Below, in pieces: positions 1 to 64,000 of a DNA stretch of 64,000 nt. The stretch spans positions 310,001-374,000 of the forward strand of contig NZ_WUMK01000007.1 in the NCBI RefSeq assembly GCF_009827055.1, given 5' to 3'. Numbering within the stretch: the first letter of the stretch is position 1; the number at the start of each line of letters is the position of its first letter. A model generated the notes under the pieces. That model had not been told where the DNA came from, ran no database searches, and was given only the letters and a program-made list of their open reading frames with translations. The position numbers and the translations under genes are program-made. This DNA is from Shinella kummerowiae (lineage in GTDB: Bacteria; Pseudomonadota; Alphaproteobacteria; Rhizobiales; Rhizobiaceae).

Positions 1-2
1 CG

Positions 3-539
3 GTGCCGCGGGTCGTGGCGGAAAACATGGAAATCTACAGGCATCGTTTCCCGGTCGAGGAGGCCTTGGAACGTGTCGAGACCGTCTATAAGCCCTATCA
101 CGCGTGCCTTCGCCGGCTTGTCGTGCGCACCCATGTGATGTTCGGTTTCTCGGTGCTGATCGATTGCCATTCGATGCCGGGCAACATCCGGGTGTCCGGC
201 TCGGGGTTGCGGCCGGATTTCATCATCGGCGATCGCTATGGCACCAGTGCGTCCGGAGAACTGTCACGCACCGCGATGCGGCTTCTCGAGGACATGGGCT
301 TTTCCGTCGTGCGCAACAAGCCCTATGCGGGCGGCTTCATCACCGAGCACTATGGCCGGCCGGCCAAGGGGCTGCATGCGCTGCAGATCGAGGTGAACCG
401 CGGCCTTTACGTGGACGAGACGACACTTGCCAAGAAGCCGGATTTTGCTGTGCTACAGACGGCGATTGCCGCGTTCCTGCAGGACTTTTCCGACCATGTG
501 GAGGATTATGCCGCAGACCGGGCCCTGGCGGCCGAATAG
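3..539 (+). CDS. N-formylglutamate amidohydrolase, 5'-truncated by the window edge
   Basis: C-terminal 178 residues of an N-formylglutamate amidohydrolase (HutG/FGase family), which hydrolyses N-formyl-L-glutamate to glutamate and formate in the last step of one histidine degradation route. The family signature IDCHSMPG is visible near residue 55, followed by the conserved RPDFIIGDRYGTS stretch and a GLHALQIEVNRGLY block near the C-terminus. The frame is open at base 1, so the true start lies upstream. The next gene is hisN, with an sRNA gene on the opposite strand between them. A second family member lies at 33506-34294. Confidence 0.9.
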   Translation: MPRVVAENMEIYRHRFPVEEALERVETVYKPYHACLRRLVVRTHVMFGFSVLIDCHSMPGNIRVSGSGLRPDFIIGDRYGTSASGELSRTAMRLLEDMGFSVVRNKPYAGGFITEHYGRPAKGLHALQIEVNRGLYVDETTLAKKPDFAVLQTAIAAFLQDFSDHVEDYAADRALAAE

Positions 540-551
540 GTCCGGTTTCCT

Positions 552-581
552 CTCAAAAAAAACCGCGCTTGTGGCGCGGTT
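552..581 (-). terminator. Rho-independent terminator of the MmgR sRNA
   Basis: Inverted repeat AACCGCGC/GCGCGGTT (561-568 and 574-581) with a 5-nt loop. On the minus strand it is followed by an uninterrupted run of eight T (555-562). Confidence 0.85.
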
Positions 582-634
582 CAAGTCTAGGGAGGAAACA
601 CCCAAGGAGGGTATTTACAGCCACGAGTGACTGT
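555..634 (-). ncRNA. mmgR: MmgR/suhB-type (alpha-r8) trans-acting sRNA
   Basis: About 80-nt minus-strand transcript inferred from promoter plus terminator. The predicted 5' end (634) opens with a hairpin, ACAGUCA pairing with UGGCUGU around a CUCG loop (617-634). Next come two anti-Shine-Dalgarno tracts, CCCTCC and TTCCTCCC (588-612), then a GC-rich hairpin (561-581) followed by eight T. Known: the Rfam suhB RNA, renamed MmgR, lies in Sinorhizobium between a hisN/suhB-type phosphatase gene and a formylglutamate amidohydrolase gene; it is an Hfq-binding sRNA tied to nitrogen status and polyhydroxybutyrate granules. The same flanking genes occur here. Family assignment relies on synteny and remembered structure. 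Confidence 0.8.
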
Positions 635-640
635 AAGAAA

Positions 641-669
641 AGTGTAATGTTGCGTTGCACAAGTGTCAA
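641..669 (-). promoter_or_regulatory. Housekeeping-type promoter of the MmgR sRNA
   Basis: Minus-strand TTGACA (664-669), exactly 17 bp, then TACACT (641-646). This is a near-consensus sigma-70 promoter placing the start about 7 bases downstream at 634, directly at the first hairpin of the sRNA. Confidence 0.75.
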
Positions 670-809
670 GCGCAACTGCGAAAGAAATTTGCGATCTGTT
701 AAGCAATTTCCTTGCGTGCACCCTTCGCTATGCCCATGCGCATAGCGGTTCCGTTTTCCGGGCCGATGCAGTATGTCAATGGCATCCACAGTCCCTCCGA
801 GAGATCCCC

Positions 810-1583
810 ATGTTGCCTGATCGCGCCTTCTTCGACCGCCTTGCCGATGCTGCAAGGCAAGAAACCCTGCCGCGTTTCCGTGTTGGTGCCGATGTCGTCA
901 ACAAGGAGGCCTCCGGCTTCGATCCGGTGACGGAGGGCGACCGCGCGGCGGAAGCGGCAATCCGTGTGCTGATCGAGCGGCATTTTCCCGACCACGGCAT
1001 CCTCGGCGAGGAGCACGGTTCGGTTGGTCTCGACCGCGAATATGTCTGGGTCATCGATCCGATCGACGGCACGCGCGCCTTCATTTCCGGCGTGCCGGTC
1101 TGGGGTACGCTGATTGGGCTCTATCGCAATGGTGAGGCGGTGATGGGCCTCATCGACCAGCCCTTCACGGGGGAGCGCTATTTCGCGGATGGCAAGGTCT
1201 CGCACTATGCAGGGCCGGATGGGACCAAGACGCTTTCCACGCGGCCGTGCAACAGCCTGTCGGACGCGATCATGTTCACCACCTCGCCGCATCTCTTCAC
1301 CGATACGGCCAAGACCCGCTACGAGGCGGTGCAGGACAAGGTGCGGCTCTTCCGCTACGGCTGCGACTGCTACGCCTATGCGTTGCTCGCCGCCGGCCAT
1401 ATCGACCTCGTCGTCGAATGCGGGCTGAAGCCCTATGACGTCGGCGGCCTCATTCCGGTCATCGAGCAGGCGGGCGGCATCATCACCAATTGGGACGGGG
1501 GGCCGGCGGAAATGGGCGGCCTGATCATCGCGGCCGGCAGCCGCACGGTCTACGACGAGGCGATGGCGCTTCTGAGGGGCTGA
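810..1583 (+). CDS. hisN: Histidinol-phosphatase, inositol monophosphatase family
   Basis: 257-residue phosphatase of the inositol monophosphatase fold, of the HisN type that dephosphorylates histidinol phosphate in histidine biosynthesis in bacteria lacking HisB-type phosphatase. The metal sites are intact: GEEHG at residues 66-70 and DPIDGT at 83-88. The C-terminal motif is KPYDVGGLIPVIEQAGG, where HisN proteins differ from classic IMPases (WD replaced by YD). A CDCYAYALLAAGHIDLVVE block precedes it. ATG 810 is preferred over an in-frame upstream extension because the protein then matches family length and GAGAGA lies just upstream. Cytoplasmic. Confidence 0.88.
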   Translation: MLPDRAFFDRLADAARQETLPRFRVGADVVNKEASGFDPVTEGDRAAEAAIRVLIERHFPDHGILGEEHGSVGLDREYVWVIDPIDGTRAFISGVPVWGTLIGLYRNGEAVMGLIDQPFTGERYFADGKVSHYAGPDGTKTLSTRPCNSLSDAIMFTTSPHLFTDTAKTRYEAVQDKVRLFRYGCDCYAYALLAAGHIDLVVECGLKPYDVGGLIPVIEQAGGIITNWDGGPAEMGGLIIAAGSRTVYDEAMALLRG

Positions 1584-1589
1584 TTCGAT

Positions 1590-2552
1590 TCAGGCGCCGA
1601 GGCCGGTTTCCTCGGCGTCGCTTCCCGGAATGAAGGCTTCGATCGCGGCGAGCGTCTGGGCGCGGAAGCGGTCGGCCTCCTGGAACAGTTCATGGCGGGC
1701 GCCGTCGATCTCGATCAGGCGGGCGGCGCGGAAGATACGCGCGAGATCGCCGATCGCCTTGCGGGGGACAAGGATGTCGGCCGTCGGGCACAGCAGCAGC
1801 GTGGGAATGCGGATGCGCGTCAGGTGGTCCTGATGCGTCACGCGGGCCATGGTCGCGATGGTCTCGTTCAGCCAGCGCGCGCTCGGCCAGCTGATGGAAA
1901 GCTCGGGATGTTCTGCGTAGATGGCGGCGTTGCGGGCAAAGCGGCGCGCATCTGACGTCACGACATTGTTGGCGAAATCGAGCGACGGATCGCCCTTGCG
2001 GAAGGTGCGATTGCCAAGGCCGGTGAGCGAGGCGAGGCGCGCAATGATCGCGATCTTGCGCTGGCTCATCGATTGCCCGGCAAGCGCGACGAAGGGCGCG
2101 GCGAGCACCATGCGTTCGATGCGGTTCTCCAGCAACGGCGCCTGCGAGAGGGCGACGAGCGCGCCGGTGGAATGCGCGACGATGAAGAAGGGCAGGCGGG
2201 CGTCCGGCAGCACGATCCTCTCGAGGAACAGCGAGAGATCGGCCTCGTAATCGGCAAAACGCGCGACATGGCCCGCCCGGCTGCCCGTGATGAGCCGGTC
2301 TGATCCCGCCTGGCCGCGCCAGTCGAAGGTCGCGACCCAGAGGCCGCGCGCGGTCAGGTCGTTGATCGTCTCGAAATATTTCTCGATGCATTCGCTGCGG
2401 CCCTGCAGCAGCACCACCGTGCCCTTGGCCTGGCGCTCCTTCGAACGGAACACCGCATAACGGATTTTCACACCGCCACGGCCTTCCAGGAAACCCGCGA
2501 CGTGGTTTTCCGGAACGGGATTGTCGGCAGTGGCATGCAGGATGGAATCCAT
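1590..2552 (-). CDS. Alpha/beta hydrolase, lysophospholipase (PldB/monoacylglycerol lipase-like)
   Basis: 320-residue serine hydrolase of the Hydrolase_4 (lysophospholipase/monoglyceride lipase) type. An N-terminal block LLQGRSECIEKYFETINDL is characteristic of PldB-like proteins (oxyanion and cap-entry region). The nucleophile elbow is IVAHSTGAL (Ser in HSTG), the acid is likely in LLCPTADILVP, and the catalytic His is in GARHELFQE near the C-terminus. No signal peptide is obvious, so it is probably cytoplasmic and acts on lysophospholipids or acylglycerols. It converges on hisN with a 6-bp gap. Confidence 0.85.
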   Translation of the reverse strand: MDSILHATADNPVPENHVAGFLEGRGGVKIRYAVFRSKERQAKGTVVLLQGRSECIEKYFETINDLTARGLWVATFDWRGQAGSDRLITGSRAGHVARFADYEADLSLFLERIVLPDARLPFFIVAHSTGALVALSQAPLLENRIERMVLAAPFVALAGQSMSQRKIAIIARLASLTGLGNRTFRKGDPSLDFANNVVTSDARRFARNAAIYAEHPELSISWPSARWLNETIATMARVTHQDHLTRIRIPTLLLCPTADILVPRKAIGDLARIFRAARLIEIDGARHELFQEADRFRAQTLAAIEAFIPGSDAEETGLGA

Positions 2553-2616
2553 CGGGCAGTCAGGTCTCGGCGGGCGTCGATGATTGATGGATAGGCGCTC
2601 GCCCTTGAGCCGTCAA

Positions 2617-2705
2617 AGAAAAAAGCCGGCTGCATGCGGCACGGGGGTACAACACATGCAGTCCGGCGCAATTTGACCGGGGAGGAAGGGACGTTACACC
2701 CCAGT
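2617..2705 (-). ncRNA. Candidate sRNA with anti-SD motif and long terminator hairpin
   Basis: Minus-strand region between the lysophospholipase and hsp20 genes. A strong hairpin (GCCGG and CTGCATG arms at 2625-2636 pairing with 2655-2667) is followed on the minus strand by six T (2619-2624). No minus-strand gene lies close upstream to need this terminator. Just 5' of the hairpin the transcript would carry CCCTTCCTCCCC (about 2679-2690), an anti-Shine-Dalgarno tract like those of rhizobial AbcR and alpha-r14 sRNAs. The promoter is not clear to me; the 5' end is a guess. Confidence 0.5.
2625..2667 (-). terminator. Rho-independent terminator, minus strand
   Basis: Twelve-base-pair stem with one bulged base, then a T6 tract at 2619-2624 read on the minus strand. 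It probably ends the candidate sRNA above. Confidence 0.7.
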
Positions 2706-2834
2706 CGTCGAAAGTTTTCGCTTCCGATGCTGCGGTTTTAACAACGGCAAGCTGAACGCTGTCCGAAGCCATCGTTCATCCGGCGTTCATCGGTCAAAAA
2801 TCTTGCGGGGAGAGGGAGCTTTGCCTTTCGCCCC

Positions 2835-2863
2835 CTTGAACGGCAAAAAAGGCATTCCCATCT
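2835..2863 (+). promoter_or_regulatory. RpoH (sigma-32) heat-shock promoter for hsp20
   Basis: CCCCCTTGAA with core CTTGAA at 2835-2840, a 16-bp spacer, then CCCATCT at 2857-2863. This closely matches the sigma-32 consensus (CTTGAA, 13-17 bp, CCCCATNT) and sits about 140 bp upstream of the small heat-shock gene, leaving a long leader. Confidence 0.8.
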
Positions 2864-2871
2864 CATCTTCA

Positions 2872-3002
2872 CGGGCGCCGAAAGGGTCCGTCGAGGTTTC
2901 CGTTGCCACTCCAGGGGCGGAGCCGGATGAACCGGGCTGCACCTTCGGAAATCAGGGGCAGCCTTCAGAAAGATCGCAACCGTTGCTCTGAAGGAGGACA
3001 CC
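2872..3002 (+). promoter_or_regulatory. ROSE-type RNA thermometer in the hsp20 leader
   Basis: Roughly 130-nt leader with a GGCTGC/GCAGCC stem (2935-2940 with 2958-2963) and a final short hairpin sequestering the Shine-Dalgarno. In that hairpin UGCUCU (2984-2989) can pair with GGAGGA (2993-2998), giving U-A, G·G, C-G, U-A, C-G and U·G. Known: ROSE elements of rhizobial small heat-shock genes use a UUGCU-type strand opposite the SD, with an unusual G-G pair, and melt on heating. The match in sequence, position and gene type is strong; the melting behaviour is inferred. Confidence 0.8.
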
Positions 3003-3464
3003 ATGCGTCACGTCGATTTCTCCCCCCTCTACCGTTCCACCGTTGGTTTCGACCGTCTCTTCACCATGCTCGACAGCCTCGGCCAGCCCGAGCAGGCCCC
3101 AAGCTATCCGCCCTACAATATCGAACGCACCGGCGAGACCACCTATCGCATCACCATGGCGGTTGCCGGTTTCGACGAAAGCGAACTGTCGATCGAAGCG
3201 CGCGAACATGCGCTGACCGTCAAGGGCGAGAAGAAGGACGATGCGGCTGAAGAAAGCCAGTTTCTCTACCGCGGCATTGCCAAGCGCGCCTTCGAGCGCC
3301 GCTTCCAGCTTGCCGATCATGTGGAAGTGCGCGCCGCTTCGCTGAAGAACGGCCTTCTCCATATCGATCTCCTGCGCGAAATCCCCGAAGCCGCCAAGCC
3401 GCGCCGTATCGAGATTGCGGCTGTCAACCGCGAAGCCAAGCAGATCGAAGCGCAGACCAACTAA
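3003..3464 (+). CDS. ibpA: Small heat-shock protein, Hsp20/IbpA class A
   Basis: 153-residue alpha-crystallin-domain chaperone that binds unfolding proteins in the cytoplasm as large oligomers and hands them to DnaK/ClpB. The N-terminus (DFSPLYRSTVGFDRLFTML) is typical of rhizobial class A IbpA-like proteins. The core domain PPYNIERTGETTYRITMAVAGF through the conserved GIAKRAFERRFQLADHVEV and the A-x-x-x-N-G-L-L motif (AASLKNGLL) is complete. The start follows GAAGGAGG with good spacing. It is preceded by an RpoH promoter and a ROSE thermometer, so control is both transcriptional and translational. Confidence 0.95.
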   Translation: MRHVDFSPLYRSTVGFDRLFTMLDSLGQPEQAPSYPPYNIERTGETTYRITMAVAGFDESELSIEAREHALTVKGEKKDDAAEESQFLYRGIAKRAFERRFQLADHVEVRAASLKNGLLHIDLLREIPEAAKPRRIEIAAVNREAKQIEAQTN

Positions 3465-3487
3465 TCCCTGCGTTCATTGGGATGAAG

Positions 3488-3518
3488 AAAGGCGGTGCCG
3501 CAGGGCACCGCCTTTTTT
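3488..3518 (+). terminator. Terminator of hsp20
   Basis: Perfect stem AAAGGCGGTGCC/GGCACCGCCTTT with a 4-nt loop and a T-tract, 24 bp after the stop codon. The A-tract on the other side could also let it act for the convergent threonine aldolase gene. Confidence 0.9.
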
Positions 3519-3527
3519 GTTGTCAGT

Positions 3528-3605
3528 CTTCGGCCTGACCCGAGGATCCACCGGCGTGTTCGGAAGGTGGATGGTCGGGTCAAGCCCGACCATGACGGAG
3601 GAGAG
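3528..3605. repeat. Rhizobial palindromic intergenic repeat A, copy 1
   Basis: Mosaic of two hairpin modules: GACCCGAGGATCCACC and GGTGGATGGTCGGGTCAAGC followed by CCGACCATGACGG. The same modules recur at 11620-11710 and 55172-55252, always between genes. It resembles the RIME-like extragenic palindromes of Rhizobiaceae. Confidence 0.8.
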
Positions 3606-3651
3606 GGTGCGGACTTCGGCGTGTCCCCAGCGCCCGCCGAGCGTTCTTGTC

Positions 3652-4698
3652 TCAAAGCGCCGAGAGAAAATTATCGACATCCGCTTCGGTGGTGGCGAAG
3701 CTGGTGACGAGGCGGATGAGGGTCTCGTCATCGCGCATGGTCGCTTTCAGGTCCGGGCTGGCCGGCCAGTCGTAGAAGGCGGCACCCTTGTCCTGCAAAA
3801 CCTTCATCGCATCGTTGCGGATGATGGCGAACAGTTCGTTCGAACCGGTCGGCCAGGCGAGGCGGGCCTTGTCGGACGCGGCAAAGCCGGCGGAGAGGCG
3901 GGCTGCCATGTCGTTCGAATGGCGGGCGAGGGTGAGCCACAGGCCATCGCGGAAATAGGCGTCGAACTGGGCGGCGATGAAGCGGGATTTCGAGAAAAGC
4001 TGGGCCGAGCGCTTGCGCAGGAAATGCATCTGCTGTGCCTTGGCCGGATCGAATAGCACCAGGGCTTCCGCGCACCAGCAGCCGTTCTTCGTGCCGCCGA
4101 AGGACAGGATGTCGACGCCGCGTTTCCAGGTCATTTCTGCCGGCGTCGTGCCGAGATGGGCAAGCGCATTGGCGAAGCGCGCGCCATCCATGTGCAGCGG
4201 CAGTTTGGCCTTCTTCGTGACGTCGGACAGGGCGGCGATTTCCTCCAGCGTATAGGCAGTGCCGGCTTCGGTCGCCTGTGTGATGGTGACGGCCATCGGC
4301 TGTCCGCCATGCACGAAATCCGGCGGAAAGCGGCCGATCGCGGCGGCGAGCGTCTCGGGTGAGAGTTTGCCCGCCTGGCCGTCGATCGGCACGAGCTTGG
4401 CGCCGGTCGCAAAAAATTCCGGCGCGTTGCATTCATCGACGTTCACATGGGCCTCGCGGTGGCAGAAGACCTGCCCGCCCGGACGGTTGAAGCTGGCGAG
4501 TGCCAGCGAGTTGGCCGCCGTGCCGGTGCCGACGAAGAACACGGCGACGTCGCGCTCGAAAATTTCGGAAAACGTCTTTTCCACACGCTTGTCGAGATCG
4601 CTGGTACCATAAGCGGAGGCAAAGCCGCCGGCCGCGTCGACGAGACTCTTTGCGATGTCGGGATGGGCGCCTGCCCAGTTGTCGGAAGCGAAAAACAT
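3652..4698 (-). CDS. ltaA: Low-specificity L-threonine aldolase family protein
   Basis: 348-residue PLP enzyme of the beta-eliminating lyase family that cleaves L-threonine/L-allo-threonine to glycine and acetaldehyde. Seen: the glycine-rich phosphate site FFVGTGTAANSLAL near residue 55, the aspartate in LHMDGARFANAL, and the Schiff-base lysine in SFGGTKNG. Length is normal for bacterial low-specificity enzymes. It is divergent from gltB across 528 bp and convergent with hsp20. Cytoplasmic. Beta-eliminating relatives with other substrates cannot be excluded. Confidence 0.88.
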   Translation of the reverse strand: MFFASDNWAGAHPDIAKSLVDAAGGFASAYGTSDLDKRVEKTFSEIFERDVAVFFVGTGTAANSLALASFNRPGGQVFCHREAHVNVDECNAPEFFATGAKLVPIDGQAGKLSPETLAAAIGRFPPDFVHGGQPMAVTITQATEAGTAYTLEEIAALSDVTKKAKLPLHMDGARFANALAHLGTTPAEMTWKRGVDILSFGGTKNGCWCAEALVLFDPAKAQQMHFLRKRSAQLFSKSRFIAAQFDAYFRDGLWLTLARHSNDMAARLSAGFAASDKARLAWPTGSNELFAIIRNDAMKVLQDKGAAFYDWPASPDLKATMRDDETLIRLVTSFATTEADVDNFLSAL

Positions 4699-5226
4699 GC
4701 GGTTTCCAATGCGAAAATGGGACTTCGAGGGACCATAGTGGAGAAATGATGGCGATCAATCGCCGGAATTGGCGGAAAGCGCCATCCTCCCGAAGAATGA
4801 AAGGAACGGAAACAAAACGTCGAAGTGTCGTAATTTAATTTCAAGCCTTCGACGGTGCGGGCAATTTTTCTTCATGACATGGTGATTATTTGGCATGATG
4901 GCCTTGCAGGGCTGGGGTGTTTCTGGCATAGAACACATGAAATAGGACAGTGTTGCTGTCCTATTTCGGTCAAGAGACCGAGCAGGCGCCTCCCGCGACC
5001 GCGAGAGAGTGCCGCACACGGCGCCGGGTGATGGAGAGGTTCTCTCCTGAAAAGCCCGCCGCCTTGACGGTCCCGATGACATGTCTGGTCGGCCGTCGTC
5101 TTTTTACGGTCGGATCAGGTCCATACAAGAGACGCTCGCGTGGCCGTACTTGCGACAAGGCAAACGGCTGCCACGTGGGCGAAAACGGTTGCCCGCACGA
5201 TGCCGGGCCTAGAAGGAGGGACGACG
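4699..5226. other. Divergent intergenic region between ltaA and gltB
   Basis: A 528-bp gap holding the starts and promoters of two divergent genes. The one clear structure is the palindrome at 4940-4966. The ltaA side (4830-4900) is AT-rich relative to the rest. No convincing ORF with an SD, tRNA or terminator is visible. A few short open frames cross it but lack ribosome binding sites. Confidence 0.6.
4940..4966. promoter_or_regulatory. Perfect 11-bp inverted repeat, candidate operator
   Basis: Arms AAATAGGACAG (4940-4950) and CTGTCCTATTT (4956-4966) flank a TGTTG spacer. No T-tract follows on either strand beyond the arm itself, so an operator is more likely than a terminator. It lies 240 bp from the ltaA start and 260 bp from the gltB start, so either could be its target. 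The binding protein is unknown to me. Confidence 0.5.
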
Positions 5227-9951
<4,725 letters not shown>

Positions 9952-10095
9952 GGCAGCGGTTTTCGACCTTCACCGACTGATTGCGCGCCGTAAAGACAGC
10001 GAAATCAGGATCGAATTCATCTTAACCGGCGCGACAGCGGAGCTGCGCACCGGTCCGGCGCCTTGAAAGCGCCGCCTTGAGTGAGGATTATTGAC

Positions 10096-11553
10096 GTGGG
10101 CAAGGTTACTGGTTTCATGGAAATCGACCGACAGGTGGCAAAGTATCAGCCAGCCTCAGACCGCATCCGCCATTTCCGCGAATTCACCATCCCGATGTCG
10201 GACCCTGAGGTGCAGAAGCAGGCCGCGCGCTGCATGGACTGCGGCATTCCCTATTGCCACGGCCCGACCGGGTGTCCGGTGCACAACCAGATCCCGGACT
10301 GGAACGACCTCGTCTATAACGGCAACTGGGAAGAGGCGATCCGCAACCTGCATTCGACCAACAACTTCCCGGAATTCACTGGCCGCGTCTGCCCCGCACC
10401 CTGCGAGGAGGCCTGCACGCTGAACCTCGAGGACGCACCGGTCTCCATCAAGACCGTCGAACAGGCGATCGCCGACAAGGCCTATGAGATGGGCTATATC
10501 GTGCCGCAGCCGGCGACGGTGAAGACCGGCAAGAAGGTTGCCGTCATCGGTTCCGGCCCCGCCGGCATGGCGGCCGCCCAGCAGCTTGCCCGCGCCGGCC
10601 ACGAGGTCCATCTCTATGAGCGTGAATCCAAGGCCGGCGGCCTGCTGCGCTATGGCATTCCGGACTTCAAGATGGAAAAGAACTTCATCGATCGCCGCGT
10701 CGACCAGATGCGCGGCGAAGGCGTGACGTTCCACTACGGCGTCAATGTCGGCGTCGACAAGCCGATGGCGGAAATGCTCGCCGAGCACGACGCGGTCCTC
10801 TATTGCGGCGGCTCCGAGACACCGCGCGATGCCGGCATTCCGGGCGTCGAATTCGCTGGCGTGCATGATGCCATGCCCTATCTCGTGCAGCAGAACCGCC
10901 GCGTCGGCCGTGAAAACATCGACAGCGTCGGCTGGCCGTCCGATCCGATCCTGGCCGGTGGCAAGCATATCGTCGTCGTTGGCGGTGGTGACACGGCGTC
11001 CGACTGCGTCGGCACGGCGTTCCGCCAGGGTGCCGTCAAGGTCACCCAGCTCGACATCCGCCCGCAGCCGCCGGAAAAGGAAGACAAGCTCGCCGTCTGG
11101 CCGTTCTGGGCGACGAAGATGCGCACCTCCTCCTCGCAGGCCGAAGGCGCGGTGCGCGAGTTCCAGGTCGGCACGCTCGAATTCGTCGGCGACGAGGATG
11201 GCGTCTTGACCGGCGTGAAGTGCTGCCAGGTGGACGACCGCCGCAAGCCGATCGCCGGCACGGAGTTCATCATCAAGGCCGATCTCGCCTTCATCGCCAT
11301 CGGCTTCCGCGGCCCCTTCACCAACAGCGTGCTGAAGGACCTCGGCGACCAGCTCGCGATCAACACCGACAAGCGTGGCTCGTCCAACGTCATTGCCAAC
11401 GAGCGCGACTACAAGACCTCGGTCGACAAACTGTGGACGGCCGGCGACGTGCGCCGCGGCCAGTCGCTGGTCGTCTGGGCGATCCGCGAAGGCCGCCAGG
11501 CGGCGCGCGCCATCGACGAAGCGCTGATGGGTGCGACCACGCTGCCGCGCTGA
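10096..11553 (+). CDS. gltD: Glutamate synthase (NADPH) small subunit
   Basis: 485-residue beta subunit that oxidises NADPH through FAD and passes electrons via 4Fe-4S clusters to GltB. N-terminal cluster cysteines at 46, 49, 54 and 60 ([15 protein letters not shown]) and again at 99, 103 and 107 (CPAPCEEAC) are intact. FAD site [14 protein letters not shown] near residue 150 and NADPH site [12 protein letters not shown] near 300 are complete. I chose GTG 10096 ([12 protein letters not shown]), with GAGGA 8 bases upstream, over the alternative GTG at 10081. Probably co-transcribed with gltB. Confidence 0.95.
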
Positions 11554-11619
11554 GATTTACAAAGAGGCACGCCGGTTCTCTGGCGTGCCCGTCGCATACC
11601 ACGTCCTCATACCTCTCTT

Positions 11620-11710
11620 CCGTCATGGTCGGGCTCGACCCGACCATCCATCCACGCGCAGGACGCGGCTGCGGGTCCTCGGGTCAAGCCCGAGGATGAC
11701 GAAGGAGAGG
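11620..11710. repeat. Rhizobial palindromic intergenic repeat A, copy 2
   Basis: Contains CGTCATGGTCGGGCTCGACC (+ strand) and the companion hairpin TCCTCGGGTCAAGCCCGAGG plus ATGACG, separated by a spacer. Same modules as copies at 3528 and 55172. It lies between the convergent gltD and the SGNH-type gene. Confidence 0.8.
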
Positions 11711-11759
11711 GAGGAGGGCCTGGCCCGGATGCATGCTTTCTCGGCGAGGCTGCCGTTGC

Positions 11760-12911
11760 CTACGGTGTCGCGGTCTTGTCCAGGCGGAAATCATCGACGC
11801 GGCCGAGCGGCGCATCGGCGATCTCGCCCTTCTCGACCAGCTTTTCGCGCAGGCTCTTGCCATTGCCCTTGGTCGTCGCGCCGCCCAGCAGGGCGGTGCC
11901 GCCGTCGAGTGCCGGGTCGGCAAGGCTGATTGGCTGCGTCTTGGTAATCTCCGCATCCTCGACCGGAGGCGTGGCGACAACGAGATCCTTGAGGTCGCCC
12001 TGCAGGCCCGGACCGTCTGCGGCAGCATCCCCCAGCAGGCGCCGGATTTCCTTCTCGACGTAGAAGGCGAGCTTGCGTTTGCCGGCCTTGGTGAAATTGA
12101 TGCCGTCCGAACCGCGCAGGCGCACCTGCTGGCCGTTGATATCGGAGCCGGAAATCACGAACTTGCCGTTCTCGTCGACGAAACCGTCCCAGATGTCGAC
12201 GAATTCGCCACCGGTCTTCTCGACGCTTGCACGGTAGATCGTGTTGAGCGTCGTCATGTCGGCGGTGAGCGCCGAGGACTGGAAGGCCGGCATGCCGACC
12301 CAGAGCATCGGCTTGCCGGCATCGCGCGCCAAGGTCGCAAGCCGCGCGACACGCGCCTCGTATTCCTTCGTCCACGCCTCGGAGCGGAATTTTTCCTTCT
12401 CCCCGGCAACGGGCATCTGCTGGCGGTCGTTGGCGCCCATGCTGATGACGACGAGAGCGGGTTTCGTTTCGGCGATCAGGCCGGGCAGCGACGCGGGCCA
12501 GTCGTAATAGTCATCGCGCACGATGCCGGAGGAGCCGTTCGTGCGGCGCTCGACGACGATGCCGGGTGTTGTCTCGAAGGCGGTTGCCAAGCCTTCGCCG
12601 AGGCTGCCGGCGATGAAGTCGCCGACCACGAGTATGACTTTTGCTTCCGGCAGTTTTTCGATCACCACCGGCGCCGGCTTGGCGATGACGGCGGCCGGCT
12701 TTTTCTTCTTGCGGTTGACGGTGCGCGGCTTGCGGACCTCCGGTTCGCGGATGACCTCCTTGCGCTTCGGCGTGCCGAAGAGAAGCTGGAGGATCGTCTT
12801 GCGCTCGGTACGCTCCTGCGCGCCGGCCGGCATGGCGGTCACGACGACGCTCGTCGAGACGGCAAGGGCAAAGCCCAGGCGTAGAATCCGCACTATCGTG
12901 TTCATGCTCAT
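11760..12911 (-). CDS. DUF459 SGNH-fold exported protein, catalytic residues changed
   Basis: 383-residue protein with a signal peptide (residues 3-32, ending AMPAGAQE), a basic low-complexity linker (KPRTVNRKKKKPAAV) and a DUF459/SGNH hydrolase-like domain. Block I reads VVGDFIAGSLGEGL, where GDS would be expected, so the usual nucleophile Ser is Phe. Block III GANDRQQM is present. Block V reads SDGINFTKAGKRK, with Asn where the catalytic His normally stands. It may therefore bind rather than hydrolyse an envelope substrate. ATG 12911 has GGAGG 9 bases upstream. It follows mltB on the same strand 129 bp away, after a terminator. Confidence 0.75.
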   Translation of the reverse strand: MSMNTIVRILRLGFALAVSTSVVVTAMPAGAQERTERKTILQLLFGTPKRKEVIREPEVRKPRTVNRKKKKPAAVIAKPAPVVIEKLPEAKVILVVGDFIAGSLGEGLATAFETTPGIVVERRTNGSSGIVRDDYYDWPASLPGLIAETKPALVVISMGANDRQQMPVAGEKEKFRSEAWTKEYEARVARLATLARDAGKPMLWVGMPAFQSSALTADMTTLNTIYRASVEKTGGEFVDIWDGFVDENGKFVISGSDINGQQVRLRGSDGINFTKAGKRKLAFYVEKEIRRLLGDAAADGPGLQGDLKDLVVATPPVEDAEITKTQPISLADPALDGGTALLGGATTKGNGKSLREKLVEKGEIADAPLGRVDDFRLDKTATP

Positions 12912-13000
12912 GAATTCCGGCCTCCACCGTGATCCTGAAGGACGTCGGTGGCGGCATGATGGCAAAAGCGGGAGGGGAACGGAAGCGCCGGGCAGCAAAA

Positions 13001-13020
13001 AGGGGCGCCGGAGCGCCCCT
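13001..13020 (-). terminator. Terminator of the MltB-type gene
   Basis: Stem AGGGGCGC/GCGCCCCT with a 4-nt loop, followed on the minus strand by five T (12997-13001). It lies 20 bp after the transglycosylase stop. Confidence 0.85.
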
Positions 13021-13040
13021 GTTCTCATTTCCGTCCGATA

Positions 13041-14261
13041 TTAACGGCGCAACGCCTTGAGGAGTTGCTGACTTGGCTCGCCATCCGCCGCCAGGCCCAT
13101 GCGGTTCTGGAAGGCCTGGATCGCCGCCTTGGAGCCGGAGCCGAAGTTGCCGTCGACCTCGCCCTCATAGTAGCCAAGCTCCTTGAGGCGCGTCTGAAGC
13201 TCGAATTTTTCGGTAATGTCGAGCGTGCCATCCGGGCGCGGCCAGCGTTGCTTGACACCGCTGTAGCCGGCGAGCTGGTCGGCCAGCATGCCGACGCCCA
13301 TGGCGTAGGAGTCCGACGCATTGTAGCGCTTGATGACGAAGAAGTTCTTGGTCATCAGGAAGCCCGGCCCACCATTGGCCGGCAGCTTGAGTTCCGCGCG
13401 GTCGGCGCCGTTCTTGAAGCCGCTGCCATTGGGGCGCGTGAAGCCGAGCTTGGCCCATTGGGCGAGCGTTTTCGTCTGGCCGGAATATTTGCTGCCGCCC
13501 TTCGGTACGACGATTTCGTATCCCCAGGTCTTGCCCGCCTGCCAGCCGTTCTTGGCGAGCAGGTTTGCGGCGGTCGCCAGCGCATCCGGCACCGAGTTCC
13601 AGATGTCGCGGTGGCCGTTGCCGTCGGCATCGACGGCATAGATCAGGTAGCTCGTCGGGATGAACTGGGTGTGGCCCATCGCGCCGGCCCAGGACCCGGT
13701 CATGTCGGCGGCGTCGATATCGCCGCGCTGGATGATTTTGAGGGCAGCGATCAGCTGTGTGCGGGCAAATTTCGCACGCTTCTTGTCGGCATAGGCAAGC
13801 GTTGCTAGCGCGCGCGGCACGTAATGCAGCCGCTCGCTCTTCTCCAGCACCGCGCCGTAATTCGATTCCATCGACCAGATGGCGAGCAGGATGTTGCGGT
13901 CGACGCCGAAATGGCGCTCAAGCGCTGCCAATGTGCGGCCGTGTTTCGCCGCCATCTCCTGGCCGATGCGCACCGTGTAGGGGTTGACGCGCGAGTCGAG
14001 ATAGTCCCAGATCTTGTGCTTGAATTCAGGCTGGTAGGCCGCCTTCTCCAGCACGTCCGGATCGGGTGTCTTGACGCCGGAAAACGCCTTCTGGTAGGTC
14101 GACTTGGTGATGCCGGCCTCGGCTGCAGTCGCGTAGAAATCGGCGACCCACTTCTGGAAGCGGGCGTCCGCGCGGGCGACGCCGGCCTGGGCGAAAAGCC
14201 CGGCCGAAAGCAGGAGGGTGAGGGCAGATCGGCGCAGAACGGTCTTCAGATTCTGGGTCAT
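13041..14261 (-). CDS. Lytic murein transglycosylase, MltB family
   Basis: 406-residue exported enzyme that cleaves the MurNAc-GlcNAc bond of peptidoglycan to form anhydro-muropeptides. A signal peptide (residues 1-32, ending GVARADA) is followed by an SLT_2 (MltB-type) domain with the catalytic Glu in LAIWSMESNYG and the conserved AGAMGHTQFIPTSY block. A C-terminal peptidoglycan-binding domain follows (LQTRLKELGYYEGEVDGNFG...AIQAFQNRMGL). There is no lipobox, so it is periplasmic and soluble. Divergent from galU. Confidence 0.92.
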   Translation of the reverse strand: MTQNLKTVLRRSALTLLLSAGLFAQAGVARADARFQKWVADFYATAAEAGITKSTYQKAFSGVKTPDPDVLEKAAYQPEFKHKIWDYLDSRVNPYTVRIGQEMAAKHGRTLAALERHFGVDRNILLAIWSMESNYGAVLEKSERLHYVPRALATLAYADKKRAKFARTQLIAALKIIQRGDIDAADMTGSWAGAMGHTQFIPTSYLIYAVDADGNGHRDIWNSVPDALATAANLLAKNGWQAGKTWGYEIVVPKGGSKYSGQTKTLAQWAKLGFTRPNGSGFKNGADRAELKLPANGGPGFLMTKNFFVIKRYNASDSYAMGVGMLADQLAGYSGVKQRWPRPDGTLDITEKFELQTRLKELGYYEGEVDGNFGSGSKAAIQAFQNRMGLAADGEPSQQLLKALRR

Positions 14262-14462
14262 CGGCTATCATGTCCGTTTCTTAAATTTCGGTACGATGGC
14301 TTGAAACCACCGGCTGAACGCAAAACTTATAAAAACGAAGTCAACAAATTCTTTACCATCAAACTTTTGTCTCGTCTTCCTTTGCAAAAAAATAGCAATT
14401 GGCTTCTATTCCGGCACAGATGCGCCCTGACCATGACGGTAACGGGCTCAAAGAGGTGAATA

Positions 14463-15350
14463 ATGTCTCAGACACGTAAGGTTCGCAAAGCAGTGTTTCC
14501 AGTGGCCGGTCTCGGCACGCGCTTCCTTCCGGCAACGAAAGCCGTGCCGAAGGAGATGCTGACCGTCGTGGACAAGCCGGTGATCCAGTACGTGGTCGAC
14601 GAGGCGCTGGACGCCGGCATCGAGCACCTGATCTTCGTGACCGGCCGTTCCAAGGCGGTCATCGAGGACTATTTCGACATTCAGGTCGAGCTTGAACAGA
14701 CGCTGCGCCAGCGCAACAAGACGGCAGAACTGACGCTGCTCGAAAGCATCCTGCCGGTCGCAGGTTCCACGAGCTTCACCCGCCAGCAGGAGCCGCTCGG
14801 CCTCGGCCATGCCGTGTGGTGCGCCCGCGAACTGGTCGGCAACGAGCCCTTCGCCCTGCTTCTGCCCGACATGATCATGAAGGCCGAGAAGGGCTGCATG
14901 AAGGGCATGGTCGAGCTGTTCGAGCACAGCGGTGCGAATGTCATCGCCGTCGAGGAATGCGCGCCCGATCAGGCCCACAAATACGGCATCGTCGGCGTTG
15001 GCGAGAAGGTCGGCGATGGTTTTGCCATCACCAAGATGGTCGAGAAGCCCGTGCCGGGCACCGCGCCCTCCAACTTCTTCATCAACGGCCGCTACATCCT
15101 GCAGCCGGAAATCTTCCCGATCCTCGCCAATCAGGAGCGCGGCGCCGGCAACGAGATCCAGCTCACCGACGCCATGGTGAAGCTTGCGGGCGACCAGAAA
15201 TTCGCCGCCTACCATTTCCGCGGCGAGACCTATGACTGTGGTGCGAAGGATGGGTTCATCCTCGCCAACATCGCCTTCGCCCTTGCCCGCGCGGACATCC
15301 GCCCCTCGGTGGAAGGGCCGCTCAAGGACCTGGTCGCCAAGCTGAAGTAA
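14463..15350 (+). CDS. galU: UTP-glucose-1-phosphate uridylyltransferase
   Basis: 295-residue nucleotidyltransferase making UDP-glucose, the precursor for exopolysaccharide, LPS core and cyclic glucans in rhizobia. The start [27 protein letters not shown] carries the nucleotide-binding G-x-G-T-R-x-L-P-x-T-K motif, then [20 protein letters not shown]. Length is standard. AGAGGTG lies upstream of the ATG. The 200-bp upstream region shared with mltB is AT-rich and probably holds both promoters. Cytoplasmic. Confidence 0.95.
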
Positions 15351-15353
15351 AGG

Positions 15354-16838
15354 TCAGCGGCGCAGAACGAGACCGATACCGGCACGCGTGATGCCGGTAT
15401 CGTCGGCGCCGGACTGCTTGGTCAGTTCGTAGGAGACGTCGCCGGTCATCGCCAGCCAGCGATTGAGGTTCCAGGTCAGGCCCGTGCCGATCTGGTAGAC
15501 ATATTGGTCTTCGCCCGCTGACGACGAGAAATCACGCCACGTATAGATGCCGCTGAGGCGCGCGACCAAGTTGTCGCGCAATTCGTGCGTCAGTTCGGCA
15601 TTGGTTTCGTAGGTCACATAACCGCTCTCATTGGCCGTGGTCGACGGTTCGATTTCCGAGCGTAGGCCGAGGCGCAGGTCCGTGCCGCGCCGCGGTGACC
15701 AGAAGACCGAGCCATCGATCGTCACGGCCTCGATTGCCGCCAGACGGCTGTCTTCGAACGTCGCGCGTGTGAAGCCGATGCCGAGATCGCCGCGCAGCTT
15801 TTCTCCGAGATCGATTTCCATGCCCGCACGACCGCCGAGTGTGGAGGAGGAGCGGGCATAGCCTTGCTGATCGCGCTTGTCGTCATAGATCGATTTGCCG
15901 ACCGAGGCTTCGAGATAGGGGATCAGGGCCGGCGACAGCTCATAGCCGATGCGGGCGGTCAAGGTTCCTTCCGTGTAGTTACGGTCCGACATGACGAGCT
16001 TGGTGCCGTTTGCAAGGGTGGCGGAGCTGAACACTTCACGCTGCAGATCAGCGCCGATCGTGCCGCGGATCAACCCGAAATCCCGTGTTACCCGCGCGCC
16101 GGCGGTAAATCCGTGCACGCCGGACTGGGCGCTGGCGCCGTCGATCGCGTTGGGATCGCTGTTGCTCTCGCGTTCGAAACTGTAGCCGGCCGTCAGGTTC
16201 GCCGTCGTATCACCGCTGAGGTCGAGCCTGAGGTCACTGTTGATGCGTAATTCCGGCTCAGTTTCACCCACGCCGCTGATGTTGCGCTGGTAGACGCCCT
16301 CGGCGTCAATGGTCCACTGGTGGCGCGACCAGTCGGATGTCAGCGATCCCCGGAACCCTGTGGTTGAAAAGGTCCGGCTGGTGGAAGACGAGCCGACCTT
16401 CGTCTTCTCGTAGCCAATGCCCTGGGAAACGGATGGCCGCAGCACGAAGCTGCCGAGCCGGATGCCGGTCGGCTCATAGGGGTCGCCGAAGGCGCTGCGC
16501 GCGCCGTCGACGCTGCTTTCCGGTGCGTTCAGTCGTTCCGTCTCACTGCCGACACGACCGACCGCGCCGTCGTCGGCCGCCGTGGCGAGGGCGTCCTGCT
16601 GTTCGTCGGTCAGGGCCGGAACGCTGTTCGTGGTGGTGGCTGTATCCGGCGTTGCATCGCCGCCATCGGCGGGCGGCAGGGCAAGCGGGTCGGTCAAGGC
16701 GATGGGATCAGCGGGCATTTGCTCCTGTGCAAAGGCAGGAACGGACGCGAGCACGGTGCCGGCGAGCAAAAGCCCGGCCAGCTGCCGCGACAGGCGGAGC
16801 TGTGCTGCTCCGCGATCCATTCCATTTGCCACTGCCAT
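15354..16838 (-). CDS. Outer-membrane beta-barrel protein (putative porin-2 type)
   Basis: 494-residue protein with a signal peptide (LLLAGTVLASVPAFAQE, cleavage near residue 38), a Pro/Ala/Asp/Thr-rich stretch of about 90 residues, then a long alternating amphipathic beta region (from about residue 125, LGSFVLRPSVSQGIGYEKTK) ending in a strand with LVLRR. This matches the BBP2-like outer-membrane barrels common in rhizobia. The substrate or role is unknown. It is convergent with galU (3-bp gap) and divergent from kdsD. Start could alternatively be ATG 16820. Confidence 0.75.
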   Translation of the reverse strand: MAVANGMDRGAAQLRLSRQLAGLLLAGTVLASVPAFAQEQMPADPIALTDPLALPPADGGDATPDTATTTNSVPALTDEQQDALATAADDGAVGRVGSETERLNAPESSVDGARSAFGDPYEPTGIRLGSFVLRPSVSQGIGYEKTKVGSSSTSRTFSTTGFRGSLTSDWSRHQWTIDAEGVYQRNISGVGETEPELRINSDLRLDLSGDTTANLTAGYSFERESNSDPNAIDGASAQSGVHGFTAGARVTRDFGLIRGTIGADLQREVFSSATLANGTKLVMSDRNYTEGTLTARIGYELSPALIPYLEASVGKSIYDDKRDQQGYARSSSTLGGRAGMEIDLGEKLRGDLGIGFTRATFEDSRLAAIEAVTIDGSVFWSPRRGTDLRLGLRSEIEPSTTANESGYVTYETNAELTHELRDNLVARLSGIYTWRDFSSSAGEDQYVYQIGTGLTWNLNRWLAMTGDVSYELTKQSGADDTGITRAGIGLVLRR

Positions 16839-16983
16839 GATGGGCCTGCGAATCCTCGAGAATTTCCTAAGCGAACGTAAACCGTCGTGGTTAACGCTTG
16901 GTTGCTATTGGTGATTCACTCGCGGTAACGCTCTGCCTTCATTCGTGCATGGACAGTTCTCTGCAAAAGCGTTAACGAGGCGC

Positions 16984-17979
16984 ATGATCAAAAGACAGGC
17001 AAAAATCGACAGCGACGGCGCCATCGCCTCCGCTCTACGGACCGTTGAAACCGAAAAGGCCGGCCTCGTTGCCCTTTCGGCAGCCCTTGAAGGCGGCCTT
17101 TACGACGCGTTCTGCGAGGCGGTGCGGCTGATCGGCGACATCAGCGGACGCGTCGTCATCACCGGTATCGGCAAGTCCGGCCATATCGGCGCGAAGATCG
17201 CGGCGACCTTCGCCTCGACCGGCACGCCGTCCTTCTTCGTGCATCCCGTCGAAGCCAATCACGGCGACCTCGGCATGATCGCGCGCGACGACGTCATCCT
17301 CGCCATCTCCTGGAGCGGCGAGACCGCCGAACTTCAGGGCATCGTTTCCTATTCCCGCCGCTTCTCGATTCCGCTGATCGCCATGACCTCGGGCGAGCGT
17401 TCGGCGCTGGCGCGCGAGGCCGATACGCTGCTGCTGCTGCCGAAGGCGCAGGAAGCCTGCCCGCATGGACTGGCGCCCACCACATCGACGCTGATGCAGC
17501 TCGCGCTCGGCGATGCGATCGCCGTCGCCCTTCTCGAGGCGCGCGGTTTCACCGCCACGGATTTCAAGACTTTCCACCCTGGTGGCAAGCTGGGGGCGAG
17601 CCTGTCCCATGTCGGTGACATCATGCACAGCGGTGAAAACATGCCGCTCGTGGCGCTCGGCACCTCGATGCCGGATGCCGTCATGTTGCTCGCGCAGAAG
17701 CGTTATGGCTGCGTCGGGGTCATCAATGACGACGGCATCCTCGTTGGTATCGTGACCGACGGTGACATCGCGCGTAACCTTTCGCGCAACCTTGCCGAAC
17801 TCGACGTCGACGATATCATGACGCGCAGCCCGAAGACGGTGAAGCCGGCGACGCTGGCGACGGCCGCCCTCGGCTTGCTCAATCAGCACAATATTTCCGC
17901 GCTGATCGTCACCGACGAGACCTTCCGCCCCGTCGGCATCGTGCACTTCCACGACTTGCTGCGGATCGGCGTCGCCTGA
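16984..17979 (+). CDS. kdsD: Arabinose-5-phosphate isomerase, KpsF/GutQ family
   Basis: 331-residue enzyme converting ribulose-5-phosphate to arabinose-5-phosphate, the first step to Kdo for LPS. N-terminal SIS domain: GRVVITGIGKSGHIGAKIAATFASTGTPSFFVHPVEA, with the ISWSGETAEL phosphosugar loop. Two C-terminal CBS domains follow, from about residue 205 (VGDIMHSGENMPLV) and 275 (VDDIMTRSPKTVKPA). Start ATG 16984 is chosen over an upstream in-frame ATG because it gives family length and follows ACGAGGC. Confidence 0.92.
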   Translation: MIKRQAKIDSDGAIASALRTVETEKAGLVALSAALEGGLYDAFCEAVRLIGDISGRVVITGIGKSGHIGAKIAATFASTGTPSFFVHPVEANHGDLGMIARDDVILAISWSGETAELQGIVSYSRRFSIPLIAMTSGERSALAREADTLLLLPKAQEACPHGLAPTTSTLMQLALGDAIAVALLEARGFTATDFKTFHPGGKLGASLSHVGDIMHSGENMPLVALGTSMPDAVMLLAQKRYGCVGVINDDGILVGIVTDGDIARNLSRNLAELDVDDIMTRSPKTVKPATLATAALGLLNQHNISALIVTDETFRPVGIVHFHDLLRIGVA

Positions 17980-17985
17980 GCCTCT

Positions 17986-18444
17986 TCAGATCGCCTCGAC
18001 CGTGAGATTGGCACCGTTGCTGGTAGTGACGCGCACGCGCGCGCCGACCGGCAGGTCCGGCCCCTGAACGTTCCACATCGTGTCATCAAGCCGAATACGG
18101 CCCCGGCCTTCCATGATCGGCTGCTCCAGCGTCGCGGTGCGGCCAACAAGGCTCTGGCCGCGCTGGTTGAGATGCGGCTGGTCGGAGTTTTGACCCCGCG
18201 CATGGACGATCCGGCGACCAACGATCGCCGCAATCAACGACAGGACGGCGAAGACCAGCCATTGCGCGTGCCAGGTCCAGAACGCCGTCTCCCACAAGAG
18301 CAGCGACAGTGCGCCCGTTATGATCGCCGCGATGCCGATCCAGACGAGGAAGACGCCGGGCATCAGCACTTCGAGGATCAACAGGACGATGCCGAGCACC
18401 CACCAGGCCCAGGGGCCGAGTTCGGTGACGATGCGCTGGATCAT
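17986..18444 (-). CDS. NfeD family membrane protein
   Basis: 152-residue protein with three or four hydrophobic segments in the first 80 residues (WVLGIVLLILEVLMPGVFLVWIG, AIITGALSLLLW, WLVFAVLSLIAAIVG) and a C-terminal OB-fold domain (GQSLVGRTATLEQPIMEGRGR...VRVTTSNGANLTVE). Known: NfeD proteins partner with SPFH/stomatin-like proteins and are thought to organise membrane microdomains or quality control. The SPFH gene lies 3 bp upstream on the same strand, confirming the pair. Confidence 0.88.
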   Translation of the reverse strand: MIQRIVTELGPWAWWVLGIVLLILEVLMPGVFLVWIGIAAIITGALSLLLWETAFWTWHAQWLVFAVLSLIAAIVGRRIVHARGQNSDQPHLNQRGQSLVGRTATLEQPIMEGRGRIRLDDTMWNVQGPDLPVGARVRVTTSNGANLTVEAI

Positions 18445-18447
18445 GGG

Positions 18448-19482
18448 TCAGCTTCCCTGTGACGTCGGGTCAAACGGGTTGCGGAAGGCGGGCGTCGAGG
18501 CCGTGGTGGTCGTTGCCGGCGTGGACTGGCGCGCGCGGGCCGGGGTGCCGGCAGGAGCGGAACCGTCGCCGAAGACCTCCTTGGCGATTGCACCGATGCC
18601 GCCGAGCGAGCCGACCAGCGAGGACGCTTCCATTGGCATCAGCACGATCTTGGAATTCGGCGCCTTGCCGATCGCGGCCATGGCTTCCGTGTATTTCTGC
18701 GCGACGAAGTAGTTGATCGCCTGCACGTTGCCGGCGGCGATTGCCTCCGACACCATCTTTGTCGCCTTGGCTTCGGCCTCGGCAAGGCGCTCGCGGGCTT
18801 CGGCGTCGCGGAAGGCGGCCTCGCGCTGGCCCTCGGCCTCGAGGATGGCGGATTGTTTTGCACCTTCGGCCCGCAGGATCTGCGCATTGCGCGCGCCTTC
18901 GGCTTCCAGCACCTGGGCGCGCTTCTCGCGCTCAGCCTTCATCTGCCGGCCCATCGAATCAACGAGATCCTTTGGCGGTGCGATGTCCTTGATCTCGACG
19001 CGGGTGATCTTGATGCCCCAGGGATTGGCAGCCTCGTCGACGACACGCAGCAGCTTGTCGTTGATCACGTCGCGGTTGGAGAGCAGTTCGTCGAGATCCA
19101 TCGAACCCATGACCGAGCGGATGTTCGTCATGGTGAGGTTGAGGATGGCGTTTTCGAGATTGGCGACTTGATAGGCGGCCTGAGCGGGGTTCAGCACCTG
19201 ATAGAAGGCGACGCCGTCGGCTGCAACGCTCGCATTGTCGCGCGTGATGACCTCCTGCGTCGGGATATCGAGCACCTGTTCCATCACGTTCATCTTCGCG
19301 CCGATGCGGTCGATGAAGGGGATAATCAGGTTGAGGCCGGGTTCCAGCGTGCGCGTATAACGGCCGAAGCGCTCCACCGTGTACTGGTAGCCCTGCGGGA
19401 TCGTCTTGATCCCGGCAAACAGGATCAGGATGACCAGCAACACGAGGGCGATGACGACGATATCCAATCCGGCCAAGTTCAT
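18448..19482 (-). CDS. SPFH/band-7 (QmcA/stomatin-like) membrane protein
   Basis: 344-residue stomatin/prohibitin-family protein. One N-terminal membrane helix ([18 protein letters not shown], residues 6-23) precedes the SPFH domain ([20 protein letters not shown]...[15 protein letters not shown]). A long Ala/Glu-rich coiled coil follows (residues 190-260, [18 protein letters not shown]), then a conserved [10 protein letters not shown] segment and a Thr/Ala-rich tail. Probably forms ring-like scaffolds in the inner membrane with the NfeD partner just downstream. ATG 19482 has GGGGAG upstream; a 9-residue longer form is less likely. Confidence 0.9.
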
Positions 19483-19637
19483 GGCGTTCTCCCCAAAGGC
19501 ACATCGCACTTGAAGCGGCGACGAGCGTCAATCCAAAAGTCAGAGCGCACAAGCGCTTTCAATGCGGCGCGGCGCCACTTTAAGGAATACGCGCCGCGAC
19601 GCCAGTCTATTTGGACGGGAACAAGATTTATCGTCGC

Positions 19638-20669
19638 TCAGATCCAGCCGCCAAGTTCGCGGCGCACGACTTTCTCCAGCACGGCCATGCCTTCCGGGGA
19701 GTCATTCAGACAGGGAATGTGCGTGAATTTCTCACCGCCATTATGGTGGAAGCTTTCGGCGGCCTGTTCGGCGATCTCTTCCAGCGTTTCCAGGCAGTCG
19801 GAGACGAAGCCGGGATTCAGCACGGCGATGCGCTTGATGCCATCCTGCGCGAGTTTTTCCACGGTCTTGTCCGTGTAGGGCTGCAGCCATTCTTCCGGTC
19901 CGAAGCGCGACTGGAAGGTGATCATCAGCTTCTCTTCGGACCAGCCGAGCCGTTCGCGCAAGAGACGCGCGGTCTTCTGGCACTGGCAATAATAAGGGTC
20001 GCCCTTGTCGAAATAGCTTTGCGGAATGCCGTGGAAGGAGGTGAGCACCCGTTCGGGCTCCCAGTCGAGTGTCGCGAGGTGCTTTTCGATCGAGACAGCC
20101 AGCGCGTCGATATAGGCCGGATCGTCGTGATAGGGCGGTACGGTGCGCAGTGCCGGCTGCCAGCGCAGCTTGAGCAGTGTCTCGAAGGCCTTGTCGTTGA
20201 CCGTCGCGGTGGTCGCCGCCGCATATTGCGGATAGAGCGGGAAGACGAGGATGCGGTCGCAACCCTGCTTCTGGAGAAAATCCATGCGGGAGGCGATGGA
20301 AGGCTGGCCGTAGCGCATGGCCCAGTCGACGACGACCTCGGAATGTTCGGCAAGGGCCTTCGCCATCAACTCGGCCTGGCTGCGCGTATAGGTGCGCAGA
20401 AAGCTCTCGTTCTTTTCCTTGTTCCAGATCGTCTCATAGGCCTTGCCGACCTTGCCGGGGCGGGTGTTGAGCACGATGCCGAACAGGATCGGATACCACG
20501 CGAGGCGCGACCATTCGATCACACGCCGGTCCATCAGGAACTCCTTCAGGTAGCGGCGCATGGAAGTGTAGTCCGTGCCATCCGGCGTACCGAGGTTGAC
20601 GAGCAGCACGCCCACCTTGCCGCTTTTGACGGGCGGGTGATTGGCGGGCTTTGCGGCGAGGTCCTGCAT
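19638..20669 (-). CDS. hemH: Ferrochelatase
   Basis: 343-residue enzyme that inserts ferrous iron into protoporphyrin IX, the last step of protoheme synthesis. Seen: N-terminal VGVLLVNLGTPDG, the central FPLYPQYAAATTATV, the metal-site histidine in LTSFHGIPQSYFDKGDPYYCQC, and the second conserved block LMITFQSRFGPEEWLQPYT. Length and architecture are typical of proteobacterial enzymes; it acts at the cytoplasmic membrane surface. It lies downstream of the 5'-nucleotidase in opposite relative order with no operon partner. Confidence 0.95.
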   Translation of the reverse strand: MQDLAAKPANHPPVKSGKVGVLLVNLGTPDGTDYTSMRRYLKEFLMDRRVIEWSRLAWYPILFGIVLNTRPGKVGKAYETIWNKEKNESFLRTYTRSQAELMAKALAEHSEVVVDWAMRYGQPSIASRMDFLQKQGCDRILVFPLYPQYAAATTATVNDKAFETLLKLRWQPALRTVPPYHDDPAYIDALAVSIEKHLATLDWEPERVLTSFHGIPQSYFDKGDPYYCQCQKTARLLRERLGWSEEKLMITFQSRFGPEEWLQPYTDKTVEKLAQDGIKRIAVLNPGFVSDCLETLEEIAEQAAESFHHNGGEKFTHIPCLNDSPEGMAVLEKVVRRELGGWI

Positions 20670-20723
20670 GGGGCGATCCTGTGCGTACGGGGCGGCGGCG
20701 GTCGATTGGTTCAGAATCGTTCT

Positions 20724-20760
20724 AAAAAGAAATGCCGGTCCGGGAAAGCCCGAACCGGCA
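20724..20760 (-). terminator. Terminator of the LysM 5'-nucleotidase gene
   Basis: Stem TGCCGGT/ACCGGCA with an inner CCGGG/CCCG helix, followed on the minus strand by TTTCTTTTT. It lies 24 bp past the stop. Confidence 0.85.
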
Positions 20761-20783
20761 GAAAAAGTGGAGACAAATTGTCC

Positions 20784-22760
20784 TTATTTGGCCGGGATCG
20801 ACAGCTCCGTGCCGATATGCAGCGCGCGCGGCCGCGGATTGTTGTTGACCTCGGCAATCTTGCGCCACAGCGTGCCGTCGCCATAGGCGGCCTTGGCGAG
20901 ATCCCACAGCGTGTCGCCGCGTGCGATGACATGCTTGCCACCGGCGGTGGTCGCCATCGCTGGATCGGATGCGGTGGTCGTGGCCTCCGAACCGGTCGTC
21001 GTGGTGGTTGCTGCCGAGCCGGAAGCTGCTTCACCTGTTGTCGCCGCACCTTCGGCGGACTTTGCCGCCGTATCCGTGGAGGTCACGGTTTCGCTCGTGG
21101 CGGGCTTGGTCTCGGTTGCGGTCTCGGCCGTTGCCGGCGTTTCCACGACGGTGGCGCCAGCAACCTCGGTGATGCGGCCATCGGTGTAGGGCTTGTAGGG
21201 CCGGTTTTTCGCGAGATAGTCGGCGACGACGAGTTCGAGGTTCGGGCCGAAATCGTAGGCGTTCATGCCGGCCTTCGCGAAGACGGAATAGCCGTCGCCG
21301 CCCGCGCGCATGTAGTTGTTCGAGACCACGTTATAGGTCTTGGCCGGGTCGAGCGGCACGAAGGCGTCACCCTCCTTGACCTCGACGGAGACGACGCGGC
21401 TGCCTGCCGGCTTCGACTTGTCGAAGGAATATTTCATGCCGGAGACCTGCGGGAAGCGACCGGCGCCTTCCTCGATCTGGCCGAGGCCGTTTTCGAGGGC
21501 GGCGACGAGATCCGAGCCCTTCAGCTGGAAGGTCGCGACGGTATTCTGGAACGGCAGCACCGAGAGCACTTCGCCCATTGAGACCGGGCCGCCGTCGATC
21601 GAGGCGCGCAGGCCCCCGCCATTGGTGATGGCGATCGTCATGCCCTGGCCCTTGGTGCGGTCAAGGATGGCATCCGTCACGAGGTTGCCCATCGCGCATT
21701 CGGCCGCACGGCAGACTTCGCGCGAGCCGTCGATCGGTGCCGCACTCTCGGCGACGATCTTGTTCTTCAATTCCTCGATCGGACCGCCAAGTTCCTTGAT
21801 GCGGGCGAGCACGGCCTCGTCCGGCTTGATGGAGCTGTCGATCAGGATCGGTTCGCCGGAGCTTGCCTTGACGACGCCGGCATCGTCGAAGACAACCTTC
21901 AGGTTGCCGAGATATTTCGAATAGGCGCCAGCCTGCACGACCGGCACCTTGTAGCCGCCGGGATTGTCGACCAGCGTCGGGTAGGGGCCTTCCGCCTTGT
22001 CCGAGGTGTTCGACAGGAAGGTGTTGGTGTGTCCGCCGACCACGACGTCGACATCCGGGATTTTGGCGATCGCCGCCAGATCGCGCGGATAGCCGACATG
22101 GGTGAGCGCGATGATCTTGTTGACGTCCTGTTTCTTCAACTCGCCGATGGCGGCGGTGATGTCAGCGACATCGTCGCCGATCAGCACGTTCGGGCCGGGC
22201 GAGGAGAGTTCCGCCGTGTCGTTGGCCACAGCACCGACGATGCCGATCTTCTGACCGCCCTGGTCGAGCACGATGAACGGCTTGACGCGATCGCCGATCT
22301 TCGAGCTTGCGCTGGCGGCGACATTGGCTGTCACGACCGGGAACTGCACCTTGTCGAGGAAGGCGGCGAGCCCGTCCTCGCTGTCGTCGAATTCATGGTT
22401 GCCGACGGTCATGGCGTCGAACTTCATCAGGTTCAGGAATTCCGCTTCCACCGCACCCTTGTAGGTGGTGTAGAACAGCGAGCCCTGGAAATTGTCGCCG
22501 GCATTCAGCAGCAGCACGTTCTTGCCTGTCATGGCCTGGCGCTGGGCATCGATCGCAGCCTTGAGGCGCGCGACGCCGCCGAAGCACTCACCCTTGCCTT
22601 CTTCTTCGGCCGAGCAGGTGGAATCATACTTGTTGATCGCTTCGATACGCGAGTGCAGGTCGTTGATATGCAGGATGTTCAGCTCGTAATCCGCAAGTGC
22701 GGTGCCGCTGGAGAGTGCGATAAGGGAGGCGGCCAGAAGGCCGGATCGGAAAATCGTCAT
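20784..22760 (-). CDS. 5'-nucleotidase/2',3'-cyclic phosphodiesterase with C-terminal LysM domain
   Basis: 658-residue periplasmic protein. Signal peptide 1-23, then the UshA-type metallophosphatase domain with the metal motifs LHINDLHSR (30-38), GDNFQGS (88-94) and GNHEFDD (120-126) plus GGHTNTF near 240. The substrate-specificity C-domain follows (NGGGLRASIDGG, LPFQNTVATFQLKG). A Thr/Ala-rich linker (about 545-605) leads to a single LysM domain (HVIARGDTLWDLAKAAYGDG...LHIGTELSIP). LysM implies anchoring to peptidoglycan, unusual for this enzyme family. ATG has AAGGAG upstream. Confidence 0.9.
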   Translation of the reverse strand: MTIFRSGLLAASLIALSSGTALADYELNILHINDLHSRIEAINKYDSTCSAEEEGKGECFGGVARLKAAIDAQRQAMTGKNVLLLNAGDNFQGSLFYTTYKGAVEAEFLNLMKFDAMTVGNHEFDDSEDGLAAFLDKVQFPVVTANVAASASSKIGDRVKPFIVLDQGGQKIGIVGAVANDTAELSSPGPNVLIGDDVADITAAIGELKKQDVNKIIALTHVGYPRDLAAIAKIPDVDVVVGGHTNTFLSNTSDKAEGPYPTLVDNPGGYKVPVVQAGAYSKYLGNLKVVFDDAGVVKASSGEPILIDSSIKPDEAVLARIKELGGPIEELKNKIVAESAAPIDGSREVCRAAECAMGNLVTDAILDRTKGQGMTIAITNGGGLRASIDGGPVSMGEVLSVLPFQNTVATFQLKGSDLVAALENGLGQIEEGAGRFPQVSGMKYSFDKSKPAGSRVVSVEVKEGDAFVPLDPAKTYNVVSNNYMRAGGDGYSVFAKAGMNAYDFGPNLELVVADYLAKNRPYKPYTDGRITEVAGATVVETPATAETATETKPATSETVTSTDTAAKSAEGAATTGEAASGSAATTTTTGSEATTTASDPAMATTAGGKHVIARGDTLWDLAKAAYGDGTLWRKIAEVNNNPRPRALHIGTELSIPAK

Positions 22761-22926
22761 GGTCCTGTTCTCCTTGTTTGCCCGCTGCCGGCGGCGCGGG
22801 AAGACCTGTCCGTTCCTCGATAGACCGGAAACATGACAGCCGGCCGGTGGATGTTTTCACCGGTCGCAGGCAACTTCAAGAGAAAAGACGGTGGGCGGAG
22901 GCGATCGTATGTTTATGGCCCAAAAC

Positions 22927-22950
22927 GAAAAAAGGACCTTGCGGCCCTTT
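22927..22950 (-). terminator. Terminator of the Omp10-like gene
   Basis: Short stem AAAGG(A)CC/GG(C)CCTTT with loop TTGC, followed on the minus strand by TTTTTTCG. It sits 21 bp after the stop. Confidence 0.75.
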
Positions 22951-22970
22951 GATCCGGATGGTGCCGTCGC

Positions 22971-23339
22971 TCAGGCGCGGCGGGCGAGCGAGAACTGCGC
23001 CCCTTCTGCCGTCGTGCAGTTGAGCTGGCTCTGGCTGACGAGCGCACAATTAACCTTGGACTGCGTGTTGCGCACCAGCGAGGTCATGTTGATCTCGACC
23101 AGCGTCGGCGAGGTCTTGATGTAGGTTCCCGACGCGAGAAGCTGGTTGGTGTCGGTGGTGCGCGTCGTGAACGTGCCGCTTGCGAAGGTGGAGACGATGC
23201 CGTTCGGATCAACCCAGGCGCCATCCACACCGGTCTGCTGCTGGCGAACCGGGGGCAATTCACGCGGCGCGCGGTCCGACTGACACGCGGTGAGTGCCAC
23301 GGCGGCGGCCAGCAGGCTGAGGGCTGTGATCGGCTTCAT
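22971..23339 (-). CDS. omp10: Omp10-like outer-membrane lipoprotein
   Basis: 122-residue lipoprotein: signal sequence with lipobox LTAC (Cys19, followed by Gln-Ser, so outer-membrane sorting is expected). The mature part GAWVDPNGIVSTFASGTF, TRTTDTNQLLASG and VNCALVSQSQLNC strongly recalls Brucella Omp10, which belongs to the AprI/Inh-like fold. Two cysteines in the C-terminal half could form a disulfide. Known role in Brucella: a surface-exposed minor lipoprotein linked to envelope integrity and virulence. Function here is inferred. ATG has GGGAGA upstream. Confidence 0.85.
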   Translation of the reverse strand: MKPITALSLLAAAVALTACQSDRAPRELPPVRQQQTGVDGAWVDPNGIVSTFASGTFTTRTTDTNQLLASGTYIKTSPTLVEINMTSLVRNTQSKVNCALVSQSQLNCTTAEGAQFSLARRA

Positions 23340-23467
23340 TCAGATCTCCCAGGGTCACGGCGGGACGAACCACCTGTCCAATTCGCCAGACCATGCCGCG
23401 AAGAGGCGGCGAAAGCAAGACGCGCTGCCCGGCGAGTGGGCATTATCCCATTGAAAGCGAAGACGCC

Positions 23468-23490
23468 CGCGGGTTTGCCGTGGGCGCCTG
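23468..23490 (-). terminator. Probable terminator of hss
   Basis: GC-rich hairpin GACGCCCGCGGG/CCGTGGGCGCC with a TTTG loop, 23 bp after the stop. Only a broken T-tract follows on the minus strand (TCTTCGCTTT), so the call is moderate. Confidence 0.5.
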
Positions 23491-23512
23491 TATTCGGGTT
23501 TTATCGGGCTGT

Positions 23513-24964
23513 TCAGCGAACGAGGATGTTCTTGAACTGCCACGGATCCTTCGTGTCGAGGTCTTCCGGGAACAGGCCCGGGCGGCCGTCGAGCGGGGTC
23601 CAGTCGGTATAGTGGCCTTCGACCGGGCCGAGATAGGGCGTCTGCACTTCGAGGCAGCGCTTGTAATCGACCTCGTCGGCCTCGACGATGCCGGCCTTCG
23701 GGTTTTCCAGCGCCCAGACCATGCCGGCGAGCACGGCCGACGTCACCTGCATGCCGGTTGCGTTCTGGTAGGGGGCGATGCGGCGGGTTTCTTCCAGCGA
23801 CAGGCGCGAACCATACCAGTAGGCGTTCTTGTCGTGGCCGTAGAGCAGCACACCGAGTTCGTCGATGCCGTCGACCAGTTCGTTCTCGTCGAGAACGTGC
23901 AGCACCGGCTGCTGGTGGCCGCCATTGCCGAACATCTCGTGCAGCGAGAGCACGGCGTCGTTGGCCGGATGGTAGGCGTAGTGGCAGGTCGGGCGGTAGG
24001 TGACGTCGCCGTCCTTGTCGCGCACCGTGTAGTAGTCGGCAATCGAGATCGACTCGTTGTGGGTGACGAGGAAGCCGTATTGCGGGCCGGGCGTCGGGCA
24101 CCAGGAGCGCACGCGCGTGTTGGCGCCCGGCTGTTCCAGGTAGATCGCGGCCTTGCAGCCCTTCTTGTGCTTCTTGGCGTTCTTCGGCATCCAATTCTCA
24201 TGGGTACCCCAGCCAAGCTCGGCCGGCTGCAGGCCTTCCGAGATGAAACCCTCGACCGACCAGGTGTTCCAGAAGGTGTTGAACGGCTTCGGGTTCTTGG
24301 TGCGCTGGGTGTCACGCTCGGCGATGTGCACGCCCTTGACGCCGACCTTCTTCATCAGCTTGGCCCAGCCTTCGCGGTCGTCCTGCGCCGGCTCTTCGAC
24401 CTTCAGGTCGAGATCCTTGGCGAGGTTGACCAGCGCCTGCTTGACGAACCAGGAGACCATGCCCGGGTTTGCACCGCAGGTGGAAACGGCCGTGGTGCCG
24501 CCCGGGTTCTTTTCCTTCTCCTTGCGCAGCGTCTCGCGCAGGGCATAGTTCGTGCGGTCGGCGTTCTTCATGTCCTTGTCGAAGTAGAAGCCGAGCCAGG
24601 GCTCGATGACCGTGTCGATGTAGAGCACGTCGTGCTTGCGGCACAGCTTGATCAGATCGACCGAACCGGTATCGACGGAAAGGTTGACGCAGAATGCCTG
24701 GCCGCCGCCTTCGGTGAGAAGCGGCTTCAGGATATCCTTGTAGTTTTCCTTGGTGATATGCGCCTTGACGTGGCGGACACCGTGGCGGGCGTAGATCTCG
24801 GCATCGGCGGCGTCTTCACGCGGCTCGATGACGATCAGCCGGTTCCGGTCGTACTTGAAGTGGCGCTCGATCAGCGGCAGCGTGCCGCGCCCGATGGAGC
24901 CGAAACCGATCATCACGATCGGGCCGGTGATTTCGCCATAAACCGGATAGGTGCTGTCTGCCAT
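23513..24964 (-). CDS. hss: Homospermidine synthase
   Basis: 483-residue NAD-dependent enzyme that makes sym-homospermidine from two putrescines (or spermidine plus putrescine); this is the characteristic polyamine of many Rhizobiales. Seen: Rossmann site PIVMIGFGSIGRGTLPLIERH near residue 15 and a saccharopine-dehydrogenase-like core (DTGSVDLIKLCRKHDVLYIDTVIEPW, STCGANPGMVSWFVKQAL). Length matches the Blastochloris/rhizobial type. ATG 24964 with AGGAGA upstream is preferred over a 32-residue extension. Cytoplasmic, monocistronic, followed by a hairpin. Confidence 0.93.
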   Translation of the reverse strand: MADSTYPVYGEITGPIVMIGFGSIGRGTLPLIERHFKYDRNRLIVIEPREDAADAEIYARHGVRHVKAHITKENYKDILKPLLTEGGGQAFCVNLSVDTGSVDLIKLCRKHDVLYIDTVIEPWLGFYFDKDMKNADRTNYALRETLRKEKEKNPGGTTAVSTCGANPGMVSWFVKQALVNLAKDLDLKVEEPAQDDREGWAKLMKKVGVKGVHIAERDTQRTKNPKPFNTFWNTWSVEGFISEGLQPAELGWGTHENWMPKNAKKHKKGCKAAIYLEQPGANTRVRSWCPTPGPQYGFLVTHNESISIADYYTVRDKDGDVTYRPTCHYAYHPANDAVLSLHEMFGNGGHQQPVLHVLDENELVDGIDELGVLLYGHDKNAYWYGSRLSLEETRRIAPYQNATGMQVTSAVLAGMVWALENPKAGIVEADEVDYKRCLEVQTPYLGPVEGHYTDWTPLDGRPGLFPEDLDTKDPWQFKNILVR

Positions 24965-25148
24965 TTGGTTCTCCTGCGGACGGCCCGCTTTTCGCAAAAA
25001 CAGGGCCTCTGAGGGCCCCATAGCATAATATGACAGCGCTAGAGCACAGTTTTCTGTCACAATAAAGGGTGGCTGCGGATTTGTGCGACGATATTCTTAA
25101 CCACCTGCAACCATCGGCAATGCTGCCGTGCGCGCGGCTTTTGCGGGG

Positions 25149-25922
25149 TCAGGCAAGCCTGCCGCGGATCAGCCCGCGCAGCGAATTGCCGACGAGAAGC
25201 ACGCCCGTTGCAAGGTCTTGCGGCAGCAGCACCTGTTCGACGGCCTTGCCGCTTTCCAGCAGTTCTTCGCGCAGCACGCCGGCAAGCAAACCGCAGGCGA
25301 GTGGTGGGGTTTTCAGGATGCCCGAACCATCGTCGAGGAAGAGAGAGGTGATGGTGCCCTCGCACAGTTCACCGCGCTCGTTGGCGAGGATCACCTCGTC
25401 GGCCTCCGTTGCCGGGAATTCGGCGCGGGCAGCGGCATAGGCAGCGCGGCGGGAGGTCTTGTGGCGGAGCAGCGGGTCGGTGGAGGCGAGGCGGGTGGTG
25501 GCGATCGCCAGCCGCCATATCGTGTCTGGGGCGAGGGGGGGGAAGGCAGCCATCTGGACGTCGATCTGGCCGTCCGCGAACAGTTCGAGGCGGATGCGGA
25601 GGGGTGATCCGTGTTGCTCAACCCCCTCTGCCCTGCCGGGCATCTCCCCCACAAGGGGGGAGATTGGATGAGGCGAGGCCTTGACTATTTCCACTGCACT
25701 TGTGGAATGCCGTCTTTTCCCCGAGTCGATCTCCCCCCCTGTGGGGGAGATGCCCGGCAGGGCAGAGGGGGGTAGTGCAGCCCATAAAGCGCCCCGCGCG
25801 CCCTCCGCACCCGGGAATCTAAGCGCTGCTGCCGATCGCTCCAGCCGCGCCAGATGCCGCTCAAGCCGCACGAAGCCGCTGTCCGGCTCGAAGCGCAACG
25901 TCTCGATCAGCGAGATATCCAT
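25149..25922 (-). CDS. pabC: Aminotransferase class IV, PabC-like aminodeoxychorismate lyase, with in-frame repeat insertion
   Basis: 257-residue fold-type IV PLP protein expected to convert 4-amino-4-deoxychorismate to p-aminobenzoate and pyruvate for folate. Its start overlaps the pabB stop by 16 bp. Seen: the lysine region LLRHKTSRRAAY, the glutamate motif EVILANERGELCEGTITSLFL, and the C-terminal LLVGNSLRGLIRG. Residues about 51-102 (PPSALPGISPTGGEI through SPLVGEMPGRAEG) are not family sequence: they are encoded by a 153-bp palindromic repeat (25621-25773) inserted without breaking the frame. Typical relatives are about 50 residues shorter. Activity is therefore uncertain. Confidence 0.82.
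   Translation of the reverse strand: MDISLIETLRFEPDSGFVRLERHLARLERSAAALRFPGAEGARGALWAALPPSALPGISPTGGEIDSGKRRHSTSAVEIVKASPHPISPLVGEMPGRAEGVEQHGSPLRIRLELFADGQIDVQMAAFPPLAPDTIWRLAIATTRLASTDPLLRHKTSRRAAYAAARAEFPATEADEVILANERGELCEGTITSLFLDDGSGILKTPPLACGLLAGVLREELLESGKAVEQVLLPQDLATGVLLVGNSLRGLIRGRLA
25621..25773. repeat. Long inverted repeat C inserted in frame in pabC
   Basis: Arms 25621-25664 and 25729-25773 are near-perfect reverse complements (about 44 bp, including CCTGCCGGGCATCTCCCCCA and its complement) around a 64-bp centre. Total 153 bp is exactly 51 codons. The same type of element, in diverged form, lies between genes at 52259-52375. Confidence 0.9.
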
Positions 25923-27064
25923 TGGTCTCCCACCGCAAAACGCGCTTTCAGCAGGGCTTCCTCGTATTCGGCTTCCGCGGTCGAATCGAAGACGATGCCG
26001 CCGCCGACATTGAAGATTGCTTCGCCGTCCTCATGGAGCGAGATGGTGCGGATCGCGACGTTGAAGCGCATCGTTCCATCCGGCGCGATCATGCCGATGG
26101 CGCCGCAATAGGCGTCGCGTGGGCCGTCCTCCAGGTCGTGCAGGATTTTCATGGCGCTCATCTTCGGTGCGCCGGTGATGGAGCCGCAGGGGAAGAGCGC
26201 GGCGAAGACGTCGCGGATGGAGATTGCGGGCAGGAGTTTCGCCCGCACATGGCTCACCATCTGGTGCACGGTCGGATAGGTCTCGACGGCGAAGAGTTTC
26301 GGCACATGAAGCGTGCCGACCTCGGTGATGCGCGAGATGTCGTTGCGCAGCAGGTCGACGATCATGCGGTTTTCGGCCTGCGACTTCGGGTCAGCCTGCA
26401 TCTCGGCGATGATTTTTTCGTCCTCGGCGGCATTGGCGCCACGCGGCGCCGTGCCCTTCATCGGATGCGTCTCGATCCAGCCGTCCGTGTCGATGTCGAA
26501 GAACAGTTCCGGCGAGCGGGAGAGCAGTTGCGGCCCGTCGAGCGAGACGAAGGCACCGTAGCGTACCGGCTGGCGCTCGATCAGCGACCAGAAGGCGGCG
26601 AGCGGGTCGCCGTTCCAGCGGGCGCGGATCGGCATGGTGAGGTTGGCCTGGTAACAATCGCCCTCACGCAGGTGCCGGTGCAGACGGTCGAAGCGGCTGC
26701 GATAGGTGTCGAAATCCCAGTGGGCTTTCGGCTCGGTGAGAAACGGTTCGTTCTCGGTACGCTGGCGCGGCCTCGTCAGCGGATGCTCGTCTGCCGGTTT
26801 CTCGAAGATGCCGAAACTCATCAGCGGTGTCGGGCGGTTTTCGGTGGCGAGAGGGGCCAGCTTCTCCTCGAAGAGATGGCCGGCCTCATAGCTCATGAAG
26901 CCGGCGATCCAATGGCCCTTTTCGTGCGCCGCCTGCAGGGCGGCAAAGGCGGGCTTGAAGCCGGCGCGGTCGCGCACGGTGACGACCGCGATCGGATCGG
27001 CGAAAACCACCGTCCGATCCTCGCGGTCGTCCCTGAGGAGCACATAGCGTTCGCGGTGGGTCAT
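25907..27064 (-). CDS. pabB: Aminodeoxychorismate synthase component I
   Basis: 385-residue chorismate-binding enzyme that aminates chorismate to 4-amino-4-deoxychorismate for p-aminobenzoate and folate. Seen: YQANLTMPIRARW, PELFFDIDTDGWIETHPMKGTAPRG, the catalytic region RMIVDLLRNDISRI, and FPCGSITGAPKMSAMKIL. The short form lacks much of the TrpE-like N-terminal domain, as in many alphaproteobacteria. The glutaminase partner PabA is not in the window. It overlaps and is coupled to pabC. Confidence 0.93.
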   Translation of the reverse strand: MTHRERYVLLRDDREDRTVVFADPIAVVTVRDRAGFKPAFAALQAAHEKGHWIAGFMSYEAGHLFEEKLAPLATENRPTPLMSFGIFEKPADEHPLTRPRQRTENEPFLTEPKAHWDFDTYRSRFDRLHRHLREGDCYQANLTMPIRARWNGDPLAAFWSLIERQPVRYGAFVSLDGPQLLSRSPELFFDIDTDGWIETHPMKGTAPRGANAAEDEKIIAEMQADPKSQAENRMIVDLLRNDISRITEVGTLHVPKLFAVETYPTVHQMVSHVRAKLLPAISIRDVFAALFPCGSITGAPKMSAMKILHDLEDGPRDAYCGAIGMIAPDGTMRFNVAIRTISLHEDGEAIFNVGGGIVFDSTAEAEYEEALLKARFAVGDQWISR

Positions 27065-27082
27065 GCGGGCGTCCGGCTTCTT

Positions 27083-28936
27083 TTACGAGGAGGCCTTATC
27101 AAGCGCTTCCAACTCGTCGATCAGCCCCTCGATCATCGACAGTCCCTTGCTCCAGAACGACGGATCGCTCGCATCGAGGCCGAACGGCTTCAGGAGTTCC
27201 GAGTGATGCTTGGTGCCGCCGGCCTTGAGCAGGTCGAAATACTTCGCCTGGAAGCCCGCGTCAGCTTGGCTGTAGACGGCATAAAGCGAGTTCACCAGGC
27301 AGTCGCCGAAGGCGTAGGCGTAGACGTAGAAGGGCGAGTGGATGAAGTGGGGGATATAGGCCCAGTAGGTCTCGTAGCCCTCGGAAATGCGGATCGCCGG
27401 GCCGAGGCTTTCGTTCTGCACGGAGAGCCAGAGGTCGCCGATCTGGTCGGAGGTGAGTTCGCCCTCCTTGCGGGCGGTGTGCACCTTGCGTTCGAACTCG
27501 TAGAAGGCGATCTGGCGCACGACCGTGTTGATCATGTCCTCGACCTTCTGGGCGAGCATGGCCTTGCGCTCGCGCTTGTCCTTGGTCTTGTCGAGCAGGC
27601 TGCGGAAGGTCAGCATTTCGCCGAAGACGGAGGCGGTTTCGGCAAGCGTCAGCGGCGTTGAGGCCATCAGCGCGCCCTGGCCGCCGGCCAGCACCTGATG
27701 CACGCCATGGCCGAGTTCATGGGCGAGCGTCATCACGTCGCGCGGCTTGCCCATATAGTTGACAAGCACATAGGGGTGCGCTGACGGGACGGTCGGATGC
27801 GCGAAGGCGCCCGGCGCCTTGCCGGGGCGCACCGGCGCATCGATCCAGCCGTGATCGAAGAATTTCTTGGCGATATCGGCCATTTCCGGCGCAAAGGCGC
27901 CGTAGGCGGAGAGCACGGTGTCGCGCGCCTCGTCCCAGGAGATCACCGCATCGGGTGTCTCGGGAAGGGGCGCATTCCGGTCCCAGAACTCCATCTGCTC
28001 CATTCCGAGCCATTTCGCCTTCATCGCATAGTAGCGGTGGGAAAGGCGCGGATACGCGTTGCGCACGGCTTCCGCGAGGGCGGCAACCACTTCCGGCTCG
28101 ACACGGTTCGCCAGGTGCCGGCTGTCGGCGATGTCGGCGAAACCGCGCCACCGGTCGGAGATTTCCTTGTCCTTGGCGAGCGTGTTGGTGATCAGCGTGA
28201 AGGTGCGGATGTTTTCCTTGAAGGTCGCGGCCAAGGCCTGCGCCGCCGCGCGGCGGGCATCGCGATCGGGCGACTGGAGCTGGTTGAGGGCGATTTCCAG
28301 CGGCACCTCCTCGCCGTCGATCGTGTAACGCAGCGACGCCATGGTCTCGTCGAAGAGCCGGTTCCAGGCGGCGGCCCCGGTCATCGACTTTTCGAGGAAG
28401 AGCTGCTCGGTCTTGTCGTCGAGCTGGTAGGGCTTGTCCTTGCGCAGGTCCTCGATCCACGGGCGGTAGTGGCCCGCAAGCGCGTCGTTGTTGAGCGCCG
28501 CGTCGATGCGGTCATCCGCTATCCTGTTGAGTTCAAGCGAGAAAAACAGCAGATGCGCGCCGAGATCGGTGAGTTTCGACTGTATGTCGCCGTAGAACTT
28601 GCCGTTTGCCGGATCGGTCGTGTTGGTGAAATAGGTAAGGCTGGCAAAGGATATGATGCGGCCCATCACGTCTTCCAGGGCCTCGAATTCGCGCACGGCC
28701 GCACCGATGCCGTCGTCGCCGGTCTTTTCCGTCGCGGCGTCCAGCTTGCCCTTCCATTTCGCTTCGAAGGCGAGCGAATCCTCCTCCGCCTTCTTCATGT
28801 CGTTCTGGAATTCCGGTGAGGCTTGCGACGGGTAGAGATCACCGAGGTTCCAGCCTGGAAGATTGCCCAGCTCGGCGGCAGCGGCAGCGTCGGCCGGTGC
28901 GAAGTCGATACGGGGTTCAGCAAAATTTCGGGTCAT
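27083..28936 (-). CDS. pepF: M3-family oligoendopeptidase F
   Basis: 617-residue zinc metallopeptidase that degrades peptides of about 7-17 residues in the cytoplasm. Seen: the zinc motif LAHELGHGVHQVL (HExxH) near residue 395 with the downstream glutamate region SVFGEMLTFRSLL, and the family C-terminal substrate site FIHSPFYVYAYAFGDCLV. ATG 28936 is chosen (MTRNFAEPRIDF), about 22 residues inside the longest open frame, with AGAGAGA upstream. It lies 19 bp after the end of pabB in the reading order, on the same strand, so it may be co-transcribed with pabBC. Confidence 0.93.
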   Translation of the reverse strand: MTRNFAEPRIDFAPADAAAAAELGNLPGWNLGDLYPSQASPEFQNDMKKAEEDSLAFEAKWKGKLDAATEKTGDDGIGAAVREFEALEDVMGRIISFASLTYFTNTTDPANGKFYGDIQSKLTDLGAHLLFFSLELNRIADDRIDAALNNDALAGHYRPWIEDLRKDKPYQLDDKTEQLFLEKSMTGAAAWNRLFDETMASLRYTIDGEEVPLEIALNQLQSPDRDARRAAAQALAATFKENIRTFTLITNTLAKDKEISDRWRGFADIADSRHLANRVEPEVVAALAEAVRNAYPRLSHRYYAMKAKWLGMEQMEFWDRNAPLPETPDAVISWDEARDTVLSAYGAFAPEMADIAKKFFDHGWIDAPVRPGKAPGAFAHPTVPSAHPYVLVNYMGKPRDVMTLAHELGHGVHQVLAGGQGALMASTPLTLAETASVFGEMLTFRSLLDKTKDKRERKAMLAQKVEDMINTVVRQIAFYEFERKVHTARKEGELTSDQIGDLWLSVQNESLGPAIRISEGYETYWAYIPHFIHSPFYVYAYAFGDCLVNSLYAVYSQADAGFQAKYFDLLKAGGTKHHSELLKPFGLDASDPSFWSKGLSMIEGLIDELEALDKASS

Positions 28937-29103
28937 GTTCGATCTCTCTTCCGGGTGGTCGGGTCGGTCGCCTTGCTTGCGTCGGCAATGGTTAAAATGC
29001 AAGCCTTTCTCAAAACGGCATGTTCAACCCTTTCTGCCAAGGTTCGCTGGTGTTCAGTTCCCTTGGGCATGCATGATGCATGTCTAGAGGCAAGGAGGTT
29101 CCA

Positions 29104-30636
29104 GTGACGGCCCATATTCTTGTCATCGACGATGATCCTGTCCAGCGCCGGTTGTTGAAGAACATGATCGAGCGCTCCGGCCATGTCGCCCATATGGCGG
29201 AAAACGGCCGCGCCGGTCTTGATATGCTCGATCGCAAGGGCGGCCTGATCAATGTGATCCTGCTCGACCTGATGATGCCGGAAATGAACGGCTCGGCTTT
29301 CCTCGACGCGCTTGCTGAGCGGGAAAACACCATTCCCGTAATCGTGCAGACCGGGCAGGGCGGCATCGAAACGGTCGTCATGGCCATGCGCGCCGGCGCG
29401 TTCGATTTCGTTGTGAAGCCGGTGTCGCCGGAACGTCTCGGCGTTGCCGTCGGCAATGCCTTGAAGATGGACCAGCGCGAAGGCCGCGGCCGCGGTGGAC
29501 GCCGCAACCGCACCGAGACCGTGCATTTCGACGACATCGTTTCGGCGAGCCCCGAAATGCTGCGCGTTATCGAGCTCGGCCGCCGCGCCGCGCAGTCGAA
29601 TATTCCGGTTGTGCTGGAAGGCGAATCGGGCGTCGGCAAGGAAATGGTGGCCCGCGCCATCCAGGCGGCGAGCGACCGGGCGCACAAGCCTTTCGTCACC
29701 GTCAATTGCGGCGCGATCCCGCACAATCTGGTCGAAAGCATCCTGTTCGGCCATGAGAAGGGTGCCTTCACCGGTGCCACCGAGCGCCATACCGGAAAAT
29801 TCATGGAGGCCGATGGCGGCACGCTGTTCCTTGACGAGATCGGCGACCTGCCGCTCGAGGTCCAGGTGAAGCTGTTGCGCGCCGTGCAACAGGGCGAGAT
29901 CGAGACGATCGGCGCGCGCTTCCCGCAGAAGGTCAATGTGCGCCTGATTTCGGCGACCAACCGCGATCTCATCAACGAGGTGCGCGAAGGTCGTTTCCGC
30001 GAAGACCTGTACTATCGCCTGAACGTCTTCCCGATCACCATTCCGGCGCTGCGCAAGCGCAAGGAGGACATTCCGGTTCTCGTGCGCGCCTTCGTGCAGC
30101 GTTTTGCCGGCGAACAGAAGCTTGCCCGGCCGCTTGGTGTGTCCGCTGACGCCATGGCGCTGCTGACATCCTATGACTGGCCCGGCAATATTCGCCAGCT
30201 CGAAAACGCCATCTTCCGCGCCGTCGTGCTGTCGGAAGGTGCCGAGTTGAATGCGGCCGATTTCCCGCAGATCGCCGCGCAGGTTCCGGGCTACGGGCTT
30301 GCCGAAGACGGGGCCATCACCTGGGAAGCGACAAGCCAGCGCATGCCCGATCCCGCGTCGGAATCCCGCCTGCCGAGCGTCTATCCGGATTTCCGGCCGA
30401 CCGAATCAGCAAGCGCCGACACCGGCCCGGACAACGCCATTCTCAGCGTCGACAAGGGCGGTCATGTGCGCAAACTGGCCGAAGTGGAAGAGGAACTGAT
30501 CCGCTTTGCCCTGAAGTTTTATCATGGCCAGATGAGCCAGGTTGCCCGAAAATTGGGCATTGGCCGCTCGACTCTCTATCGCAAACTGAAGGACTATGGC
30601 ATCGACCCAGACAACCCCGTGAAAGAAGCTGCGTAA
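29104..30636 (+). CDS. Orphan NtrC-family sigma-54-dependent response regulator
   Basis: 510-residue transcription activator. N-terminal receiver domain with acidic pocket DDD (9-11), phosphoacceptor Asp55 (VILLDLMMPEMNG) and conserved Lys in VVKPVSPE. The AAA+ domain has Walker A GESGVGKE, the sigma-54 contact loop GAFTGA, Walker B GGTLFLDEIGDLPL and the arginine fingers (RFREDLYYRLNVF). A long linker precedes a C-terminal Fis-type helix-turn-helix (MSQVARKLGIGRSTLYRKLKDYG). GTG 29104 follows AAGGAGG. No histidine kinase is adjacent, so the input is unknown. Divergent from pepF. Confidence 0.92.
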   Translation: MTAHILVIDDDPVQRRLLKNMIERSGHVAHMAENGRAGLDMLDRKGGLINVILLDLMMPEMNGSAFLDALAERENTIPVIVQTGQGGIETVVMAMRAGAFDFVVKPVSPERLGVAVGNALKMDQREGRGRGGRRNRTETVHFDDIVSASPEMLRVIELGRRAAQSNIPVVLEGESGVGKEMVARAIQAASDRAHKPFVTVNCGAIPHNLVESILFGHEKGAFTGATERHTGKFMEADGGTLFLDEIGDLPLEVQVKLLRAVQQGEIETIGARFPQKVNVRLISATNRDLINEVREGRFREDLYYRLNVFPITIPALRKRKEDIPVLVRAFVQRFAGEQKLARPLGVSADAMALLTSYDWPGNIRQLENAIFRAVVLSEGAELNAADFPQIAAQVPGYGLAEDGAITWEATSQRMPDPASESRLPSVYPDFRPTESASADTGPDNAILSVDKGGHVRKLAEVEEELIRFALKFYHGQMSQVARKLGIGRSTLYRKLKDYGIDPDNPVKEAA

Positions 30637-30811
30637 AAACCCTTGGAATCCCGGCCACTTGCGATTTCTCGATTGCTGTTTATTCCCTGTTAGTGGATTG
30701 TTCACTATAACGGGTGCGCGACGACGAGTGTGGCGTATTTGCCATGCTCTCACCGCATTTGGCAGTCATTCGGGATAACGGACGTTCGTTGTCCTTCGGA
30801 CGGGGAAAGAG

Positions 30812-32626
30812 TTGGCAAATTTGTTCGCATCGATGAAGCGCCCGGGGGCCTCCCTGAGCAGCCTCTGCAAAGCAGTGTTGCACAAGCTGCCCAAGGCGCT
30901 GTCTACGGCTGTGCTTTCTGCCGCCCTCATCCTGCCCACGGCCTTTCCTGCGACGGTTCAGGCCGAGAGCGGCAACCGCACGCTGAAGCTCTATTTCATC
31001 CATACCAAGGAAAAGGCCGAGATCACCTTCAAGCGCAATGGCCGTTATGACCAGCGCGGCCTGAAGCAGCTCAACACGTTCCTGCGCGACTGGCGCCGCA
31101 ACGAGCCGACGAAGATGGATCCGCGCCTGTTCGACCTGGTTTGGGAAGTCTACACCAAGGCCGGCGGCAAGGGTTACATCAACGTCGTTTCCGCCTATCG
31201 TTCGCCGGCCACCAACGGCATGCTGCGTTCGCGTTCCAAGGGTGTGGCCAAGAAGAGCCAGCACATGCTCGGCAAGGCGATGGATTTCTACATTCCGGGC
31301 GTCAAGCTCGCGACGCTGCGCGCCACCGCGATGAAGTTCCAGGTCGGCGGCGTCGGCTACTATCCCACCTCCGGTTCGCCCTTCGTCCATCTCGACGTTG
31401 GCAGCGTGCGCGCCTGGCCGCGCATGAGCCGACAGGAACTCACCCGCATCTTCCCGGACGGCAAGACCATGCACGTGCCGACCGATGGCAAGCCGCTGCC
31501 GGGCTACCAGCAGGCCGTTGCCGACTACAAGCGCCGCGTCGGTGCAAACACCATCGAGGTCGCGGGCGGCGGCTCGACGCCGAGCGCATCCAAGCGCAAG
31601 GGCGGCTTCCTCGCTGCTCTCTTCGGCGGTGGCGGCGACGAGGATGAAGAACCCGAAATGATCGCAAGCAGCAACGTCACGATTGCCGATTCCTTCGATG
31701 AAGGCGGTGAATCGGGCGGTGCCACGGCGAAAGCCGTAGAGGACAAGAAGCCGATCGCGACCGAAGCCGAAACGGAAGTGGCCTTCACGGCACCTGTTCC
31801 GGGCAGCCGTCCGGCCTTCAAGGCGGCCGAGACGACGACCAGCGAGCTTGCGCTCGTGGCCCCGACGACGAGCGGCGCGGTTGCTGCTCTGGAAGCGGCG
31901 ACGGTTGAAGAGCAGAAGCCTGAATTCGAGGACCTCGCCGCCTACAAGATCCCGGTTCCCGTCACGCTGGGTGCACGCAACCAGGCCGGCGACGCCGTGC
32001 CGGGTGACGCCCAGGCCGGTGCTGTCATGACCGCCGAAGCCGCGGTCGAGGATGCTGAAGAACTCGCCATGGTGCCGGTGCCGGGCCTGCGCCCGCAGGT
32101 CGAACTCGACCAGTCGCAGACGGCGCTGATGGCGGCTGCGGAAGCGGATGTGGCACTGCCGCGGTCTGCCGATCGCTCCGGCCTTGCCGCGCTCGCTGAC
32201 CCGACGGTGGACGAGACGCAGGGCAACCCGGTCGAAATGGCGGCGCTCGTTTCGACGGGGGACAGCGGCAGCCGTTCGCTCGCCAGCCTAGATGCCTTTG
32301 ATGGCAAGCCTGTCGAGGGCGCGACGTCCAAGGGCGGGCGGCCGAAGAAGAAGGATGCCGACGTGGCAAGCCGCGGTGCCATCCGCACCGAGCCGAAGCT
32401 GAACCAGAAGATTCTCTCGCAATGGGCGCTGACCCAGGGCCGCGTCGCGACGCTCTCCAAGCCGGTCAAGGCACCACGCTTCGTCAGCCGGAAGCTGCGT
32501 ACCGCGCCGACGACCGTCTACATGGCCGGCTTCCAGTCGGAAGGGAAGTCGATCGATGCCGGGCGCTTCAGCGGCACGGCGGTGAACTTCATGGAAGTCC
32601 GCAAGTTCGAAGGCAGCGAAAACTAA
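30812..32626 (+). CDS. DUF882 (YcbK/MepK-like, M15-type) murein peptidase with long repetitive tail
   Basis: 604-residue exported protein. Signal peptide or anchor at about 28-51 (LSTAVLSAALILPTAFPATVQA). The DUF882 domain (55-205) carries the zinc ligands His151 (SQHMLGKAMDF), Asp158 and His193 (SPFVHLDVG). Known relatives cleave peptidoglycan cross-links or peptides. The remaining 400 residues are low-complexity Ala/Val/Pro/Glu-rich with recurring P-V-P-G-x-R-P units (near 330 and 425) and a conserved basic end (SRKLRTAPTTVYMAGFQ). The TTG start with GGGGAAAG is the track I favour; ATG 30833 lacks an SD. Confidence 0.82.
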   Translation: MANLFASMKRPGASLSSLCKAVLHKLPKALSTAVLSAALILPTAFPATVQAESGNRTLKLYFIHTKEKAEITFKRNGRYDQRGLKQLNTFLRDWRRNEPTKMDPRLFDLVWEVYTKAGGKGYINVVSAYRSPATNGMLRSRSKGVAKKSQHMLGKAMDFYIPGVKLATLRATAMKFQVGGVGYYPTSGSPFVHLDVGSVRAWPRMSRQELTRIFPDGKTMHVPTDGKPLPGYQQAVADYKRRVGANTIEVAGGGSTPSASKRKGGFLAALFGGGGDEDEEPEMIASSNVTIADSFDEGGESGGATAKAVEDKKPIATEAETEVAFTAPVPGSRPAFKAAETTTSELALVAPTTSGAVAALEAATVEEQKPEFEDLAAYKIPVPVTLGARNQAGDAVPGDAQAGAVMTAEAAVEDAEELAMVPVPGLRPQVELDQSQTALMAAAEADVALPRSADRSGLAALADPTVDETQGNPVEMAALVSTGDSGSRSLASLDAFDGKPVEGATSKGGRPKKKDADVASRGAIRTEPKLNQKILSQWALTQGRVATLSKPVKAPRFVSRKLRTAPTTVYMAGFQSEGKSIDAGRFSGTAVNFMEVRKFEGSEN

Positions 32627-32645
32627 GCACCGAGAACAATCCATC

Positions 32646-32680
32646 AAAAAACCCCGCCGGAGCGATCCGGCGGGGTTTTT
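32646..32680. terminator. Bidirectional terminator between DUF882 gene and gapR
   Basis: Stem ACCCCGCCGG/CCGGCGGGGT with loop AGCGAT, flanked by A6 on one side and T5 on the other, so it can serve both convergent genes. Confidence 0.92.
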
Positions 32681-32702
32681 CTTTGGGTGTTCGGCGAGCC
32701 GC

Positions 32703-32969
32703 TTATTCGGCTTCCGGCGGCAGTTCGAGCATGCCGAGGGCCTGGAGGTAGGTGTCGAGGATCGCTTCCTGCTCCATGCGCTCGTCCTTGTCCTGCTTGC
32801 GGATCTGGATGACCTTGCGCAGGATCTTGGTGTCGAAGCCGGTGCCCTTGGCTTCGCCGTAGACGTCCTTGATGTCGTCGGCGATGGTTTTCTTTTCTTC
32901 CTCGAGACGCTCGATGCGCTCGATGAATGCGCGAAGCTGGTCGCGTGCGACGCCGTGGGCATCCGACAT
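32703..32969 (-). CDS. gapR: GapR-type nucleoid-associated protein (DUF2312)
   Basis: 88-residue helical protein. The sequence [19 protein letters not shown], then [28 protein letters not shown], is the signature of DUF2312/UPF0335, identified in Caulobacter as GapR. GapR clamps overtwisted DNA ahead of forks and RNA polymerase and stimulates topoisomerases; it is conserved in alphaproteobacteria. Start follows AAGGAG with ideal spacing. Cytoplasmic, monocistronic. Confidence 0.92.
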
Positions 32970-33057
32970 GATGTTCTCCTTGGATAGGCTAGAAATTCAA
33001 AGGTGCCGTGACTTGCCGCGAACTTCCGGCAAGATCAAGGCCTAACGCGCGGTGCCT

Positions 33058-33110
33058 GGAGCAATTCCAGCAAAAGTGCGGAACGGTTTTCCGTCCAGAA
33101 TTGCGTAAAA
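33058..33110. repeat. Rhizobial GAGCAATTCC palindromic repeat B, copy 1
   Basis: GGAGCAATTCCAGCAAAAGT followed by GCGGAACGGTTTTCCGTCCA and GAATTGCG. The ends form an inverted repeat GCAATTCC/GAATTGC. Further copies at 36420 and 60446. It occupies the gap between gapR and the DUF1244 gene. Confidence 0.8.
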
Positions 33111-33182
33111 ACAAAGAGGTAGCGCGTTTTCGCGATTCGAAGAAAAGCGCAAATGCACCAGGGATTTTCGCGCAGGCGGGCG

Positions 33183-33488
33183 TCATTCCTTCGGGCGGTT
33201 GGCCTCGAAGGCTGTCTTCTGGGCATCGCTCGCCTCGCGCTGGTGGCGTTCGCGCCATTCCTCGTAGGGCATGCCGTAGACGATTTCGCGCGAGGCCTCC
33301 TTGTCGAGAGGGACGCCCGCCGCGTTTGCCGCGTCGCGGTACCAGTTGGACAGGCAGTTGCGGCAAAAGCCGGCGAGGTTCATCAGGTCGATGTTCTGCA
33401 CATCGCTGCGTTCGCGCAGATGGTTCACGAGGCGCCGGAAGGCGGCCGCCTCGAACTCCGTCTGCTGTTCTTTTGTCAGATCGCTCAT
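33183..33488 (-). CDS. DUF1244 family protein
   Basis: 101-residue protein of the DUF1244 family, common in alpha- and gammaproteobacteria. The core FRRLVNHLRERSDVQNIDLMNLAGFCRNCLSNWYRDAAN, with a CxxC motif (FCRNCLS), is the family hallmark. Function is not established; the CxxC could bind metal. ATG 33488 has GAGGA upstream; a 7-residue longer form exists. The stop of the upstream N-formylglutamate amidohydrolase gene lies 18 bp before this start, so the two are likely co-transcribed. Confidence 0.85.
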   Translation of the reverse strand: MSDLTKEQQTEFEAAAFRRLVNHLRERSDVQNIDLMNLAGFCRNCLSNWYRDAANAAGVPLDKEASREIVYGMPYEEWRERHQREASDAQKTAFEANRPKE

Positions 33489-33505
33489 CGTCTCGTCCTC
33501 GGGGC

Positions 33506-34294
33506 TCAATAGGGCCCGGTGCGGGAGGGGAATGTCTCGTATGTGTGCAGGACATCATCTGCGTTCAAGCGGCCGAGGATGGGGGCAAGCCGCTCGACCC
33601 AGCGCGCAATGCCGGCCGCATCGCCGATTTCGTCCTGGCGGATTTCGATCAGCGCATGCGCAATGCCGGGTTTCATGCAATGGCGGAACATCGTGTCGCC
33701 GCGCAGCGCCCCGTCATAGGGCTCGTTGTCGCCCACCACGACGTCACCGAGCGCTTCCAGTTCGGAGAGCAGGGGGCGAACAGCGCGATGGTCGCTGTCC
33801 CAGAGCACCGTCACCTGCCAGGGCCGTGCCACACCCTTCCAGGCCGGCGTGAAGGAATGCATCGAGATGACGAGCGGCGCCTTGCCGGTTTTTTCCGCGA
33901 CGGCGCCGATCGTGCGAGACACGGCATCGTGATAGGGGCGATGGAAGGTTTCCAGCCGGTATTGCCATTCTTCGGGCGTGATCGGATGGTTGCCTGGAAC
34001 AATCGCGCCGTCGGAAATTCGCATGACGAGCGTCGGATCGTCCTCGCCGCGGTTGGGGTCGATCAACAGACGGGAGAAGCGGCTCATGACCACCGGCGCG
34101 TTCAGCCGGGCGTTCAGGCCGCGCACCACGCCCTCGACGCCGATATCGTAGGCGATATGGCGTTCGAAAGCGCTGTCCGGCAGGCCGAGCCGGCCGTAAC
34201 GGGAAGGAAGAAGATTTGTGGCATGGTCTGCCAGAACGACGAGCCCGAGGCTCAAATCGCCGTCAATGATCTCGAAAGGGGGATGGTCGTGCAT
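33506..34294 (-). CDS. N-formylglutamate amidohydrolase family protein
   Basis: 262-residue member of the FGase family, distinct from the one at the window start. Seen: VLADHATNLLPSRYGRLGL, the metal region RFSRLLIDPNRGEDDPTLV, ISMHSFTPAWKGV and the C-terminal ALIEIRQDEI. The N-terminal ATG 34294 (MHDHPPFEI) gives normal length, with only a weak AAAG upstream. Substrate may be formylglutamate or another N-acyl amino acid. Operon with the DUF1244 gene downstream. Confidence 0.85.
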   Translation of the reverse strand: MHDHPPFEIIDGDLSLGLVVLADHATNLLPSRYGRLGLPDSAFERHIAYDIGVEGVVRGLNARLNAPVVMSRFSRLLIDPNRGEDDPTLVMRISDGAIVPGNHPITPEEWQYRLETFHRPYHDAVSRTIGAVAEKTGKAPLVISMHSFTPAWKGVARPWQVTVLWDSDHRAVRPLLSELEALGDVVVGDNEPYDGALRGDTMFRHCMKPGIAHALIEIRQDEIGDAAGIARWVERLAPILGRLNADDVLHTYETFPSRTGPY

Positions 34295-34432
34295 GTCTTT
34301 TGCCGATTGTGCGCTACGCCTGCGAGTGATTGCATGGGGCGACCCGCCTCGCAAGGTTCGAGGCCTGCGGTTGCAGGAAAGATTCCTTCTCCTTTCGTGA
34401 AAATGTAATCGATTGATGTTGCGTTGACATTC

Positions 34433-34966
34433 ATGCCCCGGCATCGCAAGAAAGCGCATATTCAAATCAACGGAGTTCCATCGGAAGCCGTGAGAACCAA
34501 GAGCTATCGCCCGTTTTTCCCGAAAGCCAGCGGCCTTTTCCAGGCTGGACTTTTCCTGTTTGCGGGTTTCCTCGCCCTTTCCGTTGCGGATGAGGCGAAG
34601 GCGGAATTCCGTGTCTGCAACGGCACGCAAAACCTCGTCGGCGTCGCCATCGGCTACCGCGCCAAGGAAGGCTGGATGACCGAAGGATGGTGGCAGGTGC
34701 CTGCGACCACCTGCGCCACGCTGATCGAGGGCGAGCTGCAGTCGCGCTATTATTACCTCTATGCCGAAGACGCCGCCCGCGGCGGCCGCTGGACCGGTGA
34801 CGTCAACATGTGCGTCGCCGAAAACGAGTTCAAGATCACCGGCGTCGAGGACTGCTTCGCGCGCGGATTCCAGCGCATGGGCTTCAAGGAATATGACACG
34901 GGGCGGCAGGGAAGCTGGATGGTACAGCTTTCCGATACGCCAGGGACGCAGGAGAGCCAGAACTGA
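34433..34966 (+). CDS. DUF1036 exported protein
   Basis: 177-residue protein with a hydrophobic segment (GLFQAGLFLFAGFLALSVADEAKA) that is probably a signal peptide, followed by a DUF1036 domain: FRVCNGTQNLVGVAIGYRAKEGWMTEGWW, the cysteine in PATTCATL, and MCVAENEFKITGVEDCFARGF. Function unknown; the domain contains four conserved cysteines suited to an oxidising compartment. The start is uncertain: ATG 34433, TTG 34424 or GTG 34490 (GGAAG nearby) are possible. Its stop overlaps the pyk start by one base. Confidence 0.78.
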   Translation: MPRHRKKAHIQINGVPSEAVRTKSYRPFFPKASGLFQAGLFLFAGFLALSVADEAKAEFRVCNGTQNLVGVAIGYRAKEGWMTEGWWQVPATTCATLIEGELQSRYYYLYAEDAARGGRWTGDVNMCVAENEFKITGVEDCFARGFQRMGFKEYDTGRQGSWMVQLSDTPGTQESQN

Positions 34967-36405
34967 TGAGACGGAACAGAAAAGTCAAAATCCTCGCCAC
35001 GCTCGGGCCCGCATCGTCTGACGAGCAGATGATCCAGAAGCTGCATGAGGCGGGAGCAGACCTGTTCCGCATCAACATGAGCCATGCCAGCCACGATGTG
35101 ATGCGCTCGCTGATCAGCCGCATTCGTGCGGTGGAGGCGCGCTGCGGCCGGCCGATCGGCATTCTTGCCGACCTTCAGGGGCCGAAGCTGCGCGTCGGCA
35201 AGTTCGCCAACGGTTCGGAAGAGCTGAAGCCCGGGCAGACCTTCACGCTCGACAACAAGGACGAGCCCGGCGACAACAACCGCGTGTTCCTGCCGCATCC
35301 GGAGATCCTCGAGGCGGTCAAGCCCGGCCATCGTCTCCTGATCGACGACGGCAAGCTGCACCTGCGCGCTGAATCGTCCGATGGCAAGTCGATCGTCTGC
35401 ACGGTGGTCTCCGGCACCAAGATCTCCGACCGCAAGGGCGTCAGCCTGCCCGACACGCTGCTCGGCGTCGGTGCGCTGACGGAAAAGGACCGTATCGATC
35501 TCGATGCCGTGCTGGCGACCGGCAGCGTCGACTGGGTCGCGCTCTCGTTCATCCAGCGCCCGGAAGATCTGGTCGAAGTGCGCAAGATCGCGCGCGGCCG
35601 CGTCGGCCTGATGTCGAAGATTGAAAAGCCGCAGGCCGTCGAGCGTATCGACGAGATCATCGAGCTTTCCGATGCACTGATGGTGGCGCGTGGCGATCTC
35701 GGCGTGGAAATGCCGCTGGAAGCCGTTCCCGGCATCCAGAAGCAGCTTATTCGCGCCTGCCGCCGCGCCGGCAAGCCGGTCGTCGTCGCGACGCAGATGC
35801 TGGAATCGATGATTTCCGCACCGGTGCCGACCCGCGCCGAAGTGTCGGACGTCGCGACTGCCGTCTTCGAAGGCGCGGACGCCGTCATGCTGTCGGCTGA
35901 GTCTGCCTCCGGCACCTATCCGGTCGAAGCCGTCTCGACGATGGCGTCGATTGCCAGCACGGTCGAACGCGACCCGCATTATCCGGGCATCATCTACGCC
36001 CAGCGCGCAGCCCCGGAAGCCACGGGCGCCGATGCCATTTCGCTCGCCGCCCGCCAGATCGCCGAGACGCTGAAGCTGTCGGCCATCGTCTGTTACACCT
36101 CGTCGGGCACGACGGGCCTGCGCGCCGCGCGTGAGCGGCCGGAAGTCCCGGTCCTGGCGCTCTCGCCGGTCATCGAGACGGCCCGCCGCCTCTCGGTCGT
36201 CTGGGGCCTGCACTGCGTCGTCACGGGAGATGCGGAAAACCTCGACGACATGGTCAATCGCGCCTGCCGCATCGTCGTGACCGAAGAATTCGGCAAGCCG
36301 GGCGACCGCATCATCGTTTCGGCCGGCGTTCCGCTGCGCACGCCGGGCGCGACGAACATGCTGCGCATCGCCTATATCGGCGCGGACGGCGTCAGCGGCG
36401 TCTGA
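34966..36405 (+). CDS. pyk: Pyruvate kinase
   Basis: 479-residue glycolytic enzyme converting phosphoenolpyruvate and ADP to pyruvate and ATP. Seen: KILATLGPASSDEQMIQKLHEAG at the N-terminus, the FRINMSHAS and GPKLRVG segments, the active-site signature LMSKIEKPQAVERIDEI with catalytic Lys, VARGDLGVEMPLE, and the ATQMLESMISAPVPTRAEVSDVA loop, followed by the C-terminal regulatory domain. The start ATG overlaps the TGA of the DUF1036 gene (TGATG), indicating translational coupling. Confidence 0.96.
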   Translation: MRRNRKVKILATLGPASSDEQMIQKLHEAGADLFRINMSHASHDVMRSLISRIRAVEARCGRPIGILADLQGPKLRVGKFANGSEELKPGQTFTLDNKDEPGDNNRVFLPHPEILEAVKPGHRLLIDDGKLHLRAESSDGKSIVCTVVSGTKISDRKGVSLPDTLLGVGALTEKDRIDLDAVLATGSVDWVALSFIQRPEDLVEVRKIARGRVGLMSKIEKPQAVERIDEIIELSDALMVARGDLGVEMPLEAVPGIQKQLIRACRRAGKPVVVATQMLESMISAPVPTRAEVSDVATAVFEGADAVMLSAESASGTYPVEAVSTMASIASTVERDPHYPGIIYAQRAAPEATGADAISLAARQIAETLKLSAIVCYTSSGTTGLRAARERPEVPVLALSPVIETARRLSVVWGLHCVVTGDAENLDDMVNRACRIVVTEEFGKPGDRIIVSAGVPLRTPGATNMLRIAYIGADGVSGV

Positions 36406-36419
36406 TCGGAATTTTTGTC

Positions 36420-36471
36420 GACGCAATTCCGGACGGAAAACCGCTTCACACTTTTCCTGGAATTGCTCTAC
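36420..36471. repeat. Repeat B, copy 2
   Basis: ACGCAATTCCGGACGGAAAA followed by CCGCTTCACACTTTTCCTGG and AATTGCTC, i.e. copy 1 in reverse orientation. It fills the gap between the convergent pyk and the hydrolase gene. Confidence 0.8.
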
Positions 36472-37559
36472 TCTTCATGATCCTTCGCAAGGCGGGCTTC
36501 GGCCCGCCTTGCTGATTCCTGGAGGTCGCGATCCTTGCCGGCGATCTTCTCCAGCGCTTCGATGGCAAGGTCGGTCACGACGTAATCCGGTTTGTGGCCG
36601 AGATTGCGGATCCAGACGAGTTCCGATCCCGCGATATCGCGCGCCAGCCCGCGGGAGTGGATTTCCTCATAGACGACGCCATCCGTGTCCCCGGTAATGA
36701 TGACCGTGGGCGTGTGGATTTCGTGGTAGCGCGGCTGCACGCGGCCGACATAGTCAAGCAGGCTGGCGACGTCGATTGCATTGTTGCGGAAGGTCGACGG
36801 GCGCAGCACGAGTGCAGGTGCGGTGGCTGCGATGTAATCGTCCGGGCGCGGGTTCGGGGCGAAGACGAAACGGGTGCCGCTCTCGATGCGCGACAGCCCT
36901 GCGGGCAGCGCGACGATGCGGGTGAACAGCCAGCCGATGACCGGCATCTTCGCCAGATCGTAGTACCAGTCGACGCCGCCGGGCCAGGGATGGGTTGCGG
37001 GTGCGAGAAAGAGCAGGCCGGCCGTCTTGTCCGGGTGCTGCAGCGCAAAGCTTGCGGCCGTGGCACCACCAAAGGAATGGCCGATGATGATCGCCTTGCC
37101 TATGCCACGCTTGTCCATCAGGCGGGCGACGGCATCGGCCTGACCGTCCGGCCAGGCATTTTCCGGCCCGCCCCGGTCCGAGTAGCCGTGGCCCGGCCGG
37201 TCGAGGAACAGCAGGTCCGCCCGGCCTTCGAGTTTTTGCCGGAAGGCATGCATCTGGTCGCGCAGGTTGCCGCTTGCCCCGTGGATGAAAACGAGGGGCG
37301 GCAGGTCGGCCGCGGCGCCGGCCGGGATGAACACGCTGTTCATGCTGAAGCCGCCCACGTCGATGCGCTCGCCGATGTTTGGGAACTGCCGCTCTATGGC
37401 GCGCGTCTTCCACGCGGTGAAGACGAAGCCGGCGAGCGCCAGCGCAAGGGGAGCGGCAAGAAGGGCTGTCAGCATGAGGCGGCTAGGGGAGGGCAAGGAA
37501 GGAGCCTGGTTGGGGGTATCGATAAACGATCTGCGCAATCGCTGCCATGCCGGTTCCAC
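36468..37559 (-). CDS. Membrane-anchored alpha/beta hydrolase
   Basis: 363-residue alpha/beta hydrolase. A membrane segment near residues 30-48 (LTALLAAPLALALAGFVFTAW) anchors it; the catalytic domain starts with LPPLVFIHGASGNLRDQ (oxyanion), nucleophile elbow IIIGHSFGGATAAS, acid likely in IITGDTDGVV and His in RNLGHKPDYV. The substrate cannot be deduced. The longest frame begins with GTG 37559, 10 bp after the TPR gene stop; ATG 37475 is an alternative. Probably in an operon with the TPR gene. Confidence 0.82.
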   Translation of the reverse strand: MEPAWQRLRRSFIDTPNQAPSLPSPSRLMLTALLAAPLALALAGFVFTAWKTRAIERQFPNIGERIDVGGFSMNSVFIPAGAAADLPPLVFIHGASGNLRDQMHAFRQKLEGRADLLFLDRPGHGYSDRGGPENAWPDGQADAVARLMDKRGIGKAIIIGHSFGGATAASFALQHPDKTAGLLFLAPATHPWPGGVDWYYDLAKMPVIGWLFTRIVALPAGLSRIESGTRFVFAPNPRPDDYIAATAPALVLRPSTFRNNAIDVASLLDYVGRVQPRYHEIHTPTVIITGDTDGVVYEEIHSRGLARDIAGSELVWIRNLGHKPDYVVTDLAIEALEKIAGKDRDLQESARRAEARLAKDHEE

Positions 37560-37569
37560 GGCACGGCAG

Positions 37570-38187
37570 TCAGGTCCGCTGGCCGGTCAGCTTTTCCGCC
37601 AGTTCGCCCAGTTCCTTCTGTGCCTGCCGCTCGGTGGGGTAGACCTCCAGGAAGCGTTCCCACGCCTTCAGCGCCATCTCGTCGCGACCGGTCTGCTGCA
37701 TGATCGCGGCCATGCCGGCCAATGCGCCAAAATGGCGTGGCTCGATGACGAGCACCTGGTTTATGTCGGACATGGACTTGCGATAGTTGCCCAGCTTGAA
37801 ATGCAGCGTCGCGCGGCGGTTCCAGCCTTCGACATAGTCCGGCTTCAGGCGAATCGCTTCGTCGAGGAAATCGAGCGCCGCGGCGTTCTTTTCCTCGCTC
37901 ACGGCCTTGTCGGCCCACTGGATGAGCAGGTTGATCGTGGCGCTGCCGGAGTCTTGCCATTCCCGGCGGATCTGGTTGGCGATGCCGGTGGCTGCGTCTG
38001 GGCTCGCCTCGCGTTTCAGCTCGACGAACAGTTTGTCGAGCCGCTGGGCAGGCGTCGTGAAGGCGCCGGATGTGGCGTCAAGCGAGGCCTTGTCCGCCGA
38101 CTGCGCAAGGGCAGCGGTCGGTGCGGCACCGATGAGGGAGAGGGAAAGGCAGATTGTGTAAAGCATGAAAAAGCGCATGGCGGCCAT
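37570..38187 (-). CDS. Exported tetratricopeptide-repeat protein
   Basis: 205-residue protein with a signal peptide (residues 1-29, LIGAAPTAALAQS) and two to three TPR units: INLLIQWADKAVSEEKNAAALDFLDEAIRLKP, YVEGWNRRATLHFKLGNYRKSMSDINQVLVIEP and GALAGMAAIMQQTGRDEMALKAWERFLEVYP. Probably a periplasmic protein-interaction module. It lies just upstream of the hydrolase. ATG 38178 is an alternative start. Confidence 0.85.
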   Translation of the reverse strand: MAAMRFFMLYTICLSLSLIGAAPTAALAQSADKASLDATSGAFTTPAQRLDKLFVELKREASPDAATGIANQIRREWQDSGSATINLLIQWADKAVSEEKNAAALDFLDEAIRLKPDYVEGWNRRATLHFKLGNYRKSMSDINQVLVIEPRHFGALAGMAAIMQQTGRDEMALKAWERFLEVYPTERQAQKELGELAEKLTGQRT

Positions 38188-38254
38188 GGTAGACCGCCAG
38201 CGCCCAACTTCAAGTCAATATTTCTCGATCACCACAGGTGACCGCGACGCTTGA

Positions 38255-38380
38255 TCAGCCCTGACGAGCCTTGAAGCGCGGGTTCTGCTTGTTGATGATG
38301 TAGATGCGGCCCTTGCGGCGAACAAGGCGGTTTTCGCGGTGGCGAGCCTTGAGCGACTTGAGCGAATTCTTGATCTTCAT
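38255..38380 (-). CDS. rpmJ: Ribosomal protein L36 (bL36), zinc-free form
   Basis: 41-residue protein starting [20 protein letters not shown], continuing [20 protein letters not shown]. It belongs to the cysteine-free (C-) bL36 variant: none of the four zinc ligands (CxxC...CxxxxH) is present. It is located in the large ribosomal subunit. It is too short for common ORF cut-offs, but length, sequence and position between purK and the TPR gene make it certain. Confidence 0.95.
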
Positions 38381-38433
38381 TTTTCTGATCCGCGTATTGC
38401 AGGGCGATACGAGCTCGCCGGATTTCTTCAATC

Positions 38434-38456
38434 AAAAACGCGCCGTTTCGGGCGCG
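38434..38456 (-). terminator. Terminator of purEK
   Basis: Stem CGCGCC/GGCGCG with a 6-nt loop, followed on the minus strand by TTTTT. It lies 94 bp after the purK stop and upstream of rpmJ. Confidence 0.75.
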
Positions 38457-38549
38457 CTTTCGGGTTGGCAGGCATGTACCCTGTGACCTTTGCGCTGTCA
38501 ACCGCAAGCAGCGGGTTTTCCGCGCTCCCGGCCGGTTTTCCAGCCTCTC

Positions 38550-39608
38550 TCAGCTGAAAACCTGGGTAACATGCCCCATCTTGCGACCGGGGCGGGCTTC
38601 CGTCTTGCCGTAGAGATGGACAAACACACCGGGCTTGGCCAGCCATGCGGGCACGTCGTCGATGTCGTCGCCGATGAGATTCTGCATCACACAGTCCGAA
38701 TGGCGACGGGGATCGCCGAGCGTATGCCCGGCGACGGCGCGGATATGCTGCTCGAACTGCGAGACGATGCATGCTGCCTCCGTCCAGTGGCCGGAATTGT
38801 GCACGCGCGGCGCGATCTCGTTGGCCACGAGCCCGCCATCCGGCAGGACGAAAAATTCGACGCCGATGACGCCGACATAACCGAGCTGGTCGAGAATCGC
38901 CCGCGCCGCCTTGCGCGCCTGGTCCACCGTCGTCTCGTTAACGAGCGCCGGCAGGGTGGAGGTGTGCAGGATGCCGTTCAGGTGGACGTTTTCCGCCGGA
39001 TCGTAACAGGCGATCGTGCCGTCATGGTCGCGGGCGGCGATGATCGAGATTTCCCGTTCGAAGGGCACCAGGCTTTCGAGAATCAGCGGTACGCCGCCGA
39101 GCGCCTCGAAGGCGCCGTCACGGCTTTCGGCCGGCGAACGGAAGAGGCGCTGCCCCTTGCCGTCATAGCCGAGCCGGCGCGTCTTCAGGACGCCGACGCC
39201 GCCGAACCGGTCGAGCGCCGCTTCGAGGTCGGCCTGGCTGTCCACGGCGGCGAAATCGGCGGTGACGATGCCGCAATCACGGATGAAGCTCTTTTCGACC
39301 AGCCGGTCCTGCGAGACTTCCAGCGCGCGCGGTGGCGGGTAGACGGGGACGGCCTTTGCCAATGCCTCGGCCGCGACGACCGGCACATTCTCGAATTCGT
39401 AGGTGACGACGTCGCAGAGGCGGGCGAGCTCGGCGAGCGCATCCGGGTCGTCATAGGCGGCGACGATCTGCGCGTTGGCGACCTGTGCGGCCGGACAATC
39501 GGCCTGCGGTTCGAGAACGACGGTGCGCAGGTTGAGGCGTGCAGCCGCCATGGCCAGCATGCGGCCGAGCTGGCCGCCGCCGATAATGCCGATCGTGCGG
39601 ACGGTCAT
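38550..39608 (-). CDS. purK: N5-carboxyaminoimidazole ribonucleotide synthase
   Basis: 352-residue ATP-grasp enzyme that carboxylates AIR with bicarbonate and ATP in purine biosynthesis. Seen: [21 protein letters not shown] at the N-terminus, [20 protein letters not shown]-grasp [15 protein letters not shown], and [27 protein letters not shown] 39608 overlaps the purE stop by 4 bases (ATGA), so it is translated after purE. An 18-residue longer frame runs into purE and is rejected. Confidence 0.95.
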
Positions 39609-40108
39609 AGCGGGCCGTCCACGGGATATTCGGCAACGGAATTCGACTGGTTCTCGCGCCATTCGTCGAGGCGATGGGCCAGTTCCGGGTCGCTGAGGGC
39701 AAGCACGGCGGCAGACAGCAGCGCGGCATTGACCGCGCCGGCCCGGCCGATGGCGAGCGTGCCGACGGGAATGCCCGCCGGCATCTGCACGATGGACAAC
39801 AGGCTGTCCTGGCCGGACAGCGCCTTGGACTGCACCGGCACGCCGAAGACCGGCAGCGGCGTCATCGCCGCCGCCATGCCCGGCAGATGGGCCGCGCCGC
39901 CGGCACCGGCGATGATGATCTTGAAGCCTTCGGCCTTGGCGCCGCGCGCGAAGCTGTAGAGCCGGTCCGGTGTGCGGTGCGCCGAAATGATGCGGGCCTC
40001 ATAGTCGACGCCGAGCGCATCGAGCGTGTCGGCGGCGTTTTTCATCGTCTCCCAGTCGGACTGGCTACCCATGATGATGGCGACGGGGGGCGTTTCTGTG
40101 GTGTCCAA
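39605..40108 (-). CDS. purE: N5-carboxyaminoimidazole ribonucleotide mutase
   Basis: 167-residue class I PurE that moves the carboxylate from N5-CAIR to give CAIR. Seen: [19 protein letters not shown] and the active-site histidine in [10 protein letters not shown], then [25 protein letters not shown]. The start is TTG 40108 ([15 protein letters not shown]) with GACGAGAA upstream; no ATG is available before the conserved core. First gene of purEK. Confidence 0.95.
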
Positions 40109-40123
40109 GGCTTCTCGTCCGGT

Positions 40124-40327
40124 TCAGGCGATGATGTCGGGGATGATCTGGTCTTCCAGCTTGGAGATCCGGTCCTTCAGGCCCAGTTTCTTCTTCTTCA
40201 TACGCTGGATTCTGAGGGCTTCGCTGCCGATCTGGATCATGGCGTTGATCGCGGCATCGTAATCTTCGTGTTCTTGGCGCAGCCGCGCAACGGCAAGCCG
40301 CAATTCAGCCTGGTCCTGGTCTGGCAT
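40124..40327 (-). CDS. DUF465 (YdcH-like) protein, first copy
   Basis: 67-residue helical protein with the DUF465 pattern: HEDYDAAINAM, IGSEALRIQRMKKKKLGLKDRI and KLEDQII. Function is unknown; it is probably a coiled-coil dimer. ATG 40327 is chosen because the family starts there; a longer open frame upstream has no homologous content. It lies just upstream of purE on the same strand and is divergent from a second DUF465 gene. Confidence 0.85.
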   Translation of the reverse strand: MPDQDQAELRLAVARLRQEHEDYDAAINAMIQIGSEALRIQRMKKKKLGLKDRISKLEDQIIPDIIA

Positions 40328-40543
40328 GCTATTCGTTCCCCTCGGCGGAGAGGTGGTTCGCCCACCTGCCTCCATTCTCGATAAAGGGTGCTCGTACCAC
40401 GAAACCCCTGGTAACGGGAAGTTATCCCTTGCCACGTTTTCGCCTTCGACAAATGAAAAATGACATGGCACACTAGTTCTGTTGCAACCTGGACCACCCG
40501 GCGTGTGAATGACCGGGCGTAAGCAAAAGGAAGGAACTGTCAC

Positions 40544-40717
40544 ATGACGATTGAGGCCCATCTGGCTACGCTGGAAAAGAAGCATTTTGCTCTTGAGGAA
40601 GAGCTGCATGCTGCGGTTATCCGTCCCTCCTCGGAGGACCAGACGATCGCGGACATCAAGCGTCGCAAGCTGCGCATCAAAGATGAGATCGAGCGCCTGC
40701 GCTCTTCATCACACTGA
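40544..40717 (+). CDS. DUF465 (YdcH-like) protein, second copy
   Basis: 57-residue helical protein starting MTIEAHLATLEKKHFALEEE, ending in IADIKRRKLRIKDEIERLR; this is the DUF465 signature of heptad-like charged helices with K-[KR]-x-[KR]-L-x-[IL]-K-D-x-I. AAGGAAGGA lies 8-9 bases before the ATG. Function unknown. It is divergent from the other DUF465 gene across 216 bp, and shorter than usual ORF cut-offs. Confidence 0.88.
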   Translation: MTIEAHLATLEKKHFALEEELHAAVIRPSSEDQTIADIKRRKLRIKDEIERLRSSSH

Positions 40718-40847
40718 AAAGACAGGGATTTTTCCAAGAATTTACCGAGGGAGGCACGTCGCGAACACAGATGGTCTGTATGGGAGGACCAGGGTAGGAG
40801 CCCGTTTCGCGAAACCGCTTCCGTAAAATGAAATCATAGGTATCGAG

Positions 40848-40890
40848 ACGCCCTGGCCCGCTTGAAACGTGCGCCAGGGCGTTCTGTTTT
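40848..40890 (+). terminator. Probable terminator downstream of DUF465
   Basis: Ten-base stem ACGCCCTGGC/GCCAGGGCGT (40848-40857, 40873-40882) with TCTGTTTT after it. It lies 130 bp after the stop; the region between includes a 12-bp palindrome GTTTCGCGAAAC (40804-40815), so a separate RNA ending here is possible. Confidence 0.65.
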
Positions 40891-40910
40891 GAAACAGGAG
40901 TGCTGGCCGT

Positions 40911-41171
40911 TCAGGCCCAGAACTGGTCGAGCCAGAGATTGAGCCCGTCGAAACCCTTGGCGTTGATCGCATAGATGCGCTTTGTGCCTTCGGATTTCAC
41001 GCTGACGAGGTTGGAATCGAGCAACGCCTTTAGGTGCTGGGAGACGGCCGGGCGGCTGATCGGCAGCCCTTCGGAGAGTTCATTGACGGTGCGCGGGGCA
41101 CGCCGCAGTTCCTCCAGCAGGAACCTGCGGTTGGGATCGGCAATCGCTGCAAAGGGATCAGGGTGCGCCAT
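40911..41171 (-). CDS. ArsR-family winged-helix regulator
   Basis: 86-residue minimal ArsR/SmtB-type repressor: PFAAIADPNRRFLLEELRRAPRTVNELSEGLPISRPAVSQHLKALLDSNLVSVKSEG. The helix-turn-helix is complete. No cysteine is present, so it is not a classic metal sensor; such SdpR-like short regulators usually respond to other cues. It is on the same strand as the TauE exporter at 41234-42004, whose reading ends 62 bp upstream, so co-transcription is plausible. Confidence 0.85.
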   Translation of the reverse strand: MAHPDPFAAIADPNRRFLLEELRRAPRTVNELSEGLPISRPAVSQHLKALLDSNLVSVKSEGTKRIYAINAKGFDGLNLWLDQFWA

Positions 41172-41233
41172 GGCTGAACGCTATGGCAAAGCAGCATTTG
41201 CGGCAAGTATTTTGTGCGCTGCGAAGTAATGGT

Positions 41234-42004
41234 TCAGACGAAGGCGACCACGCCGTCATAGACAAGCTTGAGGCCGGCGATGAAGGCCATGGCGTACATG
41301 AAGGGATAGAAGACCTCCGGCTTCATACGCTTGACCATGAAGCCGCCGCAGGCCGTCGCAACGATGGCAAGCGGCACGAGCGTGGCGGAGATGGTGAGAT
41401 TTGTCGTGTCGAGCTGGCCGAGGGCGAAATAGGGGCCGAGCTTGATGAAATTGAGGATGGCGAAGAAGCGCACGGCGGCGCCCGTGTAATCGCGTGGCGG
41501 CAGTTTCAGCGGCAGGCTGTAGACCTGGAACGGTGCCCCGCCGGCATGGGCGACGAAACTGCCATAACCGGAAAGCGTGCCGAAGAAGGCGGCGGGGACG
41601 AGGCGGTGCGGTTTTGCCTGGGCGATATGGCCGTGGCGGGCCCGCCAACTGTTATAGAAGTAGCGGGCGGCGAAGAGCACGGTGATGAGCCCGATGATCA
41701 GGCGCAGCGCATCACGCGGCACATAGGCTGAAGTCGCCCAGCCGATGGCGATGCCGATCAGGGCGCCGGGCAAGAGCATTTTCAGGAGCGTGCGGTCGTT
41801 GTAGTCGCGCCAGATCCAGAGCGAGACGCAGTCCATCACGACGAGGATCGGCAACAGGATCGCGGCGGCCTGCACCGGCGGCACGGCCATGGCGAGCAGC
41901 GGCACGCCCATCAAGGCCAGCGCCTCGCCCATGCCGCCCTTCGTCAGGCCGACCAGGAGAACCGCGGGGATGGCAGCGTAGTAGATGGAAGGGTCGATGG
42001 ACAT
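41234..42004 (-). CDS. TauE/SafE family sulfite/anion exporter
   Basis: 256-residue integral membrane protein with about eight hydrophobic segments and the two TauE half-repeats, each with a glycine/proline-rich motif (TKGGMGEALALMGVPLLAM near the start; SGYGSFVAHAGGAPFQVYSLPL in the middle). Family members export sulfite, sulfoacetate or other anions; specificity is not deducible. The start lacks a clear SD. Divergent from the ThiE-like gene. Confidence 0.85.
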   Translation of the reverse strand: MSIDPSIYYAAIPAVLLVGLTKGGMGEALALMGVPLLAMAVPPVQAAAILLPILVVMDCVSLWIWRDYNDRTLLKMLLPGALIGIAIGWATSAYVPRDALRLIIGLITVLFAARYFYNSWRARHGHIAQAKPHRLVPAAFFGTLSGYGSFVAHAGGAPFQVYSLPLKLPPRDYTGAAVRFFAILNFIKLGPYFALGQLDTTNLTISATLVPLAIVATACGGFMVKRMKPEVFYPFMYAMAFIAGLKLVYDGVVAFV

Positions 42005-42097
42005 GGAGGGCGATTGATCCTGTTCGTTCTTCCGTCTAACCGCTTTGATCTGTTATGACGAGCCCCGACTATCTGAACCCAAGGGAAGTGCCCATTC

Positions 42098-42751
42098 ATG
42101 TCCGACGTCCAAAACCGCTGCCGCCTGGTGCTGATCCTGCCTGAAGGCGACGACCTTTCCGCGCGCGCCGCAATGCTGGAAGGCGCGCTGAAGGGCGGTG
42201 ACGTTGCCTCGGTGATCCTGCCGCAGTACGGACTCGACGACGGCCTGTTCCAGAAACATGCCGAGAAGCTGGTGGCGATCGTGCAGAATGCCGGGGCTGC
42301 GGCCCTGGTCGCCGGCGATACGCGCGTTGCCGGACGGGTGAAGGCCGACGGCATCCATGTGACGGGCGGCGTGGCGGAACTGGGCGAGGTGGTGGAGAAA
42401 TTCACGCCGCAGCTCATCGTCGGCGGGGGAAACGCGACGGACCGGCACAAGGCGCTGGAGATCGGCGATGTGCAGCCGGACTATATCTTCTTCGGCAAGA
42501 TCGGCGGCGACATCAAGCCGGAGGCGCATCCGAAGAATCTGGCGCTTGCCGAATGGTGGGCCTCGATGGTGGAAATTCCCTGCATCGTGCTCGGCGGCAC
42601 GGACCCGCAGTCGGCCCTTGCCGCTGCCGAGGCTGGCGCGGAGTTCGTCGCGCTCGACAAGGCGGTGTTTGCCGATCCCGCGCAGGCACCGCATGTAATT
42701 GCTGCCGTCAACGCTCTTCTTGACGAAAAAGCGCCACGGTTTGAGGAATAG
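42098..42751 (+). CDS. ThiE/TenI-like thiamine phosphate synthase family protein
   Basis: 217-residue TIM-barrel protein. Seen: CRLVLILPEGDDLSARAAMLEGALKGGDVASVIL, DTRVAGRVKADGIHVTGG, a phosphate-site-like IVGGGNATDRHKALEIGDVQPDYIFFGKIGG and IPCIVLGGTDPQSALAAAEAGAEFVAL. Canonical ThiE would condense HMP-PP and THZ-P; this is the divergent rhizobial branch, often annotated thiamine phosphate synthase, and the usual pyrophosphate motif is weak. No other thi gene is nearby. AAGGGAAG lies upstream. Followed closely by the Sel1 gene. Confidence 0.78.
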   Translation: MSDVQNRCRLVLILPEGDDLSARAAMLEGALKGGDVASVILPQYGLDDGLFQKHAEKLVAIVQNAGAAALVAGDTRVAGRVKADGIHVTGGVAELGEVVEKFTPQLIVGGGNATDRHKALEIGDVQPDYIFFGKIGGDIKPEAHPKNLALAEWWASMVEIPCIVLGGTDPQSALAAAEAGAEFVALDKAVFADPAQAPHVIAAVNALLDEKAPRFEE

Positions 42752-42760
42752 TAGGCGTTC

Positions 42761-43900
42761 ATGATCAGGGCCGTGTTCTTTCAAATCTGCCGTATGGTGC
42801 CGGTGGCGTTTCTCGCCACGGCTGCTCTCGTTGCTGCGCCCGCCTCCGCGCAGACCGTGAAGAAGGGGCCGGCGGTGACGGCCGATGATGGCGCTGCGGA
42901 TGCGAAGGATCAGACGCCCGCGGCCGAACCGGCATCCGTCGAAGACAAGTCCGCCACGAAAACCGACAAGGACAAGCCTGTCGATGGCCCGTCGTCCGGG
43001 CTTTCGGTGCTGGACCGCATGGGTGCGGACCTGCCGGCGCTGCCGGCGGAAAAGCCCTTCGCCGGCAAGGTCGATGAGGCCTACGGTGCTTTCCAGCGCG
43101 GCCGCTACCTGACGGCGATGGAACTCGCGCTGCCGCGTGCGCAACTGGGCGACCCGGCGGCGCAGACGCTGGTGGCGGAAATTCTCGATCGCGGCCTCGG
43201 CGTCAAGCGCAACCGCGACCAAGCCATGTTCTGGTACGAGCAGGCGGCCGGCGGCGGCGATCCGACCGGTATGTTCAAATATGCGGTCCTGTTGATGGAG
43301 CGCTCGAGCTCGAAAGAGGACCGCAAGAAGGCCGATGAGCTGATGAAGAAGGCGGCCGATCTGGGCAACGCCTCTGCGCAGTTCAACTATGGCCAGGTGC
43401 TGGTCGCCGACAGTCCCGGCGAGAAGGGCCTGCGCGACGCGCTGCCCTACTACGAGAAATCCGCCGAACAGGGCATTGCCGATGCGCAATATGCCCTGTC
43501 GCAGATCTACATCAACCTGACCGACCTGCCGGAGGAAAAGACCAGGCGGGCGCGTGAATGGCTGCTGCGTGCGGCGCGCGCCGGTTTCGACACCGCCCAG
43601 CTCGATCTTGGCATGTGGCTGGTGAACGGCACTGCCGGTGACCGCGACTACGAAGCCGGCTTCAAATGGATGAAACGGGCGGCCGACGGCGGCAATCCCG
43701 TCGCGCAGAGCAAGCTCGCCCAGCTTTACATCCATGCGCTCGGGACAAGGCCGGATCCGGTCGAGGCGGCGAAATGGTTCGTGCTGGCACGTCGGGCCGG
43801 CCTCAACGACCCGTCGCTCGAGGACTTCTATCTCGGCCTCAACGACGAGCAGCAGAAGGCCGCGGTCACCGCAGCGAACAAGTACCGCTCGGGCTCTTAA
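42761..43900 (+). CDS. Exported Sel1-repeat protein
   Basis: 379-residue protein with a signal peptide (FLATAALVAAPASAQ, to about residue 31), a Lys/Asp/Ala-rich linker (35-80), then five or six Sel1-like repeats such as LGDPAAQTLVAEILDRGLGVKRNRDQAMFWYEQAAGGG and QGIADAQYALSQIYINLTDLPEEKTRRAREWLLRAARAG. Related to the ExoR-type Sel1 proteins of rhizobia, periplasmic inhibitors of sensor kinases, but nothing here proves that role. It starts 9 bp after the ThiE-like gene. Confidence 0.85.
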   Translation: MIRAVFFQICRMVPVAFLATAALVAAPASAQTVKKGPAVTADDGAADAKDQTPAAEPASVEDKSATKTDKDKPVDGPSSGLSVLDRMGADLPALPAEKPFAGKVDEAYGAFQRGRYLTAMELALPRAQLGDPAAQTLVAEILDRGLGVKRNRDQAMFWYEQAAGGGDPTGMFKYAVLLMERSSSKEDRKKADELMKKAADLGNASAQFNYGQVLVADSPGEKGLRDALPYYEKSAEQGIADAQYALSQIYINLTDLPEEKTRRAREWLLRAARAGFDTAQLDLGMWLVNGTAGDRDYEAGFKWMKRAADGGNPVAQSKLAQLYIHALGTRPDPVEAAKWFVLARRAGLNDPSLEDFYLGLNDEQQKAAVTAANKYRSGS

Positions 43901-44079
43901 AGCCGCGCATTTACCCTGTTGCACGATGCGATACCCTGCATTGCAGCCGATGCAGGGGCCGAAGACTTGAAACTTCTGGGAATTTGTGGTCTTGAGGCCT
44001 CAAATCCCGGTCCCGGTGCGTTTGCGCGCCGCGGCTCTTGCCGTCCCGAGCACCGGACATTCCCGAAGGACTTAAGTGT

Positions 44080-44880
44080 ATGGCTCGTTCAGCTCTTCTC
44101 AACGTCATGGTTCAGGCCGCTTTCAAGGCCGGAAAATCGCTCTCCCGTGATTTCGGCGAAGTGCAGAACCTGCAGGTCTCGGTCAAGGGACCGGGCGATT
44201 ACGTCGCGCAGGCCGACCGCAAGGCGGAAAAGCTCATCCGTGAAGAGCTGATGAAGGCGCGCCCGACCTATGGCTTTCTCGGCGCGGACGGCGAAGAGGT
44301 CGTCGGTACGGACGGCGCGCATCGCTGGATCGTCAATCCGCTCGACGGCACAACGAACTTCCTGCACGGCATTCCGCTTTTTGCCAGCACCATCGCGCTG
44401 GAGCGCAATGGTGAAATCGTCGCGTCCGTGGTGCTGAACGCGGCGACGGACGAGCTTTTCACCGCCGAGCGTGGCGGTGGCGCTTTTGTCAACGATCGTC
44501 GCCTGCGTGTCGCGGCCCGCAAGAGCCTCTCCGATGCGGTCGTCGGCTGCAGCGTGCCGCATCTCGGCGACGGCAATCACGGCAAGTTCCTCATCGAGTT
44601 GCGCCATGTGATGGGTGAGGTCGCCGGTGTGCGCCGTCTCGGCTCGCCCGCGCTGGATCTTGCCTATGTCGCGGCCGGCCGTTTCGACGGTTTCTGGCAA
44701 CGGGACCTGGCGCCGTGGGATATCGCGGCCGGCATTCTGCTGATTCGCGAAGCCGGCGGTTATGCGAGCGATCTCGATGGCGGCAGTGCGATGTTCGACA
44801 CCGGCACGATCGTTGCCGGCAACGAATATATCCACAAGGCGCTGCGCGACGTCGTGCACCGCCCGGTTCCCACCCGTTAA
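44080..44880 (+). CDS. suhB: SuhB-like inositol monophosphatase family protein with altered metal site
   Basis: 266-residue IMPase-fold protein. The overall sequence is SuhB-like (RWIVNPLDGTTNFLHGIP, then WDIAAGILLIREAGGY). Two canonical metal ligands are changed: the GEES-type glutamate is in LGADGEE (Ala/Asp at that place) and the first Asp of DPxDGT is Asn86 (codon AAT). Asp89 and the C-terminal WD remain. The hisN product in this same window keeps both motifs. Inference: phosphatase activity is weak or absent, and a regulatory role, like E. coli SuhB's non-catalytic role in transcription, is possible. AAGGA precedes ATG 44080. Confidence 0.82.
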   Translation: MARSALLNVMVQAAFKAGKSLSRDFGEVQNLQVSVKGPGDYVAQADRKAEKLIREELMKARPTYGFLGADGEEVVGTDGAHRWIVNPLDGTTNFLHGIPLFASTIALERNGEIVASVVLNAATDELFTAERGGGAFVNDRRLRVAARKSLSDAVVGCSVPHLGDGNHGKFLIELRHVMGEVAGVRRLGSPALDLAYVAAGRFDGFWQRDLAPWDIAAGILLIREAGGYASDLDGGSAMFDTGTIVAGNEYIHKALRDVVHRPVPTR

Positions 44881-44990
44881 AAGCCAGTCTCGGGGCGACG
44901 CATTCCGCGTCGCTGTTGCCGCTAAGCCCTTCAATTCGGCTTAATCTTCCTCTAGTCTCCGCCGCGACGAGGAAGTGGAGATGCGACGAC

Positions 44991-46079
44991 ATGGCGAAGC
45001 TTGGGCTGTCGGGCTGGGGAGGATCGGCCGGGACCGGGGATGACTACCCCCACAAACTCTCAAGCCCCATGGCCTTCTTCTGGACGATGGTGATCTTCCT
45101 CATCATCGTCGGCTTCGTGGCCGCCATCCTCTTCCGCCAGGCGCAGACGGCCTTCCTCAGCAATCCGGGCCTGAACGGTCTGATCCTCGGCGTGCTGCTG
45201 ATCGGCATTCTTCTCGTCTTCAACCATGTGCTGGCGTTGCGGCCGGAAGTCCGCTGGTTCAACTCCTTCCGCGCGGCCGGCAGTGCCGAGAAGGTCGGGC
45301 GCGATCCGGTGTTGCTTGCACCGATGCGCGCGCTGATCGGTCGCCGGCATTCCGTCGCGCTCTCGGCCAATGCGCTGCGCTCGATCCTTGATTCCATTGC
45401 GACCCGCCTCGATGAATCGCGTGATACATCCCGCTATCTGATCGGCCTGCTCGTCTTCCTCGGCCTGCTCGGCACCTTCTGGGGTCTGCTCGGCACGATC
45501 GGCTCGATCAGCGCGGTCATCCAGTCGCTCGATGCCGGCGGCGGCACGGCGAACGACATCCTGACCGCCTTGAAGCAGGGCCTGTCCGCGCCGCTCGAGG
45601 GCATGGGGACGGCCTTCTCCACCTCGCTTTTCGGTCTGGCAAGCTCGCTGATCCTCGGCTTCCTCGATCTCCAGGCTGGGCGCGCGCAGAACCGGTTCTA
45701 TACCGAACTGGAAAACTGGCTCTCCTCGGTCACCGATGTCGGGTCCGAACTCCAGCCGGTGGCCGATATGGCGGCCGGTTCGTCGTCCGCCGACGTGCAG
45801 GCTCTGGCGGAACAGATCCTGAAGCTCGCGCAGGACGGCGGCGGCAGCGGCCACCGTTCGACGGCGGCGATGGCAAGCCTTGCGGAGGGCATCCAGGGCC
45901 TCGTCAAGAACATGCGCAGCGAACAGCAGATGCTGCGCGACTGGATCGAGGCGCAACAGGAAGAGGCCAAGGCGCTGCGCCGCACGCTCGACCGGCTCGC
46001 CGCGCGCAACGGCGAGAAAAACGTCGAGCGGCTGTCCGAGCGCACGAGCGAGAAAGCCCATAAGGCCGGGGGCGAGTAG
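44991..46079 (+). CDS. MotA/TolQ/ExbB-like proton-channel protein
   Basis: 362-residue inner-membrane protein with about four hydrophobic segments: FFWTMVIFLIIVGFVAAILF, LNGLILGVLLIGILLVFNHVLAL, LIGLLVFLGLLGTFWGLLGTIGSI and the pore-like FSTSLFGLASSLILGFLDL. The TFWGLLGTIG and APLEGMGTAFSTSLFG blocks match MotA/ExbB channels. A C-terminal coiled coil follows (QQMLRDWIEAQQEEAKALRRTL). The partner gene follows after 2 bp. Usually annotated as flagellar MotA, but length and context (no flagellar genes) argue against that. Confidence 0.85.
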   Translation: MAKLGLSGWGGSAGTGDDYPHKLSSPMAFFWTMVIFLIIVGFVAAILFRQAQTAFLSNPGLNGLILGVLLIGILLVFNHVLALRPEVRWFNSFRAAGSAEKVGRDPVLLAPMRALIGRRHSVALSANALRSILDSIATRLDESRDTSRYLIGLLVFLGLLGTFWGLLGTIGSISAVIQSLDAGGGTANDILTALKQGLSAPLEGMGTAFSTSLFGLASSLILGFLDLQAGRAQNRFYTELENWLSSVTDVGSELQPVADMAAGSSSADVQALAEQILKLAQDGGGSGHRSTAAMASLAEGIQGLVKNMRSEQQMLRDWIEAQQEEAKALRRTLDRLAARNGEKNVERLSERTSEKAHKAGGE

Positions 46080-46081
46080 AG

Positions 46082-47113
46082 ATGGCGCTCGCCCGCAACC
46101 GGCGCAGCCAGCGCACGGTCGATTACTGGCCTGGCTTCGTCGATGCGCTATCGACGCTGCTGCTGGCCATCATGTTCCTGCTGACGGTGTTCGTGCTGGC
46201 GCAGTTCTTCCTGAGCCGGGAAATTTCCGGCAAGGACGATGTGCTGAACCGGCTCACCAGCCAGATCAACGAGCTGACCCAGCTTCTGGCGCTCGAAAAG
46301 AGCGGCAAGCAGGATATCGAGGATGCACTCGCCAACCTGCAGGCGTCGCTCGCCCAGTCGGAAAGCGACCGTTCCCGCTTGCAGCAATTGCTCGATAGCG
46401 GGGCCGGCGCGTCGGACCAGGCGAATGCGCGCGTGACGACGCTCGAAGGCGAACTCGATTCGGAAAAACAGGTCAGCGCCCGCGCCATGAGCCAGATCGA
46501 ACTGCTGAACCAGCAGATTGCCGCGTTGCGCAGCCAGATTGCGGCGGTGGAAGAGGCGCTTCAGGCCTCGGAGGCAAAGGATAGTTCGTCGCAAGCGAAG
46601 ATTGCCGATCTCGGCCGCCGCCTCAACGTCGCGCTGGCGCAGCGTGTGCAGGAACTCAACCGCTATCGCTCCGACTTCTTCGGTCGCCTGCGGGAAATCC
46701 TCTCCGATCGCGAAAACATCCGCATCGTCGGCGACCGGTTCGTCTTCCAGTCGGAAGTGCTGTTCCCGTCCGGCGGCAACGAGTTGAACCCGGAAGGGCA
46801 GGTGGAGATGCGCAAGCTCGCCACCGCGTTGCTCGATCTCGCCAAGGAAATTCCCTCCGAGATCAACTGGGTGCTGCGCGTCGATGGCCATACCGACAAT
46901 GTGCCGCTCTCCGGCACCGGCCGCTACCGCGACAACTGGGAGCTTTCTTCGGCGCGTGCGACCTCGGTGGTCAAATTCCTGATCGCCAATGGCGTGCCCG
47001 CCAACCGGCTCGTCGCGGCGGGTTTCGGCGAGTTCCAGCCGATTGCCGAAGGCAGCGACGATGCCGCCCGCGCCACCAATCGCCGCATCGAGCTGAAGCT
47101 CACCGAACGATAG
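46082..47113 (+). CDS. MotB/TolR-like OmpA-domain partner of the proton channel
   Basis: 343-residue protein with one N-terminal membrane helix carrying a potential proton-accepting Asp21 (GFVDALSTLLLAIMFLLTVFVL), a long periplasmic coiled coil (about 45-200), and a C-terminal OmpA peptidoglycan-binding domain (LRVDGHTDNVPLSG, NWELSSARATSVVKFLIANGV, NRRIELKL). It pairs with the upstream channel protein to form a stator-like complex. The pair is conserved in Rhizobiales as far as I know and its role is not established. Confidence 0.88.
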   Translation: MALARNRRSQRTVDYWPGFVDALSTLLLAIMFLLTVFVLAQFFLSREISGKDDVLNRLTSQINELTQLLALEKSGKQDIEDALANLQASLAQSESDRSRLQQLLDSGAGASDQANARVTTLEGELDSEKQVSARAMSQIELLNQQIAALRSQIAAVEEALQASEAKDSSSQAKIADLGRRLNVALAQRVQELNRYRSDFFGRLREILSDRENIRIVGDRFVFQSEVLFPSGGNELNPEGQVEMRKLATALLDLAKEIPSEINWVLRVDGHTDNVPLSGTGRYRDNWELSSARATSVVKFLIANGVPANRLVAAGFGEFQPIAEGSDDAARATNRRIELKLTER

Positions 47114-47157
47114 TCGCTTCGCGCCGATTGGTGCGACGCCATTGCCGGAAGGTTGAT

Positions 47158-47184
47158 CTTACGCGCACGTATGCGTAAGTTTTT
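47158..47184. terminator. Imperfect palindrome after the stator-like pair
   Basis: CTTACGC/GCGTAAG arms (47158-47164, 47173-47179) followed by TTTTT. It may terminate the upstream operon or serve as an operator for the FAD dehydrogenase starting at 47209. Confidence 0.45.
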
Positions 47185-47208
47185 CCGACAGGACGACGGG
47201 AGGCGTTT

Positions 47209-48852
47209 ATGGATTGCGACCTGCTGGTGATCGGGGCGGGGCTGGCTGGCCTCGTGGCGGCGACGGAGGCGGCGGCGCGCGGCCTCAAGGTGATCGTTCT
47301 CGATCAGGAGGGCGAGCAGAGCCTTGGCGGGCAGGCCTTCTGGTCGCTCGGTGGCCTTTTTTTCGTCGACAGCCCGGAGCAGCGGCGCCTGCGCATCCGC
47401 GACAGCCTAGCACTGGCCCGGCAGGACTGGTTGGGCTCCGCGGGCTTCGACCGGCCGGAGGACCACTGGCCGCGCCACTGGGCGGAGGCCTATCTCGATT
47501 TTGCCAGCGGGGAAAAACGCGCCTGGCTGCACGCCATGGGCATGCGCTGGTTCCCGGTCGTCGGCTGGGCCGAGCGTGGCGGCGGACTTGCGACCGGCCA
47601 TGGCAATTCCGTGCCGCGCTTCCACGTCACCTGGGGCACCGGCCCCGGCGTGCTGGCGCCCTTCCTGCGACGTGCGCAGGATTTTCGCGCCTCTAATGCG
47701 CTGGTCTTTCGTTTCCGCCACCGGGTGGATGGCCTGATCGTCGAAAACGGCGCCGTCGTCGGCGCGCATGGCGCGGTTCTCGCGCCGGACGCTGCGGAGC
47801 GCGGCCGGTCAACCTCTCGCGCGGTGGTGGGCGATTTCAGTTTCCGGGCGGGGGCAGTGCTCGTCTCCTCCGGCGGCATCGGCGGCAATCACGAGCTGGT
47901 GCGGCAGAGCTGGCCGCGTGATCGCCTGGGCGAACCGCCCGCCTTCATGGTCAGCGGCGTGCCGGCCCATGTCGATGGTCGCATGCTGGCGATCACGCAG
48001 GCTGCCGGCGGCTCCGTCATCAATGGCGACCGCATGTGGCACTATACGGAGGGCCTGAGGAACTGGGATCCGATTTGGCCGGGGCATGGCATCCGCATCC
48101 TGCCTGGCCCGTCCTCGCTCTGGCTGGACGCACGCGGGCGGCGGTTTCCGGCACCGGCCATGCCGGGCTTCGACACGCTGGCCACGCTCAAAGCCATCCG
48201 CGCGACGGGCTATGACCACAGCTGGTTCATCCTGACGAAGGCGATCATCAAGAAGGAGTTCGCCCTGTCGGGCTCCGAGCAGAACCCGGACCTGACCGGC
48301 AAGGATATCCCGCTGCTCCTGAAGCGGCTCGGCAAGAACCCGCCCGGCCCCGTGCAGGCCTTCATGGACAAGGGCGCGGATTTTGTGGTGCGCAACGATC
48401 TCGGCGACCTCGTCTCCGCGATGAACACGTTGACGGGAGAGGCGCTGCTGGATGTCGAGCAGGTGCGGGCCGCGGTGGAAGCCCGCGACCGCGAGATCGA
48501 CAACCCCTTCTCGAAGGATGCGCAGGTAACGGCCGTTCGCGGCGCGCGCGCCTATCTTGGCGACAAACTGATGCGCACCGCACGACCGCATCGTCTGCTT
48601 GATCCGAAGGCCGGGCCATTGATTGCCGTGCGCCTCAACATCCTGACGCGCAAAAGCTTGGGTGGCCTCCAGACGGATCTTTCCGGCCGAGTGCTGGAAT
48701 TGTCCGGCAAGCCGGTGCCGGGTCTCTATGCAGCCGGTGAGGTCGCCGGTTTCGGCGGCGGCGGCGTGCATGGCTACAATGCGCTGGAAGGCACCTTCCT
48801 CGGTGGATGCCTGTTTTCGGGGCGTAGAGCGGGCAGGGCAGTCGGCGCCTGA
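47209..48852 (+). CDS. FAD-binding dehydrogenase, KstD/fumarate reductase-like
   Basis: 547-residue flavoprotein. N-terminal Rossmann site LLVIGAGLAGLVAATEAAARGLKVIVLDQE, a second FAD contact SSGGIGGNHELV, and the C-terminal flavin motif GLYAAGEVAGFGGGGVHGYNALEGTFLGGCLFSG. It resembles 3-ketosteroid dehydrogenase and fumarate-reductase-type flavoproteins; the substrate is unknown and no steroid genes are near. No signal peptide. GGGAGG lies 6-7 bases before the ATG. Convergent with the Bug gene. Confidence 0.85.
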   Translation: MDCDLLVIGAGLAGLVAATEAAARGLKVIVLDQEGEQSLGGQAFWSLGGLFFVDSPEQRRLRIRDSLALARQDWLGSAGFDRPEDHWPRHWAEAYLDFASGEKRAWLHAMGMRWFPVVGWAERGGGLATGHGNSVPRFHVTWGTGPGVLAPFLRRAQDFRASNALVFRFRHRVDGLIVENGAVVGAHGAVLAPDAAERGRSTSRAVVGDFSFRAGAVLVSSGGIGGNHELVRQSWPRDRLGEPPAFMVSGVPAHVDGRMLAITQAAGGSVINGDRMWHYTEGLRNWDPIWPGHGIRILPGPSSLWLDARGRRFPAPAMPGFDTLATLKAIRATGYDHSWFILTKAIIKKEFALSGSEQNPDLTGKDIPLLLKRLGKNPPGPVQAFMDKGADFVVRNDLGDLVSAMNTLTGEALLDVEQVRAAVEARDREIDNPFSKDAQVTAVRGARAYLGDKLMRTARPHRLLDPKAGPLIAVRLNILTRKSLGGLQTDLSGRVLELSGKPVPGLYAAGEVAGFGGGGVHGYNALEGTFLGGCLFSGRRAGRAVGA

Positions 48853-48876
48853 GAGCGCCGACCGCTTCGATCACGA

Positions 48877-49869
48877 TCAGTCCATCTGGATCTTGGCGCC
48901 TTCGACGACCGGCTTCCATTTGGCAAGCTCGGCTGTCACGTGCTTGCCAAGGTCTTCGGGCGTCGAGCCGACGATCGTCGCGCTGAACTCCTTCATGCGC
49001 TCCACAACGGCCGGATCCTTCATGGCAGTGTTGGCCGCTTCGTTGAGCTTTGCCACCACGTCGGTCGGCGTGCCGGCAGGCGCAAACAGCGCATTCCACG
49101 TATAGGTCTCATAGCCGGGAATGCCGGATTCGGCGATCGTCGGCACATCCGGGAAGGAGGCGGCGCGCTCCTTCGTCGTCACGGCGAGTGCGCGCAGCGT
49201 GCCGGCCTTGATGTGACTGGAGGAGGAGGGAAGGTTGTCGAACATGATCGGGATCTGGTTGCCGATCACGTCGTTCAGCGCCGGGCCGGAGCCCTTGTAG
49301 GGCACATGCTGCATGCTGACGCCGGCCATGCTCTTGAAGAGTTCGCCAGAGAGATGCAGCGGCGTACCGTTGCCGGAGGAAGCATAGCTGTAGCCTTCCG
49401 GATCGGCCTTCAGCAGCGCCAGCAGCTCTTCGACGTTTTTCGCTGGCAGTTCAGGGTTCACCACGAGCACGTTCGGCACGATCACCAGCAGAGAAACCGG
49501 CGCGAAATCCTTTTCCGCATCATAGGGGTTGGTTTTCAGGATCAGCGGGTTCAGCGCGTGGGTGGCGACCGTGCCCATCAGGATCGTATAGCCATCCGGC
49601 TCGGCGCGCGCCACCCGGTCGGCACCGAGACTTCCGCCGGCGCCGCCGACATTTTCGACGATGACCTGCTGGCCGAGGCCGTCGCCCATCTTCTGCGCGA
49701 TGATGCGCGCAACAACGTCGGTCGATCCTCCAGCCGCGAACGGCACGACGAGCGTGATGGTCCGGTCAGGGAATTGCTGGGCACTGGCCGGCAGGCCGAG
49801 CGCCAGCGACGCAAGTACGGTGGTGCCAAGCGCCATAAGGGTACGGCGGGTGAGCGTCGAAAATGCCAC
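48877..49869 (-). CDS. Orphan Bug-family (TctC) periplasmic solute-binding protein
   Basis: 330-residue extracytoplasmic binding protein of the tripartite tricarboxylate transporter family. Signal peptide with an RR-type start (LTRRTLMALGTTVLASLALGLPASAQ), then the Bug signature FPDRTITLVVPFAAGGSTDVVARI, VENVGGAGGSLGADRVARAEPDGYTIL and HVPYKGSGPALNDVIG. Binds small carboxylates in known relatives. No tctA or tctB partner is adjacent, so it may serve as a sensor or use a distant transporter. GTG 49869 has GGGAGG upstream. Confidence 0.9.
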   Translation of the reverse strand: MAFSTLTRRTLMALGTTVLASLALGLPASAQQFPDRTITLVVPFAAGGSTDVVARIIAQKMGDGLGQQVIVENVGGAGGSLGADRVARAEPDGYTILMGTVATHALNPLILKTNPYDAEKDFAPVSLLVIVPNVLVVNPELPAKNVEELLALLKADPEGYSYASSGNGTPLHLSGELFKSMAGVSMQHVPYKGSGPALNDVIGNQIPIMFDNLPSSSSHIKAGTLRALAVTTKERAASFPDVPTIAESGIPGYETYTWNALFAPAGTPTDVVAKLNEAANTAMKDPAVVERMKEFSATIVGSTPEDLGKHVTAELAKWKPVVEGAKIQMD

Positions 49870-49949
49870 GTGGTTTTCCTCCCAAGGTGACGTGAAGTCC
49901 GCTCCCTCAGGATAGGGCACTTGCCCCGCGAAACAAGGGCAAGCGACGA

Positions 49950-51773
49950 TCAGCCGGCGGCGCGGGCTTCTCCAAGGAAAGCCTGGCCGCCATGGTCGAA
50001 TTGCAGCCGGGCCAGGCGGGCGTAAAGCCCGTTCTGCTGGACGAGCGACTGATGCGTGCCTTCCTCGACGACGCGGCCCGCCTCCATGACGAGGATGCGG
50101 TCGGCCTTGAGCACGGTGGCGAGGCGGTGGGCGATGACGATCGTCGTGCGCTTGCCCATCTGGCCGTCCAGCGCCTTCTGCACCAGCGTCTCGCTTTCGG
50201 CATCGAGCGCGGAGGTCGCCTCGTCGAGCAGCAGGAGGGCCGCGTCCTTCAGGATGGCGCGGGCGATGGCGATACGCTGGCGCTGGCCACCGGACAGTGT
50301 GACACCGCGCTCGCCGACCATCGTGTCATAGCCTTTGTCGAGCCGGGCGATGAATTCTTCCGCCTGGGCGGCGCGCGCCGCAGCACGGATCGCCTCGTCG
50401 CTGACATCCGCCATGCCGAAGGCAATGTTGTCGCGGATGGTTGCGGCAAAGATGGTGACGTCCTGCGGCACCAGCGCGATGCGGCGGCGCAGCTCTTCCG
50501 GGTCAGCGGTGCGCAGGTCGACGCCATCGAGAGTGATCGTGCCGGAATCGGGATCGTAGAAGCGCAGCACGAGGGAAAGGATCGTGCTTTTGCCGGCGCC
50601 GGAGGGGCCGACGATCGCCACGGTCTCGCCCTGCTTGACGGTAAAGCTCAGGCCGTTGACGCTGCGATAGCCGGGGCGGGCGGGATACGAGAAATGCACG
50701 TCCTGGAAGGCAAGCTCGCCGCGGGCAGGCAGCGGCAGTGTCACGGGACGGGCGGGCGCAGCGATGGCTGGCACCTCGGCGAGCAGCTCTGTCAGGCGCT
50801 CGGCGGCACCGGCGGCCTGCGAGAGTTCGCCCCAGACTTCGGACAATGCGCCGAGGCTGCCGGCGGCAAAGACGGCGTAGAGCAGGAACTGGCCGAGCGT
50901 GCCGGCGGAAAGCGTGCCCGACAGAACGTCGCGCGCACCGAACCACAGCACGGCGACGACCGAGCCGAAGATCATGGCGATGGCGAAACCCGTGAGCAGC
51001 GAGCGGGCGCGGATGGCGGAGCGGGCCGCACCATAGGCGCTCTCGACTTCACCGAAGAACCGGGCGCGGGCGGCGTCTTCCGCGTTGAACGCCTGGAGCG
51101 TGCGGGTCGCGCCGATCGCCTCGCCGGCATAGGCGGAGGCTGCCGCCAGCGTATCCTGCGCCTCGCGCGAGCGGCGGCGCACCGAGCGGCCGAAGGCGAC
51201 GAGCGGGAAGACGATGACGGGAATGGCGGCGATGACGAGGCTCGACAGCTTCGGGCTGGTATAGACCATCATGGCGATGGCGCCGAGACAGAGGATGAGG
51301 TTGCGCAGCGCGACCGAGGCGGTGGCGCCCACCGCGGACTTGATCTGCGTCGTATCGGCGGTCAGCCGCGAGACGATCTCACCCGACTGGTTGACGTCGA
51401 AGAAGGCCGGCGAGAGTTTCGTCACATGGGCGAAGACGTCGCGGCGCAGATCGGCGACGATGCGTTCGCCGAGCGTGATGACGAAATAGTAGCGCATGCC
51501 ACTCGCCAGCGCGAGCAGACCGGCCAGCACGAAAAGCATCGTGAAATAGGTGTTGATGAAGCCGGCACCGGCGCCGGAGAAGCCATGATCGATCATGCGC
51601 CGTACGGCGAGCGGCAGGACGAGCGTCGTGACGGCGGCCATCACGAGCGCAACCAGCGCACCGGCGACGAGGCCACGGTAGCGGCCGATGTAAGGAATGA
51701 GCCTGCCCAGCGGACGGACGGTGCGGCGCTCGGTTTTCGCCGGCGCGACTGCTTCTCTGTCTGTGGACACCAT
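49950..51773 (-). CDS. ABC exporter, fused permease and ATPase (MsbA-like)
   Basis: 607-residue half-transporter. An N-terminal six-helix ABC_membrane domain (residues about 25-300) is followed by the ATPase domain with Walker [14 protein letters not shown]-loop [10 protein letters not shown], signature [15 protein letters not shown], Walker [14 protein letters not shown] and H-loop VIAHRLATV. It functions as a homodimer or heterodimer in the inner membrane; substrate is lipid or drug-like in relatives and unknown here. ATG 51773 follows a G-rich SD. Divergent from rpmE. Confidence 0.92.
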
Positions 51774-51963
51774 ACCCCCATTCCCAGTGCCTGGCGGCAC
51801 GAATTGTCTTTCGGCTCTTGTTATCCAGACGGCCTTCATGTATAGGCTCGCCATCGAATTGGGAAGCCGTAGGTCCGACCGACTGCGGCTTCATTTACGT
51901 CTTTGGCCTCGCTGCCGCAATGCGTTGCGACAAATGGCCCCCGGAACAAGCAGGAAGAGTGTC

Positions 51964-52185
51964 ATGAAGGCTGATATCCATCCCGACTACCACGTCATCA
52001 AGGTCGTCATGACCGACGGTACCGAATACGAAACCCGCTCGACCTGGGGTTCGGCCGGCGCCACGATGAACCTGGAAATCGACCCCAAGTCCCACCCGGC
52101 CTGGACCGGCGGCAACCAGCAGATGCTGGACCGCGGCGGCCGCGTTTCCAAGTTCAAGAAGCGCTTCGAAGGCCTCGGCCTCTAA
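51964..52185 (+). CDS. rpmE: Ribosomal protein L31 (bL31), zinc-free form
   Basis: 73-residue large-subunit protein beginning [20 protein letters not shown] and containing [21 protein letters not shown]. It has no cysteine, so it is the zinc-independent type. AGGAAG lies upstream of the ATG and a strong terminator follows. The 190-bp divergent gap to the ABC exporter gene holds its promoter. With the cysteine-free L36 (38255-38380), both zinc-variable ribosomal proteins here are zinc-free. Confidence 0.95.
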
Positions 52186-52210
52186 TCTGCTTCCACTGGA
52201 TGATTTCAAG

Positions 52211-52236
52211 AACCCGGCTTCGGCCGGGTTTTTTAT
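52211..52236 (+). terminator. Terminator of rpmE
   Basis: Perfect stem AACCCGGC/GCCGGGTT around a TTCG tetraloop, then six T. Located 25 bp after the stop. Confidence 0.95.
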
Positions 52237-52258
52237 TGCCTTGACTGGCGGGTTCACT

Positions 52259-52375
52259 GCCCCTCATCCCCCTGCCGGGACCTTCTCCCGCAAGCGGGGA
52301 GAAGGAGGAAAATGGCGAGCCCATCGCTCCTCGCCCCGCTTGCGGGGAGAGGATGCCGGCAGGCAGGTGAGGGGC
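52259..52375. repeat. Palindromic repeat C, intergenic copy
   Basis: Arms begin GCCCCTCATCCCCCTGCCGG and end with GCCGGCAGGCAGGTGAGGGG, with inner CCCGCAAGCGGGGAGAA and CCCCGCTTGCGGGGAGA. This is the same structural class as the element inside pabC, here lying between the convergent rpmE and rcdA. Confidence 0.85.
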
Positions 52376-52397
52376 AAACCTGATCAGTCGAGGCAAC

Positions 52398-52420
52398 AAA
52401 AAACCCGGCAAAAGCCGGGT
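52398..52420 (-). terminator. Terminator of rcdA
   Basis: Stem ACCCGGC/GCCGGGT with an AAAA loop, followed on the minus strand by six T. It is 28 bp after the rcdA stop. Confidence 0.9.
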
Positions 52421-52448
52421 CATCGTTTCGTGCGCTTCTACAAACCGC

Positions 52449-52967
52449 TCAGTTGTTGCCGAAGGCGGTCTGCAGCAGGTTGAGCTGGGCCTGGACGCTG
52501 TTCTGGTTGCCCGGTTCGAAGGTCTGGACTTCCTGGGGGCGGTAGATTTCGCGGTCGAGCAGGGCGATGCGGTTCTGCAGGCGCAGCGAACGTTCGATCA
52601 GGTCGCGAAAGGCTTCCGGCAGGTCGTTCCAGCCGGGCGCGGTCTTGTCGACGTTGAAGCTGTCGAGGCGGACCTTGTTCTTTTCCGACAGCACCTGGTC
52701 GCGGCTCATCTCGCCATTGTTGACGGCGCGCTGGAGCAGCAGCCAGGAGGCCATCTGCATCAGGCGGGTGGTGAGGCGCATTGATTCTGCTGCGTAAAGC
52801 ACCGATGCCATGCGGGGCAGGACCTTCGAGGCCTGGCGGCCGACGCCATCGAGATAGCTCGCGGTCTCTTCGACTAGACCCATGCCTTCGGCGTACAGGG
52901 ATTTGAATTGCGCTGACGACGCAACATGGCCAGCGAAGCTGACGGTATTCAATCCTCTTTCGGACAT
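52449..52967 (-). CDS. rcdA: RcdA, regulator of CtrA degradation (DUF1465)
   Basis: 172-residue helical protein of the DUF1465/RcdA family: VSFAGHVASSAQFKSLYAEGMGLVEETASYLDG, LPRMASVLYAAESMRLTTRLMQMASWLLLQRAVNNGEMS and the conserved DLIERSLRLQNRIALLDREIY. Known: in Caulobacter RcdA is an adaptor that, with CpdR and PopA, delivers the cell-cycle regulator CtrA to ClpXP. ATG 52967 is favoured; ATG 52994 is a 9-residue longer option. A perfect CtrA recognition site lies about 120 bp upstream, implying feedback control. Confidence 0.9.
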   Translation of the reverse strand: MSERGLNTVSFAGHVASSAQFKSLYAEGMGLVEETASYLDGVGRQASKVLPRMASVLYAAESMRLTTRLMQMASWLLLQRAVNNGEMSRDQVLSEKNKVRLDSFNVDKTAPGWNDLPEAFRDLIERSLRLQNRIALLDREIYRPQEVQTFEPGNQNSVQAQLNLLQTAFGNN

Positions 52968-53087
52968 GGTGTCATCCCTGTTGAAACGCATCACAATGCA
53001 GGTAACGGAAGGTTGGGGCTTCGTGTTCCGAGCCGCCTTTTAATGTCTCAAGGATGATCCCATAACCTAATTCGCGCAAGGGCATTC

Positions 53088-53102
53088 TTAATAAAGGGTT
53101 AA
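53088..53102 (-). promoter_or_regulatory. Exact CtrA box upstream of rcdA
   Basis: TTAA (53088-53091), seven bases, TTAA (53099-53102), a perfect match to the CtrA consensus TTAA-N7-TTAA. Read on the minus strand, the downstream half-site overlaps a -35-like TTAAGA, with GGTTAT about 17-18 bp further as a possible -10. Distance to the rcdA start is about 120 bp. Confidence 0.7.
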
Positions 53103-53150
53103 TCTCCACAATTCTTTCGGCACAGGTGCCCGCGGGATTGACCTGCAGAC

Positions 53151-53177
53151 AAAAAAAGAGCCGCGGGAAGCGGCTCT
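53151..53177 (-). terminator. Rho-independent terminator upstream of rcdA
   Basis: Stem AGAGCCGC/GCGGCTCT with a 5-nt loop, followed on the minus strand by seven T. It sits 170 bp after the DUF1192 stop and just before the rcdA promoter region, so it ends either a long DUF1192 transcript or a separate small RNA. Confidence 0.85.
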
Positions 53178-53273
53178 CAAGGTAAAACAGGGAGAAAATC
53201 AGACCGATTCCCCGAGGGGCGAAAATGTCTGAATCCGGAAGGACCGGATGGGGCAAGTAATAACGTATAAGGC

Positions 53274-53288
53274 TTAATGGCCGGTTAA
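53274..53288 (-). promoter_or_regulatory. Second exact CtrA box
   Basis: TTAA (53274-53277), seven bases, TTAA (53285-53288), again perfect. It lies between the DUF1192 stop (53352) and the terminator at 53151. No annotated coding sequence starts downstream of it on either strand within this gap, so it may drive a short RNA. GANTC methylation sites (GATTC, GAATC) occur nearby at about 53206-53235. Confidence 0.65.
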
Positions 53289-53351
53289 CTCTATTGTCGG
53301 TTTGCCGGTTGCTGTGCTTTTTCGGCAAGGCCGCGTCGACTTTACATGCCT

Positions 53352-53543
53352 TTAGCGGAAGAGATTTTCTGCCGCCGACCGGCTTGCGCCCTTCCTTGCC
53401 TTCTCTGCCTCCAGGCGGTCGATTTCCGTGCGAAGCAGGTCGATTCGCGCCGCCAGTTCATCGGCCGAGAGCAACGACAGGTCGCTGCCGATCTCGTGTG
53501 CGGCCTTTTTCAACGGGCGTCCGTCTTCGTCGAAGAGGTTCAT
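53352..53543 (-). CDS. DUF1192 family small protein
   Basis: 63-residue protein, MNLFDEDGRPLKKAAHEIG followed by SLLSADELAARIDLLRTEIDRLEAEKARK, the DUF1192 signature with a short coiled coil. Function unknown. Its ATG overlaps the stop of the MFS gene in an ATGA arrangement, showing translational coupling. Conserved in Rhizobiales. Confidence 0.88.
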   Translation of the reverse strand: MNLFDEDGRPLKKAAHEIGSDLSLLSADELAARIDLLRTEIDRLEAEKARKGASRSAAENLFR

Positions 53544-54817
53544 GCGGTTTTCTCCTCCGATTGTTCGTCGGCGGCCTGCGGCTGGGCGAGCGCGCGCGGC
53601 GAGAGTTGAAGGCTTTCCGGCGTCATCATCGTGCCGGGGTTGATGGTCGTGTAGGCGTCGCGCATCTCGGCCGGCAGGGCGGCGCGGCGGCGGCTGCGGA
53701 AGATGGCGTAGGCGGTGATCAGGATATGCGCCGAGCAGGTCACCATGAAGAGCGCATAGGGGCCGACCGCCGACATGATCGGGCCGCCGAGCGTCGGGCC
53801 GATGATCGTGCCGACGCCGTAAAGCAGCAGCAGGCCGCCGGAGACCTTTACGAAATCCTCGGGGCTGGCGAAGTCATTGGCGTGCGACACGGCGATCGGA
53901 TAGAGCGCGTTGGCCATCGCGCCATAGAGCGCCGTCAAGACCAGCAGCACGGTGACGGAGGCGGGCTGGAAAACGAAGAGCGAGAGGCCGGCGCCGGCGG
54001 CAATGGCCGAGAGGGCGGCGAGCACGATGCGCCGGTCGATCCGGTCGGACATCCGCCCGGCCGGCAATTGCATGACCGCACCGGCGAAGATCGCCACGCT
54101 CATCATGATGGCGATCGTGCTGGAGGACAGGCCGGCATTGGCGCCGAAGACGGCACCCAGCGTACCGAAGGCGCCGTTGGCGATACCGATCAGCACGATG
54201 CCGACGCAGGCGACGGGGGAGGTGCGGAAGAGGGCCGGAATATCGAGCCGCACCTGTTTCAGCGGCTGCGGCGAGGCGGCGGTCGAGAGCGTCGTCGGCA
54301 GCATGGCGAAGCAGTAGAGAATGCCGGCGAACATGAAGAGCATCGGCGTCGTCACGTCGCCGAGCGCCACCGTCATCTGGCCGCCGACGGTGCCGACCAG
54401 CGTGATGGCGATGTAGAGCGAGAAGATCAGGCCGCGGCTCTCATTGGTGGCGCGCTCGTTCAGCCAGCTTTCGATGATCATCGAGGTGCCGGCAATTGAA
54501 AAGCCGGTGACGGCGCGCAGCACGATCCACCAGAACGGATCGACCAGCATGCCGGTCAACAGCGCGATGATGGCGATCAGCGAGGCGAAGCCGGAGAAGG
54601 CGCGCACATGGCCAATGCGCTTGACGATGGTGGGTGCCATCAGGCAGCCGAGCACGAAGCCCGACGCCCACGACGTGCCGAGCAGGCCGAGCATCGTCGT
54701 CTCATAGCCTTCGAAAGCGCCACGCATGGGCAGCAGCAGGCCGTGCAGGCCGTTCCCCAGGAAGAGGAACAGGGTGCCCATGAGAAGCGCGAAGACGGAA
54801 ATGAGATTGTTACGCAT
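53540..54817 (-). CDS. MFS transporter (YcaD-like)
   Basis: 425-residue membrane protein with 12 predicted transmembrane helices, starting MRNNLISVFALLMGTLFLFL. Seen: SWASGFVLGCLMAPTIVKRIGHVRAFSG (the A-motif-like loop 2-3 region), ESWLNERATNESRG after helix 5, and QLPAGRMSDRIDRRIVLAALS in loop 8-9. These, notably E-S-W-L-N-E, are typical of YcaD-type MFS permeases. The hydrophilic tail is Gln/Ala/Glu-rich. Substrate unknown. ATG 54817 is preferred over a 58-residue extension lacking hydrophobic content. Confidence 0.88.
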   Translation of the reverse strand: MRNNLISVFALLMGTLFLFLGNGLHGLLLPMRGAFEGYETTMLGLLGTSWASGFVLGCLMAPTIVKRIGHVRAFSGFASLIAIIALLTGMLVDPFWWIVLRAVTGFSIAGTSMIIESWLNERATNESRGLIFSLYIAITLVGTVGGQMTVALGDVTTPMLFMFAGILYCFAMLPTTLSTAASPQPLKQVRLDIPALFRTSPVACVGIVLIGIANGAFGTLGAVFGANAGLSSSTIAIMMSVAIFAGAVMQLPAGRMSDRIDRRIVLAALSAIAAGAGLSLFVFQPASVTVLLVLTALYGAMANALYPIAVSHANDFASPEDFVKVSGGLLLLYGVGTIIGPTLGGPIMSAVGPYALFMVTCSAHILITAYAIFRSRRRAALPAEMRDAYTTINPGTMMTPESLQLSPRALAQPQAADEQSEEKTA

Positions 54818-54969
54818 AGGATTTCCGTGAGTTTCGCCAATGGGAAAGGAATAGCGCACCTGTTGCCGATTGCCAGATGCAAAGGCGACGCGCACACGAT
54901 TTTCAGACGACGTGGTGGTCGCTTGGAAAAATGTCCCGGGTATGACAGGAAGGGTGAAGAAAGGCCGAC

Positions 54970-55125
54970 ATGTCGAAAATCCTTCCAGCACTTCTCCTCG
55001 CCGTCATGCTGCTGCACCTCATCCGGCCGATCGGTCTGCCGGGGCTGAAGCGGCGCGCGGACTTCTGGAAGATCGCCGTTGTCGCCATCGTGCTGATGAT
55101 GCTGACGGTGCTTGTCAGGCCCTGA
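54970..55125 (+). CDS. Small two-helix membrane protein
   Basis: 51-residue ORF: first hydrophobic helix KILPALLLAVMLLHLI, a basic loop PGLKRRADFWK, second helix IAVVAIVLMMLTVLV. GAAAGG lies 5-8 bases before the ATG. It is divergent from the MFS gene. Charge distribution (basic loop) suggests both ends periplasmic with the loop in the cytoplasm. No function known to me. Too short for usual cut-offs, but the composition is clearly that of a coding membrane hairpin. Confidence 0.75.
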   Translation: MSKILPALLLAVMLLHLIRPIGLPGLKRRADFWKIAVVAIVLMMLTVLVRP

Positions 55126-55171
55126 ACACCTCTTCCAGGAGGGGAGGCTCTCCTTAACCCACCGCTACGTC

Positions 55172-55252
55172 TCCGTCGTCATGGTCGGGCTTGACCCGAC
55201 CATCCATCCGCGGGTGGTGGATCCTCGGGTCAAGCCCGAGGATGACGGAAGA
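55172..55252. repeat. Rhizobial palindromic intergenic repeat A, copy 3
   Basis: CGTCATGGTCGGGCTTGACC, a spacer, then TCCTCGGGTCAAGCCCGAGG and ATGACGG. Same module pair and order as copy 2. Confidence 0.85.
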
Positions 55253-55282
55253 GGGAGGTACAGATCAAAATCGCTGAAACGC

Positions 55283-55306
55283 AAAAGGGCCACCCGAAGG
55301 TGGCCC
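55283..55306 (-). terminator. Terminator of the 24-residue ORF unit
   Basis: Stem GGGCCACC/GGTGGCCC around a CGAA/TTCG loop, followed on the minus strand by TTTTGCG. It lies 55 bp after the stop of the short ORF. Confidence 0.75.
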
Positions 55307-55360
55307 CCATGAGGTTTGGTCCGGCGTGGACCCGGGCCTTTGGGCCCGAAGGAAGGCGTG

Positions 55361-55435
55361 TCAGAACGAGGGCTGCCTCGTTTCGTTCACCACAATTCCC
55401 ATGCCCGAAGCCAAGACCGAAATCTCATTAGACAT
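55361..55435 (-). CDS. 24-residue peptide ORF with very strong SD
   Basis: Minus-strand ORF beginning MSNEISVLASGMGIVVNETR and ending QPSF. AAGGAAGGTGA lies directly before the ATG with ideal spacing. The sequence is less GC-rich than its neighbours. A terminator follows at 55283-55306, and the pgk stop (55513) lies upstream, so the ORF could be a short cistron read through from pgk or an independent unit. It is not a known leader peptide to me: there is no run of one amino acid. Function unknown. Confidence 0.6.
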   Translation of the reverse strand: MSNEISVLASGMGIVVNETRQPSF

Positions 55436-55512
55436 TGGATCACCTTCCTTTCTGTTCGTTGATACTGACCAGAAATGTAAGCGATCCGTGGCGGAGCGCA
55501 AGCCCCCCGCCG

Positions 55513-56712
55513 TTATTTCTGCTGATGCAGGATATCTACGCCCGGCAGCGGCTTGCCTTCCATCCATTCCAGGAAGGCGCCGCCGGCGGTCGAAACATAG
55601 GTGAAATCGTCCGCAACGCCGGCATGGTTGAGGGCTGCAACCGTATCGCCACCGCCGGCGACGGAGACCAGTTTGCCTTCCCTTGTGCGGGCGGCGGCAT
55701 GTTTGGCGGCCGACACCGTCGCCGTATCGAACGGGGCGATTTCGAAGGCGCCGAGCGGGCCGTTCCAGACGAGCGTGGTGGCGCGGGAGATCCAGGCATT
55801 GACCGCCTCGATCGTCTTCGGGCCGACATCGAGCATCATCGCGTCGGCCGGAATGGCATTGACATTGACCACTTCGTTCTCGGCATTCGCCTTGAACTCG
55901 CGGGCCACGACGCCGTCGTCCGGCAGCACGATGGCGCAGCCGGCCGTCGCCGCCTCGATCATGATCTGCTTGGCGGTTTCGGCGAGGTCGTGCTCGCAGA
56001 GCGACTTGCCGACATTGGTGCCGCGGGCGGCGAGGAAGGTGTTGGCCATGCCGCCGCCGATGACCAGCGCATCGACCTTCTTCACGAGGTTCATGAGCAG
56101 GTCGATCTTGGTGGACACCTTGGCGCCGCCGACGATCGCCACGACCGGGCGGACCGGGTTGCCGAGACCCTTTTCCAGGGCTTCAAGCTCGGCCTGCATG
56201 GTGCGGCCGGCATAGGCGGGCAGCAGGTGGGCGAGGCCCTCGGTCGAGGCATGAGCACGATGGGCGGCGGAAAAGGCATCGTTGACGTAGATGTCGCCGT
56301 TCGCCGCGAGGGCGGCGGTGAAATCCGGGTTGTTCTTCTCTTCGCCCTTGTGGAAGCGGGTGTTTTCGAGAAGCAGGATACCGCCATTGTCGAGGGCGGC
56401 GATGGCGGCTGCGGCCGTCTCGCCGATGCAGTCGGAGGCGAAATGCACTTTCGTGCCGAGCACGTCGTTGACGGCGGGAAGAATCTGCTCCAGCGACATG
56501 TCGGCGACGACCGCGCCCTGCGGGCGACCGAAATGGGCAAGCAGGATGACCTTGGCGCCCTTCTTCGACAGTTCCAGGATCGTCGGGGCGACGCGCTCGA
56601 TGCGGGTCGCGTCGGTGACCTTGCCGTCCTTGACGGGCACGTTGAGATCGACGCGGACGAGCACGCGCTTGCCGGCGATGTCGGTGAGGTTGTCGAGGGT
56701 TTTGAAGGTCAT
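55513..56712 (-). CDS. pgk: Phosphoglycerate kinase
   Basis: 399-residue glycolytic/gluconeogenic enzyme interconverting 1,3-bisphosphoglycerate and 3-phosphoglycerate with ADP/ATP. Seen: [44 protein letters not shown], the nucleotide site [17 protein letters not shown], and the C-terminal [16 protein letters not shown] with [20 protein letters not shown] 56712 has GGAG upstream; the longer frame into the terminator is rejected. It lies downstream of gap, but a terminator separates them. Confidence 0.96.
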
Positions 56713-56744
56713 GGGCCGCTCCGGGACTATCTGTCGTCTGGTCA

Positions 56745-56779
56745 AGAAAAAACACCCGGACATCGCTGCCCGGGTGTTT
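56745..56779 (-). terminator. Terminator of gap
   Basis: Stem AAACACCCGG/CCGGGTGTTT with a 10-nt loop, followed on the minus strand by TTTTCTTG. It lies 12 bp after the gap stop and upstream of pgk, so pgk needs its own promoter or read-through. Confidence 0.85.
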
Positions 56780-56790
56780 CGTGTTTCTGC

Positions 56791-57792
56791 TTAGATCAGC
56801 TTGCCGAACGCAACGGCCGTGTCGGACATGCGGTTCGAGAAGCCCCATTCGTTGTCGTACCAGGACAGGATGCGAACGAGGTTGCCGTCGAGAACCTTGG
56901 TCTGGTCGGCGGCGAAGTTCGACGAGTTGCTGTCGTGGTTGAAGTCGATGGAGACGAGCGGGCCGGTGACATAGTCGAGGATGCCCTTGAGTTCGCCTTC
57001 GGCGGCTTCCTTGATGGCAGCGTTGACTTCTTCAGCGGTGACGTTGCGCGACGGCACGAACTTCAGGTCGACGACCGAGACGTTCGGGGTCGGCACGCGG
57101 ATCGCCGAACCGTCGAGCTTGCCGGCGAGCTGCGGCAGCACGAGGCCGACGGCCTTGGCGGCACCCGTCGAGGTCGGGATCATGGAGAGCGCTGCCGCGC
57201 GGGCGCGGTAGAGGTCCTTGTGCATGGTGTCGAGCGTCGGCTGGTCACCCGTGTAGGAGTGGATCGTCGTCATGTAGCCCTTCTCGATGCCGAAGGCCTT
57301 GTCGAGAATGTAGGCAACCGGCGCCAGGCAGTTCGTCGTGCAGGACGCGTTCGAGATGACGCGGTCGTCCTTGGTCAGCGTGTTGTGGTTGACGCCGAAG
57401 ACGATCGTCTTGTCGGCATTGTCGCACGGTGCGGAGACGATGACGCGCTTGGAGCCGTTGGCGAGATGCGCGCCGGCCTTTTCCTTCGTCGTGAACAGGC
57501 CGGTGCATTCCAGCGCGATGTCGACGTCGCTCCAGGGCAGTTCCTTCGGATCGCGGATGGCGGTGACGCGGATCGGGCCGCGGCCGACGTCGATCGTGTC
57601 GCCGGAAACGGTGACGGTGCCCGGGAACTTGCCGTGGACGGAATCGTAGCGGACGAGATGCGCATTGGTCTCGACCGGGCCGAGGTCGTTGACGGCGACG
57701 ACTTCGATGTCGGTGCGGCCGGATTCGACGATGGCGCGGAGCACGTTGCGGCCGATGCGGCCAAAACCGTTGATGGCAACTTTCACAGTCAT
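56791..57792 (-). CDS. gap: Glyceraldehyde-3-phosphate dehydrogenase, type I
   Basis: 333-residue NAD-dependent enzyme. Rossmann site [17 protein letters not shown] at 5-21, catalytic Cys151 in [14 protein letters not shown], His in [11 protein letters not shown], and the C-terminal [12 protein letters not shown]. Asp at the end of the second strand region (VVAVNDLG) is in keeping with NAD preference. AGGGAGA lies upstream. Order on the minus strand is tkt, gap, pgk, a common rhizobial central-carbon cluster. Confidence 0.96.
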
Positions 57793-57862
57793 TTGGGGTC
57801 TCTCCCTATGGATAATCTGTTTGCGAAGTCAGGGCGCGGCGGGAGGCCGCGCCCGACGGGCA

Positions 57863-59845
57863 TCAGCCGAGCTTGGCTTCCGCAGCGGCGACGACAGCTT
57901 CCGGCGTGATGCCGAAGTGCTTGTAGAGTTCCTTGTAGGGACCCGATGCGCCGAAGGAGGACATGCCGACGAAGATGCCGTCCGAACCGATGAAGTGATC
58001 CCAGCCCTGGCGGATGCCGGCTTCGACGGCGATCTTGACCGGCGAGTTGCCGATAACGGCCTTCTGGTAAGCTTCCGGCTGCTCGGCGAACAGCTCGACG
58101 CAGGGTACGGAGACGACACGGGTCGAGATGCCCTTGGCCGACAGCGCCTGCTGCGCCTTCACGGCGATCTCGATTTCCGAGCCGGAGGCGAAGATCGTCA
58201 CCTTGGCGTCGCTGGCCGAAACCAGATCGTAGGCGCCGCGGGCCGAGAGGTTTTCTTCCTCGTATTCCAGGCGTACCGGCATCAGGTTCTGGCGGGTGAG
58301 CGCAATCGCCGACGGACGGTTGTGGCTTTCGAGCGCCAGCTGCCAGACCTCTGCCGTTTCCGTGGCGTCGGCCGGGCGGAAGACCAGCAGATTCGGAATG
58401 GCGCGCAGTGCCGCCATGTGCTCGACCGGCTGGTGCGTCGGGCCGTCTTCGCCGAGACCGATGGAATCATGCGTCAGGACGTGGATGACGCGGATGCCCA
58501 TCAGTGCGGCAAGGCGGATCGACGGACGGCAGTAGTCCGAGAAGATCAGGAAGCCGCCGGAATAGGGAATGAGGCCGCCATGCAGCGCCATGCCGTTCAT
58601 CGCCGCCGCCATGCCGTGCTCGCGCACGCCGTAGTGGATGTAGCGGCCGGAGAAATCCGTAGGCGTGATCGACTTGGTCTGGCTCGTCTTGGTGTTGTTC
58701 GAGCCGGTCAGGTCGGCCGAGCCGCCGATGGTTTCGAGAAGAACGCCGTTGATGACTTCCAGCGCGTCCTCGGAGGCCTTGCGGGTCGCCGGGTTCGGCT
58801 TGGTTTCGGCAAGCTTCTTCTTGTAGGCCGAAATCGCCGGGTCGAGGCCGCTTTCGAGTTCGCCGGCGAAGCGGCGGACGAACTGGGCCTTCTTCTCGGC
58901 TTCCGTCTTCTCGAGGCGCGCGTCCCATTCCTTGTGGGCCTTCGTGGAGCGAAGACCGGCAAGGCGCCAGGCGTCCAGCACGTCGGAGGGAACAGCGAAG
59001 GCTTCCGATTCCCAGTTCAGCGCCTTGCGGGTGGCGGCGATTTCCTCGGCGCCGAGCGGCGAGCCATGCACCTTGTGCGTGCCGGCCTTGTTCGGCGCGC
59101 CGAAGCCGATCGTCGTCTTACAGGCGATCATCGTCGGCTTGTCGGACTTCTGGGCTTCCTCGATGGCAGCGGCGATCGCGTCCGGATCATGGCCGTCGAC
59201 GGCGATCGTGTGCCACTGGCAGGCGCGGAAGCGGGCGTGCTGGTCGGTCGAGTCGGCAATCGAGATCGGGCCGTCGATCGAGATGTTGTTGTCGTCCCAG
59301 AACACGATCAGCTTGTTGAGCTTCAGGTGGCCGGCGAGCGCGATTGCTTCCTGGCTGATGCCCTCCATGAGGCAGCCGTCGCCGGCGATCACGTAGGTGT
59401 AGTGCTCCATGAGGTCGGCGCCGAACTCGTCGCGCAGCTTGCGTTCGGCAAGCGCCATGCCGACGGCGTTGGCGATGCCCTGGCCGAGCGGGCCGGTCGT
59501 CGTCTCGATGCCGGCGGCGTGGCCGTATTCCGGATGGCCCGCGGTGCGCGCGCCGAGCTGACGGAAATTCTTGATCTCGTCGATCGTGATGTCCTCATAA
59601 CCCGTCAGATAGAGCAGCGAGTAGAGGAGCATGGAGCCGTGGCCGGCCGACAGCACGAAGCGGTCGCGGTTCGGCCAGGACGGGGTTTTCGGATCGAAGG
59701 AGAGAAAGCGGGTGAAAAGAACCGTTGCGATGTCTGCTGCGCCCATGGGCAGGCCGGGGTGACCGGAGTTCGCCTTTTCCACGGCATCCATGGAAAGGAA
59801 GCGAATTGCGTTCGCCATCCGGTCGTGTTTTTCGCGAGAGATCAT
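57863..59845 (-). CDS. tkt: Transketolase
   Basis: 660-residue thiamine diphosphate enzyme of the pentose phosphate and Calvin-type pathways. Seen: [46 protein letters not shown], the ThDP motif [32 protein letters not shown] (GDG...N), and the catalytic [44 protein letters not shown] 59845 ([10 protein letters not shown]) is chosen over a 16-residue longer frame. Likely cotranscribed with gap, 70 bp downstream. Confidence 0.96.
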
Positions 59846-60173
59846 GACTGTTCCGTATTCTTCGGAGTGTTGGGCCCGGTGCCTTTCGAGCATCGGTTAG
59901 GAAGCGGGAGACACATAGCAGGTGCGCCGTCGGAGTCAACGAATTCGGCCGTTTTTCCGGCCTTTGCGGGCCAATTCCGGTGGCTTTTTTAGCGTTTCCT
60001 ACAGCGTGCGGCCGGCCGATTTCGCAACCGATTTAAACGCTGATCCACAGCGGCTTTGCGGCGCCTTGCGGCCTGCTGTTGACGCTGCCGCCCGCTGTTG
60101 AATACTGTCAAGGCGAGAGAACCGGCGTTGGCGGCGGCGATTCGCGTATTTTGAGAGTGCCGGTGAAGGCTTT
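59846..60173. other. Divergent intergenic region between tkt and the DUF4164 gene
   Basis: 328 bp. It contains a plausible plus-strand promoter TTGACG (60079-60084), 17 bp, ATACTG (60102-60107), and several GC-rich hairpins in 59960-60070 (for example GCCGG/CCGGC around 59961-59985). I see no ORF or RNA with adequate support. Confidence 0.5.
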
Positions 60174-60446
60174 ATGACGAACGGGGAAATAGTCAGGGTG
60201 GCGATCGAGGAGCTTCGCAGAGCGATCAGCGCCCTCGACAATGCGCTCGACATGCGCTTTGACCGCGAGCGTGACCATGGCGAGGTTGAGGGCGAGGTTC
60301 GCCGCGTCAACACCGACCGGTCGCGGCTTGCCCAGGAACTGGACCAGTCCGAATTCCGCGCCAATCGCCTGGAGGAGGTCAACCGGGAGGTTTCCCGCCG
60401 GCTCGTGACGGCCATGGAAACGATCCGGGCCGTGCTGGACCGTTAG
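60174..60446 (+). CDS. DUF4164 coiled-coil protein
   Basis: 90-residue protein, almost entirely helical with heptad repeats: EELRRAISALDNALDMRFDRERDHGEVEGEVRRVNTDRSRLAQELDQSEFRANRLEEVNREVSRRLVTAMETIRAVLD. This is the DUF4164 family seen next to zapA in Rhizobiales. The position upstream of zapA suggests a role in division or Z-ring assembly, which is an inference. No obvious SD (GTGAAGG 5-8 bases upstream is the best). Confidence 0.85.
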   Translation: MTNGEIVRVAIEELRRAISALDNALDMRFDRERDHGEVEGEVRRVNTDRSRLAQELDQSEFRANRLEEVNREVSRRLVTAMETIRAVLDR

Positions 60447-60500
60447 AGCAACTCCGGAAAAAGTGCGGGCTACGTGGTTTTTCGTCCGGAATTGCGTCAA
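60446..60500. repeat. Repeat B, copy 3
   Basis: GAGCAACTCCGGAAAAAGTG followed by CGGGCTACGTGGTTTTTCGT and CCGGAATTGCG. Same element as at 33058 and 36420. It starts at the DUF4164 stop codon and lies between it and zapA. Confidence 0.8.
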
Positions 60501-60546
60501 ACCAGAGCGTTAACCGCCCGCTTTCCCCGCAATCAGGATATTTCGC

Positions 60547-60918
60547 ATGGCACAGGTAACCGTACAGATCGATGGCAAGGCCTATCGCATGGCCTGCGAG
60601 GAGGGGCAGGAGGCGCATCTTGAAGAGCTTGCCGCCGGCTTCGATCGGTATGTTGTGCACCTGAAGGAGCAGTTCGGCGAGATCGGCGATCTGCGGCTGA
60701 CCGTTATGGCCGGTATCATGGTGATGGACGAGCTGAACGAAACCAGCCGCCGCCTGACCAAGCTGGAAAAGGAAACCGAAGAGTTGCGCAAGGGCCGGGA
60801 AGGCGTGCTCGACGAGGTTGCCAAGGGCGAGGATGCGATCGCGCAGGCGCTCGGCGAACTGACCAGTCAGATCCAGGGCATGGCGGCAAAACTTTCCGGC
60901 AAGCCCCCGGTCAACTGA
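60547..60918 (+). CDS. zapA: Cell division protein ZapA
   Basis: 123-residue FtsZ-ring-associated protein. N-terminal domain AQVTVQIDGKAYRMACEEGQEAHLEELAAGFDRYV (ZapA fold), then a long C-terminal coiled coil (LNETSRRLTKLEKETEELRK). Promotes bundling of FtsZ filaments. AGGA lies upstream. Followed directly by the 6S RNA gene, a neighbour relation shared with gammaproteobacteria. Confidence 0.92.
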   Translation: MAQVTVQIDGKAYRMACEEGQEAHLEELAAGFDRYVVHLKEQFGEIGDLRLTVMAGIMVMDELNETSRRLTKLEKETEELRKGREGVLDEVAKGEDAIAQALGELTSQIQGMAAKLSGKPPVN

Positions 60919-60967
60919 CCGGCAGAAATGCCACTGGCGAAGACGCCACTTTCATCCTATATGTCGG

Positions 60968-61120
60968 ATGCGGTCTGCGCCTCTCGACAGGAACCACAAT
61001 CCCTGGGGCCATACTCGATCCAAAGGGAGCTGTCCCTGACCAGGCCCGTGGGCTTGGACATATGGCGCCCACCTACGTTTGTAGGCACCCAGGATCGTAA
61101 ACCTCCATCGGTTGCGTGGA
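60968..61120 (+). ncRNA. ssrS: 6S RNA
   Basis: About 150-nt structured RNA directly after zapA. The ends pair (ATGCGG near 60968 with TTGCGT at 61112-61117). Internal features match 6S: a 5' bubble flank reading AATCCCTGGGGCCATACTCG (compare the CCCCTGAGCCGATA of E. coli), and the apical arm CTGACCAGGCCCGTGGGC opposite GGCGCCCACC. TATAT just upstream is a possible -10, and CTTTTCCCTTTTT follows the 3' end. Known: 6S binds sigma-70 RNA polymerase holoenzyme as a promoter mimic. Ends are approximate. Confidence 0.78.
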
Positions 61121-61221
61121 TCGTACTTTTCCCTTTTTGCTCTTCCATATCGAAATCGCACCGGCCTCGTCGTTCCTGAGGGTGGCGGCGATCGTATAGT
61201 TTCGGCTCGTTGGGAGACAAA

Positions 61222-61851
61222 ATGAAGCGTTTTTCATTGTGCCTGCTTGGCATCTTGATGCTTGCAGGCCTAAGCGGCTGCGTGGTGTCGCGGCGCTCGA
61301 TCACTGTTGCTGTACCGATGGAGAAAGTCGATATTACCTATTCCGTTGCCTGGGGGTGGGGAATGGAAGAGCGACTTTCAATTGCTCCCGAAGGATCCTT
61401 GTTTTCCAGTGTTTCGACCAATTGGGAGGACATCTGGGATAAGCCGTACAATTCGGGCATGACGGTTTATCGGTCCAAAGATGGTCAGTTTCTCTACATC
61501 GGCCTTAGCATCCGGCTCTATCGCTACGATGTGGAGGCTGGGACGATGAAAGCTTTCTGCTATTCTCGGGACGCTGTGGCTTTTACACCTCTCGGCAAGC
61601 AACTTGCCGCCGTCTCGTTTACTGAACACGAAGCAATCGATCCACAAAGGCAGGAACGGTTGGACTATGTCGATCCTGCTTTGAAGGGTGAGATTTCTGC
61701 AAGCTCGCCGCAGTCGCGCTACTACTCAGGTTTGGAATATCTTGGCCGGTTCGGGGTCGAGCGTGCCAAGGGACGTGGATCGGATGTCGGTTTCGAGCCT
61801 TCCGACAAAGTTTCGGAACCGCGTCTGGGACTCGGTGGAACCTGCGGCTAA
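61222..61851 (+). CDS. Unclassified lipoprotein of atypical composition
   Basis: 209-residue protein with a lipoprotein signal sequence (MKRFSLCLLGILMLAGLSGC, lipobox LSGC, Cys20). The mature part has no family I recognise: VAVPMEKVDITYSVAWGWGMEERLSIAPEGSLFSSVSTNWEDIWDKPYNSG, YRSKDGQFLYIGLSIRLYRYDVEAG and a Gly-rich end. Its DNA is visibly lower in GC, with many A/T third positions, than all neighbours. It lies between 6S RNA and tal, where rhizobia usually carry the 5-formyltetrahydrofolate cyclo-ligase gene. Acquisition by transfer is possible. GGGAG precedes ATG 61222. Confidence 0.75.
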   Translation: MKRFSLCLLGILMLAGLSGCVVSRRSITVAVPMEKVDITYSVAWGWGMEERLSIAPEGSLFSSVSTNWEDIWDKPYNSGMTVYRSKDGQFLYIGLSIRLYRYDVEAGTMKAFCYSRDAVAFTPLGKQLAAVSFTEHEAIDPQRQERLDYVDPALKGEISASSPQSRYYSGLEYLGRFGVERAKGRGSDVGFEPSDKVSEPRLGLGGTCG

Positions 61852-61864
61852 GCCTGGGATACTC

Positions 61865-61893
61865 AAAGAAAAGGCCGCCTCAAGGGCGGCCTT
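61865..61893 (-). terminator. Terminator between the lipoprotein gene and tal
   Basis: Stem AAGGCCGCC/GGCGGCCTT with a short loop, followed on the minus strand by TTTTCTTTG, so it mainly serves tal. A weak TTCGTATTT follows on the plus strand. Confidence 0.85.
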
Positions 61894-61919
61894 CGTATTT
61901 CCAAGACTGTGGGCGAGCC

Positions 61920-62882
61920 TTACGCAGCCGCCTTCAGTTCCTTGTCGATCATCGCGCGCAGGCTGCCGAGGTCCTTGGCGAAGGCGCGGATGCCTTCGGA
62001 GAGCTTTTCGGTGGCCATGGCGTCTTCGTTCAGCATCCAGCGGAAGGTTTTTTCGTCGATCTTGATCGGCGAGACCTTGGCGGCCTTTTCCGGCGACAGC
62101 TTGCGCTCCAGCGTGCCTTCGGCGGCGTCGAGTTCTTCGAGCAGCGCCGGGCTGATGGTCAGGCGGTCGCAGCCGGCGAGGGCTTCGATTTCGCCGGTGT
62201 TGCGGAACGAGGCGCCCATGACGATCGTGTTGATGCCGTTGGACTTGTAGTAGTCGTAGATCGCGCGGACCGACAGCACGCCCGGATCTTCCTCGGCGGT
62301 GAACGTCTTGCCGCTCGCCTTGACGTGCCAGTCGAGGATACGGCCGACGAAGGGCGAGATGAGGAAGGCGCCGGCATCGGCGCAGGCGATCGCCTGGGCC
62401 TTGTTGAAGAGCAGCGTCAGGTTGCAGTCGATGCCGTCCTTCTGGAGCACTTCCGCGGCGCGGATGCCTTCCCAGGTGGAAGCGAGCTTGATGAGGATGC
62501 GGTCGCGGGTGATGCCGCGCGCCTCATAGGCCTTGATGATCTCGCGGCCCTTGGCAATCGAGGCTTCCGTGTCGAAGGACAGGTCGGCGTCGACTTCGGT
62601 CGAGACGCGACCCGGCACGAGTTCGGAGAGCGCTGCGCCGACGGAGATGGCGAGGCGATCGGCAACGGCCGAGACGACGCCGTCGTGATTGCCGCCCTGG
62701 GACTGACCCCAGCGGATCGCCTCGTTGACGGTATCGGCAAACATCGGCGTGCCGAGGGCCTTCAGGACGATCGTCGGATTGGTGGTGCAATCGACCGGCT
62801 TCAGGCGGCGCACGGCTTCGATGTCGCCGGTGTCTGCCACGACGGTGGTCATCGCGCGGAGTTGTTCAAGCTTGGACGTCAT
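61920..62882 (-). CDS. tal: Transaldolase, TalB type
   Basis: 320-residue class I aldolase-fold enzyme of the pentose phosphate pathway, exchanging a dihydroxyacetone unit between sedoheptulose-7-phosphate and glyceraldehyde-3-phosphate. The Schiff-base Lys132 is in [18 protein letters not shown]-type [14 protein letters not shown] at 30-43, [29 protein letters not shown] and [12 protein letters not shown] are present. Length matches E. coli TalB. It extends the central carbon group tkt-gap-pgk nearby but is separated from it by zapA, 6S and the lipoprotein gene. Confidence 0.95.
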
Positions 62883-63172
62883 GTCGATATCCCGAAATGG
62901 TTGTTGCTGGGCCGCTTTCCCGAGAGAAATGCCAAGCCCTCCTCCATGTTGTTCGTGAAAGCGCGCTCGACGACTGTGCTTCCTGTTTCAGTCGCCGCGC
63001 ATGCTGGCACAACCAATCTGCCGACGGAAGGCCGCCAGCCGATCTGACGGGGACTATCCTCGCATCAGCGGGGGAAAGTCAAGCACTTTTGCTCAATCGT
63101 CTGAACATATGTCGCATTTTCCATTTCGTGTGTTAAGGTGGCGCAGAACGATTGCAGACAGATGGAGGCGAC
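62883..63172. other. Divergent intergenic region between tal and the SorC-type regulator
   Basis: 290 bp with promoters of two divergent genes. AT-rich stretch 63080-63140 contains CAATCGTCTGAACATATGTC and TTTGCTCAA elements that could be operators for the adjacent regulator. No ORF or RNA supported. Confidence 0.4.
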
Positions 63173-64000
63173 GTGACAAGGCTCCGGCGCGACACACACA
63201 CGGCCTATTCGGAATCGGCCGCCCTGCGGCTCAGGGCCGCCTGGCTCTATTACAACCAGGGCCTCACCCAGAAGGACGTGGCGGAAAAGATCGGCGTCAG
63301 CCGCAGCACCGTCATCCGCATGCTCGACGAGGCGCTGAAGCGCTCCGAAGTGCAGATCTGGATCAACGAGGGCGTGGCCGATTGCGTCGAACTCGCCGTG
63401 CGCCTGGAGAAGGCCTACGGGCTGGATGAGGCCGTGGTGGTGCCGGCGGCGCAGAGCGCGGAGGCGACGGCAAAGGGCGTGGGGCTGGCGCTTGGCCAGT
63501 TCCTGACCGAGGCGATCCCGGACGATTGCACCATCGGTGTCGGCTGGGGGCGCACATTGACTGCCTCGCTCGCCAGTTTCCGCCCGGTGCGGCGGGAGCG
63601 CGTCAAGGTCGTCTCGCTGCTCGGCGGCGTGGTCGAGGCGCACCACATCAACCCGATCGAATATACCTGGCGGCTGGCGAGCCAGCTCGGCGCGGAATGT
63701 TACCTGTTCCTCGCGCCGCTGCTCGTCGATTCGCGGGAGACCAAGCGTAGCCTCATCGAGAAGTGCGGCCTGAAAACTCTGTTCGAACTGGCGGAGAACA
63801 TGGATATCGCGGTGGTGAGCTGCGGCGATATCGGGCCGCGCGCCAGCTCTCTATCGCGCGATTTCATCGCCCGGCACGAGTTAGAGGAATTGATCGCGGC
63901 CGGCTGCGTCTGCGATACGATGTGCAATTTTCTGGATGCCGAAGGGCACACGATCGATCATCCGATCCGCCACCGGGTCATGTCGATCGACCTCGAAACC
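63173..64000 (+). CDS. SorC/DeoR-type sugar-binding transcriptional regulator, truncated at the window end
   Basis: First 276 residues of a SorC-family regulator. N-terminal helix-turn-helix: RLRAAWLYYNQGLTQKDVAEKIGVSRSTVIRMLDEALKRSEV (residues 19-60). The effector domain follows, with IGVGWGRTLTASLASF (sugar-phosphate P-loop) and VVSLLGGVVEAHHINPIEYTWRLASQL. Such proteins bind phosphorylated sugars or polyols and control the matching catabolic operon (for example EryD, SmoC, DalR); the target lies beyond the window. Start is GTG 63173 with GGAGG upstream. The frame is still open at the last base. Confidence 0.9.
   Translation, partial: MTRLRRDTHTAYSESAALRLRAAWLYYNQGLTQKDVAEKIGVSRSTVIRMLDEALKRSEVQIWINEGVADCVELAVRLEKAYGLDEAVVVPAAQSAEATAKGVGLALGQFLTEAIPDDCTIGVGWGRTLTASLASFRPVRRERVKVVSLLGGVVEAHHINPIEYTWRLASQLGAECYLFLAPLLVDSRETKRSLIEKCGLKTLFELAENMDIAVVSCGDIGPRASSLSRDFIARHELEELIAAGCVCDTMCNFLDAEGHTIDHPIRHRVMSIDLET

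Follow-up and report, generated by a model that had tools for sequence, protein, structure and literature searches.

The small RNA Sm84, also catalogued as SmelC671, is a 100-nt transcript of S. meliloti (2986421-2986520, plus strand) that lies between the same-strand genes SMc03988 and SMc03989 and has been detected by Northern blotting (∼80 nt), microarray and RNA-seq (PMC2873474, PMC2573895). Its Northern signal was raised by phosphate starvation (PMC2573895), and sm84 was assigned a sigma-70-like promoter and induction in phosphate starvation (Valverde 2008, PMC2573895). A review table enters SmelC671 with expression in nodule zone II, and that entry gives no promoter motif. According to PMC3927594, RNAs of the SmelC671 family carry CUCCCUGU in an extended unpaired region ahead of the terminator. 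A second catalogued RNA, BjrC1505, is represented in Rfam by the model RF02356; our search for literature on RF02356 found nothing.

CtrA, a master regulator of the cell cycle, has been connected with a small RNA and with the protease adaptor gene rcdA in separate studies. In Caulobacter crescentus, CcnA is a cell-cycle non-coding RNA that is putatively activated by CtrA (PMC8959179). The full CtrA motif in Caulobacter lies near −35 where CtrA is an activator (e.g. −39 at ctrA P2) and at −14 where it is a repressor (PMC4287350). A CtrA motif search of 2013 covered the regions upstream of protein-coding genes (PMC3616915). ChIP-seq in S. meliloti placed CtrA sites in the rcdA promoter region, the box being unspecified, and rcdA was unchanged on CtrA depletion (Pini 2015, PMC4433202).

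Here we analysed a 64,000-nt stretch of the Shinella kummerowiae genome (the window) in which a sequence-only reading had noted two CtrA boxes around rcdA, one of them possibly driving a hidden small RNA. The RNA is in fact already known, since it corresponds by synteny, motif and length to Sm84/SmelC671, which has been detected in S. meliloti, and it resembles Rfam BjrC1505. What is newly recognised, from sequence comparison, is a deeply conserved putative CtrA-box promoter on this known RNA. A literature search returned no mention of a link between CtrA and the SmelC671/BjrC1505 RNA. CtrA is absent from PMC3927594, PMC2873474 and PMC2573895, and in the review PMC7143759, which names CtrA 12 times, the mentions inspected concern cell-cycle background, the small RNAs EcpR1 and GspR, or references.

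The rcdA upstream gap and its two CtrA boxes

In the window, rcdA (52449-52967, minus strand; NCBIfam NF051867, 212 bits; Pfam DUF1465) follows a gene for a DUF1192 protein on the same strand (53352-53543; Pfam PF06698, 71.8 bits). Both exact TTAA-N7-TTAA sites previously noted between these genes were found in place: TTAACCCTTTATTAA at 53088-53102, upstream of rcdA, and TTAACCGGCCATTAA at 53274-53288, upstream of the small RNA (both minus strand). The 64 kb contain no other exact match, two compares with an expectation of 0.02, and none of 100 shuffles contained two. Genome-wide, the pattern was matched 39 times in 6.34 Mb against 35 times for a reversed control pattern, so TTAA-N7-TTAA is by itself non-diagnostic; the pair of sites within a single gap is, however, unusual. 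CtrA is encoded in the genome, with 85% identity to a hand-typed Caulobacter query. Its gene lies at 412743-413348 of the window's contig, ∼39 kb beyond the window end.

Extent and predicted fold of the small RNA

The predicted fold of the minus-strand RNA 53252-53150 comprises two hairpins, an unpaired CU-rich segment and a terminator; its free energy of −39.1 kcal/mol (z = −4.9) was equalled by none of 200 shuffles. The 5′ hairpin, SL1, occupies 53233-53249 and the second, SL2 (UCAGAC...GUCUGA), 53199-53232. The following 28-nt core UUUCUCCCUGUUUUACCUUGAGAGCCGC (53170-53197) includes the anti-Shine-Dalgarno-like CUCCCUGU, and its 3′ end lies within the stem of the intrinsic terminator (53151-53178; stem 53178-53156, T-run to 53151). 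Scans for terminators have a background, in that a mean of 1.3 terminator-like sites was found per shuffle of the 701 bases. The stem, T-run and fold support the earlier proposal of a separate minus-strand unit (∼53250-53151) with a terminator and internal hairpins. Its size had been put at ∼90 nt; because the S. meliloti counterpart is 100 nt, we instead favour ∼100 nt (53151-53250), with the 5′ end predicted at 53249-53250. In S. meliloti 4H41, counting 100 nt back from the end of the U-run leads exactly to the start of the first hairpin.

The open core is a common property of these RNAs, as 15 or more of the 19 bases UUCUCCCUGUUUUACCUUG were unpaired in the predicted folds of 70 out of 70 distinct RNAs. 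The 28-nt core was invariant in all 32 sequences of an alignment composed of the window and 31 sequences picked from those 70. RNAalifold applied to this alignment gave 18 pairs, none with both sides changed. SL1 was missing from that consensus, in our opinion because its arms were misaligned, and it was then counted arm by arm: pair 4 is G-C in 44, A-U in 17 and G-U in 9 of the 70 distinct RNAs, and the outermost pair is broken in 7.

Upstream of the predicted start, the candidate −10 element TATTAC (53257-53262, minus strand) is partly conserved, with its ATT (columns 27-29) kept in 80, 78 and 71 of 80 Rhizobiaceae loci and the final two positions in roughly half. A consensus scan of 52900-53600 found no sigma-70 promoter.

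Relationship to described small RNAs

Synteny, motif and length identify the window RNA as orthologous to Sm84/SmelC671 of S. meliloti (family RFMSmelC671; R. etli ReC71). Length, CUCCCUGU, terminator and gene order are alike, with no difference seen against the published descriptions, and in the modelled fold the motif lies in a long single-stranded stretch before the terminator hairpin, as in the SmelC671 family. The order and relative strands of three small RNAs also agree, these being 6S at 60969 (+), the RNA at 53250 (−) and mmgR at 548 (−) in the window, and 6S (SmelC667) at 2972090 (−), SmelC671 at 2986421 (+) and mmgR (SmelC689) at 3046712 (+) in the review table for S. meliloti. SMc03989 is presumably rcdA.

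BjrC1505 is related in that RF02356 aligns over its full length (1-140) and shares the rcdA locus, but the window copy scores 36.1 bits and was found at a relaxed Rfam threshold, below the 50-bit gathering cut-off. Thus, two catalogued RNAs, SmelC671 and BjrC1505, are tied to one locus. Model positions ∼5-22 of RF02356 resemble promoter DNA (the CtrA box) and not RNA; the BjrC1505 model may be partly promoter, and its 5′ boundary may need revision.

The mmgR/suhB family (RF00519) also has a CUCCCU motif followed by a terminator; the 3′ half of the window RNA scores 23.7 bits against it, missing the 41-bit cut-off. The window contains a stronger mmgR match at 548-619 (minus strand, 60.2 bits), and the 6S RNA (RF00013) lies at 60969-61126 (plus strand, 80.8 bits). 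EcpR1 and GspR of S. meliloti are trans-acting and touch cell-cycle genes, but lie between divK-pleD and rpmG and between SMc03844 and SMc03845, respectively, and PmaR lies on the A. tumefaciens circular chromosome, flanked by two hypothetical genes. All three were ruled out as the identity of the RNA by these other loci. CcnA differs in being encoded at the replication origin and in acting on ctrA and gcrA through a CCCC loop (PMC8959179); the ctrA leader held no consistent site for the window RNA in the 8 genomes searched.

Conservation of the RNA and its linkage to rcdA

Conservation of the gap across Rhizobiaceae had been named by the sequence-only reading as its own check, and was borne out for both boxes and the terminator. 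In a set of 80 Rhizobiaceae loci, out of 544 related stretches, the core-plus-terminator signature was found 5′ of rcdA in all 80. Order-wide, RF02356 matched 245 of 297 genomes, 211 of them above the cut-off, and 0 of 14 controls. A draw across the class gave matches in 20 of 190 genomes (9 above the cut-off), the window's genome and a second genome from the order being among these 20.

A 118-aa frame (53328-52972) is open in the window, but among 80 relatives only 2 have a frame uninterrupted between the start of the RNA and rcdA, and 23 have one that continues through the RNA and 60 bases more. We therefore rejected a hidden protein, to which we attach a negligible probability.

At 30 of the 30 top-scoring loci the RNA is followed on the same strand by rcdA, and so it is at 38 of 40 further order loci, which were hand-picked among the matches listed to cover families and include three of the 30, giving 65 of 67 distinct order loci. 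Such constancy would be expected if the RNA were a terminated leader of rcdA, an attenuator where most of a long transcript started by CtrA at the distal promoter halts at the terminator and read-through feeds rcdA; multiple start sites as well as a putative CtrA site have been reported for agrobacterial rcdA (PMC10469942). Against this, the distance from RNA to rcdA is variable (an estimated 120-471 nt), the Rhizobiaceae have a separate rcdA-proximal CtrA box, three box-bearing BjrC1505-like copies (L204, L205 and L207) have no rcdA detected alongside, and a plain attenuator is not expected to have a strongly conserved single-stranded core. We consider the attenuator improbable.

On the other side of the RNA, the hairpins could be just the 3′ end and terminator of an MFS-DUF1192 transcript, the box being incidental. 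DUF1192 is upstream on the same strand and was found so in 21 of the 30 and 25 of the 40 order loci by a 63-aa query, which possibly missed some. It was, however, not detected in the remaining 9 and 15, the distance from the DUF1192 stop to rcdA spans 345-961 bp in 30 loci, box and core are conserved far beyond what a terminator needs, and Sm84 has been seen as a discrete RNA (PMC2573895). This explanation is very improbable, and a discrete small RNA remains our preferred reading.

Conservation of the CtrA box of the small RNA

The box search was anchored on the core, with the best-scoring box taken within the expected place; because of this anchoring, the scoring does not depend on the Rfam model. 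Among the 80 Rhizobiaceae loci, all 8 half-site bases were matched in 53, 7 in 19 and 6 in 8, so that at least 7/8 was reached in 72, compared with 2 of 240 equally wide control windows. Exact boxes lay at −91 to −96 from CTCCCT. By base, the second half-site was kept in 75-80 loci and the first in 61, 70, 79 and 80, figures which best-score placement favours, whilst the spacer was variable in columns 5-9. The distal half-site was down to 2 of its 4 bases in 8 loci.

The box extends well beyond the family. Of the 40 order loci, 39 reached at least 7/8, spanning 30 of 31 families, a level attained by 3 of 200 control windows; for one of the loci, L171, the site scored was not the aligned site, an aligned exact box lying outside the scanned interval. 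Among the top-scoring loci that carry the core, three of them shared with the 40, the figure was 29 of 29 against 0 of 145 controls, L136 having been dropped for lack of the core string though it has an exact box. The first, distal half-site read TTTA in 19 of these 29 (18 of the f35/f41 kind, and others), with 20 in all at 7/8; in the scored loci of families f35 and f41 it was TTTA. In the class search, at least 7/8 was reached in 9 of 9 scored loci (8 beyond the order, 1 inside) against 1 of 45 controls; these derive from 10 of 21 matches listed, L208 having been dropped because the core string was absent, and two pairs share a family. The three loci beyond the order without detected rcdA kept a CtrA-like box. 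At a fourth locus, L211, rcdA was likewise not detected, but the locus is short.

With the 5′ end predicted from S. meliloti, the 5′ base of the window box falls at about −38, inside the range near −35 to −39 of a CtrA-activated promoter, and the site is retained at this position in relatives beyond chance. Relative to the 100-nt RNA of S. meliloti 4H41, the 5′ base of the box is likewise at −38. The position and its conservation thus support the earlier suggestion that the small RNA may have a CtrA-box promoter of its own.

The sequence-only reading had further proposed that nearby GANTC sites let CcrM methylation tie this promoter to replication. The two sites, at 53206-53210 and 53231-53235, are both inside the RNA body, the next lie at 52783 and 53442, and GANTC occurs in the RNA promoter of only 4 of 80 relatives. 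A CcrM-controlled promoter, which would need GANTC within the promoter, is unsupported and was rejected. GANTC is strongly depleted across the window (1-64000), with 72 sites against 338 expected.

The rcdA-proximal box and the proposed CtrA control of rcdA

The box nearest rcdA has a narrower distribution. All of the 80 Rhizobiaceae loci have it in exact form; in 38 order-wide gaps 7/8 was reached in 5 (2 exact), where shuffles predict 1.8, and in 30 top-locus gaps in 6 (0 exact), a count without shuffle control. Since the RNA's box is kept order-wide and in the loci scored beyond, and the rcdA-proximal box is seldom exact outside Rhizobiaceae, we take the ancestral CtrA site of the gap to be that of the RNA. 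The earlier emphasis on the rcdA box is therefore inverted, although its observation of both boxes stands.

The suggestion that one box serves an rcdA promoter, placing the adaptor gene under CtrA, holds in so far as the box is conserved before rcdA in Rhizobiaceae, but sits poorly with the lack of response of S. meliloti rcdA to CtrA depletion in the published data. CtrA binding in the rcdA promoter region without a response of rcdA points to the small RNA as the gene in this gap that would answer to CtrA. The focus should thus move from rcdA feedback to a putatively CtrA-controlled small RNA. Such control could explain why S. meliloti rcdA is unaffected even though CtrA binds upstream of it, and suggests that CtrA may act partly through a small RNA encoded ahead of rcdA.

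Proposed mechanism and possible targets

On these comparisons, the small RNA is most likely a CtrA-activated, trans-acting, anti-Shine-Dalgarno RNA. Quite probably, it represents in Shinella an ancient alphaproteobacterial RNA of the BjrC1505 kind that CtrA activates via the box and that pairs with ribosome-binding sites in trans. Phosphorylated CtrA would bind the TTAA-N7-TTAA box, standing in for a −35 element, and so activate transcription of the RNA; under such activation the RNA is expected while CtrA is active, that is, in late, predivisional cells. The transcript would stop at the intrinsic terminator and leave the single-stranded CUCCCUGU core exposed between hairpins, an exposure which suggests pairing in trans with ribosome-binding sites, probably those of several mRNAs, whose translation would be lowered. 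In Rhizobiaceae, a second CtrA box stands before rcdA itself. The sequence, predicted fold, conservation, placement of the box and rcdA linkage come from the present comparisons, and the RNA itself and CtrA binding near rcdA in S. meliloti are known from the literature; we infer the activation by CtrA, its timing, the trans action and the targets. An uncharacterised but widely conserved small RNA thereby gains a predicted regulator, and CtrA control of a small RNA becomes testable. More tentatively, and with less than even confidence, the RNA could provide the CtrA regulon with its general means of post-transcriptional control in Rhizobiales and some other Alphaproteobacteria, a counterpart of CcnA in function, with the rcdA ChIP peak of S. 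meliloti being wholly or mainly the RNA promoter.

The nearest candidate target is rcdA. If the UCCCUG core repressed rcdA at its ribosome-binding site, CtrA would be shielding itself from proteolysis. When pairing with the rcdA start region was ranked against local genes in the 80 Rhizobiaceae loci, rcdA came first in 20 and among the top three in 50, with a mean fractional rank of 0.19, though the loci are related and the control gene starts were crudely picked. Beyond Rhizobiaceae, the rcdA leaders inspected were mostly without the complement while the core persisted, which makes repression of rcdA unlikely as the ancestral role. We regard this reading as unlikely overall, and the rcdA leader as a possibility for a target in Rhizobiaceae only.

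For the preferred trans-acting RNA, targets were sought as exact complements judged by eye, which is not a systematic target prediction. Perfect complements AAACAGGGAGA in 7 Rhizobiaceae genomes, with frames checked by eye, revealed no recurring gene except the RNA itself, and the same held for AACAGGGAGGC, which was sought in 7 genomes from other families and matched in 6 of them. In the window's genome, the sole AAACAGGGAGA outside the small RNA is at position 1232 of L186 (minus strand), just 5′ of the ATG that begins an open frame of 149 aa.
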